Source of the DNA: an uncultured Opitutaceae bacterium
GTDB taxonomy: Bacteria; Verrucomicrobiota; Verrucomicrobiia; Opitutales; Opitutaceae
Direction: 5' to 3'
DNA: 64,000 bases
Assembly (NCBI GenBank): GCA_951813085.1
Contig: OX638348.1
Span: forward strand, 2,861,627 to 2,925,626
The position numbers and the translations under genes are program-made. Positions within the stretch are counted from its first letter, which is position 1, and each line of letters begins with the position of its first letter. Positions 1-64,000 of the stretch are shown here, one piece after another. The notes under the pieces are model-generated. The model was given only the letters and a program-made list of their open reading frames with translations, was not told where the DNA came from and did no database searches.

Positions 1-2
1 CC

Positions 3-695
3 AAAGCCGCTCCCTTGATCGACATGCCTTTTCTTTTCACCGATCTCGATCATTGGAATCGAGTCCTCGACGAGGATGCCCTAGAGCCGATCACATCTGA
101 AGTTAGCGATAAAGCTGATGTCATGATTATTGGATACGCAGGAGGAGGTACGCGCCATCTCATCGTCAACAAGCCTGTTCGCAACCTCGCCGAACTAAAG
201 GGCCTCAACATGCGCGTAATGGGAGCTCCCATACAGACGCGAATCTTTCAAGCAATCACCGCGGCTCCCACCGTAATCGCCTACAACGAAATTTACAACG
301 CCATCCAAACGGGCGTCATCGAAGCTGCCGAGAACGAAGCAACTGGAATCGAGCAAATGAAATTTTACGAAGTCGGGCCCGAAATCGCCCTGACGGCTCA
401 TGCAATCACCGTTCGTCCACTGTGCTTCAGCGGCAAGACGTTCCGCCGCTTGCCGGAAGATCTGCAGGCAGCCATCGTAAAGGCAGGCAAGGAAGCGGGC
501 GCCTATGCTCGCAAGATCGAGTCCGAGCAGGACGCTGCCCTGCTTGCTCAAATGGAGGCTGAAGGAAAGCTGAAGACCCATGAATTCGTAGATCGGGACA
601 AATTGCTGGAGCTCGCTCAGCCCATTCAGGAAGCGTATGCTGCTGAGGTCGGCGCCTCGGATGTATTCGCCCGCGTGAATGCTTTGAAACAATAA
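3..695 (+). CDS. dctP: TRAP transporter substrate-binding protein DctP, C-terminal part
   Basis: Periplasmic solute-binding subunit of a TRAP transporter; it captures an organic or sugar acid and passes it to the DctQM permease. The reading frame is open to the left window edge, so the N-terminus and signal peptide are missing and about 230 residues remain. The block around residues 60-75 (LAELKGLNMRVMGAP) carries the arginine that in this family binds the substrate carboxylate. The YNEIYNAIQTGVIEAAEN stretch is also typical of DctP. dctQ follows after 36 bases. The substrate is inferred to be a sugar acid from the dehydratase and dehydrogenases that converge on this operon. Confidence 0.9.
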   Translation, partial: KAAPLIDMPFLFTDLDHWNRVLDEDALEPITSEVSDKADVMIIGYAGGGTRHLIVNKPVRNLAELKGLNMRVMGAPIQTRIFQAITAAPTVIAYNEIYNAIQTGVIEAAENEATGIEQMKFYEVGPEIALTAHAITVRPLCFSGKTFRRLPEDLQAAIVKAGKEAGAYARKIESEQDAALLAQMEAEGKLKTHEFVDRDKLLELAQPIQEAYAAEVGASDVFARVNALKQ

Positions 696-731
696 ATTGA
701 TTCGCGCAACGAAGCTCTCACACAACTAGCG

Positions 732-1226
732 ATGCAGTCATTTGCTAATGGATACTACCGATTCCTGCAATGGGTTCTAACCGCCTTGATGGGATTCATA
801 ATCCTACCCGTATCCCTGCAAATCATTTCCCGCTATACGGGCCTCATTCCTCGATACATTTGGACCGAGGAGATAGCCCGGTTCTGCTTTGTATGGATCG
901 TCATGATCGGGGCGATGATCGCAGTACGCGATGACTCCCACTTCGACGTAGACATCCTACCGCAGCCTAAGTCGAAACGCGCTCAAGGCATTCGAAATCT
1001 GATTGTGCATGTATTTATCGCCATCATGGCCTTGTTCTTCTCATTCTACGGATTCCAGTTCGCCCAGTTCGGATTCGCGCAGTCCTCAGAAATGAGCGGT
1101 ATCAATATGGCGAGCATCTACGTCTCCTTTCCGCTCGCAGGACTTACTTGGGGGCTCTTTCTGGTCGAGAAAGTCACTGCAGACATCAAGCTGATTAGAA
1201 GCGTTAGGGCGGAGGGCGAGCCATGA
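732..1226 (+). CDS. dctQ: TRAP transporter small permease DctQ
   Basis: Small membrane subunit of the TRAP transporter, 164 residues, the usual family size. Four hydrophobic segments are visible (about residues 14-36, 50-68, 86-110 and 125-150). The WTEEIARFCFVWIVMIGA stretch is a DctQ hallmark. Its stop overlaps the dctM start as ATGA (1223-1226), so the two are probably translationally coupled. Confidence 0.93.
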   Translation: MQSFANGYYRFLQWVLTALMGFIILPVSLQIISRYTGLIPRYIWTEEIARFCFVWIVMIGAMIAVRDDSHFDVDILPQPKSKRAQGIRNLIVHVFIAIMALFFSFYGFQFAQFGFAQSSEMSGINMASIYVSFPLAGLTWGLFLVEKVTADIKLIRSVRAEGEP

Positions 1227-2524
1227 GCGCGGGCGAGGTTTCCTTGCTCCTCTTTGGCGCGTTCGCGACGCTTATCATACTGAGGGTACCGGTTTCGTTC
1301 GCCCTCGGGCTGGCCTGCATTCCCGTCTTTATCATCGACCCGCGCATGACCCCGTTCGTCCTGCTCCAGGAGATGTGGAAATCCTACAACGCGTTTATTC
1401 TGCTCGCGGTGCCTTTCTTCCTCCTCGCGGCGAACTTGATGAACGCCTCGGGCATCACCAAGCGCTTGGTAAATCTCGCTCGCGCTTCCGTGGGCCACTT
1501 GCCCGGTGGACTCGGGCATATCAACGTAATGGTCAGCATGCTGTTCGCAGGGATTTCCGGATCTTCCACCGCTGATGCTGCAGGGATAGGATCGCTCATG
1601 ATCCCGGCGATGAAAAAACAAGGCTACGACACCAGCTTTTCCGTCGCCATTACCGCCTGCTCATCCGTAATGGGAGTTATAATACCGCCAAGCATCCTGA
1701 TGATCGTCTGGGGCGGGCTCATGTCGGTCTCGATTGGCGGCTTGTTCCTAGCTGGCGTGATACCGGGCATCCTAATGGCGTTGATCATGATGGGCACAGT
1801 ACTCATCTACGCGAAAATTCGAAACTACCCTATCTACAAGCGCGCTTCGTTAAAGGAATTCCTGCAAGCCTTAGGCCAAGCGATCTTCGCCCTTGTCACT
1901 CCAGCTATCATCGTGGGCGGTATCATCCTGGGCTTCTTCACCCCCACCGAGGCGTCCGTGGTTGCGGTTGTGTACTCAGCGATTCTCGGTGGCCTCATCT
2001 ACCGTAACGTTGGTTTCAAGGAGTTTCGCAAAACGCTCTACGAGTCCGCCAGTCTCGCTTCGATCTCCCTGTTCTGCATCGGCACCGCGTCTGCGTTCGG
2101 GTGGCTACTGGCCTACTACCGCGTTCCTCAAGAACTGGTCGACACCCTGTCAGCCTACGGGACAGGTCCCATTGCAACCGGCTTCATTATCGCCCTGTCG
2201 TTTCTGGCGATCGGCATGTTCATCGACGCTATTCCAGCGATTATCATTCTGGGGACGATCCTCCTTCCACTCGCTGCCAAGGTGGGAATGCACCCGATTC
2301 AATTCGCGATCATCGGGGTCATTTCGCTCGCATTCGGCCTTGTCACTCCACCCTATGGCCTGTGCCTCCTCATTTCATGCGCGCTGGGAAAAATCAAAAT
2401 GGTCAATGCCATCAAGGATGTAACGATTATCTTGATACCGATGCTAATTCTTTTGATCGTAGTAATATTGTTTCCCGAAGTCGTCCTGTTTTTACCACGT
2501 TGGCTCACCCCGCAGTTTCTCTAA
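1223..2524 (+). CDS. dctM: TRAP transporter large permease DctM
   Basis: Large permease subunit that carries the sodium-coupled translocation path; 433 residues with about 12 hydrophobic segments. The GISGSSTADAAGIGSLMIPAM motif near residue 115 and the PPS..MIVWG motif near 155 are conserved in DctM. It is the last gene of the dctPQM operon and ends 12 bases before the stop of the converging dehydratase gene. Confidence 0.95.
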   Translation: MSAGEVSLLLFGAFATLIILRVPVSFALGLACIPVFIIDPRMTPFVLLQEMWKSYNAFILLAVPFFLLAANLMNASGITKRLVNLARASVGHLPGGLGHINVMVSMLFAGISGSSTADAAGIGSLMIPAMKKQGYDTSFSVAITACSSVMGVIIPPSILMIVWGGLMSVSIGGLFLAGVIPGILMALIMMGTVLIYAKIRNYPIYKRASLKEFLQALGQAIFALVTPAIIVGGIILGFFTPTEASVVAVVYSAILGGLIYRNVGFKEFRKTLYESASLASISLFCIGTASAFGWLLAYYRVPQELVDTLSAYGTGPIATGFIIALSFLAIGMFIDAIPAIIILGTILLPLAAKVGMHPIQFAIIGVISLAFGLVTPPYGLCLLISCALGKIKMVNAIKDVTIILIPMLILLIVVILFPEVVLFLPRWLTPQFL

Positions 2525-2536
2525 GCGCCCCCCTTG

Positions 2537-3631
2537 TCATTCCTCAACCAGATAAGGCTCTAGCTTCGACCAATCAAAACGCACCCCAATCCCCGGCTCA
2601 TCCGAGGCCACAGCGCGATGCTTTTCGATTACGATGGGGCGTTCTGTGTATCTATCTATCGGGAAGCTATGCACTTCGAGCCAAGCGCCGTTCGATTGGG
2701 CCGACACTAGGCTCACCTGGAGCTCATGCATTCCGTGTGAACAAATTGGAAGCCCGTATTGACGGGACAGCTCGGCCACTTTCAACCACCCCGTTATTCC
2801 CCCGCAATTAGACGCATCCGGCTGAATGAAGGAGAGCTTAGCTTGCTCGAATGCGTATCCGAATTCATGTATCGTATGCAGGTTTTCGCCCATAGCCAAC
2901 GGAACGCCTGTGGATACAGTAATTTTCGCGTAACCCAAGTAGTCATCGGGTATTGTTGGTTCTTCGAACCACAAAATATCGTAGGGCTTGAATCGCTCGG
3001 CCGCATCGATCGCTTGTTCCACGCTCATGGAATAGTTCGCGTCGACCATAAACGTTATGTCAGGACCGATCAACTCTCGCACGGCTTTTACGCGGGCAAC
3101 GTCCTCAGCTAAGTCTTCCTTACCCACCTTGATCTTTACCGCGTTGTATCCCGCATCCAAATATCCTTGAACGCTTTCCAGCAACTTTGGGAGCGGAAAC
3201 ATCAAATCGATTCCGCCACGATAAGCATTGCAGGAATTGCCTTTACCTCCTGTCAATTTCCACAACGGGGCGTCCGCCTTTTTGCATCGAATATCCCAGA
3301 GAGCGATATCGATCACTGAAATAGCAAACGACGCGATACCGCCGCGGCCCACGTAGTGAATATGCCAATCGCAAAATTCGTTCAGTCCTTCGACATCGCT
3401 CCCATCCTTTCCCACCAAAGCAGGGGCCAAGTCCGAATCGATCATCGCTTTAATAGCGCGGCCACCCTTTCCACCCGTGTACGTGTATCCAACCCCTTCG
3501 TACCCATCAGACAGCGTAATCTTAGCCACAACGAGCTCGAAATGCGTATGGTCACCATGCTTGGCATCCGATAGCGTTTCCTCGAGCGGAACGCGATAGA
3601 GTTGGGATTGAATATTCGAGATCGCGCTCAC
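2537..3631 (-). CDS. Mandelate racemase/muconate lactonizing enzyme family acid-sugar dehydratase
   Basis: Enolase-superfamily enzyme, 364 residues, probably dehydrating an aldonic or aldaric acid. Visible mandelate-racemase-subgroup residues are the KxK base (VKIKVG, about residue 170), the metal ligands in VDAN, FEEP and GEN, and the Asp-His pair in QPDASNCGG and SHGMHE. The start is a GTG with no clear ribosome-binding site; no better ATG lies nearby. It converges on dctM, and the SDR and alcohol dehydrogenase upstream run in the same direction, which fits a sugar-acid catabolic cluster. The exact substrate cannot be read from sequence. Confidence 0.88.
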
Positions 3632-3733
3632 AATAGAAAAAATAGGTTGGTTGGCTTCTTTGAGATCACGTTCCTGGCTACTCGTCTTCCAGGCTGAAAT
3701 TCAATCATCACTCTTCAATCCTCACTCCTCGAC

Positions 3734-4498
3734 TTACCTTCCCATCCAGCCCCCATCGACAAGCATCGTCGTGCCGTGCATATAGTCTGAAGCCTCAGAT
3801 GCGAGAAACACAACCGGCCCCTTGAAGTCGTTGGCTTCACCCCAGCGTCCGGCCGGGATGCGGGACAGGATGGAAGCGCTTCGCTCCGGATCGTTTCTCA
3901 GGGCTTCCGTATTGTCGGTGGCGATATATCCTGGAGCGATGGCGTTAACATTGACTCCCTTGGACGCCCATTCATTGGACAATGCCATTGTCAATTGACC
4001 CAGGCCTCCTTTGCTCGCTGCGTATCCGGGAACGGTGATGCCTCCCTGAAACGTCAGCAAGGAAGCCGTAAAGATGATCTTACCGCTACCCCGCTCTACC
4101 ATTCGTTTTCCCACCTCACGACTTAGGATAAACTGAGCATTGAGGTTCACTTCTATCACTTCGTCCCAATAGGCATCAAAATGGGTCGCCGCAGGCTCAC
4201 GCAGTATTGTCCCTGCATTATTCACCAGAATATCGATCTCTCTACCCGACTCTGCGAGTTCCTTGATGAACCGGTAAAGGGCGCTGCGATCTGTAAAGTC
4301 GCATTGATAGGCCTCGAATGAGCGACCGAGAGCGGTCACCGCTTTCTCAATATCGCTGCCTTCTCGCTCCAGCGTTGCGGATACGCCCAGGATGTTCGCT
4401 CCCGCTTCGGCGAGCCCTTCCGCCATGGCTTCTCCTATCCCCCGCTTGCACCCCGTCACCAGAGCGGTCTTTCCCGATAAATCAAAGGCGTTCTTCAT
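3734..4498 (-). CDS. SDR oxidoreductase, KduD/gluconate dehydrogenase-like
   Basis: Classical short-chain dehydrogenase of 254 residues. The cofactor motif TGCKRGIG is near residue 15, NNAG near residue 92, and the catalytic Ser and YAASK near residues 146 and 160. The layout and the C-terminal VDGGWMGR resemble 2-deoxy-D-gluconate 3-dehydrogenase (KduD) and gluconate 5-dehydrogenase types. It lies between the zinc alcohol dehydrogenase and the acid-sugar dehydratase on the same strand. A keto-sugar-acid oxidoreductase role is inferred from this setting; the substrate is unknown. Confidence 0.85.
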   Translation of the reverse strand: MKNAFDLSGKTALVTGCKRGIGEAMAEGLAEAGANILGVSATLEREGSDIEKAVTALGRSFEAYQCDFTDRSALYRFIKELAESGREIDILVNNAGTILREPAATHFDAYWDEVIEVNLNAQFILSREVGKRMVERGSGKIIFTASLLTFQGGITVPGYAASKGGLGQLTMALSNEWASKGVNVNAIAPGYIATDNTEALRNDPERSASILSRIPAGRWGEANDFKGPVVFLASEASDYMHGTTMLVDGGWMGR

Positions 4499-4535
4499 GT
4501 GCGTGATCGATTCCTATACTGTCCTCGTATTTTGG

Positions 4536-5555
4536 TTACGCGCCACAATTCACAAGATACTTTATGCCTTCCGGAGCGTTTTCGATCATCTCGAAAGCGG
4601 CCTTAACGTTTTCTATCGAGTACACATCCGTAATGAGGTCTTCAATGGGCAGCTGTCCTACGCGCATTAGCTCAAGGGCTGCATCAAAATCCTCCTTTTC
4701 ATAGAGCCGCGCCCCAATGAGCTCGAGCTCGGACCAGAAAAACTGGAATAAATCAACCGATCGAGGCTGAGGATGGAGGCCTACAATGACTATCCGTCCC
4801 CGAACGTTCAAGACGGTCGTCATAGCGTCCACGCCCGCTTGGGCGCCGGACACCTCGAATACTACATCAGCCATTCGTTCATTGGTTTTCGATGCGATGA
4901 CCTTCCCAAGCGGCTCTTCGAGCGGATTCACCGCTTCGAATCCAAGCGACTCGATTTTCTCGATACGTTTCTCATTAATCTCGGAAACGATGACCCGAGC
5001 GCCTTTTCCGCGGGCTACCAGCGCCACGAGTATTCCGATGGGACCTCCTCCGATAACAACCACGGTTTCGCCGTCTTGAACGCGCCCGAGCCGTACATCG
5101 TGGCAGGCCACTGCAGCAGGTTCCGCCAAGGCTCCATGCTCGAGCGATACGCCCTCAGGCAAGTGATGCAGGGTATAGGCGGGTACCGTCCAGGACGCCT
5201 GCATCCCTCCGGGAGCGTCGATACCGATGATCTTCACCTCTTTGCCAACGTGCGGATAGCCTTTGTCGAACGGGTGGACATCCCCAAACCACAAAGGCCT
5301 CACAGCCACGCGGTCGCCAATCCGGCAGGTATCAACGCCTTCCCCAATTTCCACTACGGTCCCGGATGCCTCATGACCAATTATTTGCGGCATGTGTACG
5401 CGACCATCCATATTTCCATGATAGATATGCATATCCGTGCCGCAAATGCCGCAGTACGCGACCTCGAGTCGTACTTCGCCTGATTGCGGCGCGACGGCTT
5501 CGCTTTCCGTAACCGCAATTTGCTTATCACCCAGGTAGCTCGCTGCTTTTTTCAT
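4536..5555 (-). CDS. Zinc-dependent medium-chain alcohol dehydrogenase
   Basis: Medium-chain zinc dehydrogenase, 339 residues from the chosen ATG (MKKAASYLG), which has GGAAACC just upstream. A longer frame exists, but its added residues are not family-like. The catalytic zinc motif is CGICGTDMH followed by GHEASG, and the Rossmann motif is GGGPIGILVA. It resembles sorbitol, idonate and galactonate-type polyol dehydrogenases. One unusual point is that the structural-zinc four-cysteine cluster is not seen; the region reads as a basic loop after VAVRPLWFGD. It is the first gene of the minus-strand sugar-acid cluster. Confidence 0.87.
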   Translation of the reverse strand: MKKAASYLGDKQIAVTESEAVAPQSGEVRLEVAYCGICGTDMHIYHGNMDGRVHMPQIIGHEASGTVVEIGEGVDTCRIGDRVAVRPLWFGDVHPFDKGYPHVGKEVKIIGIDAPGGMQASWTVPAYTLHHLPEGVSLEHGALAEPAAVACHDVRLGRVQDGETVVVIGGGPIGILVALVARGKGARVIVSEINEKRIEKIESLGFEAVNPLEEPLGKVIASKTNERMADVVFEVSGAQAGVDAMTTVLNVRGRIVIVGLHPQPRSVDLFQFFWSELELIGARLYEKEDFDAALELMRVGQLPIEDLITDVYSIENVKAAFEMIENAPEGIKYLVNCGA

Positions 5556-5702
5556 TGGTTTCCAAAATGTACTTCCAGAATGCAATAGCCAAACAAAGCG
5601 AATGGCCAGGCAATTTTGGAAAGTCAGAGACAAATCCCGCTGAGACATTCTATCCCGAAATCCGGAGCTTCGAATGGGCGCTTTGGGAATACGTATGCAA
5701 TA

Positions 5703-5826
5703 AACAGGATACGGCTCGTTCTTCGGGACTACATGATCCCGCCGATGCGGGAACTTGATGAGAACCTCTCCCTATTCTCATCATGTAGCCCTGCAAGGGC
5801 ATCATGCAAGCGCAGCGCATCCTGTT
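5703..5826 (+). repeat. Dispersed palindromic repeat, copy 1 (MITE/REP-like)
   Basis: Intergenic element bounded by the inverted termini AACAGGAT and ATCCTGTT. Inside are the short palindromes GATCCCGcc..GCGGGAAC and AGCCCTGCAAGGGC and the block ATTCTCATCATGTAG. The same order of blocks recurs at 14110, 24075 (inverted), 39129, 40899 and 48598. No open frame is present, so it looks like a non-autonomous or REP-type repeat. Confidence 0.85.
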
Positions 5827-6209
5827 AAAACAATCTTTCATTTTCGCCGCTACCAGAAGCATTGTCCCATCTTGACAGCGGCTCATCGGATGTAGCGCTA
5901 CTGTATTTTCAAACATCGCTCACTGCGATCGCTAGTTCCCTCCTTCGTCGGGAAATGGGTTTCAGCGAAGCTGAAAATAGGTTCGAGACTATGTTCTAAC
6001 AAGGACCCCCAAGCTGGGATTCCTGTTAACAGCCACGAGCTAGTTGGCGCTTCTTAACTTCCGGGCTTTGCAGAGAAAGCAGCTTTGGCTAGCGACGCGA
6101 GCGCATTTACCGCATACGAAACGCGGGCAGCTAACGATCTTCTGCACCTCTTCAAAATTATCCCGGATAGCAGATCGCTTAAATCCACACAGGCTTTTCA
6201 TTTTCAAGC
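5827..6209. other. Non-coding stretch with two hairpins
   Basis: No convincing gene. A perfect hairpin TTTCAGC-gaa-GCTGAAA lies at 5960-5976. An imperfect palindrome at 5997-6028 begins TAACAAGGA and ends TCCTGTTA, close to the termini of the dispersed repeat, and may be a short relative of it. The stretch separates the dehydrogenase cluster from the AraC regulator gene. Confidence 0.5.
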
Positions 6210-7136
6210 TCACGCCTTCAATCCTGCGGTGAACTGCTTCGGATTCTGGCCGAATGTTTCCCGAAACGCTCGGGTAAAATGACTTGGATTCGAATAGCCG
6301 ACCGCATTGGCAACTTCTAGCACAGTCCATTCATTCCGGCTAAGCAGTTCTCTGGCTCGCTCCATTCGCTTTTGTCTCAAATAACCGAATACGGTAGTGT
6401 TGAATTGTTCGCGAAATCCCTTCTTCAGCTTAAACTCGTTTATACGGACTCTTCGACTGAGAGCAGTGAGCGAATGCCCTTCCGACAAGTTTTCCTCCAG
6501 GAACTGGGCGGCCGCCATAAGGGCGTCTTCGTTTTCGTCGCGCAAGCAGGGTTCCGGCGCGGGCGATTCCGTCAGTGAGCGCGAATCAGAAGCGTAAACG
6601 AGCAAATCCAACGTTCCGGACTCAACCTTCAGGCACTCACTTGGTGTGGTGCCTTTAATCGATGCCATCTGAGCCACCGTCTCGAAAATCCGCGGCTCGA
6701 TCTTATTTCGGACCAGGATCGCTTCCGAGCGCTGAACGCAGCCAAAACAGGCCTTTTTCGCATGCGCCAAGGCCTCCGTTTCGGAGGTAAGGCTTTCCCA
6801 GATTTCAGATGAGCACTCGAGCACGCCCAATTCCACCGTTCCTTCCAATCGGCAGTTCGCCTGCCAGTCCTTGAGCGAAAGCGTAACGTACTCTCCCACA
6901 CCCACAGAAATCACCCCGGTATCGGGAATCGAAATCGAGAGGCGACCACTTATAACGAATGCGATCTGCGAGAATGATTCGAACGGCCAGGCGAAAGGAG
7001 CCTTCGCGTCCAACGGACAGATTTTGGCATAGGTAAACGACAGCCCAGCGCGTTGCTCGAAGCGACGCTTCGATACCTCTACAGAAGAGGAACAGGAGCT
7101 CGTTTCGATCGGCGCTTTGAAGAGACAGGGAATCAT
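6210..7136 (-). CDS. AraC family transcriptional regulator
   Basis: DNA-binding regulator of 308 residues. The C-terminal double helix-turn-helix covers about residues 205-305, with LTALSRRVRINEFKLKKGF and the AraC signature EVANAVGYSNPSHFTRAF. The N-terminal half has no recognised ligand domain; it may be a cupin-like fold (residues 50-100). The ATG at 7136 is chosen; a TTG seven codons upstream is also possible. Its place downstream of the sugar-acid genes on the same strand suggests it controls them, but no operator is identified. Confidence 0.88.
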   Translation of the reverse strand: MIPCLFKAPIETSSCSSSVEVSKRRFEQRAGLSFTYAKICPLDAKAPFAWPFESFSQIAFVISGRLSISIPDTGVISVGVGEYVTLSLKDWQANCRLEGTVELGVLECSSEIWESLTSETEALAHAKKACFGCVQRSEAILVRNKIEPRIFETVAQMASIKGTTPSECLKVESGTLDLLVYASDSRSLTESPAPEPCLRDENEDALMAAAQFLEENLSEGHSLTALSRRVRINEFKLKKGFREQFNTTVFGYLRQKRMERARELLSRNEWTVLEVANAVGYSNPSHFTRAFRETFGQNPKQFTAGLKA

Positions 7137-7325
7137 TTTATCGATATTGGATCTCAATAGCAGAATTAATGAGACCCAGTTTCAAGAAAGATCAACTCCT
7201 TATTCGCTCGATATCCAACTTTTTTAGCAGCTGTTTCATAAGCCACTCTTCAAGGACGGAGTTTCTCATCGAGACCTAGGCAGCGTCCCTGATTCCATCC
7301 TAGCCCAATCTCCAGCCCGAGATCC

Positions 7326-8288
7326 TCAGATTTCTAGGAGATCCCGCCCTACTATCAACTCCCCGTCAAAGTAAGGTCGGACTGCATCGTACCAAACCTC
7401 ATCCTCAAGGTAGGGGTAGCCTCAGGGAACGAAGTGAGAGAGAATCAAAGTCTTGACCCCGGCTTCGGTTGCGACGCGTCCCACCTGTTCCGTGGTCGTG
7501 TGGCTCGCAAGCAGATGTTTCCGGAGCGTCTTCGCATGGGGCTCAGTGGCAATCAGCGCATCGAGAGACGGAAGATGCATCACTTCATGGACAAGGATGT
7601 CGGCGCCTCGAGCGAGCTGAACCAAATTGTCGGACGGTCGGGTATCGCCTGAAATCACTATGGAGCGATCCGGGCAGTCGAAGCGATGGGCGAACGCAGG
7701 AACGACCGGAGGATGGTCGACCAGCGCTGCGGTCACCGTTACGTTCTCGTCCTTCATAACGAATCCGTCATCGGTGATCTCGCTGGGAACGATCATTTCG
7801 CTCAAGCGAGGCCGGCCTTCATCTTCAACGCGCGGGCGAATATCGTACGCGTTCAACTCTAGAAACTGGCGCGTCATCTCTGACAACGGAGGCGGACCAT
7901 AGGTGTTGACCCGTGTGGTCAAATTCGCCGCCCAACTCAGCAACAGCAAATTTCCATAGTCAGCATTGTGGTCGGAATGATGGTGCGTTAGGAAAACGCT
8001 TCGGATCGAACCCAGATCTAGATTGGCAAGCGCCATTTGCCGGGCAACGCCGTTCCCGCAATCGACCACGTATGAGCTTCCATTAACTACAATCACTTGA
8101 GAAGGCGCTGAGCGATTTCGTTTTGGAGTCGGGCCCCCTGCTGTACCCAAAAGAATGAGACGCGATCCGGTAGGCTCATCGGAATCTGACTGTTTATTCG
8201 CGACGAGCGCCTTGGAAAAGGAAAGCGCTCCCATAGCGGCGAGGCCCGAACCGATAAATCGCCGACGGGAATGTAGAGATCTATTCAT
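7326..8288 (-). pseudogene. MBL-fold hydrolase with in-frame TGA near the C-terminus
   Basis: Metallo-beta-lactamase-fold hydrolase (arylsulfatase/RNase Z-like group) with a Tat signal (SRRRFIGSGLAAMGALSF) and the metal motif THHHSDH near residue 102. The first stop is TGA at 7422-7424, right after LSHFVP, giving 288 residues. The same frame continues for 31 sense codons (GYPYLEDEVWYDAVRPYFDG...GRDLLEI) to a TGA at 7326-7328. That continuation looks like the conserved end of this family, so one base change probably truncated the protein. A 288-residue product lacking only the last strand and helix may still be made. Confidence 0.75.
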
Positions 8289-8322
8289 CGGCGAAAGCAA
8301 TCGAGATTGGATCGAATTGGAG

Positions 8323-8754
8323 TCATTCACCAATCCAGCCTTTTTTCTGACTGTATCTTGCGTACCAAAGCAAGAACACGGCTATCGCTACGGGCAGGGC
8401 GACAATTCCGATCAACTCGCCCAATCCAAAGTCTACCTCTACTCCGAGAGAATGCGCCCCCGCCCCCACTACCCCCAACAGCGAAATCGCAAACAAAGGG
8501 ATAGATGCCTTGCGCTTAAGCAATAGGGCTACGCATCCTAACGCTCCCCCGAATACTGCAAATCCAAACGCCGCTGTCGCCCATAGCGGTCTTCCAACTA
8601 TTATCGTTTGCTCCACCTCCCGGTACAAACCGGACATCTCTGGCTTCATTATTTGAACCAAGAAATTCAAGCATCCTAAAGCGTTCCATATGAACATGAA
8701 AACCGCGATGAACCAGAAACTCCAATGGGGGCTCCTAGCGTTTTCTACTTCCAT
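8323..8754 (-). CDS. Small four-helix membrane protein of unknown function
   Basis: 143 residues with four hydrophobic segments (about 10-32, 57-78, 84-103 and 110-132) and short polar loops. A tryptophan-rich N-terminal stretch (SPHWSFWFIAVFMFIWNALGC) resembles small integral membrane proteins sometimes labelled sugar transporter, but no transport motif is visible. It starts with ATG at 8754 and ends 34 bases before the MBL hydrolase start, so the two may be co-transcribed. Confidence 0.7.
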   Translation of the reverse strand: MEVENARSPHWSFWFIAVFMFIWNALGCLNFLVQIMKPEMSGLYREVEQTIIVGRPLWATAAFGFAVFGGALGCVALLLKRKASIPLFAISLLGVVGAGAHSLGVEVDFGLGELIGIVALPVAIAVFLLWYARYSQKKGWIGE

Positions 8755-8846
8755 AAAAATATTTCGTATTCATTTTAAGTATACCCCTACTTTGCAGCCA
8801 ACACACAAATTCCCCATTACCCTAAATAATGATGAACGAGCCGCTG

Positions 8847-9272
8847 CTAGGAATTATTCGAACAACAACCGAGGGCAAGACGCCCACCCAGGTAGCCCAT
8901 GGGAATGTAGGCGATCAATATATCGGAAAGAATAAACCACCGCGGACCGCCCACAAGAAACGCCATCATCGAGCCACCGACCAAAAACCACATCCCCACC
9001 CCGAGGGCGAATTTCATATTGTGGCTAGCGGCAATCTTCGCCGCAGTAAAAGCATCGGCGAGCGTTCCTAGGGCATGGGCTAGAAAAGGGAAGAGAAAGT
9101 TGATCGGCTTGAATTACTCCATGCTAGCTCGCAACCCTTCTATACTGGATACGTCGGCGCCATCCGGAGGCGGGACGACCGCAGTCCCTACATTGACGAT
9201 CCCAATGTTAACGATGCTGCCAAATATGATGCCCGCAATCGTCGCGAGTATATTTTTGACGATCGGGTTCAA
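8847..9272 (-). pseudogene. Conserved membrane protein split by in-frame TAA
   Basis: The frame starts at TTG 9272 (NPIVKNILATIAGIIFGS), with AGGAGA just upstream. It reaches a TAA immediately after GLRASME, near 9110, and continues in the same frame with FKPINFLFPFLAHALGTLADAF...GYLGGRLALG to TAG at 8847. The joined protein would be about 141 residues with four membrane segments and matches a common family whose middle reads SM-x-x-F-x-P-x-x-FLFPFLAHALGT. The likely ancestral codon is TTA (Leu). The TTG start may also be a decayed ATG. Each half alone is too short to be functional. Confidence 0.75.
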
Positions 9273-9304
9273 CCTTCTCCTATTTTTGGTGAGATCCCTA
9301 AGAG

Positions 9305-10750
9305 CTAAACCTTAACGGGAACTTCGAATTCTTCGCGATAGTCATCCTTAACCAGCTGGTTCGCTTCGCGGTAGTTATCGCCACCAGTAAAGCGCTCACG
9401 CTTGCCATCGAACTGAAGTTCCACTCCCAAGGTCCAGGTATCTTTCGCGAAGTCGATATTCCAGTCGCTCAAGTGAGAACGGAAGCGCTCATAGGCTTCG
9501 AACGTATGTCCATTGTCGTAAGCGTAGTCTTTGACCGTCTCATCAGACGCCGTTTCACCCGCCTTGTAGGACGCGTTGGCCATGAATGGCACGCAAGATG
9601 ACATGTACCCGGTATAGAGATCGCAACCCAAGTCGGACTCCTTACGGCTGTTAACGCCGCGAATGAACGATGGGAAGTGATCGAATCCGCCATCACCCTT
9701 GAAGGCTTTCACTTTCTTGCCTCCATTGTCATAGACGATTCCACCGCCACGTCCGCCTCGGAACTCGCCTCCTTCGCAAGTAATGACGACTCCGACGCGA
9801 TTGCCCTTGAAGTTCGCCGCGCTGTTCGATGTGGGCTTCAGCCAAAGATCGCGCACTTCGAAGAGGACTGGAACGTCATTCCACTCAACGCTCGCAATCT
9901 GCATATTTGGCGTCACTCCCGCATCGTTCCAGCCAAAGCGCCCGCCGAAGCTATGCGCCTTGCGCAGGTGATCCGGATCGTCCATTATCCAGCGAATTAG
10001 ATCCCATTCGTGCGGGCCCTGATTTCCGATATCGCCATTGCCCGTATTCCAAGACCAATGCCAGTCGTAGTGAAATTCCGGTCGATACATCGGCTCGTCC
10101 TTGGCGGGACCCAGCCACAAATTGTAGTCCACCGAACTTGGCGGCACTAGAGGCGTATCCTGTTTACCGATACCATCTCGATTCTTATAGCAAAGCCCTC
10201 GCACCATTGTGATCTCGCCCATATTGCCCGCTTGTATCCACGGGAAGGCCTCCTTTAGACCAATGTCCGAGCGATTCTGCAGCCCTGCCTGCACTATGCG
10301 TCCGTATTTCTTAGCCGCATGGAGCATTTGCCGCCCTTCCCAAATCGAGTGGCAGACTGGCTTCTCCACGTAGACATCTTTCCCTGCCTGGCAGGCCCAG
10401 ATCGTCATCAACGCGTGCCAATGATTGGGCGTACAAATAACGACCGCATCGATATCCTTGCGCTCGAGCAGTTTCCGGTAGTCCTGAACTTGGTCTACTT
10501 TTATTCCGTTCTCGGTTTCGATCGTAGCGGCTCTTTTCGCCATCACCGCGGTGTCGACGTCGCACACGGCCACCAGCCGAGCGCCATCGGTACGAAGTAC
10601 ATCTCTAATGAGACTTTTTCCGCGCCCGTTGAGGCCGACCACAGCGCACCGGATATCGCCATTTGGGCTGCCTGCGCCCCAAGTTTTTGAAAGGGCGAAA
10701 CTACCGGCTACTAGGGTCGCACTCTTTAGGAAATTTCTACGTGTTGGCAT
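9305..10750 (-). CDS. Tat-exported Gfo/Idh/MocA family oxidoreductase
   Basis: NAD(P)-dependent sugar oxidoreductase or glycosidase-like enzyme, 481 residues from the ATG at 10750. The N-terminus is a Tat signal (TRRNFLKSATLVAGSFALS). The Rossmann part has VVGLNGRGKSL and the EKPVCHS motif that carries the family lysine. The Asp/His-rich middle (WHWSWNTGNGDIGNQGPHEWDLIRW) is typical of the secreted Gfo/Idh/MocA subgroup common in Planctomycetota and Verrucomicrobiota. It is monocistronic, just upstream of the split membrane-protein gene. The substrate is unknown. Confidence 0.88.
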   Translation of the reverse strand: MPTRRNFLKSATLVAGSFALSKTWGAGSPNGDIRCAVVGLNGRGKSLIRDVLRTDGARLVAVCDVDTAVMAKRAATIETENGIKVDQVQDYRKLLERKDIDAVVICTPNHWHALMTIWACQAGKDVYVEKPVCHSIWEGRQMLHAAKKYGRIVQAGLQNRSDIGLKEAFPWIQAGNMGEITMVRGLCYKNRDGIGKQDTPLVPPSSVDYNLWLGPAKDEPMYRPEFHYDWHWSWNTGNGDIGNQGPHEWDLIRWIMDDPDHLRKAHSFGGRFGWNDAGVTPNMQIASVEWNDVPVLFEVRDLWLKPTSNSAANFKGNRVGVVITCEGGEFRGGRGGGIVYDNGGKKVKAFKGDGGFDHFPSFIRGVNSRKESDLGCDLYTGYMSSCVPFMANASYKAGETASDETVKDYAYDNGHTFEAYERFRSHLSDWNIDFAKDTWTLGVELQFDGKRERFTGGDNYREANQLVKDDYREEFEVPVKV

Positions 10751-10934
10751 AAGGCAAGTAAGGTTTAGGGTGTCGAATCCGAGATAGCATTCGAGATTCA
10801 CGAAAAGGATGCCGCAACTTAAAGAACTATGCTGCGGCAGCTCAACCAAAATTGCGTCGAAACTCCTCTCCGAGGCCGCATTTGCCGTGGAAAGCCGCAA
10901 CGAAAACCCGTCCCACGCTCTAACGAGCGAAACG

Positions 10935-12292
10935 CTAGGGGGCGCTCTTTTTCATGAGAATGCCCGTCCGGTCGATCGCTAGTTCCGCTTCTGGCGGCTC
11001 GATCGCATCGACGCGTTTCAAGTAGTCCATCAAAAGCTGATGCAACTGTTCGGTTTTCTCCGGCATGCCTTTGCTACGACTCCTCGTCTCGCTCAGGTCC
11101 GCGCTTAAATCATAGGTTTGCACGCGGTTATAGGCCCATGTTTTAACGATCTTGATATCACCTTGCCTCAAGGCTGACGCCGGTTGGATAGTGAAAAACC
11201 AGGAAATCGTTAGAGCGCTCCACAATGCCTTTCCCTTCATTCTCGAGGAGAGCTCTCAAGCTACCCCCTTCAACCACATCCGGCATCTCAAAACCAGGCT
11301 CGATCCAATCCAAAATCGTGGGCAGCAAATCGTATCCGATAACGGGCGTCCGCGATATCGAACCCGCCTTGATTCCTGGACCCCTGACGATGAACGGCAC
11401 GCGAATGCCCCCTTCTCTTACGAACCCTTTGCTAAAGCTCAAAGGCACGCCTTGCGTTTTCCGTCGCCGTGCAATTGCCGCAGCGATTCATCGAAACCAT
11501 TGTCCGCGGTATAAATCACGTAGGTCGTGTCGTCCAGCCCGAGTTCTTTGATCGTCTCTAGCAGCATTCCCACGCCTGTATCCAATTCCTCGTTCATTCC
11601 TGCGAACACGGGATCGTTGTGACGCTCGCCTTTCCGAATGCCCTTGTATTTGTCGATCGATGACGCACGGGCCTTGAATGCCAAATGATTCGCGTAGTAG
11701 GAGACTTGGAGGAAGAATGGCTGATCCGATCTGGCCTTGCGCTCCATGAATCCACCGCACGCTCGGTGACCTCGAAGGTTCGCTTGGGATCTTCTACGTC
11801 ATCGCTGTTGCTCCCCTCCCTATTCGCGGTCGACCCATCGGATTCGTCATAGCCGCATTCGCTTGGAGGCAGGGATACATGCCATTTACCGAAATGGACC
11901 GTAGCGTAGCGTCCATCCGCCTTCTTGACAAGATTTGCCAGGGCGAGCTGCGGATCGCAGCGCTGTATGTATTTCGGACTGTTATGGGTCACGCGCGTCT
12001 TAGCTGGCGAAATGCCGAACTGTATGCTGTGGCGTGTTGGGGAACAGACCGGCGCCGGCGCGTAGCCATCGGTAAAGCGCATGCCGTCGCCCATCAGGCG
12101 ATCCGTATGCGGCGTTTTATGATAGTCGCTCTTCGATCCCGCTACCTCCGGATCCATTGGAGCCGACAGCGCGTTCCATCCTTGATCGTCCGCTAGAATC
12201 AACACGACATTGGGCCTCTCTACTGACGCAAGAGAAGCAACGAGTAAAAAGGCTACCAGGCTGAGCATGATTGAGGCTTGGGCAGGTTTCAT
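10935..12292 (-). pseudogene. Sulfatase pseudogene with three frameshifts
   Basis: Remains of a secreted sulfatase. The N-terminal frame (from 12292) has a signal peptide, PNVVLILADDQGWNALS and the formylglycine motif CSPTR. The match moves to a second frame near 11748 (a base lost before MERKARSDQPFF), to a third near 11460 (before PLSFSKGFVREGGIRVPF), and again near 11170 (before RQGDIKIVKTW). The parts together cover the full length of a family of about 450 residues. With three separate shifts this is old decay rather than one sequencing slip. Confidence 0.88.
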
Positions 12293-12544
12293 ATAGAGGA
12301 TAAAGAGCGTGATCAGGCTATTCGCAGGATCCCCTAATCCTCAGCACAAACCGCCTTGCTTGGCAAGATGCGTAATCGCTCTCGGTAGAAACCAGCAAAT
12401 GGATACTGTCGCGAGTCCACCCGCACGTCATTGATCACAAAGAATGTGATCGTTGATAGAAGAACCAATGTCGGGCCGAGCTAGAGTTGTCACTGGTATT
12501 GGCTCGTAATAGCGCGAAATAAGCATTCTAATCGGCATCGAACC

Positions 12545-14031
12545 ATGAACGAACGCCCTAACATTCTCCTTTGCCTAGCGGATGACGCGTCCTTTCCCAA
12601 CATGTCTGCGTACGGATGCTCCTGGGTCCAAACGCCTGGGTTCGATCGCGTCGCTCGAGAAGGCTTGCTTTGCAATCGCGGATACACTCCCAACGCGAAG
12701 TGCGCTCCCTCCCGAGCGGCCTTGTTAACCGGCCGCAACTCCTGGCAGCTCAAGGCAGCCGCCAATCACTGGTGCGCGTTCCCGACCGAATTCCAAACAA
12801 TCACCGAGACGCTTGAAAAAAAGGCTATCACGTCGGATGCACAGGCAAAGGATGGGCGCCTGGCATCGCCAAGCATGAGGACGGGAGTCACCGGGACCTA
12901 ATCGGAAATGTCTATAACGACAAGACGCTCAATCCCCCGACCGCGTGCATCTCCTCTATCGACTACGCCGCGAATTTTCGAGCTTTCCTGGACGAGAAAG
13001 AAACCGACCAGCCGTTCTTCTTCTGGTACGGCTGCATGGAACCCCATCGGCCTTACGACTACCAATCGGGATCCACCATCGGCAAGAAGGATCCCAGCTC
13101 GATCGACACAGTCCCCTCCTATTGGCCCGATGATGCGCGCATTCGAGAAGACATGCTCGACCACGCATTCGCGCTCGAGCACTTCGACGCCCACATTTGC
13201 CGCATGCTAGATATCCTGGAGAAAACCGGCGAGTACGACAACACGATCGTGATCGTCACCGCAGACAACGGCATGCCTTTCCCCAGGATCAAAGGGCAGG
13301 CCTACGAGCACTCCAACCATATGCCGCTCGCGATTTCCTGGCCCCGCGGAGTCAAAGATCCAGGAAGAGCGATCGATTCCTACGTTAATTTCATCGATTT
13401 CGCGCCCACGTTTCTCGATGTGGCCGGAATCAGCGAATCGGATTCAGGCATGAGCCCAATCGCGGGCCATTCCCTCACGCCGTTATTCAATGGAAAGGCT
13501 GATTCGGTGAGAGACAGCATTCTCATCGGAAAGGAACGACATGACGTGGGCCGACCGAACGACCAAGGCTACCCGATAAGGGGCATCGTCAAAGACGACT
13601 ACATCTACGTCATCAATTTCGAACCCTCGCGTTGGCCCGTTGGAAATCCAGAAACTGGATACCCCAATACAGACGGAAGTCCGACAAAAACAGTCGTACT
13701 CGAAGGGCGGAATTCCCCTGAGCGGCACGGCTACTGGGAGCAATGCTTCGGGATGCGTCCCACCGAAGAACTGTTCAACATTCAGAGCGATCCCAACTGC
13801 ATTGACAATCTTGCGAATGACCCCGCCCTTTCCGACCGAAAAGCGTCCATGAAAAAGGAGCTCTATAGCGAGCTGACGAAGGAGGAAGACCCAAGAATCA
13901 TCGCCGACGGGAGCGTGTTCGAGACATATCCTTATGCCGACGAAGCGTACCGAAATTTCTATCACCGCTTTCTCGCCGGCGAGGTCGAAGTAGGACCCTG
14001 GCTCAATCCCACGGACGTCCAAGCTCCCTAA
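12545..14031 (+). pseudogene. Sulfatase interrupted by a poly-A frameshift
   Basis: Sulfatase reading well from MNERPNILLCLADDASFPN through the formylglycine motif CAPSR to TETLEKK. At a run of seven A bases (about 12817-12825) the protein match moves frame and continues with GYHVGCTGKGWAPGIAKHEDG, then on to WYGCMEPHRPYDY and the end at 14031. Eight A bases would restore EKKGYH. No signal peptide is seen, unlike the other sulfatases here. The rest is intact, so this is either a recent slip, a phase-variable tract, or a homopolymer sequencing error. Confidence 0.85.
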
Positions 14032-14109
14032 ATTAGAAGTACGGACACAAGCCCAAGCAACGCCTCTCTCCAGAAATATTATCGCCGCTTTTTACATGGA
14101 GATTTATTC

Positions 14110-14236
14110 AACAGGACACGGCCTTTAAGCAGGCCTACAAGATCCCGCGTTTCGGGAACATGATGAATTTTAGCTAGATTCTCATCATGCAGCCCTGAAA
14201 GGGCATCATGCGAGCGAGGCACGAGCGCATCCTGTT
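14110..14236 (+). repeat. Dispersed palindromic repeat, copy 2
   Basis: Same architecture as the copy at 5703: AACAGGAC start, GCCTTTAAGCAGGC and GATCCCGcgttTCGGGAAC palindromes, TTCTCATCATG, AGCCCTGAAAGGGC, and the ATCCTGTT end. It lies between the frameshifted sulfatase and the inositol operon. Bases 14032-14311 hold no gene other than this repeat. Confidence 0.85.
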
Positions 14237-14311
14237 AAAACAAAAGCCATTGCCTGGATCTATTCCAGTTAGCATTTGACCGGCGGGTCTGCACCACTTT
14301 GTCTTTCAACT

Positions 14312-14434
14312 ATGCCGAGCCTAAATGACGTCGCCGAATTGTCGGGCTACTCGATTGCCACCGTATCGCGGGTGATAAACGAATCGGAGAAGGTGACTCA
14401 ACCCTCAACTCCTCACTCACAGAGCGTTCGTTGA
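14312..14434 (+). pseudogene. Stump of a LacI-family repressor (HTH only)
   Basis: A 40-codon frame starting ATG that reads as the N-terminal LacI DNA-binding domain: MPSLNDVAELSGYSIATVSR with VINESEKVTQ following. After that the sequence turns unrelated (PSTPHSQSVR) and stops at TGA, six bases before the iolB ATG. The roughly 300-residue sensor domain is absent, so a deletion probably fused the 5' end of the operon's old repressor gene to the region just before iolB. A free HTH piece without a dimerisation domain is unlikely to repress. Confidence 0.8.
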
Positions 14435-14439
14435 TCGAC

Positions 14440-15276
14440 ATGACTTCCAAACCCCATTCAACCCCCCATCTCATCCCTAGCGCGGCGGCGTCCGCTGGCT
14501 CTGGCTATTCGCCCATCACCCAGGCCGGAGACGCATCCCAAGGCGGACTCGATACTCGGATGGATTTCGGAATTCATGTTCATGGACCCGGCGAGCCGAT
14601 CGAAGAGGCCAATCCCAAGGAGAGCGTTTGGGTCCTTTTGAACGGGGAAGCGAAGGTTACTGTTGAAGGCGAGGAGTACGCTCTGAAGCGTGGCTCGATA
14701 TTCGACGATCCTCCAACCGCGATCCACCTAGCGCCTAACACCCCCGTTCGCATAGAGCCGCAAATCGACTCGGTCGAATGGGCGGTCACGCGAACGACGA
14801 ACGACAAGCCCATTACTTCAACCGTCTACACACCCGAAGATCTCGCGCCGGAATACCGGGGCGCCGGCCTCGTCCAGGATGCCTGCCTCAGGAATGTGCG
14901 CCTCATCTTCGACTATTCGGTCAATCCTGACTCCAACTTGGTGATCGGGGAAGTCGTGAACTATCCGGGTCGATGGTCAAGCTATCCTCCGCACCACCAC
15001 GACCAGCCAGAGATCTACCATTATAGGTTTACCAAGCCGCAGGGATACGGACACGCCGAACTCGGCGACGCGGTTTTCAAGGTGACCCAAAACGACACCA
15101 TGATCATTCCCCCGCAACTCGATCACGCCCAAGTATCCGCTCCTGGATACGGAATGTGGTACCTCTGGGTCATACGCCACCTCGATGGCAATCCGTATAC
15201 CGGTTTCGAATTCACTCCGGACCACGAATGGACTCTAGACGCCAACGACCAAGGCTGGAAACCCGAAGATCAATAA
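14440..15276 (+). CDS. iolB: 5-deoxy-glucuronate isomerase IolB
   Basis: Inositol pathway enzyme converting 5-deoxy-glucuronate to 2-deoxy-5-keto-gluconate; a cytosolic bicupin. The metal-binding segment YPPHHHDQPEIYHYRF lies near residues 185-200, and GDAVFKVTQNDTMIIPPQLDH follows. Length is 278 residues from the ATG, normal for the family; a TTG three codons upstream is also in frame. It is the first gene of an operon of seven genes on one strand and lies directly after the LacI stump. Confidence 0.93.
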   Translation: MTSKPHSTPHLIPSAAASAGSGYSPITQAGDASQGGLDTRMDFGIHVHGPGEPIEEANPKESVWVLLNGEAKVTVEGEEYALKRGSIFDDPPTAIHLAPNTPVRIEPQIDSVEWAVTRTTNDKPITSTVYTPEDLAPEYRGAGLVQDACLRNVRLIFDYSVNPDSNLVIGEVVNYPGRWSSYPPHHHDQPEIYHYRFTKPQGYGHAELGDAVFKVTQNDTMIIPPQLDHAQVSAPGYGMWYLWVIRHLDGNPYTGFEFTPDHEWTLDANDQGWKPEDQ

Positions 15277-15289
15277 CGCAAAGAACTCT

Positions 15290-17158
15290 ATGAATACGGA
15301 ACGACTCTCTGTTGGCGCCGCCATCGTCAAATTTCTGCAGAATCAATACATTGCCCGCGATGGCCAAGAGCACCGCCTCGTAAATGGCGTATTCGGTATC
15401 TTTGGACATGGAAACGTGACGGGATTCGGCCAGGCATTGGAGGAATATGGAGGAAGCGACCTACCCTACTACCAAGGCAAGAACGAGCAATGCATGGTCC
15501 ATTCCGCCACTGCGTTCGCCAAGGCCCGCCGACGCATGGGAACCATGGCCTGTACGTCGTCCATTGGCCCAGGAGCGACCAACATGCTCACAGGAGCCGC
15601 TACCGCAACCGTCAATCGCCTACCTGTTCTACTCTTGCCCGGCGATATTTTCGCAAGCCGTATTCCAGGCCCCGTGCTTCAGCAACTCGAGAATCCGCTT
15701 TCGCAAGATTCCGGCGTAAACGATTGCTTCAAGCCCGTATCCAAATATTGGGACCGAATTTATCGCCCGGAGCAATTGCTTGCCGCATTGCCCGAAGCGA
15801 TGCGCGTCCTTTCCGATCCATCGCAGACCGGAGCGGTAACTCTATGCCTTCCTCAGGACGTTCAAGCAGAGAGTTACGACTTTCCGGTAAACTTCTTCCA
15901 GAAGAAAGTGTATGCTGTTCTTCGTAATTCAGCAACGGCAGAGATAATTCAGGACGCTGCGAACCAGATCCAGTCCGCCAAGCAACCGCTCATCGTAGCG
16001 GGCGGAGGCATCCACTATTCGGAGGCGGAGGAAGCCCTCCGCCAATTCGCAGAGCAGACCGGTATTCCCGTTGTGGTCTCCCAAGCCGGAAAAGGTTCTC
16101 TTCTGGAAAGCCATCCACAGTGCTTGGGATCAGTGGGGGCGACCGGAAATCTCGCCGGGAACCAAGCGGCCGTGGAAGCTGACCTGGTCATCAATATTGG
16201 TACGCGCCTTTCGGACTTCACGACCGCTTCCAAATCGCAGTTCCAAAATCCCGACGGGCGCTTTATCGCCATCAACATCAACCCGATGGACGCCAACAAG
16301 CATGGAGCTCTGCCGCTAGTCGGCGATGCGCGAGCCATACTCGAAGACCTTTCCCAGGCGCTCAGCGATCATTCGGTTTCGGATGCTTACGCCCGCAACC
16401 TACGCGACTGGAAATCCAGCTGGGAAAGCGCCCATGCAGAGATCGTTCATCCCGACAATGCTGCAGGTCCGCTCTACCAAAGCGAAGTCATCAACATTCT
16501 CAACGAGTTCGGCGACGAAAACTCTACCACTGTGCATGCTTCAGGAGGCGTGCCAGGCGACATTCACAAGCTCTGGAATTGCAAGGACTCCATGGACTAC
16601 CACTCCGAATACGGTTACTCCTGCATGGGCTATGAGATCGCGGGCGCCATGGGCGTAAAGATGGCCGATCGCAATCGCGAGGTTTATGCCTTGGTTGGCG
16701 ACGGCAGCTATATGATGCTTAGCCAAGATATCGTTACCTCCATTCAGGAAGGCCTAAAGATAACCGTGGTTCTAGTAGACAACCATGGCTTTCAATGTAT
16801 CCGCGGCCTCCAGACGAATTGCGGTGGAACGGATTTCGGCAACGAATTCCGCCATCGCGAACAAAATAGCCAACGTCTTGATGGCGAGTTTGTAGAAATC
16901 GATTTTTGCGCCAACGCAAAGAGCATGGGAGCGACCGTGTTCCGCGCGGAGGACCGCGACGGGTTGCTCGACGCGCTCGCCAAAGCGAAGGCGGAGACCC
17001 GAACTACTGTCATTTATATTCCCATACGCCGAGAGTCGAATATTCTTGGATACTCATGGTGGGAGGTTCCTGTTTCGGATTCATCCAACCTGCCAGCCGT
17101 TCAGGAATCGCAGGAAAATTACCAAGCAGCGAAGAAAAAGCAGCGATACTACTATTGA
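15290..17158 (+). CDS. iolD: 3D-(3,5/4)-trihydroxycyclohexane-1,2-dione hydrolase IolD
   Basis: Thiamine-diphosphate enzyme that hydrolytically opens the inositol ring product to 5-deoxy-glucuronate. Length 622 residues, as expected. The N-terminal domain has the NEQCMVHSATAFAKA segment with the catalytic Glu. The central domain has VVSQAGKGSLLESHP. The C-terminal domain has the cofactor motif GDGSYMMLSQD followed by VDNHGFQCI. It lies 13 bases after iolB, and its TGA is followed after two bases by the GTG of iolE. Confidence 0.95.
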   Translation: MNTERLSVGAAIVKFLQNQYIARDGQEHRLVNGVFGIFGHGNVTGFGQALEEYGGSDLPYYQGKNEQCMVHSATAFAKARRRMGTMACTSSIGPGATNMLTGAATATVNRLPVLLLPGDIFASRIPGPVLQQLENPLSQDSGVNDCFKPVSKYWDRIYRPEQLLAALPEAMRVLSDPSQTGAVTLCLPQDVQAESYDFPVNFFQKKVYAVLRNSATAEIIQDAANQIQSAKQPLIVAGGGIHYSEAEEALRQFAEQTGIPVVVSQAGKGSLLESHPQCLGSVGATGNLAGNQAAVEADLVINIGTRLSDFTTASKSQFQNPDGRFIAININPMDANKHGALPLVGDARAILEDLSQALSDHSVSDAYARNLRDWKSSWESAHAEIVHPDNAAGPLYQSEVINILNEFGDENSTTVHASGGVPGDIHKLWNCKDSMDYHSEYGYSCMGYEIAGAMGVKMADRNREVYALVGDGSYMMLSQDIVTSIQEGLKITVVLVDNHGFQCIRGLQTNCGGTDFGNEFRHREQNSQRLDGEFVEIDFCANAKSMGATVFRAEDRDGLLDALAKAKAETRTTVIYIPIRRESNILGYSWWEVPVSDSSNLPAVQESQENYQAAKKKQRYYY

Positions 17159-17160
17159 GC

Positions 17161-18081
17161 GTGATCGATAAATTCAAGGAGCTGAAGAACCCGCTCGGAG
17201 TTCACCCCATTAATTGGAGCAATGACGACTTCAAGGATCTCGGGGGCGATATTCCTGTAGAAACGTCCTTGCAGCAGATGAAGGAAGCCGGATTCGCTGG
17301 AACCGAGGTAGGAAACAAGTATCCAAAGGAACCGGACGATTTAAAGCGCCTGATGGAGCCGAATCAACTTCGATTGATAGGAGGCTGGCATAGCACGTAT
17401 CTCGCGGATGGAAACTTCTCGATAGAAGAGCAGCGCTTTCTGGACTACTTAGGATTTCTCAAGGAAATGGGTGCATCCGTGATCATTCTAGCGGAGTGCT
17501 CCCAATCCATCCATGGGGACGAATCCAAGCCACTTGAATTCGAGCCCAACGAAATTGAGCTTCGAGAGGAGCAGTGGCAACGCATCTATGATGGGCTCGA
17601 CCTGCTGAGCGAGATCGCAGCTCAGGCAGGGTTACCCGCGGTCTACCACCATCACATGGGAACCGTCGTCCAGTCTGAGGCGTCGCTCGACGCCCTTATG
17701 AGAAATACCTCTAAATTGAATCTGCTATTCGACACCGGCCACCTCGCTTTCGCTGGAATTGATCCCGCTCGCGTGCTCGACAAGTATATGGATCGCATCG
17801 CCCACGTACATCTCAAGAATGTACGACCGAGCATCGTGGCGCGCGCCAAAATCGACAGGCTGTCATTTGGTCAATCCGTGAGAAGCGGCGTCTATACCGT
17901 TCCAGGAGACGCTCCCGACGGTCGCTCCGGAGTTGACTACCCACCCTTGCTCGAGCGTCTCGCCAATAGTGGATACAAAGGCTGGTACGTTGTGGAGGCA
18001 GAGCAGGACCCAAAAATCGCCAACCCCTTGGAATACGCGTTAAAAGCGCGGAACTACATCCGCGAAATCACCGTCTTATAA
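17161..18081 (+). CDS. iolE: Inosose dehydratase IolE
   Basis: Dehydrates scyllo-inosose (2-keto-myo-inositol) to the trione used by IolD. TIM-barrel protein of 306 residues from a GTG start, two bases after the iolD stop. The start VIDKFKELKNPLGVHPINWSNDD matches the IolE family start, and an open frame upstream is only an extension into iolD. Metal and active-site segments include YHHHMGT (about residue 163), LLFDTGHLAFAG and HVHLKNVRP. The close spacing suggests translational coupling with iolD. Confidence 0.93.
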   Translation: MIDKFKELKNPLGVHPINWSNDDFKDLGGDIPVETSLQQMKEAGFAGTEVGNKYPKEPDDLKRLMEPNQLRLIGGWHSTYLADGNFSIEEQRFLDYLGFLKEMGASVIILAECSQSIHGDESKPLEFEPNEIELREEQWQRIYDGLDLLSEIAAQAGLPAVYHHHMGTVVQSEASLDALMRNTSKLNLLFDTGHLAFAGIDPARVLDKYMDRIAHVHLKNVRPSIVARAKIDRLSFGQSVRSGVYTVPGDAPDGRSGVDYPPLLERLANSGYKGWYVVEAEQDPKIANPLEYALKARNYIREITVL

Positions 18082-18107
18082 CACGCTAATCTAAACACCT
18101 AGTCTCT

Positions 18108-19169
18108 ATGTCCGATTCCCAGACCGTCACACAGAACAACATGCATCGTATGCGCGCCTTGGGCGCCGATTGGTGGAACGACTCTTGCGACATCAATGAA
18201 CTATCAGACGCAGTCGCCAATGGCGCGGTAGGAGCTACTTCCAACCCAGTCATTGTCGCCGCTGCCGTAAAATCCGATCCTGATCGATGGATTCCCGTAA
18301 TAAAGGAACTGATACGAGACAATCCTACAGATTCTGAAGAGGACATAGCGTGGAAGCTGATCGAACGGGTTGGCACAGACGCCTCGAAGCTCCTTCTGCC
18401 GGTCTACAATGAAACCCAAGGTGAAAAGGGCTTCCTATGCCTGCAAGTGAACCCGAAGTTCTACAACAACGCGGACCGCATGCTGGAACACGGGAAGCAG
18501 CTGGCCGCGCTCGCTCCCAACATCGCCATAAAGGCGCCCGCGACCCAAGCGGGCATAGACGCGGTCGAAGGCATGACCGCGGCAGGCGTACGGGTCAATG
18601 TCACCGTATCGTTCTCCGTGGCGCAGGCCATAGCCGCTTCCAAAGCAATCGAGCGCGGACTGCAACGGGCCGCCAATCCCGATTCCATCCGTCCTTACAT
18701 CACGATCATGATCGGGCGTGTGGACGACCAGCTCAAGCGAACCCTCGCTAGCGGCGTGGTCAACGCTGATGAATCCGCATTGGAATGGGCAGGCGTTGCC
18801 GTATTTAAGCGAGCCGCAGAGATCTTCCGCGAAAAGGGCTACATCGGCACCTTGCTTGCCGCCGCTTACCGAAACGAACTCCATTGGTCGGAGATCATTG
18901 GTCAGGACGTGCTGCAGTCCATCCCCTATGGCTGGTGGAAGCAATACAGCGAATCCGAAACGCAACCTCGCTTAAGCATTCAAGAATCCATAGATCCCGC
19001 CATTATGGACGAACTCATGAAATTCGATGATTTCAAGCAGGCGTTCAATGAAGACGGCATGTCTGACGACGCCTTCGCCCGCTACGGCGCCTCCATCCAT
19101 ACGATCACTCAATTTATAGAAGGCTACGAGGGTCTGCTGAAGGGCATACGTGGTCACATGCTAGTCTAG
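18108..19169 (+). CDS. Transaldolase-family protein in the inositol operon
   Basis: Schiff-base aldolase/transaldolase TIM barrel, 353 residues. The TSNP motif near residue 45 and the Schiff-base lysine in NIAIKAPAT near residue 142 are in place, followed by VNVTVSFSVAQAIAASKAIE. It lies between iolE and mmsA. The kinase (IolC) and aldolase (IolJ) that normally follow IolB are not in this window. It is therefore a candidate for cleaving the deoxy-keto-gluconate product or its phosphate, but that is inference. A housekeeping transaldolase moved into the operon is the alternative. Confidence 0.85.
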   Translation: MSDSQTVTQNNMHRMRALGADWWNDSCDINELSDAVANGAVGATSNPVIVAAAVKSDPDRWIPVIKELIRDNPTDSEEDIAWKLIERVGTDASKLLLPVYNETQGEKGFLCLQVNPKFYNNADRMLEHGKQLAALAPNIAIKAPATQAGIDAVEGMTAAGVRVNVTVSFSVAQAIAASKAIERGLQRAANPDSIRPYITIMIGRVDDQLKRTLASGVVNADESALEWAGVAVFKRAAEIFREKGYIGTLLAAAYRNELHWSEIIGQDVLQSIPYGWWKQYSESETQPRLSIQESIDPAIMDELMKFDDFKQAFNEDGMSDDAFARYGASIHTITQFIEGYEGLLKGIRGHMLV

Positions 19170-19198
19170 CGAATCCTAATTTTCAATACATAAACTAT

Positions 19199-20695
19199 AT
19201 GAGCGCGCCATCCGTTGCACACCATCCTTGCCCATTCTTCATGAACGGAGAATGGACTGAACGAACCGACTTGCCCACCAGTCCGGTTCACAATCCGTCT
19301 ACCGGCGACGTTATTGCGGAGTCCCCGCTGGCGGATCCAACCACCGTCAACGAAGCCGTCCAAGCTGCTGCTGACGCCTTTCCCGCATGGTGGGAAACGC
19401 CTGCTGTGAAACGGGCCCGCGTCATGTTCAAGTACCGCGCCCTGATCGAGCAGGAATTCGATTCTATCTGCGCGACCATCAGCCTCGAGCATGGCAAGAC
19501 CCTCGCTGAGTCGCGGGGAGAGCTCCAGCGCGGATTGGAGTGCGTCGAGTACGCCTGCGGCATCCCGGAGCTTTTCAAAGGCGAGTACCTGGAGAATATC
19601 GCCCGAGGGATCGACTGCGAAGTCATTCGCCAGCCCCTTGGCGTATGCGTCGGCATCACGCCATTCAACTTCCCCGCCATGATCGCCATGTGGATGTTCC
19701 CTCTGGCCATCTCGTCAGGCAATACCTTCATCTTCAAGCCAAGCGAGAAGGTACCGCTCACGGCGATTCGCCTCGTACAGCTACTCGAGAAAGCAGGGCT
19801 TCCCAAAGGAGTTCTCAATCTTGTGCATGGGGGTAAGGACTGCGTGGATACGCTTCTTTCTCATCCTGACGTTCGAGCCATTTCGTTTGTAGGCTCTACC
19901 CCTGTCGCCAAGTACATTTACGAAACCGGCACCAAGAACGGCAAGCGCGTCCAATCCAATGGCGGCGCCAAGAATCACGTCATTATCATGCCGGACGCGG
20001 ACGTAAAAACTTCCGTCGACGGCATTATGGGAGGCGCCTTTGGCTGCGCAGGCGAGCGGTGCATGGCGATTGCCAATGCCGTTTGCGTCGGCAACGCGTC
20101 CAAAACGGTTCTCCCGGAATTGGCGGAAGCTGCCCGCAATTTAAAAGTCGGGCCTACCGATCGCGATCCGCAGCCCCAGATGGGTGCGGTGATTACGAGC
20201 CAGCACCGTGACCGGGTTGCAGAGATTGTCACTGAAGGCGCCGACCAAGGAGGAAAGATTCTCAGCGACGGCCGCCGCGCCGAAGTCCCAGAAGCTCCCA
20301 ACGGCTTCTATCTGGGAGCCACTGTAATCGATGAAGTCGATCCGCAATCCACTTTGGCAGAAACCGAGATATTCGGCCCCGTCTTAAGCGTGCTCCGAGC
20401 CAGCGATCTTGACGAAGCCCTCGCGTTGGCGAATGCGTCCGCCTTCGGTAACGGCACCGCTATTTTCACGACATCGGGAAGCGCTGCCCGCGAATTCAAG
20501 CATCGCGTGCAAGCGGGAATGGTTGGAATCAACGTGGGGGTTCCCGCGCCCATGGCCATGTTCCCCTTTAGCGGTTGGAACGAATCATTCTTCGGCGATC
20601 TACATGTCCAAGGCCGTGACGGGGTACGGTTCTATACGCGGGAAAAGACGGTCACTTCGCGCTGGTTTGGCGAGTCGGACGTCTGGAGGAAATAA
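19199..20695 (+). CDS. iolA: Methylmalonate/malonate semialdehyde dehydrogenase (acylating)
   Basis: CoA-acylating aldehyde dehydrogenase (MmsA/IolA) that turns malonate semialdehyde, the last inositol product, into acetyl-CoA. Length 498 residues. The ITPFNFPAMIAMWMFPLA block near residue 155 and the catalytic cysteine in GCAGERCMAI near residue 287 are clear, as is PFSGWNESFFGDLHVQG at the end. It begins 29 bases after the transaldolase-like gene and is followed by an SDR gene after 8 bases. Confidence 0.95.
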   Translation: MSAPSVAHHPCPFFMNGEWTERTDLPTSPVHNPSTGDVIAESPLADPTTVNEAVQAAADAFPAWWETPAVKRARVMFKYRALIEQEFDSICATISLEHGKTLAESRGELQRGLECVEYACGIPELFKGEYLENIARGIDCEVIRQPLGVCVGITPFNFPAMIAMWMFPLAISSGNTFIFKPSEKVPLTAIRLVQLLEKAGLPKGVLNLVHGGKDCVDTLLSHPDVRAISFVGSTPVAKYIYETGTKNGKRVQSNGGAKNHVIIMPDADVKTSVDGIMGGAFGCAGERCMAIANAVCVGNASKTVLPELAEAARNLKVGPTDRDPQPQMGAVITSQHRDRVAEIVTEGADQGGKILSDGRRAEVPEAPNGFYLGATVIDEVDPQSTLAETEIFGPVLSVLRASDLDEALALANASAFGNGTAIFTTSGSAAREFKHRVQAGMVGINVGVPAPMAMFPFSGWNESFFGDLHVQGRDGVRFYTREKTVTSRWFGESDVWRK

Positions 20696-20703
20696 CAGTT
20701 CCT

Positions 20704-21540
20704 ATGGCATTCAACGAACTAAAGGGTAAAACCGTAGCGATAACGGGCGGAGGCGGCGCGATCGGAACAGCGCTGGCCCACGGCTTGGCAGAGCATGGGC
20801 TAACCGTAGCGATCCTCGACGTTAGTCTAGAATCCGCTCAAGCCCTATCGAATGCCCTCTCCGAGCGCCATGGAATCGAGAGCCACGCCATTGGATGCAA
20901 CGTACTTGACCGAGCCTCTACAGAAAATGCTCGCGACACGCTCGTCCAGAAATGCGGCGGGATCGACTTCCTCATTAACGGGGCCGGCGGAAACAGCCCG
21001 AAAGCGTCGACCGATATCGAGCAGGTCGCCAAAGATACGCCCGACTTGGCCGGCTCCTTTTTCGAGATTCCGGAATCCCACTTTCGCGACACGCTCGACC
21101 TGAACTTGATGGGTACTGTATTGCCCACTCAAATACTCGGGGAGCTGATTTTGAAACGAGACCAGGGAGCGATTCTTAACATTTCGTCTATGAACGCCTA
21201 TCGACCTTTGACGAAGATACCCGCCTACTCTGCAGGGAAGTGCGCAGTAAGCAACTTCACGCAATGGCTCGCGGTTCACTTGGCGCAAACCAACGTTCGG
21301 GTAAACGCCATCGCTCCGGGCTTCTTTCTCACCGAGCAGCTCAAATTCCTCGCTTTCGATGAGGCAGGGGAACTTACTGATCGCTACAAGCGCGTATTAT
21401 CGATCACGCCAATGCATCGATTCGGCGAGCCTGCCGAGCTTGTGGGGCCCACGCTTTTTTTGCTGTCTTCCCTTTCGGGATTCGTGACCGGAATCACCCT
21501 TCCAGTAGATGGCGGGTTCAATGCCTCGAGCGGGGTGTAG
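20704..21540 (+). CDS. SDR oxidoreductase, mannonate/fructuronate reductase-like
   Basis: Short-chain dehydrogenase of 278 residues. The cofactor motif is TGGGGAIGTALA, then NGAGGNSPKAS, the catalytic Ser in NISSMNAY and the YSAGKCAV tyrosine/lysine pair. The extra loop after NGAGGN (residues 95-115) is typical of the SDR-type D-mannonate oxidoreductases. In this operon it could interconvert inositol isomers or keto-inositols, or process a side product; that role is inferred from position only. The start lies 8 bases after mmsA. Confidence 0.85.
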   Translation: MAFNELKGKTVAITGGGGAIGTALAHGLAEHGLTVAILDVSLESAQALSNALSERHGIESHAIGCNVLDRASTENARDTLVQKCGGIDFLINGAGGNSPKASTDIEQVAKDTPDLAGSFFEIPESHFRDTLDLNLMGTVLPTQILGELILKRDQGAILNISSMNAYRPLTKIPAYSAGKCAVSNFTQWLAVHLAQTNVRVNAIAPGFFLTEQLKFLAFDEAGELTDRYKRVLSITPMHRFGEPAELVGPTLFLLSSLSGFVTGITLPVDGGFNASSGV

Positions 21541-21564
21541 ATAAAATATTTCAATACAATCTAT

Positions 21565-22578
21565 ATGAATAGAAAACTGAATATAGGAGTGGTTGGACTA
21601 GGTCGCCTCGGCAGCCTCTATGCTAACTATTGCGCAAATCGCCTGCCCAACGCGAATCTCGTGGCAGTATCGGATGTACGCGAAGACATCGCCAAGCAAA
21701 TTGCGACCGAATACAGAGCGGACAAATGGTATCAAGATTACAATGACTTGATCGCGGACGAGACCGTGGAAGCCATCCTTATCGTAACTCCGACCAAGTT
21801 CCATACCGAGGTTGCCATTCACGCTGCCCGGGCGGGAAAGAAGATTTTCTGCGAGAAGCCACTCTCGTTGAGCATCGAAGAAAGCGTGAAAATCAAAGAC
21901 GTCGTCGCCGAAACCGGAGCCTTTTTCCAATTGGGCTTCATGCGACGTTTCGACAGCGGATACTCCGCCGCCAAGCAGCAGATCGAGTCCGGCGATATCG
22001 GCAATAGAGTCCAATTCAAGTCGACCTCCCGGGACCGTGAACGCCACGAACTCGACTATCTGAGACCTGAGAACAGCGGCGGGCTCTTCGTGGATATGGG
22101 AATACACGATTTCGATCTCGCGCGCTGGCTAATGGGCGAAGTCAAGAGCGTCTATTCCGTCGGGGGCGTACTCGCCTATCCCGAAATGAAGGACGTCGGA
22201 GATGTCGATAACGCGATCGTCAATATGTATTTCGAGGACGGTACGATCGGATCCGTTGATCTTTCGCGCAATGCGATTTATGGGTACGACATCAGCTCGG
22301 AAATTCTAGGAACCCAGGGAACCGTGCAAATTGGCTACTATCGGGAAACTCCTATTCAGGTAATGAAAGCCAACGCGATTTCACATGACGTCGTCCCAGG
22401 ATTCTACGAACGATTCGAGAAGGCGTATGTCGACCAGTTGCAAAACTTCGTGGACAATGTTCTCGAAGATCGCCCTCCTGCCATCACCGCTGATGACGGA
22501 ATCAAGGCCCTAGCCATCGCCCTAGCTGCCACTCGATCACTCCACGAAAACCGGCTCGTGGAATTGTCCGAGTTCTAG
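21565..22578 (+). CDS. iolG: Inositol 2-dehydrogenase IolG
   Basis: NAD-dependent first enzyme of inositol catabolism, oxidising myo-inositol to 2-keto-myo-inositol. A 337-residue Gfo/Idh/MocA protein with the N-terminal Rossmann motif GVVGLGRLGSLYA, the EKPLSLS lysine motif near residue 95, and the active-site stretch GGLFVDMGIHDFDLARWL near residue 172 with catalytic Asp and His. It is the last gene of the operon. No hairpin plus T-run was seen after it. Confidence 0.93.
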   Translation: MNRKLNIGVVGLGRLGSLYANYCANRLPNANLVAVSDVREDIAKQIATEYRADKWYQDYNDLIADETVEAILIVTPTKFHTEVAIHAARAGKKIFCEKPLSLSIEESVKIKDVVAETGAFFQLGFMRRFDSGYSAAKQQIESGDIGNRVQFKSTSRDRERHELDYLRPENSGGLFVDMGIHDFDLARWLMGEVKSVYSVGGVLAYPEMKDVGDVDNAIVNMYFEDGTIGSVDLSRNAIYGYDISSEILGTQGTVQIGYYRETPIQVMKANAISHDVVPGFYERFEKAYVDQLQNFVDNVLEDRPPAITADDGIKALAIALAATRSLHENRLVELSEF

Positions 22579-22612
22579 AGCGCTCCTCGATAGGTCCGTA
22601 GGCGTTAGACTA

Positions 22613-23305
22613 CTATAGATCCTCGATCCGCCGCGAAGGCGTACCCGTATTCCAACGGGGCTTCCAACCTGGCTTCTCGATCGTAGCGCGGAATATAACC
22701 GTGTTGTGGAGATCCAGGTCGCTGGTCCAGACAAATGAGGCCCCTTCGAAATCATAGTCGCGGAATACCTGCGGTGGACGAACGGTCGCTTCTTCGTAAA
22801 CAGTGACTGGCTCCCACTGGCTATCATCGAAATCCTGCCCGAACCAATCTTCGGGAATTGGCAGATGCGTTACCGGGGGATTTTGCCCTTCAATCGGACC
22901 GAAGAAATAGCACTTGGCTTTCCAACTGGCATTGCTGACAACATCTTCCCCGAGCTTCAGGATAAAGCCCCCGTCTCCAATATTCGTATTCTCGTATTCT
23001 CTTCCCGTAATCGCATCCGCGTAATCGCGAGCCATCACCGCAATGGTCATCGGATATTCCGGTAACACGTCTACGGATACAATGTTGTGAGGCATGAACT
23101 CGATCGAATCGGTCGCGACTAGCTTTCCATTGATGTAGATCTTGAACCAGTTGTCTGCATAGACATTTAAGGTTACGGTATCCCCCATATTCGGTTTCAA
23201 TATGTGGGCTGGCAATCGAGAGCGGCGTTGAGCGCTCAAGGATGACATAATAATCACGACTAGAAGGATTGCGGCAATTGGGGCAAGGCGGAGGGGCATT
23301 TTCAT
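22613..23305 (-). CDS. Secreted protein of unknown function
   Basis: 230 residues from the ATG that opens a clear signal peptide (MKMPLRLAPIAAILLVVIIMSSLSAQ). The mature part is rich in beta-strand patterns (VTLNVYADNWFKIYINGKLV near residue 50) like galactose-binding or carbohydrate-associated jelly-roll proteins. It ends FRATIEKPGWKPRWNTGTPSRRIEDL. No catalytic motif is recognised. It converges on iolG and is probably an exported binding protein; function is not assigned. Confidence 0.75.
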   Translation of the reverse strand: MKMPLRLAPIAAILLVVIIMSSLSAQRRSRLPAHILKPNMGDTVTLNVYADNWFKIYINGKLVATDSIEFMPHNIVSVDVLPEYPMTIAVMARDYADAITGREYENTNIGDGGFILKLGEDVVSNASWKAKCYFFGPIEGQNPPVTHLPIPEDWFGQDFDDSQWEPVTVYEEATVRPPQVFRDYDFEGASFVWTSDLDLHNTVIFRATIEKPGWKPRWNTGTPSRRIEDL

Positions 23306-23505
23306 CGGGCTATAGTTAGAGGTTACCAAATAGGACGCTAACCTTTCCCACTGAGCTACCAATACAATTTTCGCCCCTTTCTCAATCCGTCATCGGCTAG
23401 CATTTTACCAAGAAGATCCCTCCAAATGACTAGTTTTCTTGAATGATCCCTAATATCAGCGGGCAAAAATCCGATTTTTAGTGAACAACTCCCTGAAATT
23501 GACTC

Positions 23506-24048
23506 ATGAAACGCTCGCACCCATTCGCCATTATCGTCGCAGCCGCTCTCTGCTTCGTTTGCGAAAGCGCTCTGGCCAAGAAACTTATGTCAAAGCGAGG
23601 TGATTGGCTAGACGTGCAGACGAAGGGGATCGTTTTCGGAACCATAGCAGAGACCGGGGTCGCGAAGAGAGCCAACGTCACGTACTATATCCAGCGAATG
23701 GACGGGACCAAGAAACCTGAGAAGCTGGAATCGAAAAAAGGGCTTTTCGCCTACAATCTCTCGCCAGGCGCCTATGAGATCTATAGCTGGTCTCTTTCGA
23801 GCTCGAATATCGAGGAATCTCAAGATCGCTATCGATTCGAAGTGAGACCCGGTCATCTGACGTACATAGGTCGCATCGTCACCGATGTTCGCTACGAGCA
23901 AAGCTCAGACGGAAAGAAGCGATTGAAGAATTTGCCTTATGTGAGCGACCACTCAGCTTATGATGCGGCATTGTTCTCCGAAATCTATCCCATACTGGCA
24001 AGGTACGACGTGATTATGTCAGTCCGGAACAACTTCGCCTGGCGGTAG
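23506..24048 (+). CDS. Secreted hypothetical protein
   Basis: 180 residues with a signal peptide (HPFAIIVAAALCFVCESALA). The mature part alternates charged and aromatic residues in a beta-rich pattern (LSPGAYEIYSWSLSS, then RYRFEVRPGHLTYIGRI near residue 120), similar to small periplasmic or cell-surface beta-sandwich proteins that present a bound metabolite. No family is confidently recognised. The gene stands alone, with the dispersed repeat copy 3 just downstream. Confidence 0.7.
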   Translation: MKRSHPFAIIVAAALCFVCESALAKKLMSKRGDWLDVQTKGIVFGTIAETGVAKRANVTYYIQRMDGTKKPEKLESKKGLFAYNLSPGAYEIYSWSLSSSNIEESQDRYRFEVRPGHLTYIGRIVTDVRYEQSSDGKKRLKNLPYVSDHSAYDAALFSEIYPILARYDVIMSVRNNFAWR

Positions 24049-24074
24049 CGGGTAATCTAGTAGAGATTATAATT

Positions 24075-24167
24075 AACAGAATGCGCTGCGCTCGCATGAT
24101 GCCCTTTCAGGGCTACATGATGAGAATTGGAACTACTTATGGGGATCGCGCTTTCGAGATTTCTGTT
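24075..24167 (-). repeat. Dispersed palindromic repeat, copy 3 (inverted)
   Basis: Reads AACAGAATGCGCTGCGCTCG then CATGATGCCCTTTCAGGGCTACATGATGAGAA, split here as two motifs. This is the reverse complement of the right half of the other copies. The opposite end (GATCGCGCTTTCGAGAT, TTCTGTT) is degenerate. It is the only copy seen in the inverted orientation. Confidence 0.75.
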
Positions 24168-24210
24168 CAAGAATTACAGTAGCGGCTTCCTTCTCCTGAA
24201 AAGCCAATTC

Positions 24211-24969
24211 CTAGCTATGACGGTTTGCTGAATCGCCGCTACCCACGTATTTTAGCGCATTGGAGATAAGCTTTTTGTATGAAGGGTTTTGATACGCATT
24301 CTTGGTAAAACCAGGCATCACGTATACGATTTTCGAGTTTTCGTAGCTATGCGCCCAAGCGATTGTCTTCGAAAGATCAGGATGATCCGTACCCAGCAAA
24401 GGATGCACAGACGGGTCGATATAGATATTTCCATAGAATGCATCCGTCATCGTGAAATCCACAAGACCCTCCATCACTGGATGATCGGGGTCCAAGACCT
24501 TTAGGTCGACCGTGAGATCCGTGAAATAGGTTGAATGAAGCGCTGCGTTCTCCTCGAACTGCTTCAAGAACCACTTTCCTCCAACGAGATCATGATAGGC
24601 GTCCCATTCGGGTTGCGAAGAGAGCGTAAACTGGAGAAAGACCATCCCGACCCCACGCTTGGCTAGGTCAAGGTACTGCTTCCGATGGACCTCAGCGGTG
24701 GTATACTTTTTATTCTGGTTGAGGAACAGTATCGCGCTATATTCCTGATCAATTTCCTCCACGGTCATTTTCTCAAAATGGTCTGTGAGCACAAGATCAC
24801 AGCTCACACCCTTCAAGCTCAGACACATTTCCTCGAATTCTGGAGTATCATAATAGTGACCCCCGCGGACGACCAGAACCGGCAATGGAGATTCATTTAA
24901 AGGGCCGCAGGCCACAATCGAAAACAAGACCAAAGCTAATATCAAAATACTAGTAACGCGGTTCATCAT
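24211..24969 (-). CDS. ThuA-like lipoprotein
   Basis: 252-residue exported protein with a lipoprotein signal (lipobox SIVAC at about residue 21). The mature part has the ThuA (trehalose utilisation, class-I glutamine amidotransferase-like) pattern: PVLVVRGGHYYDTPEF, then YSAILFLNQN, GVGMVFLQFTLSSQPEWDAY, DPDHPVMEGL and KIVYVMPGFTKNAYQNPSYKKLISNALKYV. ThuA-like proteins are frequent in glycan loci of this phylum, but their reaction is not established. It ends near repeat copy 3. Confidence 0.85.
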   Translation of the reverse strand: MMNRVTSILILALVLFSIVACGPLNESPLPVLVVRGGHYYDTPEFEEMCLSLKGVSCDLVLTDHFEKMTVEEIDQEYSAILFLNQNKKYTTAEVHRKQYLDLAKRGVGMVFLQFTLSSQPEWDAYHDLVGGKWFLKQFEENAALHSTYFTDLTVDLKVLDPDHPVMEGLVDFTMTDAFYGNIYIDPSVHPLLGTDHPDLSKTIAWAHSYENSKIVYVMPGFTKNAYQNPSYKKLISNALKYVGSGDSANRHS

Positions 24970-25058
24970 CCCGTAGGCCCTACAATCATCTCAATGGGCC
25001 GCACCCGTCAAACGTCAAATTGCGAACTGCAATTCGCTTTCCACTACTCCTAATATCA

Positions 25059-25373
25059 ATGTCGTCTCCAATTGACAAATACGACTGCACTGATTGCGGC
25101 GCATGCTGCCAGTGCTTTCCCATATTCGCAAGCGAAGACGATGCAGCCAAGGAACCGAAGATCCAAGAGGAAGGCATTCGCGTGGACAACTTCCTGAGAA
25201 AATCGAACCTCGTCGCCTACAGAATCTATCCCCTTCCCTTCTTAGAGACCTGCGCGTTCTTGAAGGAAGACAAGCTATGCCGCATCTACGATACTCGACC
25301 AGAGGTCTGCCGCAAATTTCTGCCCGGAAGCGATCAATGCATAGAGGCCCGACGACGAAAGGGAATAGCGTGA
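25059..25373 (+). CDS. YkgJ-type cysteine cluster protein
   Basis: 104 residues starting at the ATG of MSSPIDKYDCTDCGACC. The cluster C-x2-C-x2-CC-x-C near residues 10-18 and the later C-A-F and CRIYDTRPEVCRKF cysteines form the YkgJ-type zinc- or iron-chelating fold. Proteins of this family may protect or bind metal; the role here is unknown. The gene is divergent from the ThuA-like lipoprotein. Confidence 0.82.
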   Translation: MSSPIDKYDCTDCGACCQCFPIFASEDDAAKEPKIQEEGIRVDNFLRKSNLVAYRIYPLPFLETCAFLKEDKLCRIYDTRPEVCRKFLPGSDQCIEARRRKGIA

Positions 25374-25495
25374 CATCAAAGGAATCAGGCTCAGATTACT
25401 CATCTACCGGAACTTGATGTATGAGGTTTGACCCGATATCCGCGTTATCCTATTAACAATTCTAAAGCCCAACTCATTCAAACCTCCTCTGGACA

Positions 25496-26299
25496 ATGAG
25501 CGATTTAGACAAGCACACTGACAATTCCCTTCAAATTGAAAAGCAAAAGACCCTGCGGCTTCTCATGATTCTTGGATCGGGCCTGATTGTCGCTGGGGTC
25601 GCGCTATTTATTCTATTTCAAAGCACGAGCGGAGGAGGAAGCGGCAAAGTGGACATCGACCTGACTTCGGGCAAGGTCAGCTTGAGTCTAGAAAAGCCGA
25701 TTGTCGATCAGGTCAAATTGAATACTTCTTCTGCCTCATCAGGAGGCAATACCGTTCAATTTACAGAAGGAAAGATCCAAAGCGCGGATACAATTCGGGA
25801 GATAGAATCGATCGCTGCCCGCACCAGTCCTACGAGTTTCTCCGGTCAAAACTACATCAATAACGAAGCGGGATTTCTATTCTCTGTTCTGAATCCAATC
25901 AATTGGCAGGTGCAATATGACTCAAATGGGCTCTACAATCCAGCGATGAGCCTACTTCGAGTCTACAATGCGGAAGGATCCCATCTCAATGTGAACTTTT
26001 CAAATACGAGCGGTGGCCTGAATATCCAGCAATTTGTGGATATGAATATTCAAGCATCCTTTCAAAGCGGCATTCTTATGCAGATGCCAGAAATCACATA
26101 CGACTACGCATCGCAAACTGCCTTCGCAATCGTGACCAACCCGATGACGCAGGGACAATCCTACATGAAGTTCATAATCGATCAAAAAGGGGATCGAGCT
26201 GTAGTCGCTTCAGCTAACTACAACAATATGCTTTCCAGTCCTGGCGCGATCCAGGAACTGACCAATATGATCGCCACACTGACTCTCATTGATCGCTGA
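25496..26299 (+). CDS. Membrane-anchored hypothetical protein
   Basis: 267 residues with a single membrane anchor (about residues 22-43, LRLLMILGSGLIVAGVALFI). A glycine/serine-rich linker follows, then an extracytoplasmic domain with the pattern NEAGFLFSVLNPINWQVQYD near residue 127 and a C-terminal helix pair. The layout resembles PsbP-like or lipoprotein-like periplasmic domains, but no family is confidently recognised. It stands alone. Confidence 0.7.
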   Translation: MSDLDKHTDNSLQIEKQKTLRLLMILGSGLIVAGVALFILFQSTSGGGSGKVDIDLTSGKVSLSLEKPIVDQVKLNTSSASSGGNTVQFTEGKIQSADTIREIESIAARTSPTSFSGQNYINNEAGFLFSVLNPINWQVQYDSNGLYNPAMSLLRVYNAEGSHLNVNFSNTSGGLNIQQFVDMNIQASFQSGILMQMPEITYDYASQTAFAIVTNPMTQGQSYMKFIIDQKGDRAVVASANYNNMLSSPGAIQELTNMIATLTLIDR

Positions 26300-26343
26300 G
26301 TAGATTCAGAGCTCCGTTCTACCTCTCACCCTATAAACCGCCA

Positions 26344-27750
26344 ATGGAGACATATTGTTCTTCAACATTTCAAATCCTATGCATTCGCGCCCTTTTGGTA
26401 GCAGGCGCTCTAAGCGCGACAGCGGCAGCTACAAAACCTAATTCAATCGAAGCGGTTCCCTTCGCCGACGACGGGAAGATCAAGATGTTCTACGATAGCC
26501 GGCAACGACCGCAGTCCGTCTTGCTCCACGATCATCTCTACATTGTCTACAATGGCAATGCTACGCCCAGCAAGAATGGGAACGGCAGCGCGTTTCCCAT
26601 GCTAACGGTCTATGACCCTGAAGGGCGATCGTTCACCGAGCCAACGCGTTTGGGTCCGAGCAGTACGGATCACCACGATAGTCCAGTCATTTGGGCGGAT
26701 GAAGAGAACCACCTTCACCTACTTTACGGCTGCCATAAATCGCCCGGTGCGCATCTCGTTTCCAAAGGTCCTGTTCGTCCCGGACAGACCCAAATCGAAT
26801 GGACAGAGTCTGGAGAGATCGCTTCGATGCTGTCCTATCCCACTGTATCCAGAATCTACGATAATCAGGAACTCGTCTACTACCGTACCGAAGGACACAA
26901 CAGCTCCTGGACCTATCGCGTCAGCGCGGACAATGGAAAGTCCTGGCAGGGACCTAAGGTAGACATTACCGACTTGGATCGGCTTGGTTTTCCAGAGTGG
27001 TCTTCCTACCAAGCAAAACTCGCTAGCCGTGACGGAAAATTTCTTCATGTCGTATACACGGACTACGACGACGTGAAGTCGAACGATCCCAAAAGGCTAT
27101 TCAACCCACGCTACGGCCAGCCCGTAGGGAACAACTGGAAATACAACCTCTCCTACCTCAAGATCGACCTAGAATCGCAGGCAGCGCTCAATGCCGACGG
27201 CGTAGAGCTCCACCTACCTATCGATCTGGAGCAGTCCAGGACGTATTGCCAAATCTGGGACACTGCTTGGCGGGGCGCAGGTGTTCCACCCGCCATTTCA
27301 TTGGATGAGGCAGGAGAACCGACCTTTCTGCATGTCCTCTCCGAAGGCGACCTTATGACCCATCGCTACTACTATGTCCGACGAGAAAAAGGCCAATGGG
27401 TTCAAACTCCCATCTGCAACTCGAACCATCAGTGGAATAGCGGTTACTTGTCTCGCGATGAGGATGGCGATCTGCACGCCTATGTAATCGTCGGAAACTA
27501 CCTGGAAGGAGGCTACATGGACAAGCATGGAGGCGGCCGAATAGAGGATTGGGTCTCTTCAGGCAATGGGTATCATTGGGAAAAGCATCGCGATCTTACT
27601 CCGGATTCGAAACGGTATCCGAATTGGCGCTTCAACAACGTGCAACCCGCGCTTCACCCAGATGGGTCCGCCGTCGAAGGCATGCTCTTCTTTTATGGGT
27701 GGGGAGATCCCGATGCGCCGCAAGCGACAGCCTTTCTACTCCACGAATAA
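26344..27750 (+). CDS. BNR repeat-containing exported protein
   Basis: 468 residues with a signal peptide (LLVAGALSATAAA). The sequence has propeller-like repeats (GNGSAFPMLTVYDPEG, SYPTVSRIYDNQELVYYRTE) typical of the BNR-type family common in polysaccharide-utilisation loci, where it is thought to bind or cleave glycans. It is followed 17 bases later by a sulfatase, so the two probably form an operon acting on a sulfated glycan. The activity is unproven. Confidence 0.82.
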   Translation: METYCSSTFQILCIRALLVAGALSATAAATKPNSIEAVPFADDGKIKMFYDSRQRPQSVLLHDHLYIVYNGNATPSKNGNGSAFPMLTVYDPEGRSFTEPTRLGPSSTDHHDSPVIWADEENHLHLLYGCHKSPGAHLVSKGPVRPGQTQIEWTESGEIASMLSYPTVSRIYDNQELVYYRTEGHNSSWTYRVSADNGKSWQGPKVDITDLDRLGFPEWSSYQAKLASRDGKFLHVVYTDYDDVKSNDPKRLFNPRYGQPVGNNWKYNLSYLKIDLESQAALNADGVELHLPIDLEQSRTYCQIWDTAWRGAGVPPAISLDEAGEPTFLHVLSEGDLMTHRYYYVRREKGQWVQTPICNSNHQWNSGYLSRDEDGDLHAYVIVGNYLEGGYMDKHGGGRIEDWVSSGNGYHWEKHRDLTPDSKRYPNWRFNNVQPALHPDGSAVEGMLFFYGWGDPDAPQATAFLLHE

Positions 27751-27767
27751 TTTTCGTTGTTTCCGAA

Positions 27768-29222
27768 ATGAAATCGATTTTCGCCACTCTATTCCTCTCA
27801 ATTCTGGCCATTTCCTCTAATGGGCAAAAGCCAAATGTGCTGTTCATCTCAATCGATGATCTGAATGATTGGGTAGGCGCGCTGGGCGGGCATCCGCAAG
27901 CCATCACCCCACACATGGATCGGCTCTTCGAAAGCGGCTCCCTTTTTACCAACGCCCATTGCTCCCAGGCGGTTTGCGCAGCATCTAGAAACTCTCTTTT
28001 AAGTGGTCTCCATCCTACCACTACAGGATGGTATGGTTCCACTTCCGCCATGCGAAGGTCCTTTGAGCAGGTTATGGGAAATCACAGAATGCTTCCTCAA
28101 TACTTCAAGGACCATGGCTACAAAACGCTCGCTGTCGGCAAAATTTTCCATTCAGGCGTATCCGACTACAAGGACCGCACTCCCGACTTCTGGAATGAAA
28201 CGGCGCCAGACTACAAGGTCCCTAAAGACCTAAAGGATCGCGGCGAAGGCTACGGAGGCACCAAGTTTTATCCCTTTCCCAGGGAGGGGAGCCAAATAGT
28301 CGATCGATACGGCGAGGAATTCGCGAATGGCCATTCACTTTGCTGGGACGCCTTGGAGAGGGAGGATATGCCTGGGGGCAAGATGTTCGACGAGCTTATC
28401 GCCGAATGGGCCGTCGACCAGCTTGAGCAGGAACATGACGAACCCTTCTTTCTCGCAGTCGGATTCGTGAGGCCCCATGTCCCTTATACGGCTCCAAAAG
28501 AGTACTTCGATTTATATGACCTCAAAGACATCGCCGTAACGAATCTTAGCGATTCGTATTGGCGCGAGCTCGTTTACGCTTATCTGGCATGCGTTTCCTT
28601 TGTCGATGATCAGCTTGGGAAAGTTCTAACGGCTCTCGAGAATAGTCCGTACGCGGACAATACGATCATAGCGCTCTGGTCTGATCACGGCCAGCATCTC
28701 GGAGAAAAAAAGCACTGGCGCAAGCAGGCGCTCTGGGAGGAATCCACTCAAGTTCCCTTGTCCTTTAAGGTCCCTGGATCTAGCGAATCGGGACAAAGAA
28801 GCGATCGCGTTGTCAGCTTATTGGATGTCTACCCTACGCTTATCGATCTTTGCGGATTGCCATCGGCCTCAGCTCTTGAAGGACAAAGCCTCGTTCCTCT
28901 TATACAAAATCCTGATACAAAAAGAACAAAACCTGCGCTCAGCGCGTGGTACTACGGAAATCACGCCGTTCGTAGCGATCGGTGGAGATACATTCGCTAT
29001 CGCGACGGAACCGAAGAGCTCTACGATCATTCGACCGACCCGGACGAGAACACGAACTTAGCCGGTAATCCCGAATTCGCTTCTATTGTTGCAAATCACA
29101 AAAAATGGCTCCCGGAAGAGGCTGCGCTTCCTGCTGGTGAAGACGAATGGAAACCAGACAAATTAGACAAGCGCATCGAACGCTGGATCGAGAACGACTC
29201 CATTCCGGAATGGCTCAAGTAA
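27768..29222 (+). CDS. Secreted sulfatase (C-x-A-x-R type)
   Basis: Arylsulfatase-fold esterase, 484 residues from the ATG of MKSIFATLFLSILAISSNG (signal peptide); the longer frame reads into the BNR gene. The metal and active-site motifs are FISIDDLNDW, the formylglycine motif CAASR near residue 69, HPTTTGWYGS, AVGFVRPHVPYTAPKEYFDLYD and LWSDHGQHLGEKKHWRKQALWEES. This layout matches the choline- and iduronate-2-sulfatase-like branch. It is intact and pairs with the BNR protein upstream. Confidence 0.93.
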   Translation: MKSIFATLFLSILAISSNGQKPNVLFISIDDLNDWVGALGGHPQAITPHMDRLFESGSLFTNAHCSQAVCAASRNSLLSGLHPTTTGWYGSTSAMRRSFEQVMGNHRMLPQYFKDHGYKTLAVGKIFHSGVSDYKDRTPDFWNETAPDYKVPKDLKDRGEGYGGTKFYPFPREGSQIVDRYGEEFANGHSLCWDALEREDMPGGKMFDELIAEWAVDQLEQEHDEPFFLAVGFVRPHVPYTAPKEYFDLYDLKDIAVTNLSDSYWRELVYAYLACVSFVDDQLGKVLTALENSPYADNTIIALWSDHGQHLGEKKHWRKQALWEESTQVPLSFKVPGSSESGQRSDRVVSLLDVYPTLIDLCGLPSASALEGQSLVPLIQNPDTKRTKPALSAWYYGNHAVRSDRWRYIRYRDGTEELYDHSTDPDENTNLAGNPEFASIVANHKKWLPEEAALPAGEDEWKPDKLDKRIERWIENDSIPEWLK

Positions 29223-29232
29223 GTATTCAGGG

Positions 29233-30504
29233 TTAAAGCCCAATCGAATACAAGGTTTCGCTACGAGATTCGCCGTCATCGTCATACTTGGCGGAACGAA
29301 TCAGGATCCGATTACGGCAGATTACGGGAGTAGCGAATATCTCTTCGCCGAGCTGATTCTCAGCTACGAGCTCGAGCTTTTCAGTATTCGGCTTAATCAC
29401 GAAGATCTTCCCGCGCTCATTAGCATGGTAAATGTAACCACCCGCAAGTATGGGCGACGCGCTTTCGGGGCCTTTGGTCAAGCGCTCGCGCCAATGGATC
29501 GTTCCATCATCAGTATCCCAACAGTAAACGAGTCCCCCTTCGGCCACTCCATAAAGCTGATCGCCCACAATGAGCATCGACTGCTCATAGCATTTGGCCG
29601 GGCTGCTCCAGAGGATCTTTTGCGATTTTACGTCAATCGCCCAAGTCTCAATTCCCGGATAGCCACCTGATGCAAATACGACGCCGTCTTTCCAAAGAAC
29701 GGTATTGGCGATCAAGGGATCGCCCCCTTCCACAGACCAGATCTCGGTTCCACTATTCGGATCATAGGCCGCAACCCGGTCCGCTCCATTGAGGACTACT
29801 TGGGAGGATCCATTGATATCTGCCAAGACCGGCGTTCCAAATGAGGAGCGCGCCGCCATTCTCTTGGTTCGCCAAACCTCTTTACCGGAATCCGCGTTGA
29901 ATGCGGCAATAAATCCCTCACCTTCGCTCTCTGCGCTAACGATGACATTGTTCCCAACGAGCAGCGGCGAGGATCCATACCCAAACGATTGCTCCGGATA
30001 GAATCGCCCCGCATCGATTTGCCAAAGCTCATTCCCATCGAAATCCAATGAAAAGAGATGCAATCGGTCGCCTTTCACGAAAAACAAGACGAAAATTCGT
30101 TTCCCATCCGTAGCCACGCTGGACGATGCGTGCGTATTTTTCTTATGGATGCGCTCTGGCAAACGATCTTCCACTAGGACGTTTTCCCACAGCAGCTCGC
30201 CGCTGGAAAATGAATAGCAAAGCGCCGATTGGGTCTCTTCTTTTTCTCGCGCCGTAGTCAGGAAAATACGATCTCCGATGACGATCGGAGTCGAATGGCC
30301 GCGCCCTGGAATCGGCGCTTTCCACTTCACATTCTTGGTCTCGGACCATTCCGTGGGCAAGGTTTGACCCGAATCGGCGACACCGTTCCCGTGCGGTCCG
30401 CGCCAATTAGGCCAATCTCCACTATCGCCAGCGAACAAGAGATTGAAGTGTGAAAGAAGCAGCGCAAAGGCGCTCGAGACAAGACGTAGCAATGATGAAT
30501 CCAT
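29233..30504 (-). CDS. Secreted PQQ-like beta-propeller protein
   Basis: 423 residues with a signal peptide ([19 protein letters not shown]). Repeated propeller blades ([13 protein letters not shown] at the start; [20 protein letters not shown] and [10 protein letters not shown] later) carry the tryptophan docking pattern of PQQ-like repeats. No full quinone-enzyme signature is visible, so it is a YncE/BamB-like beta-propeller rather than a proven dehydrogenase. It converges on the sulfatase (10-base gap). Confidence 0.88.
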
Positions 30505-30610
30505 ACGAGCTAATGTGACAGAGAAAAACGGTTCGTTTCCCTAATATGTCACCCCACTAGCCGAGTTTGGACAGTTTGGAACAAAACATCGGAACCTGCT
30601 TTAAAAGGGC

Positions 30611-31636
30611 TCACCTAGCGGACGGTCTATTTCGATACATGCGGCGGCGCTGCTCGCGGACGCGCGCTGAGGCTTCGTCACTCCCGTCATGAAAGGATCC
30701 AAACCAGCGATCCCAAGGCGCATCGACGGTACCATAATTGCATTCGAAGAATCGATGATGCAGCTGATGATGAAAATCCGCGGCCTCGAAGAACATCTTA
30801 TCCTTAATCAGCGCCTTTTCGAAACCAGAATGCGAAAAGGCAGGCCCCAAGCTCCGGCTATAGAGATGCACCAGGAGAATGACCGGATGCGACGGAACCA
30901 CGAAATGAACGAGAACCGAAGACAAATATATGACATGCTCGACCGGATGCATCGACATACCCGCCCAAGGCCCGATGTGAATATTGCGATGGTGCACGCT
31001 ATGCACACGGCGGTAAAGCGGCGGCCAATGCAGGACCCTGTGGACAAAGTAGAAGTGCGAAGAAGTCAAAACGGGCAAGACCAACAACCAGATAACGAAT
31101 ACAACCGGATGCTCACCCAGCGAAATCGTGGGAACAAGCCCATTGGCTAGCGCCCATAAATAAAGCGCTTCATAGGCGCTCCACACCGTCGCTCCGCTCG
31201 CCAGAGACCAGAACATGTTGTCCCAGGTTTGGTTACGGAAAGAGAACTTACCGCTTTTCTCCATATCCATCCGAGCATCGTATTTGAGGAGCTTGCCCTG
31301 ACCCTTGAACGTGAAAAAGTAAAGGTGCAAGCCACCTGCAATCAGCAGCATAAGGGCCGCATTGCGAAGGTAGATAGGAACGATCCAACGAATCGACAGC
31401 GTTTGCATTTCGGCCAGATCGGGGATCATGTACCTTGAAACAATCCAAGCCAAAATCAGGAACAAGACATTCCGCGAAATTGTGACCCAGCGCTTTCCCA
31501 GCGCTACCAATGCTGCCCTTGGTCGAGGGGGCCAATCGAACAACGGCGAAAAAACCACGGGCGTCTTGTGGTTCCAGGTCTCACATCTCGTCTCCTCTTT
31601 TCGATTCGCTTCCACTGTTTCACCCCTCGCGGACAC
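30611..31636 (-). CDS. Sterol desaturase/fatty acid hydroxylase superfamily membrane protein
   Basis: 341 residues with several membrane segments (about 50-70, 85-105 and 135-200). Histidine-box motifs for a di-iron site are HFYFVHRVLHW, HSVHHRNIH and DFHHQLHHRFFECNYG. The last matches the family's third box. The chosen start is a GTG that overlaps the end of the MFS gene by 17 bases, suggesting translational coupling. The substrate is probably a lipid or carotenoid-like compound, unknown here. Confidence 0.87.
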   Translation of the reverse strand: MSARGETVEANRKEETRCETWNHKTPVVFSPLFDWPPRPRAALVALGKRWVTISRNVLFLILAWIVSRYMIPDLAEMQTLSIRWIVPIYLRNAALMLLIAGGLHLYFFTFKGQGKLLKYDARMDMEKSGKFSFRNQTWDNMFWSLASGATVWSAYEALYLWALANGLVPTISLGEHPVVFVIWLLVLPVLTSSHFYFVHRVLHWPPLYRRVHSVHHRNIHIGPWAGMSMHPVEHVIYLSSVLVHFVVPSHPVILLVHLYSRSLGPAFSHSGFEKALIKDKMFFEAADFHHQLHHRFFECNYGTVDAPWDRWFGSFHDGSDEASARVREQRRRMYRNRPSAR

Positions 31637-32879
31637 CCGGCAGCTTTACGAGCCAGGCGGCTACGCAACAAATCGCGACAACGACGGACAAGGCATAGAA
31701 CACTGGCGCGTAAGTTCCCGCAATGACGACGCATTGCGCCAGCAGCAAGGGACCTAGAGCAGAAGCCAGAACCGTCATCATTTGAGCCGCGCCCTGGATC
31801 CGACCCAACTCTCGCCTCCCATAGGTAGCGCTCCAGAAACTGAAAAATACTACGATAACAAATCCCCCAACTAACCCCATAAAGGTCGCCCACACCATCA
31901 CATGCCATTCCAGTGAAAGAAATGGAAGAGCGAGCAAGGCCACTACCAGCAGGCCCATAGCCAAGCTCATCACGCGATTGGAGCTCGACTTGGACTCGAT
32001 CCAACCACCCAGAAAATTGCCAGCAAGAGAGGTAATGGCTGTGACAGCGAGCGCCTTGTGATAGATTGCCGCCTCGAATCCGCGTTCCGCCAATATCGAT
32101 TCATTGAAAAGCCCAATGCCGGATATGATCAGATTGTAAGCTGAGCTGGATAGAGCGAATACCCAAAACACGGGCGTCTTCAGGGCTTCACGAAATGTGT
32201 ATCCAGAATTTTCTACATCTGGATCCAATGCTTCCTGCTCGCTCTTAGCGCCGCAGGACTCCGGATTGCGGCGGGCGAACAAAAGAACCAAGGGCGCCAA
32301 CACCAGCGCCAGAGTCCACCCAATTCCCGACCAAGCCACGCGCCAGCCATACTCAGAGACGACCCAACCCACCAACGGAAAGGCAGTCATGAAACCGACG
32401 CTTACAATTGCCGAATAAAGCGCCATCGCTTTGTTGAGGCGCTTGCGAAACCACTGTCCCACGAGATTTAGGCTGGCGATCGAAAGAGCGCTTTGACCCA
32501 ATCCACGCGTCAAGCTCACCATCAGGAAAAGCATGAGAAATCCCGTAGCGCCGCTCATCGCGATCACGACAAGCCCCAGCAAACCTACGAGCCAAGTCAT
32601 AACGCTCCTACTCCCATAGCGATCGAGAAGCCGACCAAATCCTAGGCAGAACAGAGAACCGATCAAGGTCGCCCACAGGTTGATCTGCGCATAGCCTACA
32701 CGGCTGATTTGAAGGTCCCGTAAAAGCGGTTCCGTTATGAGGCCTAACCCCTGGGTTCGTCCTGGGAGCGTCCCGACCATGGCCAGCGCAGCGACCGACA
32801 TATTGACCCAGCCGTAGTAAAGCGGTGAACGCTTGACGATTCCTGGAGGACGATAGGCGATGGAGTCGGCAGAGGTCAT
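31620..32879 (-). CDS. MFS transporter
   Basis: Major facilitator protein of 419 residues from the ATG of MTSADSIAYRPPG; a longer frame would run through the katG terminator and is rejected. Twelve hydrophobic segments are visible, with the GRLLDRYGSRSVMTW loop motif after segment 2 and PESCGAKSEQEALDPD in the central loop. It resembles monocarboxylate/oxalate-formate-type MFS carriers. It overlaps the desaturase-like gene by 17 bases. Confidence 0.87.
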   Translation of the reverse strand: MTSADSIAYRPPGIVKRSPLYYGWVNMSVAALAMVGTLPGRTQGLGLITEPLLRDLQISRVGYAQINLWATLIGSLFCLGFGRLLDRYGSRSVMTWLVGLLGLVVIAMSGATGFLMLFLMVSLTRGLGQSALSIASLNLVGQWFRKRLNKAMALYSAIVSVGFMTAFPLVGWVVSEYGWRVAWSGIGWTLALVLAPLVLLFARRNPESCGAKSEQEALDPDVENSGYTFREALKTPVFWVFALSSSAYNLIISGIGLFNESILAERGFEAAIYHKALAVTAITSLAGNFLGGWIESKSSSNRVMSLAMGLLVVALLALPFLSLEWHVMVWATFMGLVGGFVIVVFFSFWSATYGRRELGRIQGAAQMMTVLASALGPLLLAQCVVIAGTYAPVFYALSVVVAICCVAAWLVKLPGVREG

Positions 32880-32966
32880 GACAAGGGATACGCGAACGAC
32901 AATGGGCTGAATTCGAGGATCTGCGATAACATTGATGCGGAAGCATCGGATTTCTTGAGTAATGCC

Positions 32967-33000
32967 AAAAAAGCCTAGCCGCAAATCGACTAGGCTTTGA
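32967..33000 (-). terminator. Rho-independent terminator downstream of katG
   Basis: On the minus strand the sequence AAGCCTAG, an 11-base loop, CTAGGCTT and a run of T bases forms a perfect 8-bp stem with a T-tract. It lies 28-60 bases after the katG stop and so probably ends the perR-katG transcript. Confidence 0.9.
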
Positions 33001-33027
33001 AAGGCTCTGACAGTGGCAGTACCGTGA

Positions 33028-35250
<2,223 letters not shown>

Positions 35251-35307
35251 TTATGATTGATTGTATAGTGAATTTTATTGGGCGGTCGTAAGGTATTGAT
35301 CGATACA

Positions 35308-35745
35308 CTAGCTACTTGAAGCCTTGCTATCCGATTCTTTCCGGCATTCAGGGCAAGTTCCCCAATGAATAACTTCCGCCTCATCGATCTCGTAGCCCGC
35401 ATCGCCCGCTGCGGTTAGGCAAGGAGTCTCGCCCACTGCGCAATCAACGTCGACAGTCTTTCCGCAAGTCCGACATACGAGGTGATGATGATTGTCCCCC
35501 ACCCGATCTTCATAAAGAGCCGGCAAGCCTGCTGGCTGGATGCGGCGAATTAAGCCATTGTCTGACAATACGCCCAGTACATTGTAAACCGCTTGCCGTG
35601 AAATGGTCCCAATTCCCGCACGGACCTCTTCCGCGATAGACTCAGCCGTGCTGTGAGGTCGATCGGAAACCGCCTTCATGACCGCCAAACGCTGGGCGGT
35701 AACCGGGATATTGTGTTCTCGAAGCAACTCTGCTGGATCGGACAT
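35308..35745 (-). CDS. perR: Fur-family peroxide regulator PerR-like
   Basis: 145-residue Fur-family regulator. The winged helix ([20 protein letters not shown] through [19 protein letters not shown]) is followed by the metal-binding domain with HHHLVCRTC and the structural-zinc pair CPEC. It precedes katG by 81 bases on the same strand, the usual perR-katG arrangement. Whether it senses peroxide or iron is inferred from this neighbour. Confidence 0.9.
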
Positions 35746-35784
35746 TGACTCGAGAATTCTTTAAAAATGGACTCTGTCAAGTAT

Positions 35785-35814
35785 TTGCACAGGACAATTA
35801 AATTTCTTTAGAAT
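35785..35814 (+). promoter_or_regulatory. Candidate promoter for the PQQ propeller gene
   Basis: TTGCAC (35785-35790) and TAGAAT (35809-35814) are 18 bases apart, a reasonable sigma-70-type pair facing the gene at 35924. On the opposite strand a TTGACA (35774-35779) faces perR. The ATTCT-AA-AGAA near-palindrome in this region could be a PerR operator. Confidence 0.4.
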
Positions 35815-35923
35815 GATCGCCGTCCTATAGAGGTCTCGACACCTGCAAGCTCCTTTCCTAACACTCTGCATGGGTCCAAAAGTAACCCGCAACCTCGACC
35901 GTGCGTCTAGAGAAGACACCCCT

Positions 35924-37171
35924 ATGCAGCGTCTATCCTTCTTTTTGTTTCTCGCTCTTGCGAGCAGCGTTTTCATAGCGCCGCTCCACGCTACGGACGT
36001 GTTCTGGCCGGGTTGGCTCGGACCCGACCGCGATGCCGCAGTGGAATATTTCGATGTCCCAGATCAATGGCCAAAATCCGTCACCGAGGACTGGTCGATC
36101 GTAGTGGGTTCCGGCTCCGCAGCGCCGGTCGTAGGCAACGGACGCGTTTACATGCATTCCCGGCTGCAAGGAGATGAAGTCGTTACCTGCGTCGAACTAG
36201 AAACCGGAACGATCCTCTGGCAAGAACGCTATGCAGTTCCGTATCGTATTCCTCACTACGGCGAACGTCATGGTGATGGCCCTCTCTCCAATCCCACTTT
36301 GACTGACCGTCGCCTCTTTACCTTCAGCGTCACGGGAATCCTATCGGCTTGGGATACGAGTACCGGAGCGCTTTTGTGGAGACAGGACTACGCCGAGCGC
36401 TTGAGGGACAGCCATCCGCGTTGGGGTCATTCGACGTCGCCATTGATCGATGGCGAACAGGTTATCATTCACTTCGGCGGTGAACGCCGAGGTACGCTCG
36501 CCGCTCTGGATGTCGCTACGGGCGACGAGATATGGACAGATGGCGAGGACGGCTCTTGCCATGCTTCCCCTATCATTATCGAAATCGAAGGTATCCGCCA
36601 AATCGTGGAGTGGAATCACGAAGCGGTCGTAGGCGTTGAAAGCCAAACGGGAAAGCGGCTTTGGTCGCACCGAATGCCCCACATCGGCTCCAATCAAAAT
36701 TCACCCACGCCTGTCTTTTACAAGAGACGGCTCATAATCGGCGGCGAGAATAGAGGTATCCGAAGCTTGGAGCCAACGCTCGATAAAGGCGAATGGAAGG
36801 TAGCGGAAAATTGGCATCAACGGAGCGTCTCTCTAAACATGGCCACCGCCGTTGTGAGTGGCGACAGTCTCTATGGCCTCTCGCACTTCAAGCGGGGACA
36901 GCTATTCTGCCTCGATCTCGCATCGGGCGAGGTCCTTTGGGAGGGGCCGTCGCGAGCGGGCGAGTACGCCACGTTTCTTACCCTTCCAGATCACATCGTT
37001 CACTTGGACGACAGCGCCTCCCTGCAAGTTTTAAAGGCAGATGAAAGCGCCTATCGGGCGGTCGCGTCCTACGAAGTAGGTGAAAGCCCAACCTGGACGG
37101 CGCCCGTATTGCTGGAAGACGGCTTCCTAGTGAAGGACCGAACCAAGCTCTTCAAATGGTCGTTTGATTGA
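35924..37171 (+). CDS. Secreted PQQ-like beta-propeller protein
   Basis: 415 residues from the ATG that opens a signal peptide (LSFFLFLALASSVFIAPLHA). Blade motifs WPGWLGPDRDA, GTILWQERYA, GALLWRQDYA and GEVLWEGPSR repeat about every 45-60 residues. It resembles the protein at 29233, both lacking quinone-dehydrogenase signatures. The gene is divergent from perR and is probably read from the 35785 promoter. Confidence 0.87.
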   Translation: MQRLSFFLFLALASSVFIAPLHATDVFWPGWLGPDRDAAVEYFDVPDQWPKSVTEDWSIVVGSGSAAPVVGNGRVYMHSRLQGDEVVTCVELETGTILWQERYAVPYRIPHYGERHGDGPLSNPTLTDRRLFTFSVTGILSAWDTSTGALLWRQDYAERLRDSHPRWGHSTSPLIDGEQVIIHFGGERRGTLAALDVATGDEIWTDGEDGSCHASPIIIEIEGIRQIVEWNHEAVVGVESQTGKRLWSHRMPHIGSNQNSPTPVFYKRRLIIGGENRGIRSLEPTLDKGEWKVAENWHQRSVSLNMATAVVSGDSLYGLSHFKRGQLFCLDLASGEVLWEGPSRAGEYATFLTLPDHIVHLDDSASLQVLKADESAYRAVASYEVGESPTWTAPVLLEDGFLVKDRTKLFKWSFD

Positions 37172-37280
37172 GCGTGCTCATATTCAAGACTATAGTTTTG
37201 TTTGTCACGGTCTAGGCGGTCTTTAGCCTGCATGTCACCTGAGGCTTATCGCTTCAGTCAACGCTACCTATACTCGTACA

Positions 37281-39044
37281 ATGAACCTTATTCGCATCAT
37301 CCCTTCTGCAATCCTCGCTTTTTCCTTAGTCAACGGCGCCACAGCTGCAATCGTTCAAGGAGATCTCAAAACGTGGCACACGGTAGCGATTGATTTCGAA
37401 GGACCGCAAAGCTCCGAGACCGGAACTCCCAATCCATTTACTGACTATCGCCTGGACGTAAAATTCACTGGACCCAAAGGACAGAAGGTCAGCGTGCCGG
37501 GTTTTTTCGCTGCCGATGGCAATGCGGGCGAATCCGGCGCTGAGAACGGCAAAATTTGGCGCGTTCAATTCTGTCCTGACATGTCAGGGAAATGGACCTA
37601 CGAAGCGGCATTCGTAAAAGGTAGGATGATCGCAGCCCAGCTATCTAGCGGTGCAAGCGCGGGCTATCTCGATGGGGAAAGCGGATCGTTTCAAGTGGAG
37701 GATTCAAGCCTGCCACCCGGAAAGGACTTTCGATCTCAAGGACGTCTCGCCTACGTAGGCGAGCACTTCCTCCAATTCCTAGGATCCAAAACGCATTTCC
37801 TGAAAGCGGGCGCCAATAGTCCTGAGGTCTTCCTCGAGTATCAAGAATTTGACGGAACGCCGTCGAATCGGACCTATCCATCGCACATAAAGGATTGGCA
37901 ATCTGGCGATCACACCTGGCGAAATGGTAAGGGAAAAGGCATTATTGGAGCGATCAACTACCTTTCGTCGCTGAATATCAACGCGCTTTATTTTTTGACA
38001 ATGAATTCCTATGGGGACGGGAAACAGGCTTGGCCATGGATCGAACGCAATGCCATTCTCTCGTACGATTGCTCTAAGCTCGACCAATGGGACATCGTAT
38101 TCAGTCATATGACACGCAAAGGCGTAATGCCTCATTTCGTTCTTAGTGAGACGGAGAACGAAGCCTTTTTCGAGATCCGCGAACGCGGACGCACAAGCGG
38201 ATTCGCCAATAGCCGCAAAGTCTACTACCGCGAAATGGTCGCCCGGTTCGGGCATCATCCCGCCGTCACCTGGAACATCGGCGAAGAAAATGGCTGGGCT
38301 CAGGGCGATGGCTATCACACTGCAAACACTGACGAGCAAAGAATTCTTTTTTCCGCATATCTTCGAAAATTGCTACCCTACGAAGATCACCTCGTAATCC
38401 ACAACGGACCATCCACCGAGGATTGGATCTATATTCCATTGCTCGGAAATAAGAACTATACGGGCGCCGCCTTCCAATGGAACTATGAAGAAGATATTTA
38501 CGCGAAAACGTTGGAGTGGAGGAACAAATCCAATGAAGCGGGACAGCCTTGGGTTTTCACTCTGGATGAGCCGTATGTGAAGTATTCAAAAGTCCCCATC
38601 GATATGTGGAGAAAGAATGTAGTTTGGGGGAATCTAATGGCAGGCGGCGCGGGTGTAGAGCTCTATATCGGCGGAGGCGACGATTTAAGGGTACAAGACT
38701 ATCGTCCCTACGAAGAGCATTACAGGACTGCAGTACGCGCGATAGAATTCCTGAAAACGCACACTCAATATTACGGGCTACAGCCATCTGAGAATTTCGT
38801 CGAAAACACATGGAGCTTACACAAGGCCAACGATACCTACGTGCTGTATTTGCCAAATGGAGGCAGTGCAGAGATAACTCTTCCTGAAGGAAAATTCTCT
38901 GTACAATGGTTTGACCCTCAAAAGGGTGGCGACCTTCAATTTGGTAGTCGCAAGTCCGTTTCAGGAGGAAAGCTCGTATCGATAGGTAACCCACCCCATT
39001 CGAAAGATAGCGACTGGGTCTGTCTGATACGAAAGCAGCCTTAG
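37281..39044 (+). CDS. Secreted glycosidase-like protein, DUF5060/DUF4038 type
   Basis: 587 residues with a signal peptide (IIPSAILAFSLVNGATA). The N-terminal beta domain (residues 30-125, HTVAIDFEGP...FFAADGNAG) is like DUF5060. A TIM-barrel-like region follows (residues 170-450) with LGSKTHFLKAGANSPEVFLEY and GHHPAVTWNIGEENGWAQGD, which carries a candidate acid Glu. A C-terminal beta domain (FSVQWFDPQKGG) resembles the putative collagen-binding domain of these proteins. Substrate unknown; probably a plant or algal glycan. Confidence 0.82.
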   Translation: MNLIRIIPSAILAFSLVNGATAAIVQGDLKTWHTVAIDFEGPQSSETGTPNPFTDYRLDVKFTGPKGQKVSVPGFFAADGNAGESGAENGKIWRVQFCPDMSGKWTYEAAFVKGRMIAAQLSSGASAGYLDGESGSFQVEDSSLPPGKDFRSQGRLAYVGEHFLQFLGSKTHFLKAGANSPEVFLEYQEFDGTPSNRTYPSHIKDWQSGDHTWRNGKGKGIIGAINYLSSLNINALYFLTMNSYGDGKQAWPWIERNAILSYDCSKLDQWDIVFSHMTRKGVMPHFVLSETENEAFFEIRERGRTSGFANSRKVYYREMVARFGHHPAVTWNIGEENGWAQGDGYHTANTDEQRILFSAYLRKLLPYEDHLVIHNGPSTEDWIYIPLLGNKNYTGAAFQWNYEEDIYAKTLEWRNKSNEAGQPWVFTLDEPYVKYSKVPIDMWRKNVVWGNLMAGGAGVELYIGGGDDLRVQDYRPYEEHYRTAVRAIEFLKTHTQYYGLQPSENFVENTWSLHKANDTYVLYLPNGGSAEITLPEGKFSVQWFDPQKGGDLQFGSRKSVSGGKLVSIGNPPHSKDSDWVCLIRKQP

Positions 39045-39053
39045 ATAGAGGCG

Positions 39054-39102
39054 GATCTCGCATCTACTCCCTTTTGACGGGATCCGCCGTCGCAAGCCGA
39101 GC
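39054..39102 (-). repeat. 49-bp inverted repeat, left copy
   Basis: The reverse complement of these 49 bases matches 41105-41153 at 45 of 49 positions (begins GCTCGGCTTGCGACGG, ends GCGAGATC). The pair flanks the GSDH gene and repeat copies 4 and 5 in inverted orientation. Confidence 0.8.
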
Positions 39103-39128
39103 AACCTGGAATCGAATTGGAGTAACTA

Positions 39129-39271
39129 AACAGGGATCTCGCTACGCGAGAACAGGTTTGATCGGCAAGCCCAAACATCTGCACAATCCCTGCCTCGGCA
39201 TGATCCTTGATTATGCAATTCTCATCATGTAGCCCTGAAAGGGCGATCATGCGAGCGCAGCGCATCCTATT
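39129..39271 (+). repeat. Dispersed palindromic repeat, copy 4 (degenerate left half)
   Basis: The right half is clear (TTCTCATCATGTAG, AGCCCTGAAAGGGC with one extra base, GCGAGCGCAGCGCATCCTATT). The left half (AACAGGGATCTCGCTACGCG) is diverged. It lies between the DUF5060-type gene and the GSDH gene; no gene is present in 39045-39325. Confidence 0.7.
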
Positions 39272-39325
39272 AATCAATCTCTCTTCAGACATAGCCGCTT
39301 CGAGATTGGCCGCTACCCACGTCGT

Positions 39326-40783
39326 CTATTTGTCTCCCGGTACGAGCTTGCGTACCCAGCCATCGCCTTTGGTCAACAAGTATAGCTCCTTGTCTTCATC
39401 GATCCCGAACCGTAGATCCGCTCGATTTCCGGGCGCGTAGGTATTGGGATAGCCGACTACGTCTATCAAGTCTTGCTCCTTGCCATCGACCACAAGCCTT
39501 AGCTCTTGGATCTCTGCAAGCTTTCCTGCCTGGAGATTGTCTGTATCGATATAAAAAATACGGCCTCGCACGATATCTGCAAAAACGAACTTGCCAATCA
39601 GTTTTTCGAGCGCTTTTCCTTCATACACGAATCCGCTCCCGATCGCCTTTCCTTCGTCGTGATCGTATTGGGCGACAGGATCGATAAAGTCATCATCCTT
39701 CTGGAGAGGCAACTCATAGACCGGTCCAACCTTCAACCCTTCAACGCTTGCGCCGGAAGAGAAGGTTCCTTCGCGTAAACGCCATCCATAGTTGCCGCCC
39801 TTAACCCCTATATTCACTTCCTCCACCATGCGCTGGCCAATGTCGCAAATAAAGAGACGGCCGTTGCTGTCCCATGAAAAATGCTGTGGATGACGCAGTC
39901 CATAGACCCATATTTCCGGAGCAGCGCCCTGGGTCGATACAAACGGATTGTCCTGGGGAACGCCATATGCTTTGCCACCGGCCCTATCAAGAGGATCAAT
40001 TCTGAGGATTGCTCCGTGCGGGCTCGCTAGAGACTGGCCATAGTCCTTGGGATCGAAGCCTGCGCCGCCATCGCCCAGGCAAAAATAGAGCTTTCCATAG
40101 TCGTTTGTTCCCGGCCTCGCGGACGGATTGAAGCTCACGGTTCCAATGCTATGGTTTGGAGCGAACTGCCCGATTCGAAAGAGTTCTCGATAGGTACCTT
40201 TAAACGGAGCCGATCCAGGATTGTCCGCGGTCCATTCAATTAGCACGCTTTCATGGCTCGCCGCGTCATCCGCGAGGTAGTCCGCTTCACCTGAACCTGA
40301 AACCGCGCTGATCGCTGTGTACAGCTTGCCAAACCCAGGCTTTCCTTTTTCACCAAACTCAGGGTGAAAAGCGAATCCCAAAAATCCCGTCTCATTGGGC
40401 ATCGAAGACGCGTCGAAGGACAATGGATACTCACGATGATCCAAATATAGCTTTGGGGATTCGCCGTTTTCATCGGTCATATACAAGGGACCCCGTAAAT
40501 CATTGACAGCTAGGCGTCCTGAGCCATCGCCCACAGAATTGAGATACTGGATGCGAGCATGGGCATTCGTAGTGGCTCCTGCATTACCCGTATCAGACAA
40601 TTTTGGAAACTGAAACAGTTTTTCCACCTCAACAATGATGTTCCCCTTTTCGATTCCCGCAGAGATCGGATCATTGAGAGGCGGGGGCGACACGTCAGTC
40701 TCCTGCGCAAACGAGATTAGCCCAACGAACAAACTACCCACACATGCGTGATGACGAAAGCACTTAAGTAACGAATTAACCAT
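39326..40783 (-). CDS. Secreted glucose/sorbosone dehydrogenase-like protein (GSDH)
   Basis: 485 residues with a signal peptide (CVGSLFVGLISFAQE). Six-bladed propeller of the soluble PQQ sugar dehydrogenase family: FLGFAFHPEFGEKGKPGFGKLY, NHSIGTVSFNPSARPGTNDYGKLYFCLGDGG and the HPQHFSWDSNGRLFICDIGQRMVEEVN stretch with the conserved Asp-Gly-Gly. It may oxidise sugars with PQQ, or be a non-catalytic relative. The locus is bracketed by the 49-bp inverted repeats. Confidence 0.87.
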   Translation of the reverse strand: MVNSLLKCFRHHACVGSLFVGLISFAQETDVSPPPLNDPISAGIEKGNIIVEVEKLFQFPKLSDTGNAGATTNAHARIQYLNSVGDGSGRLAVNDLRGPLYMTDENGESPKLYLDHREYPLSFDASSMPNETGFLGFAFHPEFGEKGKPGFGKLYTAISAVSGSGEADYLADDAASHESVLIEWTADNPGSAPFKGTYRELFRIGQFAPNHSIGTVSFNPSARPGTNDYGKLYFCLGDGGAGFDPKDYGQSLASPHGAILRIDPLDRAGGKAYGVPQDNPFVSTQGAAPEIWVYGLRHPQHFSWDSNGRLFICDIGQRMVEEVNIGVKGGNYGWRLREGTFSSGASVEGLKVGPVYELPLQKDDDFIDPVAQYDHDEGKAIGSGFVYEGKALEKLIGKFVFADIVRGRIFYIDTDNLQAGKLAEIQELRLVVDGKEQDLIDVVGYPNTYAPGNRADLRFGIDEDKELYLLTKGDGWVRKLVPGDK

Positions 40784-40898
40784 GATCGCGATACTTCAGC
40801 GTTTTCATCTAAAAATCAACACGCAAGAACAACGACGGCTCTTTGGTGGAATACACCGATGCAAATTTACCCTGCTAAGGGAGAAGACAATTTATATT

Positions 40899-41081
40899 TA
40901 CAGGATACGGCCCGCTTCACGGGCCTACATGATCCCGTCAAGGACGGGAACATGAAAGTTAGATATTTAAGCGTGTCCCGGCGTAGCTCTTGCAATAGGA
41001 GTCGAAGGATGCTGCCACAACAATCAAATTTCTCATCATGTAGCCCTGTAAGGGCATCATGCGAGCGCAGCGCATCCTGTT
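40899..41081 (+). repeat. Dispersed palindromic repeat, copy 5
   Basis: TACAGGAT start, GGCCCGCTTCACGGGCC and GATCCCGtcaagGACGGGAAC palindromes, a 60-base unrelated middle, then TCTCATCATGTAG, AGCCCTGTAAGGGC and ATCCTGTT. Longer than copy 1 because of the middle insert. It fills most of the 387-base gap before the sulfatase gene. Confidence 0.82.
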
Positions 41082-41104
41082 AATCAAATTCTTAGAGCAT
41101 AGCC

Positions 41105-41153
41105 GCTCGGCTTGCGACGGTGGATCCCGCCAAAAGGGAGGAGACGCGAGATC
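41105..41153 (+). repeat. 49-bp inverted repeat, right copy
   Basis: Partner of 39054-39102 (45 of 49 identical when inverted). Its end overlaps the 3' edge of the intergenic gap and stops 18 bases short of the sulfatase stop codon. Confidence 0.8.
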
Positions 41154-41170
41154 GGTCGCTACCTATGCGG

Positions 41171-42661
41171 CTATCGTCTCCGACGGGCTTGCGGTTTCGC
41201 AGGAGGCTCCAATGCCAGTAGCGCTTTCATTTTCGCGAGCGCTGCGGGATCCGAACCAGCGATATTCGCGGTTTCAAGCGGATCTTCTTGGTAGTCGTAA
41301 AGCTCATACACGATGTCGCTGTCATTTCCCTTCCACTCTACAATTCGGTAGCGGTCATTGCGAATCGCCCGCCCCACTCGACCTCCTTTAGGAAAGCTGT
41401 GGTAAGCGTAGGGCCTCAAGCGCTTCTTCCCATTCTTCAGGACCGGCGTCAAATCCTGCCCATCAATTGGCTGAACGGTTTCTGGCTGAAGTAGACCCGC
41501 CAGGGACGCTAGCGTCGGATATAGGTCCACCGTCTCCGTTAGCTGATGAGTCGACGTTCCAGGGCGAGCTACTCCGGGCGCCTTGATAATAATCGGGATC
41601 CGATTCGATTGCTCGTAATTGCTGTGCTTGGTCCAAGAGCCGTGATCGCCCAAATGCCACCCATGGTCACCCCAGAGGACGACAATAGTATTGTCGGCGA
41701 ATCCATGGGCCTCAAGTCCATCCAAAAGTCGACCTACCTGAGCATCCATATAACTGACGCTGGCATAGTAGCCGTGAATCAGCTGACGGGTAATATCCTC
41801 TGGAAAGGGCTCTGTTGTCGGGATCGGCTTGAATGCCATGATCTCGCCCCTACGCTTGACGGCGAACAAAGGCGCGTCTTTTGGCGCATCCACGAACTCA
41901 GGCATGGGCAAATCATTCCGGTCATAAAGATCCCAGTACTTCTTGGGGGCGGAAAAGGGCAAATGCGGGCGCACGAATCCCACCGCGAGGAAAAAGGGCT
42001 TGTCCTCATTCTCCTTTAGCCAACGCAAGCGATCGATCGCTGTTTCCGCGATGCGGCCATCTGCATAGGCATCGTCCAAAACATCCGGAGCTTCCCAAGC
42101 GGCGCCGCGCGGACGATGGTTTCCGTTCTCATCCCGAGCGCCTTGATTCGTAAATAGGCCTTCCTCGCGAGTCAGCTCGCGAAAATTGCTCTCCGGCAAA
42201 ACGTACTCGATCACTTTGTCCGGATGGTGAGGCACGCTCCAGGAGGCATCATCATTGGTATTGCCATGTCCAATATGGAAGACCTTTCCCATCGAGTGAG
42301 CTACGTATCCATTATTCGTAAAATGCTGGGGCAAGGTAATGGTGTCCGGGTAGATATCGCGGAATTGCGTCCCAAAGGAATAGAATCCGGTCGAGCTGGA
42401 GCGACTTCCCAGCATTAAATTATACCGCGACGCCATGCAAACCGACTGGTTGCAATAGGCGCGCTCAAATCGCATTCCTTCGCTCGCCAGACGATCGATG
42501 TTAGGGCTGACCGCTACCGGATCGCCAAAGGATCCCAGGCTCGGTTTCAAGTCGTCCACTAGAATCAGGAGCACGTTCGGACGTTCCCCAGCAGCAGTAG
42601 AGAGCAGAATTATCAAACCAACGAGAGCAGAGAAGATCGATTTGGTGGCGGGAGATTTCAT
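41171..42661 (-). CDS. Secreted sulfatase (C-x-A-x-R type)
   Basis: 496 residues with a signal peptide (IFSALVGLIILLSTAAG). Motifs are LLILVDDLKPSLGSFGD, the formylglycine site CMASR near residue 76, MGKVFHIGHGN, AVGFVRPHLPFSAPKKYWDLYD and LWGDHGWHLGDHGSWTKHSNYEQS. The order matches iduronate-2-sulfatase-like enzymes. It is intact and stands upstream of the GSDH gene on the same strand; the DUF1549 protein gene is divergent. Confidence 0.93.
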   Translation of the reverse strand: MKSPATKSIFSALVGLIILLSTAAGERPNVLLILVDDLKPSLGSFGDPVAVSPNIDRLASEGMRFERAYCNQSVCMASRYNLMLGSRSSSTGFYSFGTQFRDIYPDTITLPQHFTNNGYVAHSMGKVFHIGHGNTNDDASWSVPHHPDKVIEYVLPESNFRELTREEGLFTNQGARDENGNHRPRGAAWEAPDVLDDAYADGRIAETAIDRLRWLKENEDKPFFLAVGFVRPHLPFSAPKKYWDLYDRNDLPMPEFVDAPKDAPLFAVKRRGEIMAFKPIPTTEPFPEDITRQLIHGYYASVSYMDAQVGRLLDGLEAHGFADNTIVVLWGDHGWHLGDHGSWTKHSNYEQSNRIPIIIKAPGVARPGTSTHQLTETVDLYPTLASLAGLLQPETVQPIDGQDLTPVLKNGKKRLRPYAYHSFPKGGRVGRAIRNDRYRIVEWKGNDSDIVYELYDYQEDPLETANIAGSDPAALAKMKALLALEPPAKPQARRRR

Positions 42662-42829
42662 GCGTTAAGGTAATCGAAGATATAGGCCTTACTGAATCTG
42701 AGCCTTCTTTCAACGCCTTTTCTCTACCCGCAGCAGTAGCGGGCTTTTCGGGAACAGGTATTCACATCGCCATTGACCCTATCGCTTAATCTGATCAAAT
42801 CCTGAACCGGTGCTCAACGACCGGCTCCA

Positions 42830-45800
42830 ATGCATTCTTCAATAAGAAAAACTACCCCTACGCTCGTCGCTCTCGCTAGCCTCGCCCTCCTCCCTTGGTA
42901 TTCTCCAGTTTTCAGCGCTGAGGGAACGGCCCCGAACGAGTCTCTCAATGCGATCGACTTCAATCGGGACATCCGTCCGATCCTATCGAACAATTGCTAC
43001 TTTTGCCACGGACCGGATAAGGAGAAACGAGAGGCAGACCTGCGGCTCGACGTGCGCGAAGACGCGATTGAAGCCTTTGCCTTCGTTCCGGGAAACGCGG
43101 ATGACAGCGAACTCGTCTTCCGGGTTTTCAGTGACGATCCCAAGGAATTGATGCCATCGCCCAAATCGAACAAGTCGCTTACCGAAAAGGAGAAGAATCT
43201 TTTAAAGCGCTGGATCGCCGAGGGCGCCATCTACCAAAGCCATTGGGCCTACAATCCGATCGAGCGCCCGGAGTCCGAAGGAATCGACGCGATTGTTTCC
43301 AGCCGACTGCAGCAAAATGACCTCGATTTCTCGCCCCAAGCCTCCAAGGAAACGCTCATTCGGCGCCTATACCTTGACTTGATCGGACTTCCTCCCAGTC
43401 CCGCTGAAGTCGAGGCATTCCTCAACGACGACAGCATCGATGCATACGATCAGCTCGTGGACCGATTGCTGGCCTCTAATCACTACGGGGAACGAATGGC
43501 CATTCCCTGGCTCGACGCGGTACGCTACGCGGATACAGTGGGCTACCACGGCGATCAGGAACGCGACGCGACCCCCTATCGCGACTACGTCATCAAGGCC
43601 TTCAATGAAAACAAGCCCTATGATCAATTCACCATCGAGCAAATCGCGGGTGACCTTCTGCCCAATGCGACCCTAGAGCAACGCGTCGCGGCCAGCTACA
43701 ATCGGCTCAACCAGCTAAGCCGAGAAGGGGGGATCCAAGACAAGGAATATGTGAAGAAGTACCAGTCCGAGCGCGTCCGAACTACCGCCACCACATGGCT
43801 CGGCTCCACTATGGCCTGCGCCGAGTGCCACGACCACAAGTTCGATCCCTTCACAACGAAAGACTTCTATAGCTTCGCCGCATTCTTCGCCGATATCTTG
43901 GAAAAAGGAGCCTATACCGACGTGGGCTCCTATCAGGATAGTATCGAAAAATACCTTACGGATGAGTATGAGCACGAAGGTTGGTTCGGACCCGAACTGA
44001 CGGTACCCAATTATGTCTTCCACCAGGACCCGGTTTCAGCGAGGGAAGAGATAAAGAATCTCGAATCACAGCTCGCCAAAGGCTCGCCGGAAGCGGAAAC
44101 GGAATACAAACAATGGGTAAAGACCCAGCGAAACCTCGCCAAACGTAAAACGCCGACGTATGTGCTGTTCGACTACACGGATGAGTACTTTGAAAACGCA
44201 TCAGCGAAACGAATCGATATCTCGTCCTATCCTTATCCATTTGCTGATACCGCCGCTCTTGAATTCGAAGCCCGTATCGTAGGAGGGGGTGGCAGAGGCA
44301 GCCTAGGTATTGAGCTAACCTATGAAGTCGACGGAGAATCATTCAAGAAGGCTTATCACTTGGGCGACAATTTCGAGAAGGAACTGGACAAGAAATCCGA
44401 CGCTCCCGCAGTTCAAGCCTCACCGCTCCTCTACAAAGGCGTGTGGCACTCAATCAGTCTGGCCATCGATGTCCTCGACATTCCCCCTGAAGCCACGCTC
44501 AAATCTCTACTCCCATTAAAAGGAAACGCTGCAAGTTTTCGCAACTTCAAGCTCCGCACCCTTGCCGGCGGCACGCAACAGGGAAGACTGAGCGATGAAG
44601 GGCAGAATGCGCTGGGCAAAGTCCTAGCCAAGCGAGCCCGCAAAGAGGATCAAGCGCTCCTCAAGACAGAGTTCTTTACCCATCTTTCCGAGGTCTTCTC
44701 TAAAGAGCGGGCCACAATCGATGAGCTGAAAGAAACGCTTTACGGAAATCGCTACACTCCTCTCACCGTCAGCGCCACGCCACGCGAGGTGAAAGTCCTG
44801 CCGCGGGGGAATTGGATGGACGAGAGCGGCGAAACGGTATTGCCCGCGAGCCCTACGTTCTTGCCAAATCCCATCGCGTCGACCGAACAGAACCGGCTCG
44901 ACCGGCTCGATCTCGCCAATTGGATTGTCGATGCGGACAATCCGCTCACAGCGCGAGCCTTCGTAAATCGCGTTTGGGCGCTCTACTTCGGCACGCCACT
45001 GTCTATTGCTCCTGAGGATCTCGGTCTTCAAGGCGAGTATCCGCCGTATCCGGAGCTTTTGGACTGGCTAGCGGCGGAGTTCGTCGAATCCGGCTGGGAC
45101 GTCAAGCATCTGGTCAAGCAAATCGTCACCTCGAGAACCTATCGCCAGTCCAGCGATGTGAGCGATGCCCTCTACGAAATTGATCCTTACAATCGATTGC
45201 TGGCGCGTCAGAGCCCCGTCCGTCTTCCTGCCGAGATTATACGCGATAACGCGCTCGCAATTAGCGGCCTGCTCAATCCAAAAATTGGCGGGTTTTCTTC
45301 ACGGCCCTACCAACCAGAAGGACACTACAGAAACCTAAACTTTCCCAAACGAGCCTATGCGCATGATAAGGACGCGAACCAATACCGGCGGGGACTGTAC
45401 ACGCATTGGCAAAGGACGTTTCTCCATCCTATGATGACCACCTTCGACGCAAACGGGCGCGACGAGTGCGTCATCAAGCGGGATCTTTCGAACACCCCAT
45501 TGCAGGCGCTAACCCTCCTCAACGACCCTAGCCAAGTAGAAGCCGCCAAAGCGCTCGCAGAGCGCCTAATGGAAGAAGCGAGCGACGCGGCTCGCATCGA
45601 ATCCGCCTACGAGCGGGCTCTAGCGCGGAAGCCTACAGCAAAAGAAGCCGCGACGCTCCAAGGCTTTCTCGATCGGGAACGGGAACGATTCAGAAACGAA
45701 GAGAATGATCCCGATGCATTCCTGAGCATCGGCATCTACGATCCGGATCCTGAGAATCCTCCTATCGAACTCGCCGCCCTAGCCAGCTTAAGTCGAGCGG

Positions 45801-45835
45801 TCCTAAACCTTCACGAAACCATCACCCGTTACTAG
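42830..45835 (+). CDS. Cytochrome-domain protein with DUF1549 and DUF1553
   Basis: 1001-residue exported protein. A signal peptide (LVALASLALLPWYSPVFSA) is followed by a PSCyt1-type heme motif CYFCHG (residues 57-61) and PDKEKREADLRLD. Then comes DUF1549 (SRLQQNDLDFSPQASKETLIRRLYLDLIGLPP) and, after a concanavalin-like insert (about 460-590), DUF1553 (RLDLANWIVDADNPLTARAFVNRVW to the end). The pair with the DUF1501 gene 20 bases downstream is characteristic of Planctomycetota and Verrucomicrobiota; the reaction is unknown, though an electron-transfer link to sulfatase or glycan oxidation has been suggested by association. Confidence 0.92.
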   Translation: MHSSIRKTTPTLVALASLALLPWYSPVFSAEGTAPNESLNAIDFNRDIRPILSNNCYFCHGPDKEKREADLRLDVREDAIEAFAFVPGNADDSELVFRVFSDDPKELMPSPKSNKSLTEKEKNLLKRWIAEGAIYQSHWAYNPIERPESEGIDAIVSSRLQQNDLDFSPQASKETLIRRLYLDLIGLPPSPAEVEAFLNDDSIDAYDQLVDRLLASNHYGERMAIPWLDAVRYADTVGYHGDQERDATPYRDYVIKAFNENKPYDQFTIEQIAGDLLPNATLEQRVAASYNRLNQLSREGGIQDKEYVKKYQSERVRTTATTWLGSTMACAECHDHKFDPFTTKDFYSFAAFFADILEKGAYTDVGSYQDSIEKYLTDEYEHEGWFGPELTVPNYVFHQDPVSAREEIKNLESQLAKGSPEAETEYKQWVKTQRNLAKRKTPTYVLFDYTDEYFENASAKRIDISSYPYPFADTAALEFEARIVGGGGRGSLGIELTYEVDGESFKKAYHLGDNFEKELDKKSDAPAVQASPLLYKGVWHSISLAIDVLDIPPEATLKSLLPLKGNAASFRNFKLRTLAGGTQQGRLSDEGQNALGKVLAKRARKEDQALLKTEFFTHLSEVFSKERATIDELKETLYGNRYTPLTVSATPREVKVLPRGNWMDESGETVLPASPTFLPNPIASTEQNRLDRLDLANWIVDADNPLTARAFVNRVWALYFGTPLSIAPEDLGLQGEYPPYPELLDWLAAEFVESGWDVKHLVKQIVTSRTYRQSSDVSDALYEIDPYNRLLARQSPVRLPAEIIRDNALAISGLLNPKIGGFSSRPYQPEGHYRNLNFPKRAYAHDKDANQYRRGLYTHWQRTFLHPMMTTFDANGRDECVIKRDLSNTPLQALTLLNDPSQVEAAKALAERLMEEASDAARIESAYERALARKPTAKEAATLQGFLDRERERFRNEENDPDAFLSIGIYDPDPENPPIELAALASLSRAVLNLHETITRY

Positions 45836-45855
45836 CCGCGAATTTCATTTCTAAA

Positions 45856-47280
45856 ATGTCTCAATTTCAAAACTACATTTCCGAAATCAATCGCCGGTCT
45901 TTCCTACGCAAGTCGCTTTCAAGCATAGGCGTATTAGCCCTAGGCGATCTCCTATCTGCAAACGATGCCAGCTCCGCATCTGCGACAGGTGGTATTCAAG
46001 GGCTCCATCATCCTGCGAAAGTTAAGCGCATCATCCATCTTTGCATGGCAGGGGGGCCATCGCATCTCGAAACATTCGACTACAAACCCGCTCTTGAAAC
46101 GCATCATGGAGAGGAAATGCCCGAATCTTTCACAGCAGGAGAACAAATCGCGCAGCTGCAAAACAACGCCCTGAAAGTCAAGGGACCCGTATACAAATTC
46201 TCGCGACACGGAAAGAGCGGCATGGAGATCACTGATCGATTCCCGCACATCGCCTCGCTCGCCGATGAGATCGCTGTCGTCCGCTCAATGTACACCGAGC
46301 AGATTAACCACGATCCCGCGCATACGTTCATGAATACAGGATCGATCATCCCGGGTCGTCCTAGCATGGGAGCCTGGACGCACTACGGTCTCGGCAGCTT
46401 GTCCGACGATCTTCCCGGGTACGTCGTTCTCACTTCGGAAGGAGGCGGCCAAGGGCAGCCGATTTCAGCTCGCCAATGGCACAATGGCTTCCTACCCAGC
46501 AAGCATCAAGGAGTCGAACTCCAGTCAAAGGGCGACCCCGTCTACTACGTAGGCAATCCAGATGGAATCAGCCGTGGATCCCAGGGCGATCTCGTCGAAA
46601 CGATCAATACTCTGAACAGCGAGCTTGCTGCGCATCGCCACGATCCGGAAATCGCTACCCGTATCGCTCAATATGAACTGGCTTTCCAAATGCAGTCATC
46701 CGTTCCTGATCTCGCCGATTTCTCCAAGGAACCGCAACACGTGCTCGATCTCTATGGATGTCAACCGGGCGACGGGTCGTACGCGTCCAATTGCCTCATG
46801 GCGCGTCGGCTGGCGGAGCGAGGCGTTCGGTTCATCCAGCTCTACCACCGGGGCTGGGACCATCACAGCAATCTAAACAAGAATTTCACCGCCGTCTCTG
46901 AACTCGCTGACAAGCCCACGGCCGCCCTTATAAAGGATCTCAAGATGCGGGGCATGCTCGATGAGACGCTTATCATTTGGGGAGGCGAATTCGGACGGAC
47001 GCCCATGAGCCAAGGGGCGGGTGGCGACGGACGCGATCACCACATCAAAGGCTTCTCTATTTTTCTAGCTGGAGGAGGCATTAAGGGTGGTACTGTCTAT
47101 GGAACGACTGATGAATTTGGATACGCAGCCGAAGAAAATCCGACTGCAGTGCACGATCTTCATGCGACCATGCTGCACTTGCTCGGAATCGATCACGAGC
47201 GACTTACCTACAAGTTCCAAGGCAGGGACTTCCGCTTAACGGACGTCCATGGCCACGTTATTAAAGGCATCCTGTCATAG
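45856..47280 (+). CDS. DUF1501 protein
   Basis: 474 residues with a Tat-like signal (NRRSFLRKSLSSIGVLALGDLL). Family marks are HLCMAGGPSHLETFDYKP near residue 60, GRPSMGAWTHYGLGSLSDDLPGYVVL, and the alkaline-phosphatase-fold LIIWGGEFGRTPMSQG near residue 375 with DHHIKGFSIFLAGGGIKGG. It belongs to the alkaline phosphatase/sulfatase superfamily in fold but has no known activity. It forms an operon with the DUF1549/DUF1553 protein. Confidence 0.92.
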   Translation: MSQFQNYISEINRRSFLRKSLSSIGVLALGDLLSANDASSASATGGIQGLHHPAKVKRIIHLCMAGGPSHLETFDYKPALETHHGEEMPESFTAGEQIAQLQNNALKVKGPVYKFSRHGKSGMEITDRFPHIASLADEIAVVRSMYTEQINHDPAHTFMNTGSIIPGRPSMGAWTHYGLGSLSDDLPGYVVLTSEGGGQGQPISARQWHNGFLPSKHQGVELQSKGDPVYYVGNPDGISRGSQGDLVETINTLNSELAAHRHDPEIATRIAQYELAFQMQSSVPDLADFSKEPQHVLDLYGCQPGDGSYASNCLMARRLAERGVRFIQLYHRGWDHHSNLNKNFTAVSELADKPTAALIKDLKMRGMLDETLIIWGGEFGRTPMSQGAGGDGRDHHIKGFSIFLAGGGIKGGTVYGTTDEFGYAAEENPTAVHDLHATMLHLLGIDHERLTYKFQGRDFRLTDVHGHVIKGILS

Positions 47281-47301
47281 CCAGTCTGCGACGCAGTCGC
47301 C

Positions 47302-48504
47302 TCAAACTTGGAATTCCCCATCCTGGTAAATCACTTGGCTCGACCCATCTTTTAGAATAGCGGTCACCTTGCGATTAGAGGTGGCGACGATATCCGTGTG
47401 GACGACAGAATTATTGTAGCCCATGCCCTCCCACTCCAGTTCCGTGACCTTGGTCTGATCTCCGGTAAAGGAGTCGCGATAAGCAGCTCCCACAGCGATA
47501 TGCGTATTCCCATTGTCGCCGCCAACGTTCTCATCGTAAAGCGTTTCACCCATAAACTTGGTAATTCGCGAAAAACGCCTATCCGTAAGCGAAAATTCCC
47601 CGACCTTATCCGCGTTCTCTACGGCGATCATTTCTTTAAGTATGGACTCACCTTCGGTGGCAGTAGCCTTAACCACTTTACCGTCCTCAAATTCTAGGTA
47701 CGCATCCGTAATTAAATTGCCATAGCGGTAAAGAGGTTCTGTAAATTGGATACGGCCTTCGGTACCTCGCCAATCGGGAGAAATAAATAGCTCGAAGCTT
47801 GGAATGTTCCGACCTGATCCTCCCAGCCATTTTCGATTGTCGCCGATCGACACCCAGAGATCCGTATCCGCTGCCTCAATATGCAATTTCTCGATGGGAA
47901 GCGCATCGAGCGAATCCTTGATCGCATATAGCTTATCATACAGGGCCTTCCATTTTTCCGCAGGTTCCGGATCATCCAAGTAGCAAGCCTTCACGATTTC
48001 TCCCCAATAGTCTTCCAGGCTCATCCCGACCTCATCCGCCATCGCTGGCGTACCATACATGCACAAGGTCCAAGTATACTTGCCTTCCCCCTCTTTCGTC
48101 CGACGCCAATCCATATAGGGCTTCAACGCTTTCTGAGCGGCCATGATCTTGGCGCTATCGATCCCATCGAGCTCCTTCTTGTCCGTTTCCGCTAGGACCG
48201 CCACCGTATGATCGATTTGGTCGACGAGCCCTTTCAAGAACTTTTCCGGAAAGAAACCCAGCTGTTCATCGTTCGCCAGCTCATAGTGTTCTCGAGCAAA
48301 GTCGTCCGGGGAATAAAAAATGATAGGATGAGCTCCCGCCTTGAGAACCGCCCGTCTCAGGGCAACGAGCAGCGGCTTGGCCACCTCAGGAACGCGCAAC
48401 TGCACGACTTCGCCCGCGCGAACGCCCTCTCCACTATTCAACGCGAAGTTGATCATGACGTCCGCGTATTTCTCCAATATCTCCTCGGTCGGCTGGTAAC
48501 TCAT
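47302..48504 (-). CDS. M29 family aminopeptidase
   Basis: 400-residue thermophilic-type metallo-aminopeptidase (AmpS/AmpT family). The metal and active-site segments are the Glu in TEGESILKEM (about residue 287), VGEFSLTD, LYDENVGGDNGNTHIAVGAAY and NNSVVHTDIVATS. It is cytosolic, with no signal peptide. It stands alone and converges on the DUF1501 gene. Likely housekeeping peptide turnover. Confidence 0.93.
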   Translation of the reverse strand: MSYQPTEEILEKYADVMINFALNSGEGVRAGEVVQLRVPEVAKPLLVALRRAVLKAGAHPIIFYSPDDFAREHYELANDEQLGFFPEKFLKGLVDQIDHTVAVLAETDKKELDGIDSAKIMAAQKALKPYMDWRRTKEGEGKYTWTLCMYGTPAMADEVGMSLEDYWGEIVKACYLDDPEPAEKWKALYDKLYAIKDSLDALPIEKLHIEAADTDLWVSIGDNRKWLGGSGRNIPSFELFISPDWRGTEGRIQFTEPLYRYGNLITDAYLEFEDGKVVKATATEGESILKEMIAVENADKVGEFSLTDRRFSRITKFMGETLYDENVGGDNGNTHIAVGAAYRDSFTGDQTKVTELEWEGMGYNNSVVHTDIVATSNRKVTAILKDGSSQVIYQDGEFQV

Positions 48505-48597
48505 TATCCGACGGAATTAAGCCGAAACGTCAGAATTGCAACTCTTCAGGTTGCAGGGGGACTCGGAGCTGCCGGAGACAAGCAGGATAATTCATTT

Positions 48598-48811
48598 AAC
48601 AGGATTCAGCCCGTTTGTCTGGCCTACATGATCCCGCTAGCGCGAGAACACGATGAATCCTTAGTTTGGCTCAACCCAGACCGCGGCTACTCCCTCATGG
48701 TTGTACGCGTCTTCGTAAGTTGCCCCGCCAGGAAAATCCCAGCTCTCATCATGCAGCCCTGAAAGGGCATCATGCGAGCGATCCCGCTTAGCGGGAGTAG
48801 CGCATCCTGAT
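48598..48811 (+). repeat. Dispersed palindromic repeat, copy 6
   Basis: AACAGGAT start, GCCCGTTTGTCTGGCC, GATCCCGCTAGCGCGAGAAC, a long middle, TCTCATCATGCAG, AGCCCTGAAAGGGC, then an extra ATCCCGCTTAGCGGGAGTAG hairpin before ATCCTGAT. The extra hairpin (48781-48800) is an insertion inside the conserved right arm. It fills the 48505-48840 gap, which has no gene. Confidence 0.82.
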
Positions 48812-48840
48812 AACCCAATTCTCTACAGGACCAACCGCGT

Positions 48841-50259
48841 CTAAGCTTCGGCAAGCTTTCCGAATCGGTTGGCGATCGCCAGCGCGGGGTCGAGCGGTAC
48901 GTCCACAGGTTCTATGTTCTCGGGAATCGATATCGTCGGCATCGCCTTGACCGATTCGCCTCCGAATTGAGGTAGCCACTGCCGTTGCGCCTCGAGCATC
49001 TCGCCTACCATTTCACGGATCTCTCGCAGAGTGAGTTTCGACGCAGTGAGCGGATCCATGGCAATCGACTGCACCAGCAACTCCGTATCGCCTTCGAGAC
49101 TCGCCTGCGTGCCCAGACCTTGAACATTGATGTTGCTCATATTCAATGCGGCGCACTGAGGAGGCAGATCGCCCACTACGGTCGGGTGAAGGCCCATTCG
49201 ATCGACAAAGATGGGTACCTCCACGCAGCAGCCATTAGGCAGATTCGTAATGTATCCATCATTTCGAACATTGCCATTCAATCGAAAGGGTACTCCCGTT
49301 TCCATCGCTTCCAGGATATGCGAAGCATACTCAGCGCTTCGAGGCTGCAGCGCGGTGGTCTCGATCGAGAGCGGATCCGTATGCGCGAATTTCTCTGCGA
49401 GATCGCGGCAATAGGTATAGTAGGCTCCCGTCTCTCCGCCAAACGACGGTTCGTCGCAATAGCGATTCAATGCCTCGTCGCTTTTACGGAAATACGGGAG
49501 ATACTCGGACAAGTGCCCCGTGCTCTCCGTCATAAAGTAGCCAAAGTGACGGAACACCTCGCCCCTCACCTTCTCATTTACGTAGTATTCCGGTTTTTCA
49601 AAACACTCCCGAAGTTTTGGATACAAGTCTTCGCCATCTTTCTCGAGTCGCAGGAACCAGCCCATATGGTTTATGCCCGCCGCCGTAAAATCGATCTCAT
49701 CCTTCGTGTATCCGGTATAGGAAGCGATCAGGTCCATAGTGGTCTGTACGCCATGGCAAAGACCCACGAAATTGAGCCCTTCAACCGTTCCCAAAGCCCA
49801 GCAACACATTGCCATCGGATTGGCGTAATTGAGAAGCAATGCATTCGGGCAAAGCTCGCGCATGTCCTCCGCTATTTCCATGAGCGCCCATGTATGCCGC
49901 GCCGCCCGGAACACTCCCCCGGGACCTATTGTATCCCCAATGCACTGATCCACGCCATACTTCATGGGGATCTCGTAATCGACCTGAAACGCGTCCACTC
50001 CCCCTACTTGAATCATGACAACCACGTAGTCAGCATCACGCAGCGCCTCCCGACGATCCGTGGTCTTCGTCACAGTCGCGTTAATGCCATTGTCCTTAAT
50101 CATTCGATCGACGAACGAATGCATCTTGTCCAAACGCGTGTTCGTCAAAGCCATCAAGGAATACTCGCTCCCCTCCAATGCGGGAGTCGCCAAAAAGTCG
50201 TTCATCAAGGTTTTGCAGAATACGAGACTGCCCGCTCCGATTATCGCTACTTTCGCCAT
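48841..50259 (-). CDS. GH4 family alpha-galactosidase/alpha-glucosidase
   Basis: 472 residues from the ATG of MAKVAIIGAGSLVFCKTLMNDFL. GH4 enzymes use NAD and a divalent metal to hydrolyse glycosides by an oxidation-elimination route. Visible are the Rossmann GAGSLVF, NYANPMAMCCWAL, the metal-site GLCHGVQTT (Cys, His) and INHMGWF, and LPNGCCVEVPIFVDRMGLHPT. Cytosolic. It is divergent from the truncated sulfatase; alpha-galactoside use is likely but the sugar is not proven. Confidence 0.92.
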   Translation of the reverse strand: MAKVAIIGAGSLVFCKTLMNDFLATPALEGSEYSLMALTNTRLDKMHSFVDRMIKDNGINATVTKTTDRREALRDADYVVVMIQVGGVDAFQVDYEIPMKYGVDQCIGDTIGPGGVFRAARHTWALMEIAEDMRELCPNALLLNYANPMAMCCWALGTVEGLNFVGLCHGVQTTMDLIASYTGYTKDEIDFTAAGINHMGWFLRLEKDGEDLYPKLRECFEKPEYYVNEKVRGEVFRHFGYFMTESTGHLSEYLPYFRKSDEALNRYCDEPSFGGETGAYYTYCRDLAEKFAHTDPLSIETTALQPRSAEYASHILEAMETGVPFRLNGNVRNDGYITNLPNGCCVEVPIFVDRMGLHPTVVGDLPPQCAALNMSNINVQGLGTQASLEGDTELLVQSIAMDPLTASKLTLREIREMVGEMLEAQRQWLPQFGGESVKAMPTISIPENIEPVDVPLDPALAIANRFGKLAEA

Positions 50260-50430
50260 GGGTAATATCTTTCTATGAATTAAATTAAGGTAGAACCCAG
50301 TTATAGAATCACTGCTCACAAAGTAAAAACCTTTGTTTACTTGACAGTAATCCTAGAGGAGGAGCGTCGTATTTAGTCCATTGCTGCTGGACTGGTCCCT
50401 GGAGCGATCCCATCCTCGCTGGCAAACGAT

Positions 50431-51428
50431 ATGAAACCTATACTGCCCTTACTGCTTTCCCTGCTCCTTTCCCAATTCGTCTATTCCGCGGAGCGCAATA
50501 TCATATTCATCGTCACCGACGATCAAAGCCCGACCTTAGGATGCTATGGAGATCCGGTTGCCCATTCTCCCGCAGTCGACGCTCTCGCCAAAGACGGGAC
50601 CCTTTTTCATCGAGCCTACGCAACCACTGCAAGCTGCTCAGCAAGCCGACCGGTGATTCTATCCGGACTGCACAATCACTTCAATGGCCAGTTCGGTCAC
50701 CAGCACGCGTTCCACAAGTTCTCTAGCTTCCACAACGTGGTTGCTCTGTCACTGCCGCGAGCGCTGTCGCGAGCGGGCTATCGTACCGGTCAAATCGGCA
50801 AGCATCACATTGCTCCGGAAGAGGTCTATCGATTCGACACCTACCTCAAAGGCAACGCCCGCAATGGAGTGCAAATGGCGGAAGCGGCAAAGGCATTCAT
50901 TACCCAAGACGACGAGCGTCCCTTCTTTCTCTACTTCGCTACCTCCGATCCCCACCGAGGCGGCGGCATCGACAACTCATTTTCCGGCAAGCTCAAACCG
51001 AACCTATTTGGGAACCTCCCCGACAAGGCTGCCTACGACGGAGTGGACGAAGTCTTCTTCGATCCGAGCAAAATCCCGGTTCCCTCTTTCTTACCTGATA
51101 CCGCGGAATCGCGCAGCGAGCTGGCTCACTACTACCAGAGCTGCGCTCGCGTTGACCGAGGAGTCGAGCGCCTCGTATCGATCCTCAAGGAAGCCGGCCT
51201 CTACGACAAGACCCTCATCGTTTTCACCGCTGATCATGGGATGGCGTTCGCCGGGGCTAAGACTACCGTATTTGAAGCTGGACTACACGTTCCATTCATC
51301 GTTCGCGATCCTTACCAGAAAAGTCGCGGCATCGAATCAAACGCCATGATTAGCCATGCCGATATCGCTCCGTCATTGATCGATTTCGCGGACGCCTTGG
51401 ATCGGAGGAAGAACCAGCCCAAAGATTT
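50431..51428 (+). pseudogene. Sulfatase truncated by an insertion
   Basis: Signal peptide (LPLLLSLLLSQFVYS), then NIIFIVTDDQSPTLGCYGD, the formylglycine motif CSASR, GHQHAFHKFSS, YFATSDPHRGGG, FTADHGMAFAGAKTTVFEAG and MISHADIAPSLIDFADAL. About 332 residues match the family, then the match ends at KNQPKD where IS3-family DNA begins. The frame runs on to 51624 through antisense IS sequence, giving a fused tail. Roughly the last 130-150 residues of a normal sulfatase are gone, and the 3' half is not elsewhere in the window. Confidence 0.9.
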
Positions 51429-51618
51429 AGTTCTCCTTCTCCAGGTCGCGGAGGCGCTGAACCTCCTTCAGATCCATGCCTCCGTACTTGCTCTTCCAAC
51501 GGTAGAAGCTCTGCGAGCTGATGCTGCGCCTGCGGCAGATCTCCTCGGTCCGAAGCCTCGTGTCGGCCTCCCTCAGTATGCGGATTATCTGCTCGGTCGC
51601 GCGTCTTGTCTTTTTCAT
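51427..51618 (-). mobile_element. IS3-family orfA, 5' fragment
   Basis: 63 residues, beginning with a start ATG, that read as an IS3/IS407-type OrfA helix-turn-helix (TRLRTEEICRRRSISSQSFY, then RWKSKYGGMDLKEVQRLRDL). It stops at the junction with the sulfatase. The 3' part of orfA and the adjoining orfB start are missing. Confidence 0.88.
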
Positions 51619-51649
51619 CGATGATTTCCCTTTCGTTGATCGACGAAAA

Positions 51650-51785
51650 TCACCTCATCAAAAGTAGGCTAGTTCGCGGGGTCCCAACCACATCTTCTAA
51701 TTGCTTAGTGGCAAACTCGCTCGGGGTTAGCAAGCCCAAGGATCTGTGCGGCCTTCGCCGATTGTAGTAGTTCCTGCATTCAGAG
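51650..51785 (-). mobile_element. IS3-family orfB, 3' fragment
   Basis: Too short for a standard frame list, but it translates on the minus strand as NYYNRRRPHRSLGLLTPSEF then ATKQLEDVVG, the typical OrfB C-terminus, ending TGA at 51650-51652. It lies 31 bases upstream of the orfA start on the same strand, the reverse of the normal orfA-orfB order. From 51619 to 51821 no other gene is seen. Confidence 0.85.
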
Positions 51786-51821
51786 AATTAGTCAATAATT
51801 AACTCCTGACCCCTGCCCGAT

Positions 51822-52880
51822 TCATCGGGCTGCTTTCAGCTCATCCTTAACACGATTGGTTTGTAGTTCAGCCAATTTTAATGACTCGGACTGCTCCTTG
51901 GCGGAGGATTCCAATCCAGGAAGAGCGTTCTCCCCAGCCTTCAATGCTTCTCTGTCATCCGCTTGCTGTTTGCGGGTGGCGGTGAGTGTTGCATATGCGC
52001 CGTCTAGTGAGGCCGCACTCAAAGCCCAACTGAGCTTTTCACGGTTCGGTTTAAAGTCCTCCATATCGAGTTGTAGCTTGCTCGCCTCATCGGCGAGGTT
52101 GACGATTTCCTTTTCCAAGCTATCGATGGTGTTGAGCCAGGCAATAGCCTTCCCGGTGTCAGCAGATATAGCAGCAATGTCTGTATCTTCCTTCTGCTTT
52201 ACCTCGAGTGCCTGCTCAATCTCTTTTTCTTGCTCCGGCTCAAGAATCACAATGCCGGCCGTTTCAGCCTGGAGCAGGTTCAGTTTTTCCCGTTCTTCAC
52301 GTTGGCGCTCATGGACACAGATGGATATCTGGCTGTAGATCTCTGTGCCCGTTATCTGTTCCAGTATCGGAGCCCGATCATCGGGTGCCGCCTGAAGGAA
52401 TGCGGCAAAACCACCTTGGGCCAGCAACATGGATCGAGTAAAACGATCAAAATCCATGCCGGTAGCCAACTCAATCCGGTCAGCGACACCTCTGATTTTG
52501 GATTCGAGAATCTCTCCTGAATCGGCATTGGCAATTTCGTGTTTCGGCGGCTGGAGTTCACCGTCCGACTTCTTGCGTGCCCTGTGTTGGCTCCAGTGAC
52601 AACGGTAACGCCCAGTCTGGGTTTCGAATGTCACCTCGGCAAAGCATTCGCCTGTCTGGCGGGACATGATCTCGTTCCCGCTCTTAGTGACCTTGTTTAG
52701 GCGAGGGGTTTCGGCCATACAGGGCTATACAAATAGCATCGAGGATTGTGGTTTCCCCGCGCCGGTGGGGCCGATGATTGCGAAGATGCCGTCAGACACG
52801 AATGCCGGGTGCGTTAAGTCGATTTCCCATTCACCGACCAGTGAGTTTAGATTTTTAAAACGTACCTGCAGTATTCTCAT
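51822..52880 (-). pseudogene. sbcC: SbcC-like nuclease ATPase, truncated and frameshifted
   Basis: Starts at ATG 52880 (MRILQVRFKNLNSLVGEWEI), 11 bases after the sbcD stop. The Walker A motif GPTGAGK is reached, then one A is missing (GGGGAAACC) and the frame would stop in LFV; about 40 bases later an extra A (CGAAACCC) restores the frame, so the protein match resumes as TPRLNKVTKSGNEIMSRQTG. It runs on through the coiled-coil start and ends at ELKAAR with a TGA where the element boundary lies. Full SbcC is near 1000 residues; only about 350 are left. Not functional. Confidence 0.85.
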
Positions 52881-52891
52881 TAGAAGTCTCT

Positions 52892-54121
52892 CTATTCTGC
52901 CTGCATGTCATCTTCATAGAGAGATGAAAGCGTTTCTTGATAGGCACGGAGAAGTTCCGGCCTTTGGTCTTCAGGCATATCATGGACTACGAGACATCGA
53001 TCAAATACGTCATTCACATTCAGGTCATCAAGAGTTTCTTCTTCATGGGTTTGCCCCAAAACACGGTCGATAATGCGATTGTTCTTTATACGAAGGATCT
53101 CCATCCGCGTTTCGGAAATAGCGACCTCAAGTCGCTCGCGCAGATCACCGATGACTTCTGCACCGTCATAAACAACTTCGAGCCATGCTTTTGAATCAGT
53201 TGCCGACAACTCGAGAATCCGGTTAGAAATGTCCTCCCACTCCCCTTTTACGCGATCGAGCCTCTGAAATACCGGTACGTCAACCAACTGTACCGATGCT
53301 GCCGTGCTATTGAACTCGACTTGGCAAACACTCTTTTGTTGTTTGGCTTCTCCAAACCCCATTAGCAAAGGAGAGCCACTATACCTAATGGTATCAGCGC
53401 CATTCACCTTCTGCGGGACGTGTAGGTGTCCTAGTGCCAGATAATCAAAACTTTCAGAAAAAATTCCAGCCGTAACATGGGCCAAGGAGCCGACATATAG
53501 ATCACGCACGCCATCACCATCGACTGTTTGCCCGCCGGCAGTAAACAGGTGGCCCATACCTACGATAGGAATATCAGCCCCGAGCTCCTTCCGCTTCTGC
53601 TCGGCCAGATCAGCAACCACCGCATAATGATTTCTGATGCCGTCAATTAGCTTCCTATCCTTATCCTCGACACTCTCGCCAGCTTCCGCGACACGGATAT
53701 CCCTGTCCCTAAGGTAAGGCACAGCGCAGACAATCAGCTCTGGAGCGTTTTGTTCGTTACAGAGCACCAACACTTCGTCTTCCGGGTCTTCGGCGCTATT
53801 TCCGACCACGTAGACATCAAGGGCCTTAAGCAACTCTTTGGGAGCATTGAGAAAGGAAGGCGAATCGTGGTTGCCCGCGACGACTACAACATGCCGACAG
53901 GATGAGGCGGCCACACCACATAGGAAGCGGTAATAGAGCTCCTGGGCACGATTGCTCGGAGCGCTGGTGTCAAAGACGTCACCCGCCACCAGCAGCGCAT
54001 CAATTGCATTTTCCTGAATCGTCTCCGCTAGCCAAGTCAGAAAAGCCTCGAACTCCTCGTAGCGTTTTCTGCCGTAAAGAGTGCGTCCAATGTGCCAGTC
54101 GGATGTGTGGAGAATTCTCAT
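52892..54121 (-). CDS. sbcD: SbcD exonuclease subunit
   Basis: Mre11-like nuclease of the SbcCD complex, 409 residues from the ATG of MRILHTSDWHIGRTLYG. The phosphoesterase motifs are SDWH, GDVFD, GNHDSPSF and GHLHVPQ. Its start is 4 bases after the stop of the upstream AAA ATPase gene. Without an intact SbcC partner here it may be inactive or work with another partner. The sequence style differs from the flanking genome, which suggests transfer. Confidence 0.93.
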   Translation of the reverse strand: MRILHTSDWHIGRTLYGRKRYEEFEAFLTWLAETIQENAIDALLVAGDVFDTSAPSNRAQELYYRFLCGVAASSCRHVVVVAGNHDSPSFLNAPKELLKALDVYVVGNSAEDPEDEVLVLCNEQNAPELIVCAVPYLRDRDIRVAEAGESVEDKDRKLIDGIRNHYAVVADLAEQKRKELGADIPIVGMGHLFTAGGQTVDGDGVRDLYVGSLAHVTAGIFSESFDYLALGHLHVPQKVNGADTIRYSGSPLLMGFGEAKQQKSVCQVEFNSTAASVQLVDVPVFQRLDRVKGEWEDISNRILELSATDSKAWLEVVYDGAEVIGDLRERLEVAISETRMEILRIKNNRIIDRVLGQTHEEETLDDLNVNDVFDRCLVVHDMPEDQRPELLRAYQETLSSLYEDDMQAE

Positions 54122-54125
54122 ACTG

Positions 54126-56708
54126 CTACCCAGCCATCGCAGAGGCGGGGCGCTTCGCGTATTCTTCACGCCATTCTTTTAATGCAGTCATGTCGGCTAG
54201 AAGGTCGGCTGGCTCCGGCAGATCCACTGGTGATTCGGTTGGCTGCGAGTGTTCAAACCTGGAGTATTTGGTCATGAGCGAATCAAGGAAATCGCAATCT
54301 TTGGCCTTCAACTTGGCCAGATCCTTGAGCTTCAACGTATGAACTGGACGTTGGAATCGTTGAACCACCCCGCAAAGCAGATCATTTTCAATGGCTCTCT
54401 CTACAAGTATTCGAAAATCACTGCACATGGATTTCAATTCTTGTTCTACACGTTTAAGATCGCCTTTGCCGATCGCCTTCTTTACATCTTGATACCGCTG
54501 GTTAATAAGGGTGTTCAAAGCTGACTTAATGTCACCCTGGGACAATGGAATTAGTGCTGGCTCCCCAGTTCCCCAGTCCATTGAACGAATGCTCACAACA
54601 CCTGATTTGATTGGTTTCTTCTCAGCAAAATACCTGACCGTTTCCAGCAAGGACAGGCGGTGAGTAAAGACAATGACCTGCTTGTCCTGAGACAACTCGA
54701 TCAGCCTTTGAACCACGGCCTCCTCATAGCTTTGGTCAAACGAGGATATTGGATCGTCGAAGATAAGCGGGGCTTGGCTGCTCTTTCCGGTGACGTCGGC
54801 CAAAAATGCCGCGATGGAAACGATCCGATTCTCTCCCTCGCTCAGGACATCGGCGAGGCCACTTTGAGAGGCACCTCGAAGCTGGAGCTTATGAAGGACT
54901 CGGCCCTTGGAGACTTTTGACTTCACGAGCTCGACCTTTAATTGAGATGCCCTCAGGGCCTCGAGCTCTTTGTTGAATCTTTGTACGAACGCATCCGTGA
55001 TCAAGGCTTCTGCCAGCTCCCCTTTCTTCTGGGATAGGGCTTTGGTGTTGGTCAACTTCTTGGCTTCCTGAATCTGGTTCAGTAGCTTCAATCGGGTGAC
55101 TTCTTCATCAATGGCGATTCTGTGCTCAGACAACCACTTCCTGGCCTGTTGGCTGCTTAGCTTCTTCTTGATCTTCTCTCGATTGTCACTTTTGGCATCT
55201 TCGTCATATTTTGCCGCGAGTTCATCGAGCCTTTTCGACTGGGCGTTGGCTTCTTCGATCCATTTCGGTGAGAGCAGAGGATTGGGAATGGCTTCTTTGG
55301 AATCGATCCCAGGGAGCAGGTTTTTTCTAGCCTCCAATTGAACAAAGAAATCCATCACCTGGTTGGCAACTTCATCCTGTGCAATGCCAGCCGCGTCGAT
55401 ACGTGTCTTCAGCGTCTCCGATGTCGGTAGTTCCTCGATAGTTTGACTGGCAGTCTCGTATTCCTTGGCCGCATCCGTTGCGGCTTTCTGCATTTCGCCC
55501 TTCACGAAGTTTTCGAAGGAGATCAATCTTTCCTTGGCCTCCTGGGTCAATGTCTGATGGCACAAGACACAACGGGAATCATCAGAGACATTCGGGTATT
55601 CGGCTTCTTTGTAGGCAGCCGATACGGAGTAGTTCCGGGCCGCTTCCCAAAGCCCTTTCCATACATCAGACCCGATGCTTTCCAACTCGGTGCCGGAGAA
55701 CACCTTTTCCGCCGCCATATCTGCCGCTGTCTTATTGAGGATCGACTTCTTCTTGGCAGCAATGATCCGCCGGTAATTCTCGTCCGATAATTGCTCGAGA
55801 TACTTTTGGGCATCCTGGACCAGAGTGTCGATGTGCTGTTTCTGCTTTCTCAGCTGCGTCGCTTTTTCCGTCGGTGCCTGTTCGGTAAGGCGCTGCTGTA
55901 GCGTTTGCATCGCGGTCTCGTCGGCGCTGCTAAATGTACAATGCTTGTCGATGTCCTGGGGACTGATCTTGGCGCTGATGGATTCGTACCAGATGCCTTC
56001 AGGAGTTACCTTCTTGTCAGCCGGGACATTCGGCTTTTTGGACTGGTGCCGGTTGACCTCCACGTCTAGGGTCGATGCGACCTTTTCGCATGCGAGGATG
56101 AGCGAGCTGAAAAACGATAATTCCGGCGGCTCATAGCTCACCTCATCTTCGCGGCTGACAAAGACCTTGCCAACCGAGGTGTCGAAAATATCAACACTTT
56201 TAAGGTCATCGCAGATACCTTCTCCTGACCAGGTATGAGTCTTCGAAATGTCGTCCTGCTCAAACGAAATACAGGCTTTCTGTACGGCAGAGTCGGGCTT
56301 ATAGACATTGCGGTGAAGGGTACCCGCCTCGCGGGCACCGCATACATGCTTGAGAAGTCTAACGTAACCGGATTTGCCTGACCCGTTGTTGCCATAAACA
56401 ATCGTGATATTACACTTGCCAAACTCAAGTGGCTTTTTCGGAGCAAGGGCGTTTACTCCTTCGACATCACTGATTGAACACAAACGCAAGGTGTCTGCAG
56501 CGCCCTGGGAGAACACGGAAGCGTCAAAGGAACACGTCGTTTTAGGCAACTTTCCGTCGGCTTCCTGCTTACACAGGGTTGCGAGCTTGGAGACGTTTTT
56601 GTCAGTCAGAGTCAGCTCAGACTGCTGATGTAGCCAAGTAGCCGCAATCTGCAGCCACTGGGGACGTTCTGAAAACCATTTGGGCAGTGATACCGATATC
56701 CCGCTCAT
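54126..56708 (-). CDS. AAA family ATPase with zinc-hook-like motif
   Basis: 860 residues. Walker A GNNGSGKS at residues 106-113; long coiled coils either side of a CVLC hook (residues 380-383); the ABC-type signature LSEGENRIVSIAAFL and Walker B PLIFDDPISSFDQS near residues 640-680, then VIFTHRLSLLE. The C-terminal MTKYSRFEHSQP patch is shared by a group of AAA_13-like ATPases. The layout recalls RloC, but no anticodon-nuclease domain is certain. It is the first gene of an operon with sbcD and sbcC; a defence role is inferred. The start has GAGG eight bases upstream. Confidence 0.85.
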   Translation of the reverse strand: MSGISVSLPKWFSERPQWLQIAATWLHQQSELTLTDKNVSKLATLCKQEADGKLPKTTCSFDASVFSQGAADTLRLCSISDVEGVNALAPKKPLEFGKCNITIVYGNNGSGKSGYVRLLKHVCGAREAGTLHRNVYKPDSAVQKACISFEQDDISKTHTWSGEGICDDLKSVDIFDTSVGKVFVSREDEVSYEPPELSFFSSLILACEKVASTLDVEVNRHQSKKPNVPADKKVTPEGIWYESISAKISPQDIDKHCTFSSADETAMQTLQQRLTEQAPTEKATQLRKQKQHIDTLVQDAQKYLEQLSDENYRRIIAAKKKSILNKTAADMAAEKVFSGTELESIGSDVWKGLWEAARNYSVSAAYKEAEYPNVSDDSRCVLCHQTLTQEAKERLISFENFVKGEMQKAATDAAKEYETASQTIEELPTSETLKTRIDAAGIAQDEVANQVMDFFVQLEARKNLLPGIDSKEAIPNPLLSPKWIEEANAQSKRLDELAAKYDEDAKSDNREKIKKKLSSQQARKWLSEHRIAIDEEVTRLKLLNQIQEAKKLTNTKALSQKKGELAEALITDAFVQRFNKELEALRASQLKVELVKSKVSKGRVLHKLQLRGASQSGLADVLSEGENRIVSIAAFLADVTGKSSQAPLIFDDPISSFDQSYEEAVVQRLIELSQDKQVIVFTHRLSLLETVRYFAEKKPIKSGVVSIRSMDWGTGEPALIPLSQGDIKSALNTLINQRYQDVKKAIGKGDLKRVEQELKSMCSDFRILVERAIENDLLCGVVQRFQRPVHTLKLKDLAKLKAKDCDFLDSLMTKYSRFEHSQPTESPVDLPEPADLLADMTALKEWREEYAKRPASAMAG

Positions 56709-56904
56709 GTTATATCCTCTTTCTCTCCATATTTTTGAATGGATTCTAGGTGAAAGACGTGGTCAATTCGAAAAGAAGGAATCGAGACTAAAAAGTCTCT
56801 GGGAGAACAGGTTGAGCGCCCAAATGGTGTCATTACCCGAATTTAACGATGTCTTTCGCGCCGTGAAGCGAACCTTTCGCCAAGCAGGTCTGATCGATGA
56901 ATAG
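56680..56904 (+). other. Short unassigned frame before the IS1595 element
   Basis: A 74-codon frame on the plus strand. Its first part overlaps the AAA ATPase start antisense and is not protein-like. The last 26 codons (MVSLPEFNDVFRAVKRTFRQ and AGLIDE) look like the C-terminal tail of some larger protein, so this may be the remnant of a gene cut by the ATPase operon boundary. No family is recognised. Confidence 0.3.
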
Positions 56905-57043
56905 CAACCTAAAGTTTGGGAATTATGTATTTAACTTGGCAACAGGATAAACCATTTCAGTACAAAATTTGACAAAACCTTGGGAAACCCCGATAATATG
57001 TTTACTAATTACAGTATTCTGCAAAGAAGCAGGGGGAGATGCC

Positions 57044-57968
57044 ATGGGTAAGGAAGCGACAGCGTTAAGCCTGTACGAAATCATGGACTTGCATAAGGCC
57101 GGGGAGGATGCAATCCGGTATTTCGAGGGGATACGCTGGGGCGATAAGCCAGCATGCGTTGAATGTGGCTGTGATGGGAAGGTCACAGCGCAGAAGAAAG
57201 CAGGGGATTATTGGTGTGGGGATTGCCGTGGATGCTTCAATGCATTCACCAATACGCCGATGGAGCGTAGCAAGGTGGATATCCGCAAGTGGATATATGC
57301 CTCTTGCGCCCTGATGGCTTCACGCAAAGGTATCTCTCCTTTGCAACCATCCAAAGAGATTGGGGTACGGCAACGGGCGGCATGGTGCATGTTGCATCGC
57401 TCGCGATTGGCTTGCGGTGAAGACCTCCAGGCGTTGAGCGGCCACATAGGGATTGGCGAAACCTGCCTTGGCGGCAAGGAAGCCGACAAGCATGAGAGCA
57501 AGAGGCTCAAGGCAGGACGGGGGGCGGTTGGCAAGCAAGCAGCCATAGGCATGAAAGCGCGCGGCGGTCACGTTAGGGCGGTTCCAATAAGCAATACCGA
57601 TCCAACATGCCCTGCAGCCTACGGTCCATGAGAATGCTACCGCTGGAAGCCAGCTATGCGCCGATGGCCATGAGGGGCATGTAGGCCTTGGGAGGGCTTA
57701 TCGGCACGATACGGTCAATCGCAGCGCAAAGGAGCTCGTAAACGGCATGGCCCACGCAAATGGCATGGAAAGCGTCTGGGCGGTATCAAAGCGCGGTTAC
57801 AACGGGATTTATCATAGCTGGAGCAGAAAGCATTGTCGGGCTTATGTAGACGAGTTTTCATTTAGGTCGAATGAAGGGTGCTGCGGGCGGGATACGCAGG
57901 AAGGACTAAGCAGTTTGTTCAGTCGGATGGGTGGAAAAGCACTCGCCTATAAAGCATTGCCGGCTTAA
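57044..57968 (+). pseudogene. IS1595-family transposase, frameshifted
   Basis: Good ribosome-binding site AGGGGGAGAT before ATG 57044. The zinc-ribbon CVECG...CGDC (residues 40-70) and LMASRKGISPLQPSKEIGV are family marks. The first frame ends near 57630; the match continues one frame over from LQPTVHENATAG through GMESVWAVSKRGYNGIYHSW to RKHCRAYVDEFSFRSNEG. The first catalytic acid, normally in DE-T-x-x-GGKE, reads GETCLGGKE here, so an active-site residue is also lost. Transposition-dead. Confidence 0.88.
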
Positions 57969-57997
57969 TAGGGTTCTTAGCATAAGTGCCTTAGCGA

Positions 57998-58681
57998 ATG
58001 ATGCAGGGCGTTTTTTCAATTCTTAAGGATCAGCAGTGGCATTGCAGAGAATGTGGATATGGAGAATTGAATGTCGCGCAAATAGCTGGCGGTGGAGGTA
58101 TTCGGGGTTTGGAACGCGGTACAGGCTCTCGGCCTGGAATTGAAATCGAGCGTGCGAATCATTTTTGTGGAAATTGCGGCAGGACAACGCGGCAGGACAG
58201 ATGGGCAGGTCAGTTCGTATCACCTGTTCAGGGCGCAGGCATGCAGCCTAGCTTTGCCAGACGGGCATCTGGATCGTTGGGCCATCGCGATGTAATCGAG
58301 GGAACGGAACGGCCAATAAATCAACTTGCCCTTGACCGTAAGCTTCCCATGCTAGGGTGGGATGAAGAAACGAAGCAAGCGCAAGCACGGTGCAGCAACC
58401 TGCCGGGTAACGGCATTAGGGGAAATTTTCAATTGCTAAAGAGGCCTAACGGAAGCGTTAGCCATAATTCACTGAAAAGGCGTGCTTGCGAAAGCTGCTC
58501 TACACGCGGCAAACGGGGAACACCGCTTGGCATCAGGTTTTTTTATGAAGGCGATGGCAAATGGCAAGGTAACAGCAAAAAAGACAAAGATGGTCGGATC
58601 GGATGCGGATGGTTCGATTTCGACAAATGGCGGAGATTCTTGAACCAAAAATTATGGCTAGACATACACAAAGGCACCTAG
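57998..58681 (+). CDS. Probable HNH-type restriction endonuclease passenger, likely inactive
   Basis: 227 residues. The pattern matches, from memory, a family annotated as restriction endonuclease: WHCRECGYGELNVAQIAGG with zinc cysteines (C16, C19), NHFCGNCGRTTRQDRW (C57, C60), then a NHN-like stretch FQLLKRPNGSVSHNSLKRRA with ESC, and GTPLGIRFFYEG...IGCGWFDFDKWRRFLN. The expected catalytic histidine in a V-D-H-x-x-P motif is arginine here (LDRKLP, residue 114), so activity is doubtful. It lies inside the IS1595-like element. No partner methyltransferase is present. Confidence 0.6.
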   Translation: MMQGVFSILKDQQWHCRECGYGELNVAQIAGGGGIRGLERGTGSRPGIEIERANHFCGNCGRTTRQDRWAGQFVSPVQGAGMQPSFARRASGSLGHRDVIEGTERPINQLALDRKLPMLGWDEETKQAQARCSNLPGNGIRGNFQLLKRPNGSVSHNSLKRRACESCSTRGKRGTPLGIRFFYEGDGKWQGNSKKDKDGRIGCGWFDFDKWRRFLNQKLWLDIHKGT

Positions 58682-58821
58682 ATGAAGCAGTCAAAATGCT
58701 ACTAAGCGCTGGAGCTCTCCCCAATCATAGGCGGCCAATACCCAGCGCAAAAGATTTGAAACGGCGATTTGTCCTGCGGATAGATAGGTGTGGGAAACCC
58801 GCGCTAGAAGAAGTCAAATAA
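58654..58821 (+). CDS. Small frame inside the element, unassigned
   Basis: 55 residues (MARHTQRHLDEAVKMLLSAG then ALPNHRRPIPSAKDLKRR and beyond), overlapping the end of the endonuclease-like gene by 28 bases. Highly basic. It could be a small DNA-binding or toxin-antitoxin-like peptide, or chance. The overlap is the only sign of coupling. Confidence 0.3.
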   Translation: MARHTQRHLDEAVKMLLSAGALPNHRRPIPSAKDLKRRFVLRIDRCGKPALEEVK

Positions 58822-58859
58822 TGAGTGGTTTTGTCAAGTTAAATACATAATTCCCAATG

Positions 58860-58946
58860 TAAAAGCGGTCTTACACCGCGAACCTGGGAACGCCAAGCCC
58901 CAGCTTGGCAGTCGTGAATTTCAATCGCGGTGTAAAACCGCTCCTA
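58860..58946. repeat. REP-like composite palindrome
   Basis: Outer arms TAAAAGCGGTCTTACACCGC and its near complement GCGGTGTAAAACCGCTCCTA (22-bp arms, 3 mismatches) enclose an inner palindrome GCCAAGccccaGCTTGGC (58892-58909). The outer part is the widespread GTAGGAGCGG...CCGCTCCTAC-type REP. The IS1595-like element ends 5 bases before it. Confidence 0.85.
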
Positions 58947-59014
58947 CAAATATTCCTCCGAGCCCAGTCTTAGCTAAGGCTTCTACCGGTACGCGGTTTT
59001 CCCTACCCTTCAAG

Positions 59015-61753
59015 CTACACTTCTTTCGAGGTTAATAAAGTCGACCGAACGCGTTGCCCGTCCCAGGCGGTTGCGATTACCACGGAATCCGGATCCAGAT
59101 CCGGTAAACCAATAGCGGGCACTTCTCCTTTGGCAGAACTGCGCGTTGCCCGGATCGCTTGACCCTCCTCGGTCGAAAAGCGGACATCGGCATTGGAGAG
59201 CGTTTTAAAACCATTGATTCGTGATCGCGCTGTTCGCCCGGTAGCCGATGCCGCGGTCTCTAGGCTAGAACCCCCTCGCGGGGTTTCGCTTGGCGCATCG
59301 ATGAGATTCCTCACCCGCAGCCCAATACCGGGATCATCCGTCCGAGGATCGAATTCCATCTCCAAAAAATTCCAGTAGAAGGGATCGCCGGAAGGATGTG
59401 GGACTAGCTCAGGATTGCTATGCGTTTTATGGTACAGAGCATGAATTTCTAGATCGCGATCATCCACGTCTTTCATTCGAGGACGGAAACCAGGAATCAC
59501 GGCTCGACCCCCACTCCGTCCGATGGGACCGAAACTGCACTCGATTACGTTGTGTTCGAGATTCTTCATAATGCATCCATTATGCACGTCACCGTAAACC
59601 GTAACGATTCCATCGCGCGAACCCAGTAGCTCCAGAACACGGTCCGCGCCCGCCTTGACCCAACCCGCGTAGTCTGCTGTAACGCGATCACGCTGATCGA
59701 ACTTCTTAGGATGCTTGGCGCTCGCGCTTGCTCCCGTCCATACGGTATGCATTCCATTGATACCGGTAAGGCAGATCAATTTAGAAGAATCGGTGGTCAC
59801 TAAATCCTGCAGCCACGAAAATTGCTCCTCGCCCAGCAGGCTGCGCGTCGGGTCCGTTCGGTCGTACAAGCTCTTGAATTCATCCCAGCCATTGTCGTCC
59901 CAAACATCTACATCCTGAGAACTACGCCAGAGTCGCGAATCGAGAATCGCTAACGTGAAATCGCGGTTGGGCATCTTCCACGCCCGCCATTTCTTTGGAT
60001 TCTCCAAGGGATCCACTTCTTCCGCTCCGGTGATGAGGTGATGCACAATCTTGAAATTGCGCTTCATGTACTCCGTGTCCTGACCCAGACCTTTCACCTT
60101 TCGAATGATGATCTGCTCGGGTCCTTTTACGTCGTCCATCCCGTAGTCGTGGTCGCCTGGATTGATGATATTCCAATGGCGCATGCACTGCCATCGGCTC
60201 GTAGGACCGCATATCGAGGTTTTCACAACCTTGTACGCATCGTCCGTACTTGGCGGATACAGTACAAGCTCCATATACCAAACGTCATCCTCCCACACCA
60301 TAACTTGGAAATCGTAGTCCTCGAAATGCTTATAGCATCCTTCGGAAGGCTGATCCCTGAATTGCCATTCATCCCCACCCCCTAGGATTTGATATCCCTG
60401 GTCCGTCTTCTTCTGAAGACCGCTTGTGATGGCATGGCAACTGAGCCCGCAAAGCTTGTACGGAGCGGTCAATTGCGGAAGCCGGCCAACGTAGCTACCC
60501 GAAGCGGGAACATCGCCCACAAGTCCCGTTCCGGGACCGACCGCGGCGCTGCCGATTCTGGGGTCGGCGGTTACGTTTACTCCGTCTTTCCACACCGTGT
60601 AGTATTGCGTCTTTTCTGCCGGTGACACGGGCAAGCGCGCTTCGATCACAGCCGTGTTCCTCCGAAAATCGTTGCTGACAATCTTAGCGGAGCCCGCAAC
60701 GGGCACCGCATCCCAGCCTCCCTTAGGCGATTCCGAATCGCTCACGCGAATCTCAGCGCGTTCTCCGTCCGTATCGAAAATCCCGATAAAACGTACCTTC
60801 CAAGCATCTCCATCTTGAGCCAAGGTATCGCCCAGCGGGTAGCAGCTAAGACAGTCCGCATGACCCACTTCCCTGGGTTCTACTTCGCTTGCGTTTACCT
60901 CGAAGGACTCGACCGAGAAATCGATCAGTCCTCGCCCAGATATCCCTACCATTCCTTGGGTAGCGAGTTCAGGCATTTCGCCCGAAACGGATGTGGATCG
61001 ACCGTTCACAGTCAGGGTAGATTCGACTGCGCACAAGCCCTTACCGTCGGGCTTCACGACAAGAGAAATAGCTACGGCATCGCCCGGCTTAAGTTCTACG
61101 CCGCTCTCCTTGAAGGTCTCTCCTCGCGTCGCGTTGCGGCCATTTCCTTTGCGGCCAATCGTCAACGCGAATTCCCCGTTGTCTTTCCATACAGCTTGAT
61201 GTACTTTGGCTGCTTTGTCGTAGCTCTCGAAAATTGTTTTGGCGCCAAATGCGATACCGAAGTGGGCGTATCCATCCTGGTACATCTTCCAGTCGCTCTT
61301 GTCGCCTTCCTTGGGTTCGGTTCGCGGCGACTTGTAGATAAATCGCGCCTGAATCTCATAGGCGCCCGAAAGCCGCCAATCATTGCGATAAAGTATCCCC
61401 ACCGGCAAGGATGGGTCGTAATCGGTTTCCATCGATCTGCCCGCGCTCATGGCATGATAAGGAAATCCAGTACGTCGAGCCTGATCGCCCACATTGGACA
61501 AGCGGCGACGCAATACCCCATCCTTGATTTGCCAGAATCCGGGATTGAGCGACTCCCAGCCTTTTCCTACCACCAGGCTATCGGGTTGCGTGAAGCCATA
61601 CCGCGTAGCCCCGGAGGGAGTAAGCGTCTTCGCTTGCAGCGGTATGGCGCTTGAGAGCGCCAATGCTCCGACCGCGCTCGCGCCGGTCATGACGAAATCA
61701 CGTCGATTGAGAGATTTAGGGCGGATTGATTCGTTCTCCGGGGATTCAGCCAT
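59015..61753 (-). CDS. Tat-exported PhoD-like phosphatase
   Basis: 912 residues with a Tat signal (NRRDFVMTGASAVGALALS). The N-terminal beta region (residues 50-320) is a galactose-binding-like module; the PhoD-type metallophosphatase follows, with NPGDHDYGMDD, FTLAILDSRLWRS, GEEQFSWLQDLVTT and the metal motif VYGDVHNGCIM. It probably hydrolyses phosphate or related esters outside the cytoplasm; a glycan-linked role is possible given the size. It lies just beyond the accessory block. Confidence 0.85.
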   Translation of the reverse strand: MAESPENESIRPKSLNRRDFVMTGASAVGALALSSAIPLQAKTLTPSGATRYGFTQPDSLVVGKGWESLNPGFWQIKDGVLRRRLSNVGDQARRTGFPYHAMSAGRSMETDYDPSLPVGILYRNDWRLSGAYEIQARFIYKSPRTEPKEGDKSDWKMYQDGYAHFGIAFGAKTIFESYDKAAKVHQAVWKDNGEFALTIGRKGNGRNATRGETFKESGVELKPGDAVAISLVVKPDGKGLCAVESTLTVNGRSTSVSGEMPELATQGMVGISGRGLIDFSVESFEVNASEVEPREVGHADCLSCYPLGDTLAQDGDAWKVRFIGIFDTDGERAEIRVSDSESPKGGWDAVPVAGSAKIVSNDFRRNTAVIEARLPVSPAEKTQYYTVWKDGVNVTADPRIGSAAVGPGTGLVGDVPASGSYVGRLPQLTAPYKLCGLSCHAITSGLQKKTDQGYQILGGGDEWQFRDQPSEGCYKHFEDYDFQVMVWEDDVWYMELVLYPPSTDDAYKVVKTSICGPTSRWQCMRHWNIINPGDHDYGMDDVKGPEQIIIRKVKGLGQDTEYMKRNFKIVHHLITGAEEVDPLENPKKWRAWKMPNRDFTLAILDSRLWRSSQDVDVWDDNGWDEFKSLYDRTDPTRSLLGEEQFSWLQDLVTTDSSKLICLTGINGMHTVWTGASASAKHPKKFDQRDRVTADYAGWVKAGADRVLELLGSRDGIVTVYGDVHNGCIMKNLEHNVIECSFGPIGRSGGRAVIPGFRPRMKDVDDRDLEIHALYHKTHSNPELVPHPSGDPFYWNFLEMEFDPRTDDPGIGLRVRNLIDAPSETPRGGSSLETAASATGRTARSRINGFKTLSNADVRFSTEEGQAIRATRSSAKGEVPAIGLPDLDPDSVVIATAWDGQRVRSTLLTSKEV

Positions 61754-61843
61754 AAGTACAGGAAGTAAAGTTGTGATATCCTATCGTGAAAAACATACGC
61801 CTCAAGGTTTTAAACCAAGGCGGCCCAGAGGAATCGATATCGC

Positions 61844-62695
61844 TCAATTCATATTTTCCCCATCTAGCATCTTCTCTATCCGTTGCACTTCCCTAACGAT
61901 CAAGGGATAAGCAGCTGCTCGGGGCGAATGCCCATATCCGTCAAGCTCCATGATACGAGCATCGGGATGGCCTGCGACGCGCATCATTCGCATCATGTAT
62001 GCATTTTCTTCATACCGTCCTAGCATCTCTAGCTCCCGATCTCCCGTAATCATCAGAAACGGAGGCGCGTCCGCGCGAACATGATACAATGGGGCGAGAT
62101 CGTCGATGATGGGCTGCGTCCCCTCGATGCCGCGCTCCGCTCGAACCGTAAAATGAGTAATCGTATGGCCCGCCAGCGGAATCAGCCCCGCAATCCGATT
62201 GGCATCGATTCCGTGTTCGCCCAGCCATCGCTTGTCCAAGCCGACCATACTGGTCAAATATCCACCGGCAGAACTCCCGCTAACGAATATACGCGCGGGA
62301 TCGCCGCCGAACCGTTTGATATTCTTGAATACCTAGGCCACGGAAGCCGCGGCATCTTTGATGTAGGCTGGCGCGTTGACTTTTGGATGCAGTCGATAGT
62401 TGACCGCTACCACCGCCCGGCCCTGTTCCTTAAAGCCCTCGGGGATCGACTTGTTGCCATTCTTCAGGCCCCCTCCATGAAACCAGACGATTGTCGAGAA
62501 GCCGGATTTACCTTCAGGGTAGTAGATATCCAAAACGCACCGCTCCGCGATATACGCATCCGTTGACCGAATCGACTCATCGTAGTAAGGGATATCGAGC
62601 TTCGTGAGGTAATCGGAATCCTCAGCCAAAGCCAGGGCGCAATATCCGCTCACCAGGAGTGGTAAGAAAAACTTGGGGTAAAGAACTCTGAACAT
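61844..62695 (-). pseudogene. Alpha/beta-hydrolase esterase split by in-frame TAG
   Basis: Signal peptide (PKFFLPLLVSGYCALALA) from ATG 62695, then the oxyanion motif WFHGGG and NYRLHPKVNAPAYIKDAAASVA. At 62333-62335 a TAG is in frame; the same frame continues VFKNIKRFGGDPARIFVSGS with the nucleophile elbow GSSAGG, the Asp in MITGDRE and the His in DGYGHSP. In this family the interrupted position is usually a tryptophan (TGG), one base from TAG. All catalytic residues after the stop would be lost in the truncated product. Confidence 0.82.
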
Positions 62696-62840
62696 TACCA
62701 AGATCTAACCCTGAGATACGCATTAGCAACTTCTATTGCCGCGTGAGCTCGTTCCCGATCTCGGTAATGCTTGATCCCATCCAAGCTCAATTTTCTATTG
62801 AAAACGAGGGCCCATGGCATCATGACGCTTAATCGAACCT

Positions 62841-64000
62841 ATGACTCGCAGAAACTCCTATAGAAACCAGCCTCGGCGCGAAAGACCCCCCGTAAATCTC
62901 AAACCAGCGATTATCACTGCCTCGATCGCCACAGTCGTCATGCTTTGCTTGGCGATGTTCACCGACGGAGCCGAAAACGCTCCCGCCTGGACCCAGTTCC
63001 TGGGACGCTTCCACCCGGCTCTTCTTCATCTTCCCATCGGGTTTTACGCCGTCCTCGCTCTCCTGGAATATCTCGACAGTCTCAAGAGCGGTCCACGTAT
63101 CGGTAAAGCCTGCGAGATCGTCCTCAAATACACCGCCTACGTTTCCGCGGTCGCCGCAATCTTAGGTATTCTTCTAGCGATGCCCGGAGGCTACAACGAG
63201 GACTTGCTGGACCGCCACCGCTGGCTCGGATCCTTGGCCGCCATCTTCGCATTCTGGCTCATCGTACTGCGCTCATGGGCCCGCTCCAAAAGTCGCGGAG
63301 GATTCTCGAAGCCCTACCATGGCGCACTCGCCGCAACACTCGTTTTGCTCGTAGTCGTAGGCCACGACGGGGGAACGCTCACTCATGGTTCGGGATACCT
63401 CACGAAGCACCTCCCCACTCCGATTAAAGCGATCTTCGGCATGGAAACATCCGACGGCGCCGAACCGATGGCAACGATCGAAGAGGCCGATATCTATCAA
63501 GACTTCATCCACCCCATTTTCGAGGAGACCTGCTTCCAGTGCCACGGACCCGACAAGTCCAAGGGTGATCTCCGTCTCGACTCCTTCGAGCTCGCTATGC
63601 AAGGCGGTGAGTTGGGGGACACCATCGTCCCCGGAGACATAGACGCCAGCGAATTGATTTACCGCCTCCACCTCGACATCGACGACGATGAGCGCATGCC
63701 TCCCGAAGGAAAGCCGCAACCCACCGAAGGACAGATCGCCATACTCGAATGGTGGATACAAGAAGGCGCTGCGGATAGCGGCCTCGTTGGAGAGTTTGAC
63801 GTCCCGAACGATATCAAGCTAGCGATGACTGCTCAGCTCGGCAAGCCAGGTGAGACCATGATCGCTGGTGACGAGCCAGAAGCGCCGGCAATCCCTCTCG
63901 CTCCATGGGAAGAGATCGCGTCTACCGTCGCCTCGCTCGAGAGCGAGCCCAATATCACCGTTCTCAAGCTCGCCATCGATTCACCTGCGATCCGCATCAA
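62841..64000 (+). CDS. Membrane-anchored PSCyt1-type cytochrome protein, partial
   Basis: Open from ATG 62841 to the window end (386 residues seen). The N-terminal half has four to five membrane segments with FLGRFHPALLHLPIGFYAVL, like DUF2231. A heme-binding motif CFQCHG (residues 231-236) follows, with PDKSKGDLRLDSFELAMQGG and PGDIDASELIYRLHLDIDDD then ERMPPEGKPQ. Such proteins occur with DUF1549-type partners in this phylum and may feed electrons to the respiratory chain. The C-terminus is beyond the window. Confidence 0.87.
   Translation, partial: MTRRNSYRNQPRRERPPVNLKPAIITASIATVVMLCLAMFTDGAENAPAWTQFLGRFHPALLHLPIGFYAVLALLEYLDSLKSGPRIGKACEIVLKYTAYVSAVAAILGILLAMPGGYNEDLLDRHRWLGSLAAIFAFWLIVLRSWARSKSRGGFSKPYHGALAATLVLLVVVGHDGGTLTHGSGYLTKHLPTPIKAIFGMETSDGAEPMATIEEADIYQDFIHPIFEETCFQCHGPDKSKGDLRLDSFELAMQGGELGDTIVPGDIDASELIYRLHLDIDDDERMPPEGKPQPTEGQIAILEWWIQEGAADSGLVGEFDVPNDIKLAMTAQLGKPGETMIAGDEPEAPAIPLAPWEEIASTVASLESEPNITVLKLAIDSPAIRI

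Follow-up and report, generated by a model that had tools for sequence, protein, structure and literature searches.

A decayed IS1595-family element with a restriction-endonuclease passenger, probably derived from a transporter insertion sequence lineage that ferries exchangeable restriction-modification cassettes

Why would a restriction-endonuclease-like gene ride, with no methyltransferase beside it, inside a short insertion sequence? The question is raised by positions 56918-58855 of the window (the whole 64,000-nucleotide stretch of DNA analysed), where a first reading of the letters, here called the sequence-only reading, had placed an IS1595-like element between 25-bp terminal inverted repeats. 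This proved right to the base: the element measures 1,938 bp (plus strand), its left repeat lies at 56918-56942 (plus strand) and its right repeat at 58831-58855 (minus strand), and the inverted arms reach 27 nt (56916-56942 and 58831-58857) with 96% complementarity. Zinc-ribbon and DDE_Tnp_IS1595 pieces are present together with the terminal repeats, as expected of the IS1595 family. In profile searches, the first transposase piece (57044-57631, plus strand; zinc ribbon and start of the DDE domain) matched Zn_ribbon_IS1595 (1.7e-6) and NCBIfam IS1595 (1.9e-14), and the second (57747-57968, plus strand; end of the DDE domain) matched DDE_Tnp_IS1595 (1.9e-11). The transposase frameshift and the lost acidic residue that had been suspected are both real, since the two pieces each match IS1595 models and sequence comparison places a Gly where an intact copy has an Asp, which we take to be the first catalytic residue of the family. 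Downstream lie a decayed restriction-endonuclease gene (57998-58681, plus strand; 227 aa, original start lost) and a small, conserved accessory ORF (58603-58821, plus strand; core 58669-58818) that precedes the right end. The predicted layout of the platform is terminal inverted repeat, transposase, exchangeable restriction-modification (R-M) cassette, small ORF, and terminal inverted repeat. With one transposase and one pair of terminal repeats, the element is not a composite transposon, and that candidate was rejected.

Two neighbours of the element were recorded in passing. An inverted repeat at 58858-58948 (24-nt arms, 88%), REP-like by eye, abuts the right end directly, and its arms have no further matches inside the window at up to 3 mismatches. 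On the other side, an 860-aa ORF (54126-56708, minus strand) adjoins the element; it presumably contains a P-loop motif and resembles RloC/AAA_13-type proteins, as judged by eye.

What the window copy has lost can be read from L010 (G000:C1:3934500-3940500), a related 3.03-kb element of the same genome. Its inverted arms are 33 nt long at 91%, its transposase is intact (open frame of 307 aa; DDE_Tnp_IS1595, 6e-42), and its cargo comprises an N6_N4-type methyltransferase of 338 aa (Pfam, 6.5e-26) and a full-length endonuclease of 241 aa (PADLOC PDLC03537, 6e-68), accompanied by a small ORF of 64 aa. The direct repeat ATTTGAAA stands at its borders and extends through TGG on both sides, which leaves the left border uncertain by a few bases. 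Compared with L010, 1,088 bp are absent from the window element at the junction 58006/58007, comprising the whole methyltransferase gene and the start of the endonuclease gene. L010 has the endonuclease and linked methyltransferase that make up a type II R-M system, and the window element does not; the missing methyltransferase is therefore a secondary loss. The earlier statement that the nuclease travels without a methyltransferase thus holds for the window copy but not for L010, and a number of further relatives carry fuller R-M systems.

The window passenger itself matches the PADLOC type II restriction enzyme PDLC03537 (7.6e-53), with neither a Pfam nor an NCBIfam family above cut-off and nothing in Pfam even with E relaxed to 0.1. 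The idea that the element captured a defence gene is upheld. Four aligned intact homologues (L010 and three others) have Asp-His where the window has Asp-Arg, just as the sequence-only reading had it, and an Asn is invariant in the alignment. The motif suggests HNH membership, so that the earlier call of an HNH-type restriction endonuclease stands as to restriction enzyme, now of type II, and is putative as to HNH: the PDB gave no sequence match up to E 1 and no profile match better than E 0.1, and the structure predicted for the window endonuclease was unusable (pLDDT 31). Of the 386 other genomes in a phylum sample, 3 have homologues of the endonuclease (L093-L095). Like L010, these are type II R-M systems, with an endonuclease at 28-36% identity in which Asp-His and Asn are conserved; their partner gene, however, is convergent and appears from its sequence to encode a C5 methyltransferase, whereas that of L010 is of the N6/N4 type. 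No IS1595 transposase was noticed among ORFs of at least 100 aa in their 1.5-kb flanks. The pairing of the L010 endonuclease with an N6/N4 methyltransferase looks like another reshuffling. Phage records yielded no homologue at E 1e-3, and plasmid records just an archaeal plasmid, present in two record versions, whose homologue is broken.

Cargo of this kind is common among the IS1595 elements of the genome. Searching with PF12762 gave 25 matches, which we counted as 22 loci: the seven copies of the window element and 15 others. Methyltransferase or R-M genes lie downstream in 12 of these 15, and they are of about eight kinds. Besides the type II system of L010, we found a broken BcgI-like type IIG enzyme with a specificity subunit (L009), a Type III system (L043; Mod 2e-191, Res E 0), an HSDR_N protein with an N6 methyltransferase and S (L044), an MvaI/BcnI-type endonuclease (2e-28) with an N6/N4 methyltransferase (L045, and L049 as its diverged copy), a C5 methyltransferase (6e-59) with a 397-aa protein that had no family match at the limits used (L046), an HKD-Snf2 helicase (6e-48) with a type IIG enzyme (2e-259; L047), a split N6 methyltransferase (L048), and lone N6/N4 methyltransferases (L053, L054, and L055, that of L054 being known from a PF01555 match only). 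The remaining loci, L050-L052, have no R-M cargo and a different, degenerate end sequence. Both ends were recognised in nine of the 12 cargo loci, one end in L044, and none in L048 and L055.

Such proximity was compared with that of another transposase family in the same genome. A methyltransferase follows within 6 kb on the same strand at 11 of the 15 IS1595 loci and at none of 26 rve loci, three of which fall below the Pfam cut-off (Fisher 4e-7); within 2 kb, the IS1595 count is still 10 of 15. Random sites scored 1.7% in the same test, which used PF02384 and PF01555 only and so missed L046 with its C5 enzyme. DDE_Tnp_1, taken as a further control family, had no match in the genome and was therefore uninformative. 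With hits closer together than 3 kb counted as one locus, 11 of the 25 methyltransferase loci follow an IS1595 transposase and 14 do not. As a side observation, 25 loci of the PF02384/PF01555 kind in 4.85 Mb (G000) seems many.

Close relatives also occur in metagenome-assembled genomes (MAGs) of other bacterial classes. A contig scan with the L010 transposase returned 17 loci from 11 assemblies, all MAGs, with six loci from one assembly; most carriers other than our own genome are MAGs, in which binning can err. Eight of the 17 loci hold R-M genes: a Type III system with Mod in two frames, next to a transposase 93% identical (L014), a decayed BcgI-like system (L015), a type II methyltransferase with endonuclease (L016), a methyltransferase with a type IIG enzyme (L018 and L021, the methyltransferase of L021 being cut), a methyltransferase with an SfiI-type endonuclease (1e-33; L024), a Type III remnant (L025), and a BcgI-like system (L027). 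Both ends were found for five of the eight (L014, L015, L016, L018, and L027). No R-M gene was recognised in L017, L019, L022, or L023, whose other ORFs were judged without profiles, and L020, L026, L028, L029, and L030 were left unjudged because of a contig end, a fragment, or other IS insertions.

Target duplications surround many of these relatives. Exact 8-bp duplications flush with the ends were present in eight of 15 elements tested (L016, L018, L022, L023, L027, L043, L046, and L047); L016, L018, L027, L043, L046, and L047 bear cargo, and the duplications of L027, L046, and L047 are or include T runs and weigh less. An 8-bp duplication with its border shifted by one to three bases was seen in L010, L015, and L019, that of L014 matched at 7 of 8 positions, and L045, L053, and L054 lacked a duplication of their own.

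Further from the window lineage, recognised R-M cargo becomes rare. Among 120 genomes of the host's family, ten (our own included) had a match at 1e-25; among the more distant IS1595 elements of these kin genomes, R-M genes were present in one of 11 non-own loci (L084), L088 (PDC-S27) and L090 (PDC-S02) carry candidate defence genes, and R-M was unrecognised by eye in the other eight. In six plasmid records examined out of 102 that matched, no R-M gene was annotated directly downstream of the transposase; in one of the plasmid loci, L074, an AriA/OLD-like ATPase adjoins the transposase and a DNA methyltransferase is annotated about 4 kb upstream. The distant elements L090, L088, and L074 thus carry or adjoin other candidate defence genes, which we note as an observation in its own right. 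Scans of viral contigs for the transposase, the endonuclease, and the terminal-repeat pattern gave nothing usable. In a transposase tree of 40 rows (39 labelled, 19 of them R-M), the R-M label could be explained by 5 changes, where shuffling gave a mean of 13.3 and no value as low in 500 shuffles, and the label "none" by 8, where the mean was 12.9 and 1 of 500 was as low; rows from one genome are not independent, and the result shows only that the labels cluster.

The comparison of related elements indicates where the cargo is exchanged. L010, L014, and the L009/L015 pair have the transposase and the right end in common and carry different cargo, which starts close behind the transposase stop (the L015 transposase being broken before its end) and finishes at the start of the small ORF. 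Within one genome, L043 (Type III) and L044 (HSDR_N with M and S) have transposase genes 98.6% identical and unrelated cargo. A tract of 445 bp in the window (57158-57602, plus strand) is identical to the BcgI-carrying L009, a sign of gene conversion between elements, whereas the longest identical tracts are 48 bp between L010 and the window and 45 bp between L009 and L010. Elements with different cargo therefore do recombine, and recombination between the conserved ends is the likeliest route by which cargo would be swapped.

The small ORF appears to belong to the platform. It was seen in L009, L010, L014, L015, L016, L017, and L019 besides the window; in six of the related elements it stands at the right end whatever the cargo, and in L017 right after the transposase. 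Its core of about 52 aa falls in no Pfam or NCBIfam family, and its predicted fold, a helix and a hairpin (pLDDT 77, pTM 0.32), has no credible PDB match. In L043 and L044, a small ORF after the transposase resembles it but is not among the profile matches at E 0.05, and we do not count it as a homologue. L017, whose ends were not found, and L019, whose transposase is broken, consist of a transposase and the small ORF without passenger; since such cargo-free relatives exist, the passenger does not belong to the IS as such. The sequence-only reading had named intact homologous elements without a passenger as a finding that would speak against it, and this pair supplies that finding in part. A passenger inside the ends that is absent from the base form is what defines a transporter IS, and the window element conforms to it. 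Overall, these elements appear to form a lineage of transporter ISs within the IS1595 family whose R-M cassettes can be exchanged.

How did an element with a dead transposase reach several places? Seven full-length copies of the window element occur in the genome, and they differ from the one in the window at 0 to 9 positions. All seven have three lesions in common, namely the frame break, the change of Asp to Gly, and that of His to Arg, and the differences between copies touch none of them; from these identical lesions we infer movement in trans. The flanks of the copies differ from each other, and none of the seven has a target duplication of its own, the family being known for 8-bp duplications according to the part of PMC8101967 available. 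When the seven copies and L009 were compared over 8 bp, the left flank of L003 equalled the right flank of L001, and the left flank of L004 equalled the right flank of L005; L005-left with L003-right and L003-left with L002-right matched at 7 of 8 positions. At least two exact matches arose in 0.02% of 20,000 letter shuffles (P=0.0002), and at least four at 7 of 8 positions in 0.055%. The right flank of the window copy is the left flank of L003. A clean trace of recombination between two elements is seen in L053 and L054, whose 8-bp flanks (AATTAAAA and TTTTTTAT) are reciprocally exchanged. The seven copies thus appear to have transposed with 8-bp duplications and then recombined among themselves, and the exchanged flank partners explain the lack of own duplications only indirectly.

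Taken as a whole, we hold it about 85% probable that an IS1595-family transporter IS with a complete type II R-M system gave rise to the window element as a dead, non-autonomous derivative, moved in trans, and that this lineage ferries R-M systems and swaps their cassettes. From a source element, either L010 (kept intact) or a close relative, deletion would have produced a copy without the methyltransferase and the nuclease start; point changes would then have inactivated the transposase and nuclease of that copy, which would have spread to seven places in trans. The L010 transposase is the candidate for this action and most likely the mover, via the common inverted repeats.

The decay of the window copies has a striking direction. 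Scored where L010, L014, L015, and L019 agree, the window transposase carries 86 changes: 43 A>G, 36 T>C, 3 opposite, and 4 that are not transitions. The 79 A:T to G:C transitions are spread over codon positions as 20:30:29, and 39 of them fall at an A followed by C, that is, at 40% of such sites versus 10-18% elsewhere. The nuclease region (58006-58830), with L010 alone as reference, repeats the pattern, with 66 of 91 differences being A>G or T>C and the same context hit at 32% versus 7-15%. In L009, 45 of 56 changes are of the same type, as expected from the converted tract. Changes are balanced or too few in L049 against L045, in L050-L052, in L053-L054, and in the cassettes of L009 against L015, and L055 leans mildly toward the same transitions (71 versus 40). 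The host has one MutL-family gene with an open frame of 624 aa. Bacteria deficient in mismatch repair characteristically show A:T to G:C changes at 5'-NAC, and the signature most likely arose while the element passed through a mutator cell, before its copies multiplied. GC-biased gene conversion was rejected as its cause, as only 4 of the 86 changes are not transitions, and so was a host-wide mutator, as the other decayed elements of the genome have no equally strong signature. That sequence context matters for mutation is supported, and no more than that, by the available part of PMC9280176.

Several other accounts of these data were weighed. That R-M genes and insertion sequences merely cluster in defence islands, the former not being carried by the latter, draws on the richness of this genome in methyltransferase loci, 14 of 25 without a preceding IS1595 transposase; we consider it very improbable, given that the cargo lies within one inverted-repeat pair at nine of the 12 loci of the genome, several with exact 8-bp duplications, and that rve elements have a methyltransferase downstream at 0 of 26 loci, and at 1 of the 26 when 6 kb to each side are considered. 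Still less credible, to the point of near dismissal, is the homing-like or host-dependence device that the sequence-only reading had offered for a lone nuclease. The window does have a nuclease gene and no methyltransferase, but L010 has a methyltransferase at the matching place, deleted in the window, and with the absence a secondary loss such a device is not needed; moreover, the conserved His is lost and no copy differs there, so that no cutting would be expected, and the flanks differ among copies. A homing endonuclease element proper was rejected on the same sequence grounds, the lost His and insertion at sites with different flanks.

A more serious competitor holds that the element made its seven copies before it decayed and that gene conversion later homogenised them, with no mobilisation in trans. 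The criss-cross sharing of variants among copies, the conversion with L009, and the exchanged flanks of L053 and L054 all speak for it; near-identity over the full length would nevertheless demand very frequent conversion at seven sites, and a simple recent spread is more economical, which leaves this account unlikely. As to the decay, element-directed or repeat-directed hypermutation could have stood in for a mismatch-repair-deficient cell: 79 of the 86 transposase changes are of one type, the nuclease region has the same context, nothing as strong is seen in the other decayed elements, and the MutL-family gene is open. We rate it distinctly unlikely, as the NAC context is the mark of mismatch-repair mutators, the signature is confined to one lineage, and L055 leans mildly the same way. 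Movement in trans of an already inactive copy, probably decayed in a mutator, remains our preferred account.

Plasmids, prophages, transposons, and other elements are known to carry R-M systems from one bacterium to another. To these, a small element with a single transposase that carries unrelated R-M types, in several instances between clean 8-bp target duplications, adds a concrete vehicle. We lean, somewhat beyond even odds, toward a stronger formulation, in which this IS1595 branch is a dedicated modular R-M shuttle, with type II, IIG/BcgI-like, Type III, and HsdM/S-like systems swapped at fixed junctions and among unrelated bacteria, the decayed copies living off the intact ones. Such a lineage would spread R-M systems inside bacterial groups and from one group to another, and would exchange cassettes on one platform, probably by recombination between the conserved ends. 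The cargo, if active, would in turn benefit the element, since losing the element would be costly and the cell would be defended. Whether R-M cargo stabilises a transposon by punishing loss, and how its cassettes come to be swapped, becomes testable; the decayed copies also bear a mutation signature made up almost entirely of A:T to G:C changes.

Among known systems, MITEs (short elements without genes) and other non-autonomous IS derivatives resemble the window element in that the ends are kept, the transposase is dead, and several copies exist; unlike MITEs, it is 1.94 kb long and has remnants of three genes. In the literature searched, as far as the texts were available and without Siguier 2009, an IS1595 branch that exchanges R-M cargo is apparently undescribed; we do not claim its absence from print. 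In the part of PMC9296519 available, IS1595 copies are merely counted in a table. Transporter ISs of the family are themselves known, for example MTnSag1 and tISCpe8 (PMC5704250, PMC9330008, from the parts available), and they too unite an IS1595 DDE transposase and passenger genes in one element. Those examples are described there as mobilisable elements, one with lincomycin resistance, whereas the window lineage carries several R-M types on one platform. A link between R-M systems and insertion sequences is likewise established, as far as the available text of PMC3031569 and PMC4176335 goes. PaeR7I in Escherichia coli, with IS1 and IS5, is like the window lineage an R-M system moved by insertion sequences (PMC3031569); in the portion available, however, it lies between or beside separate IS copies, whereas the window lineage carries its systems inside an element that has one transposase and ends of its own.
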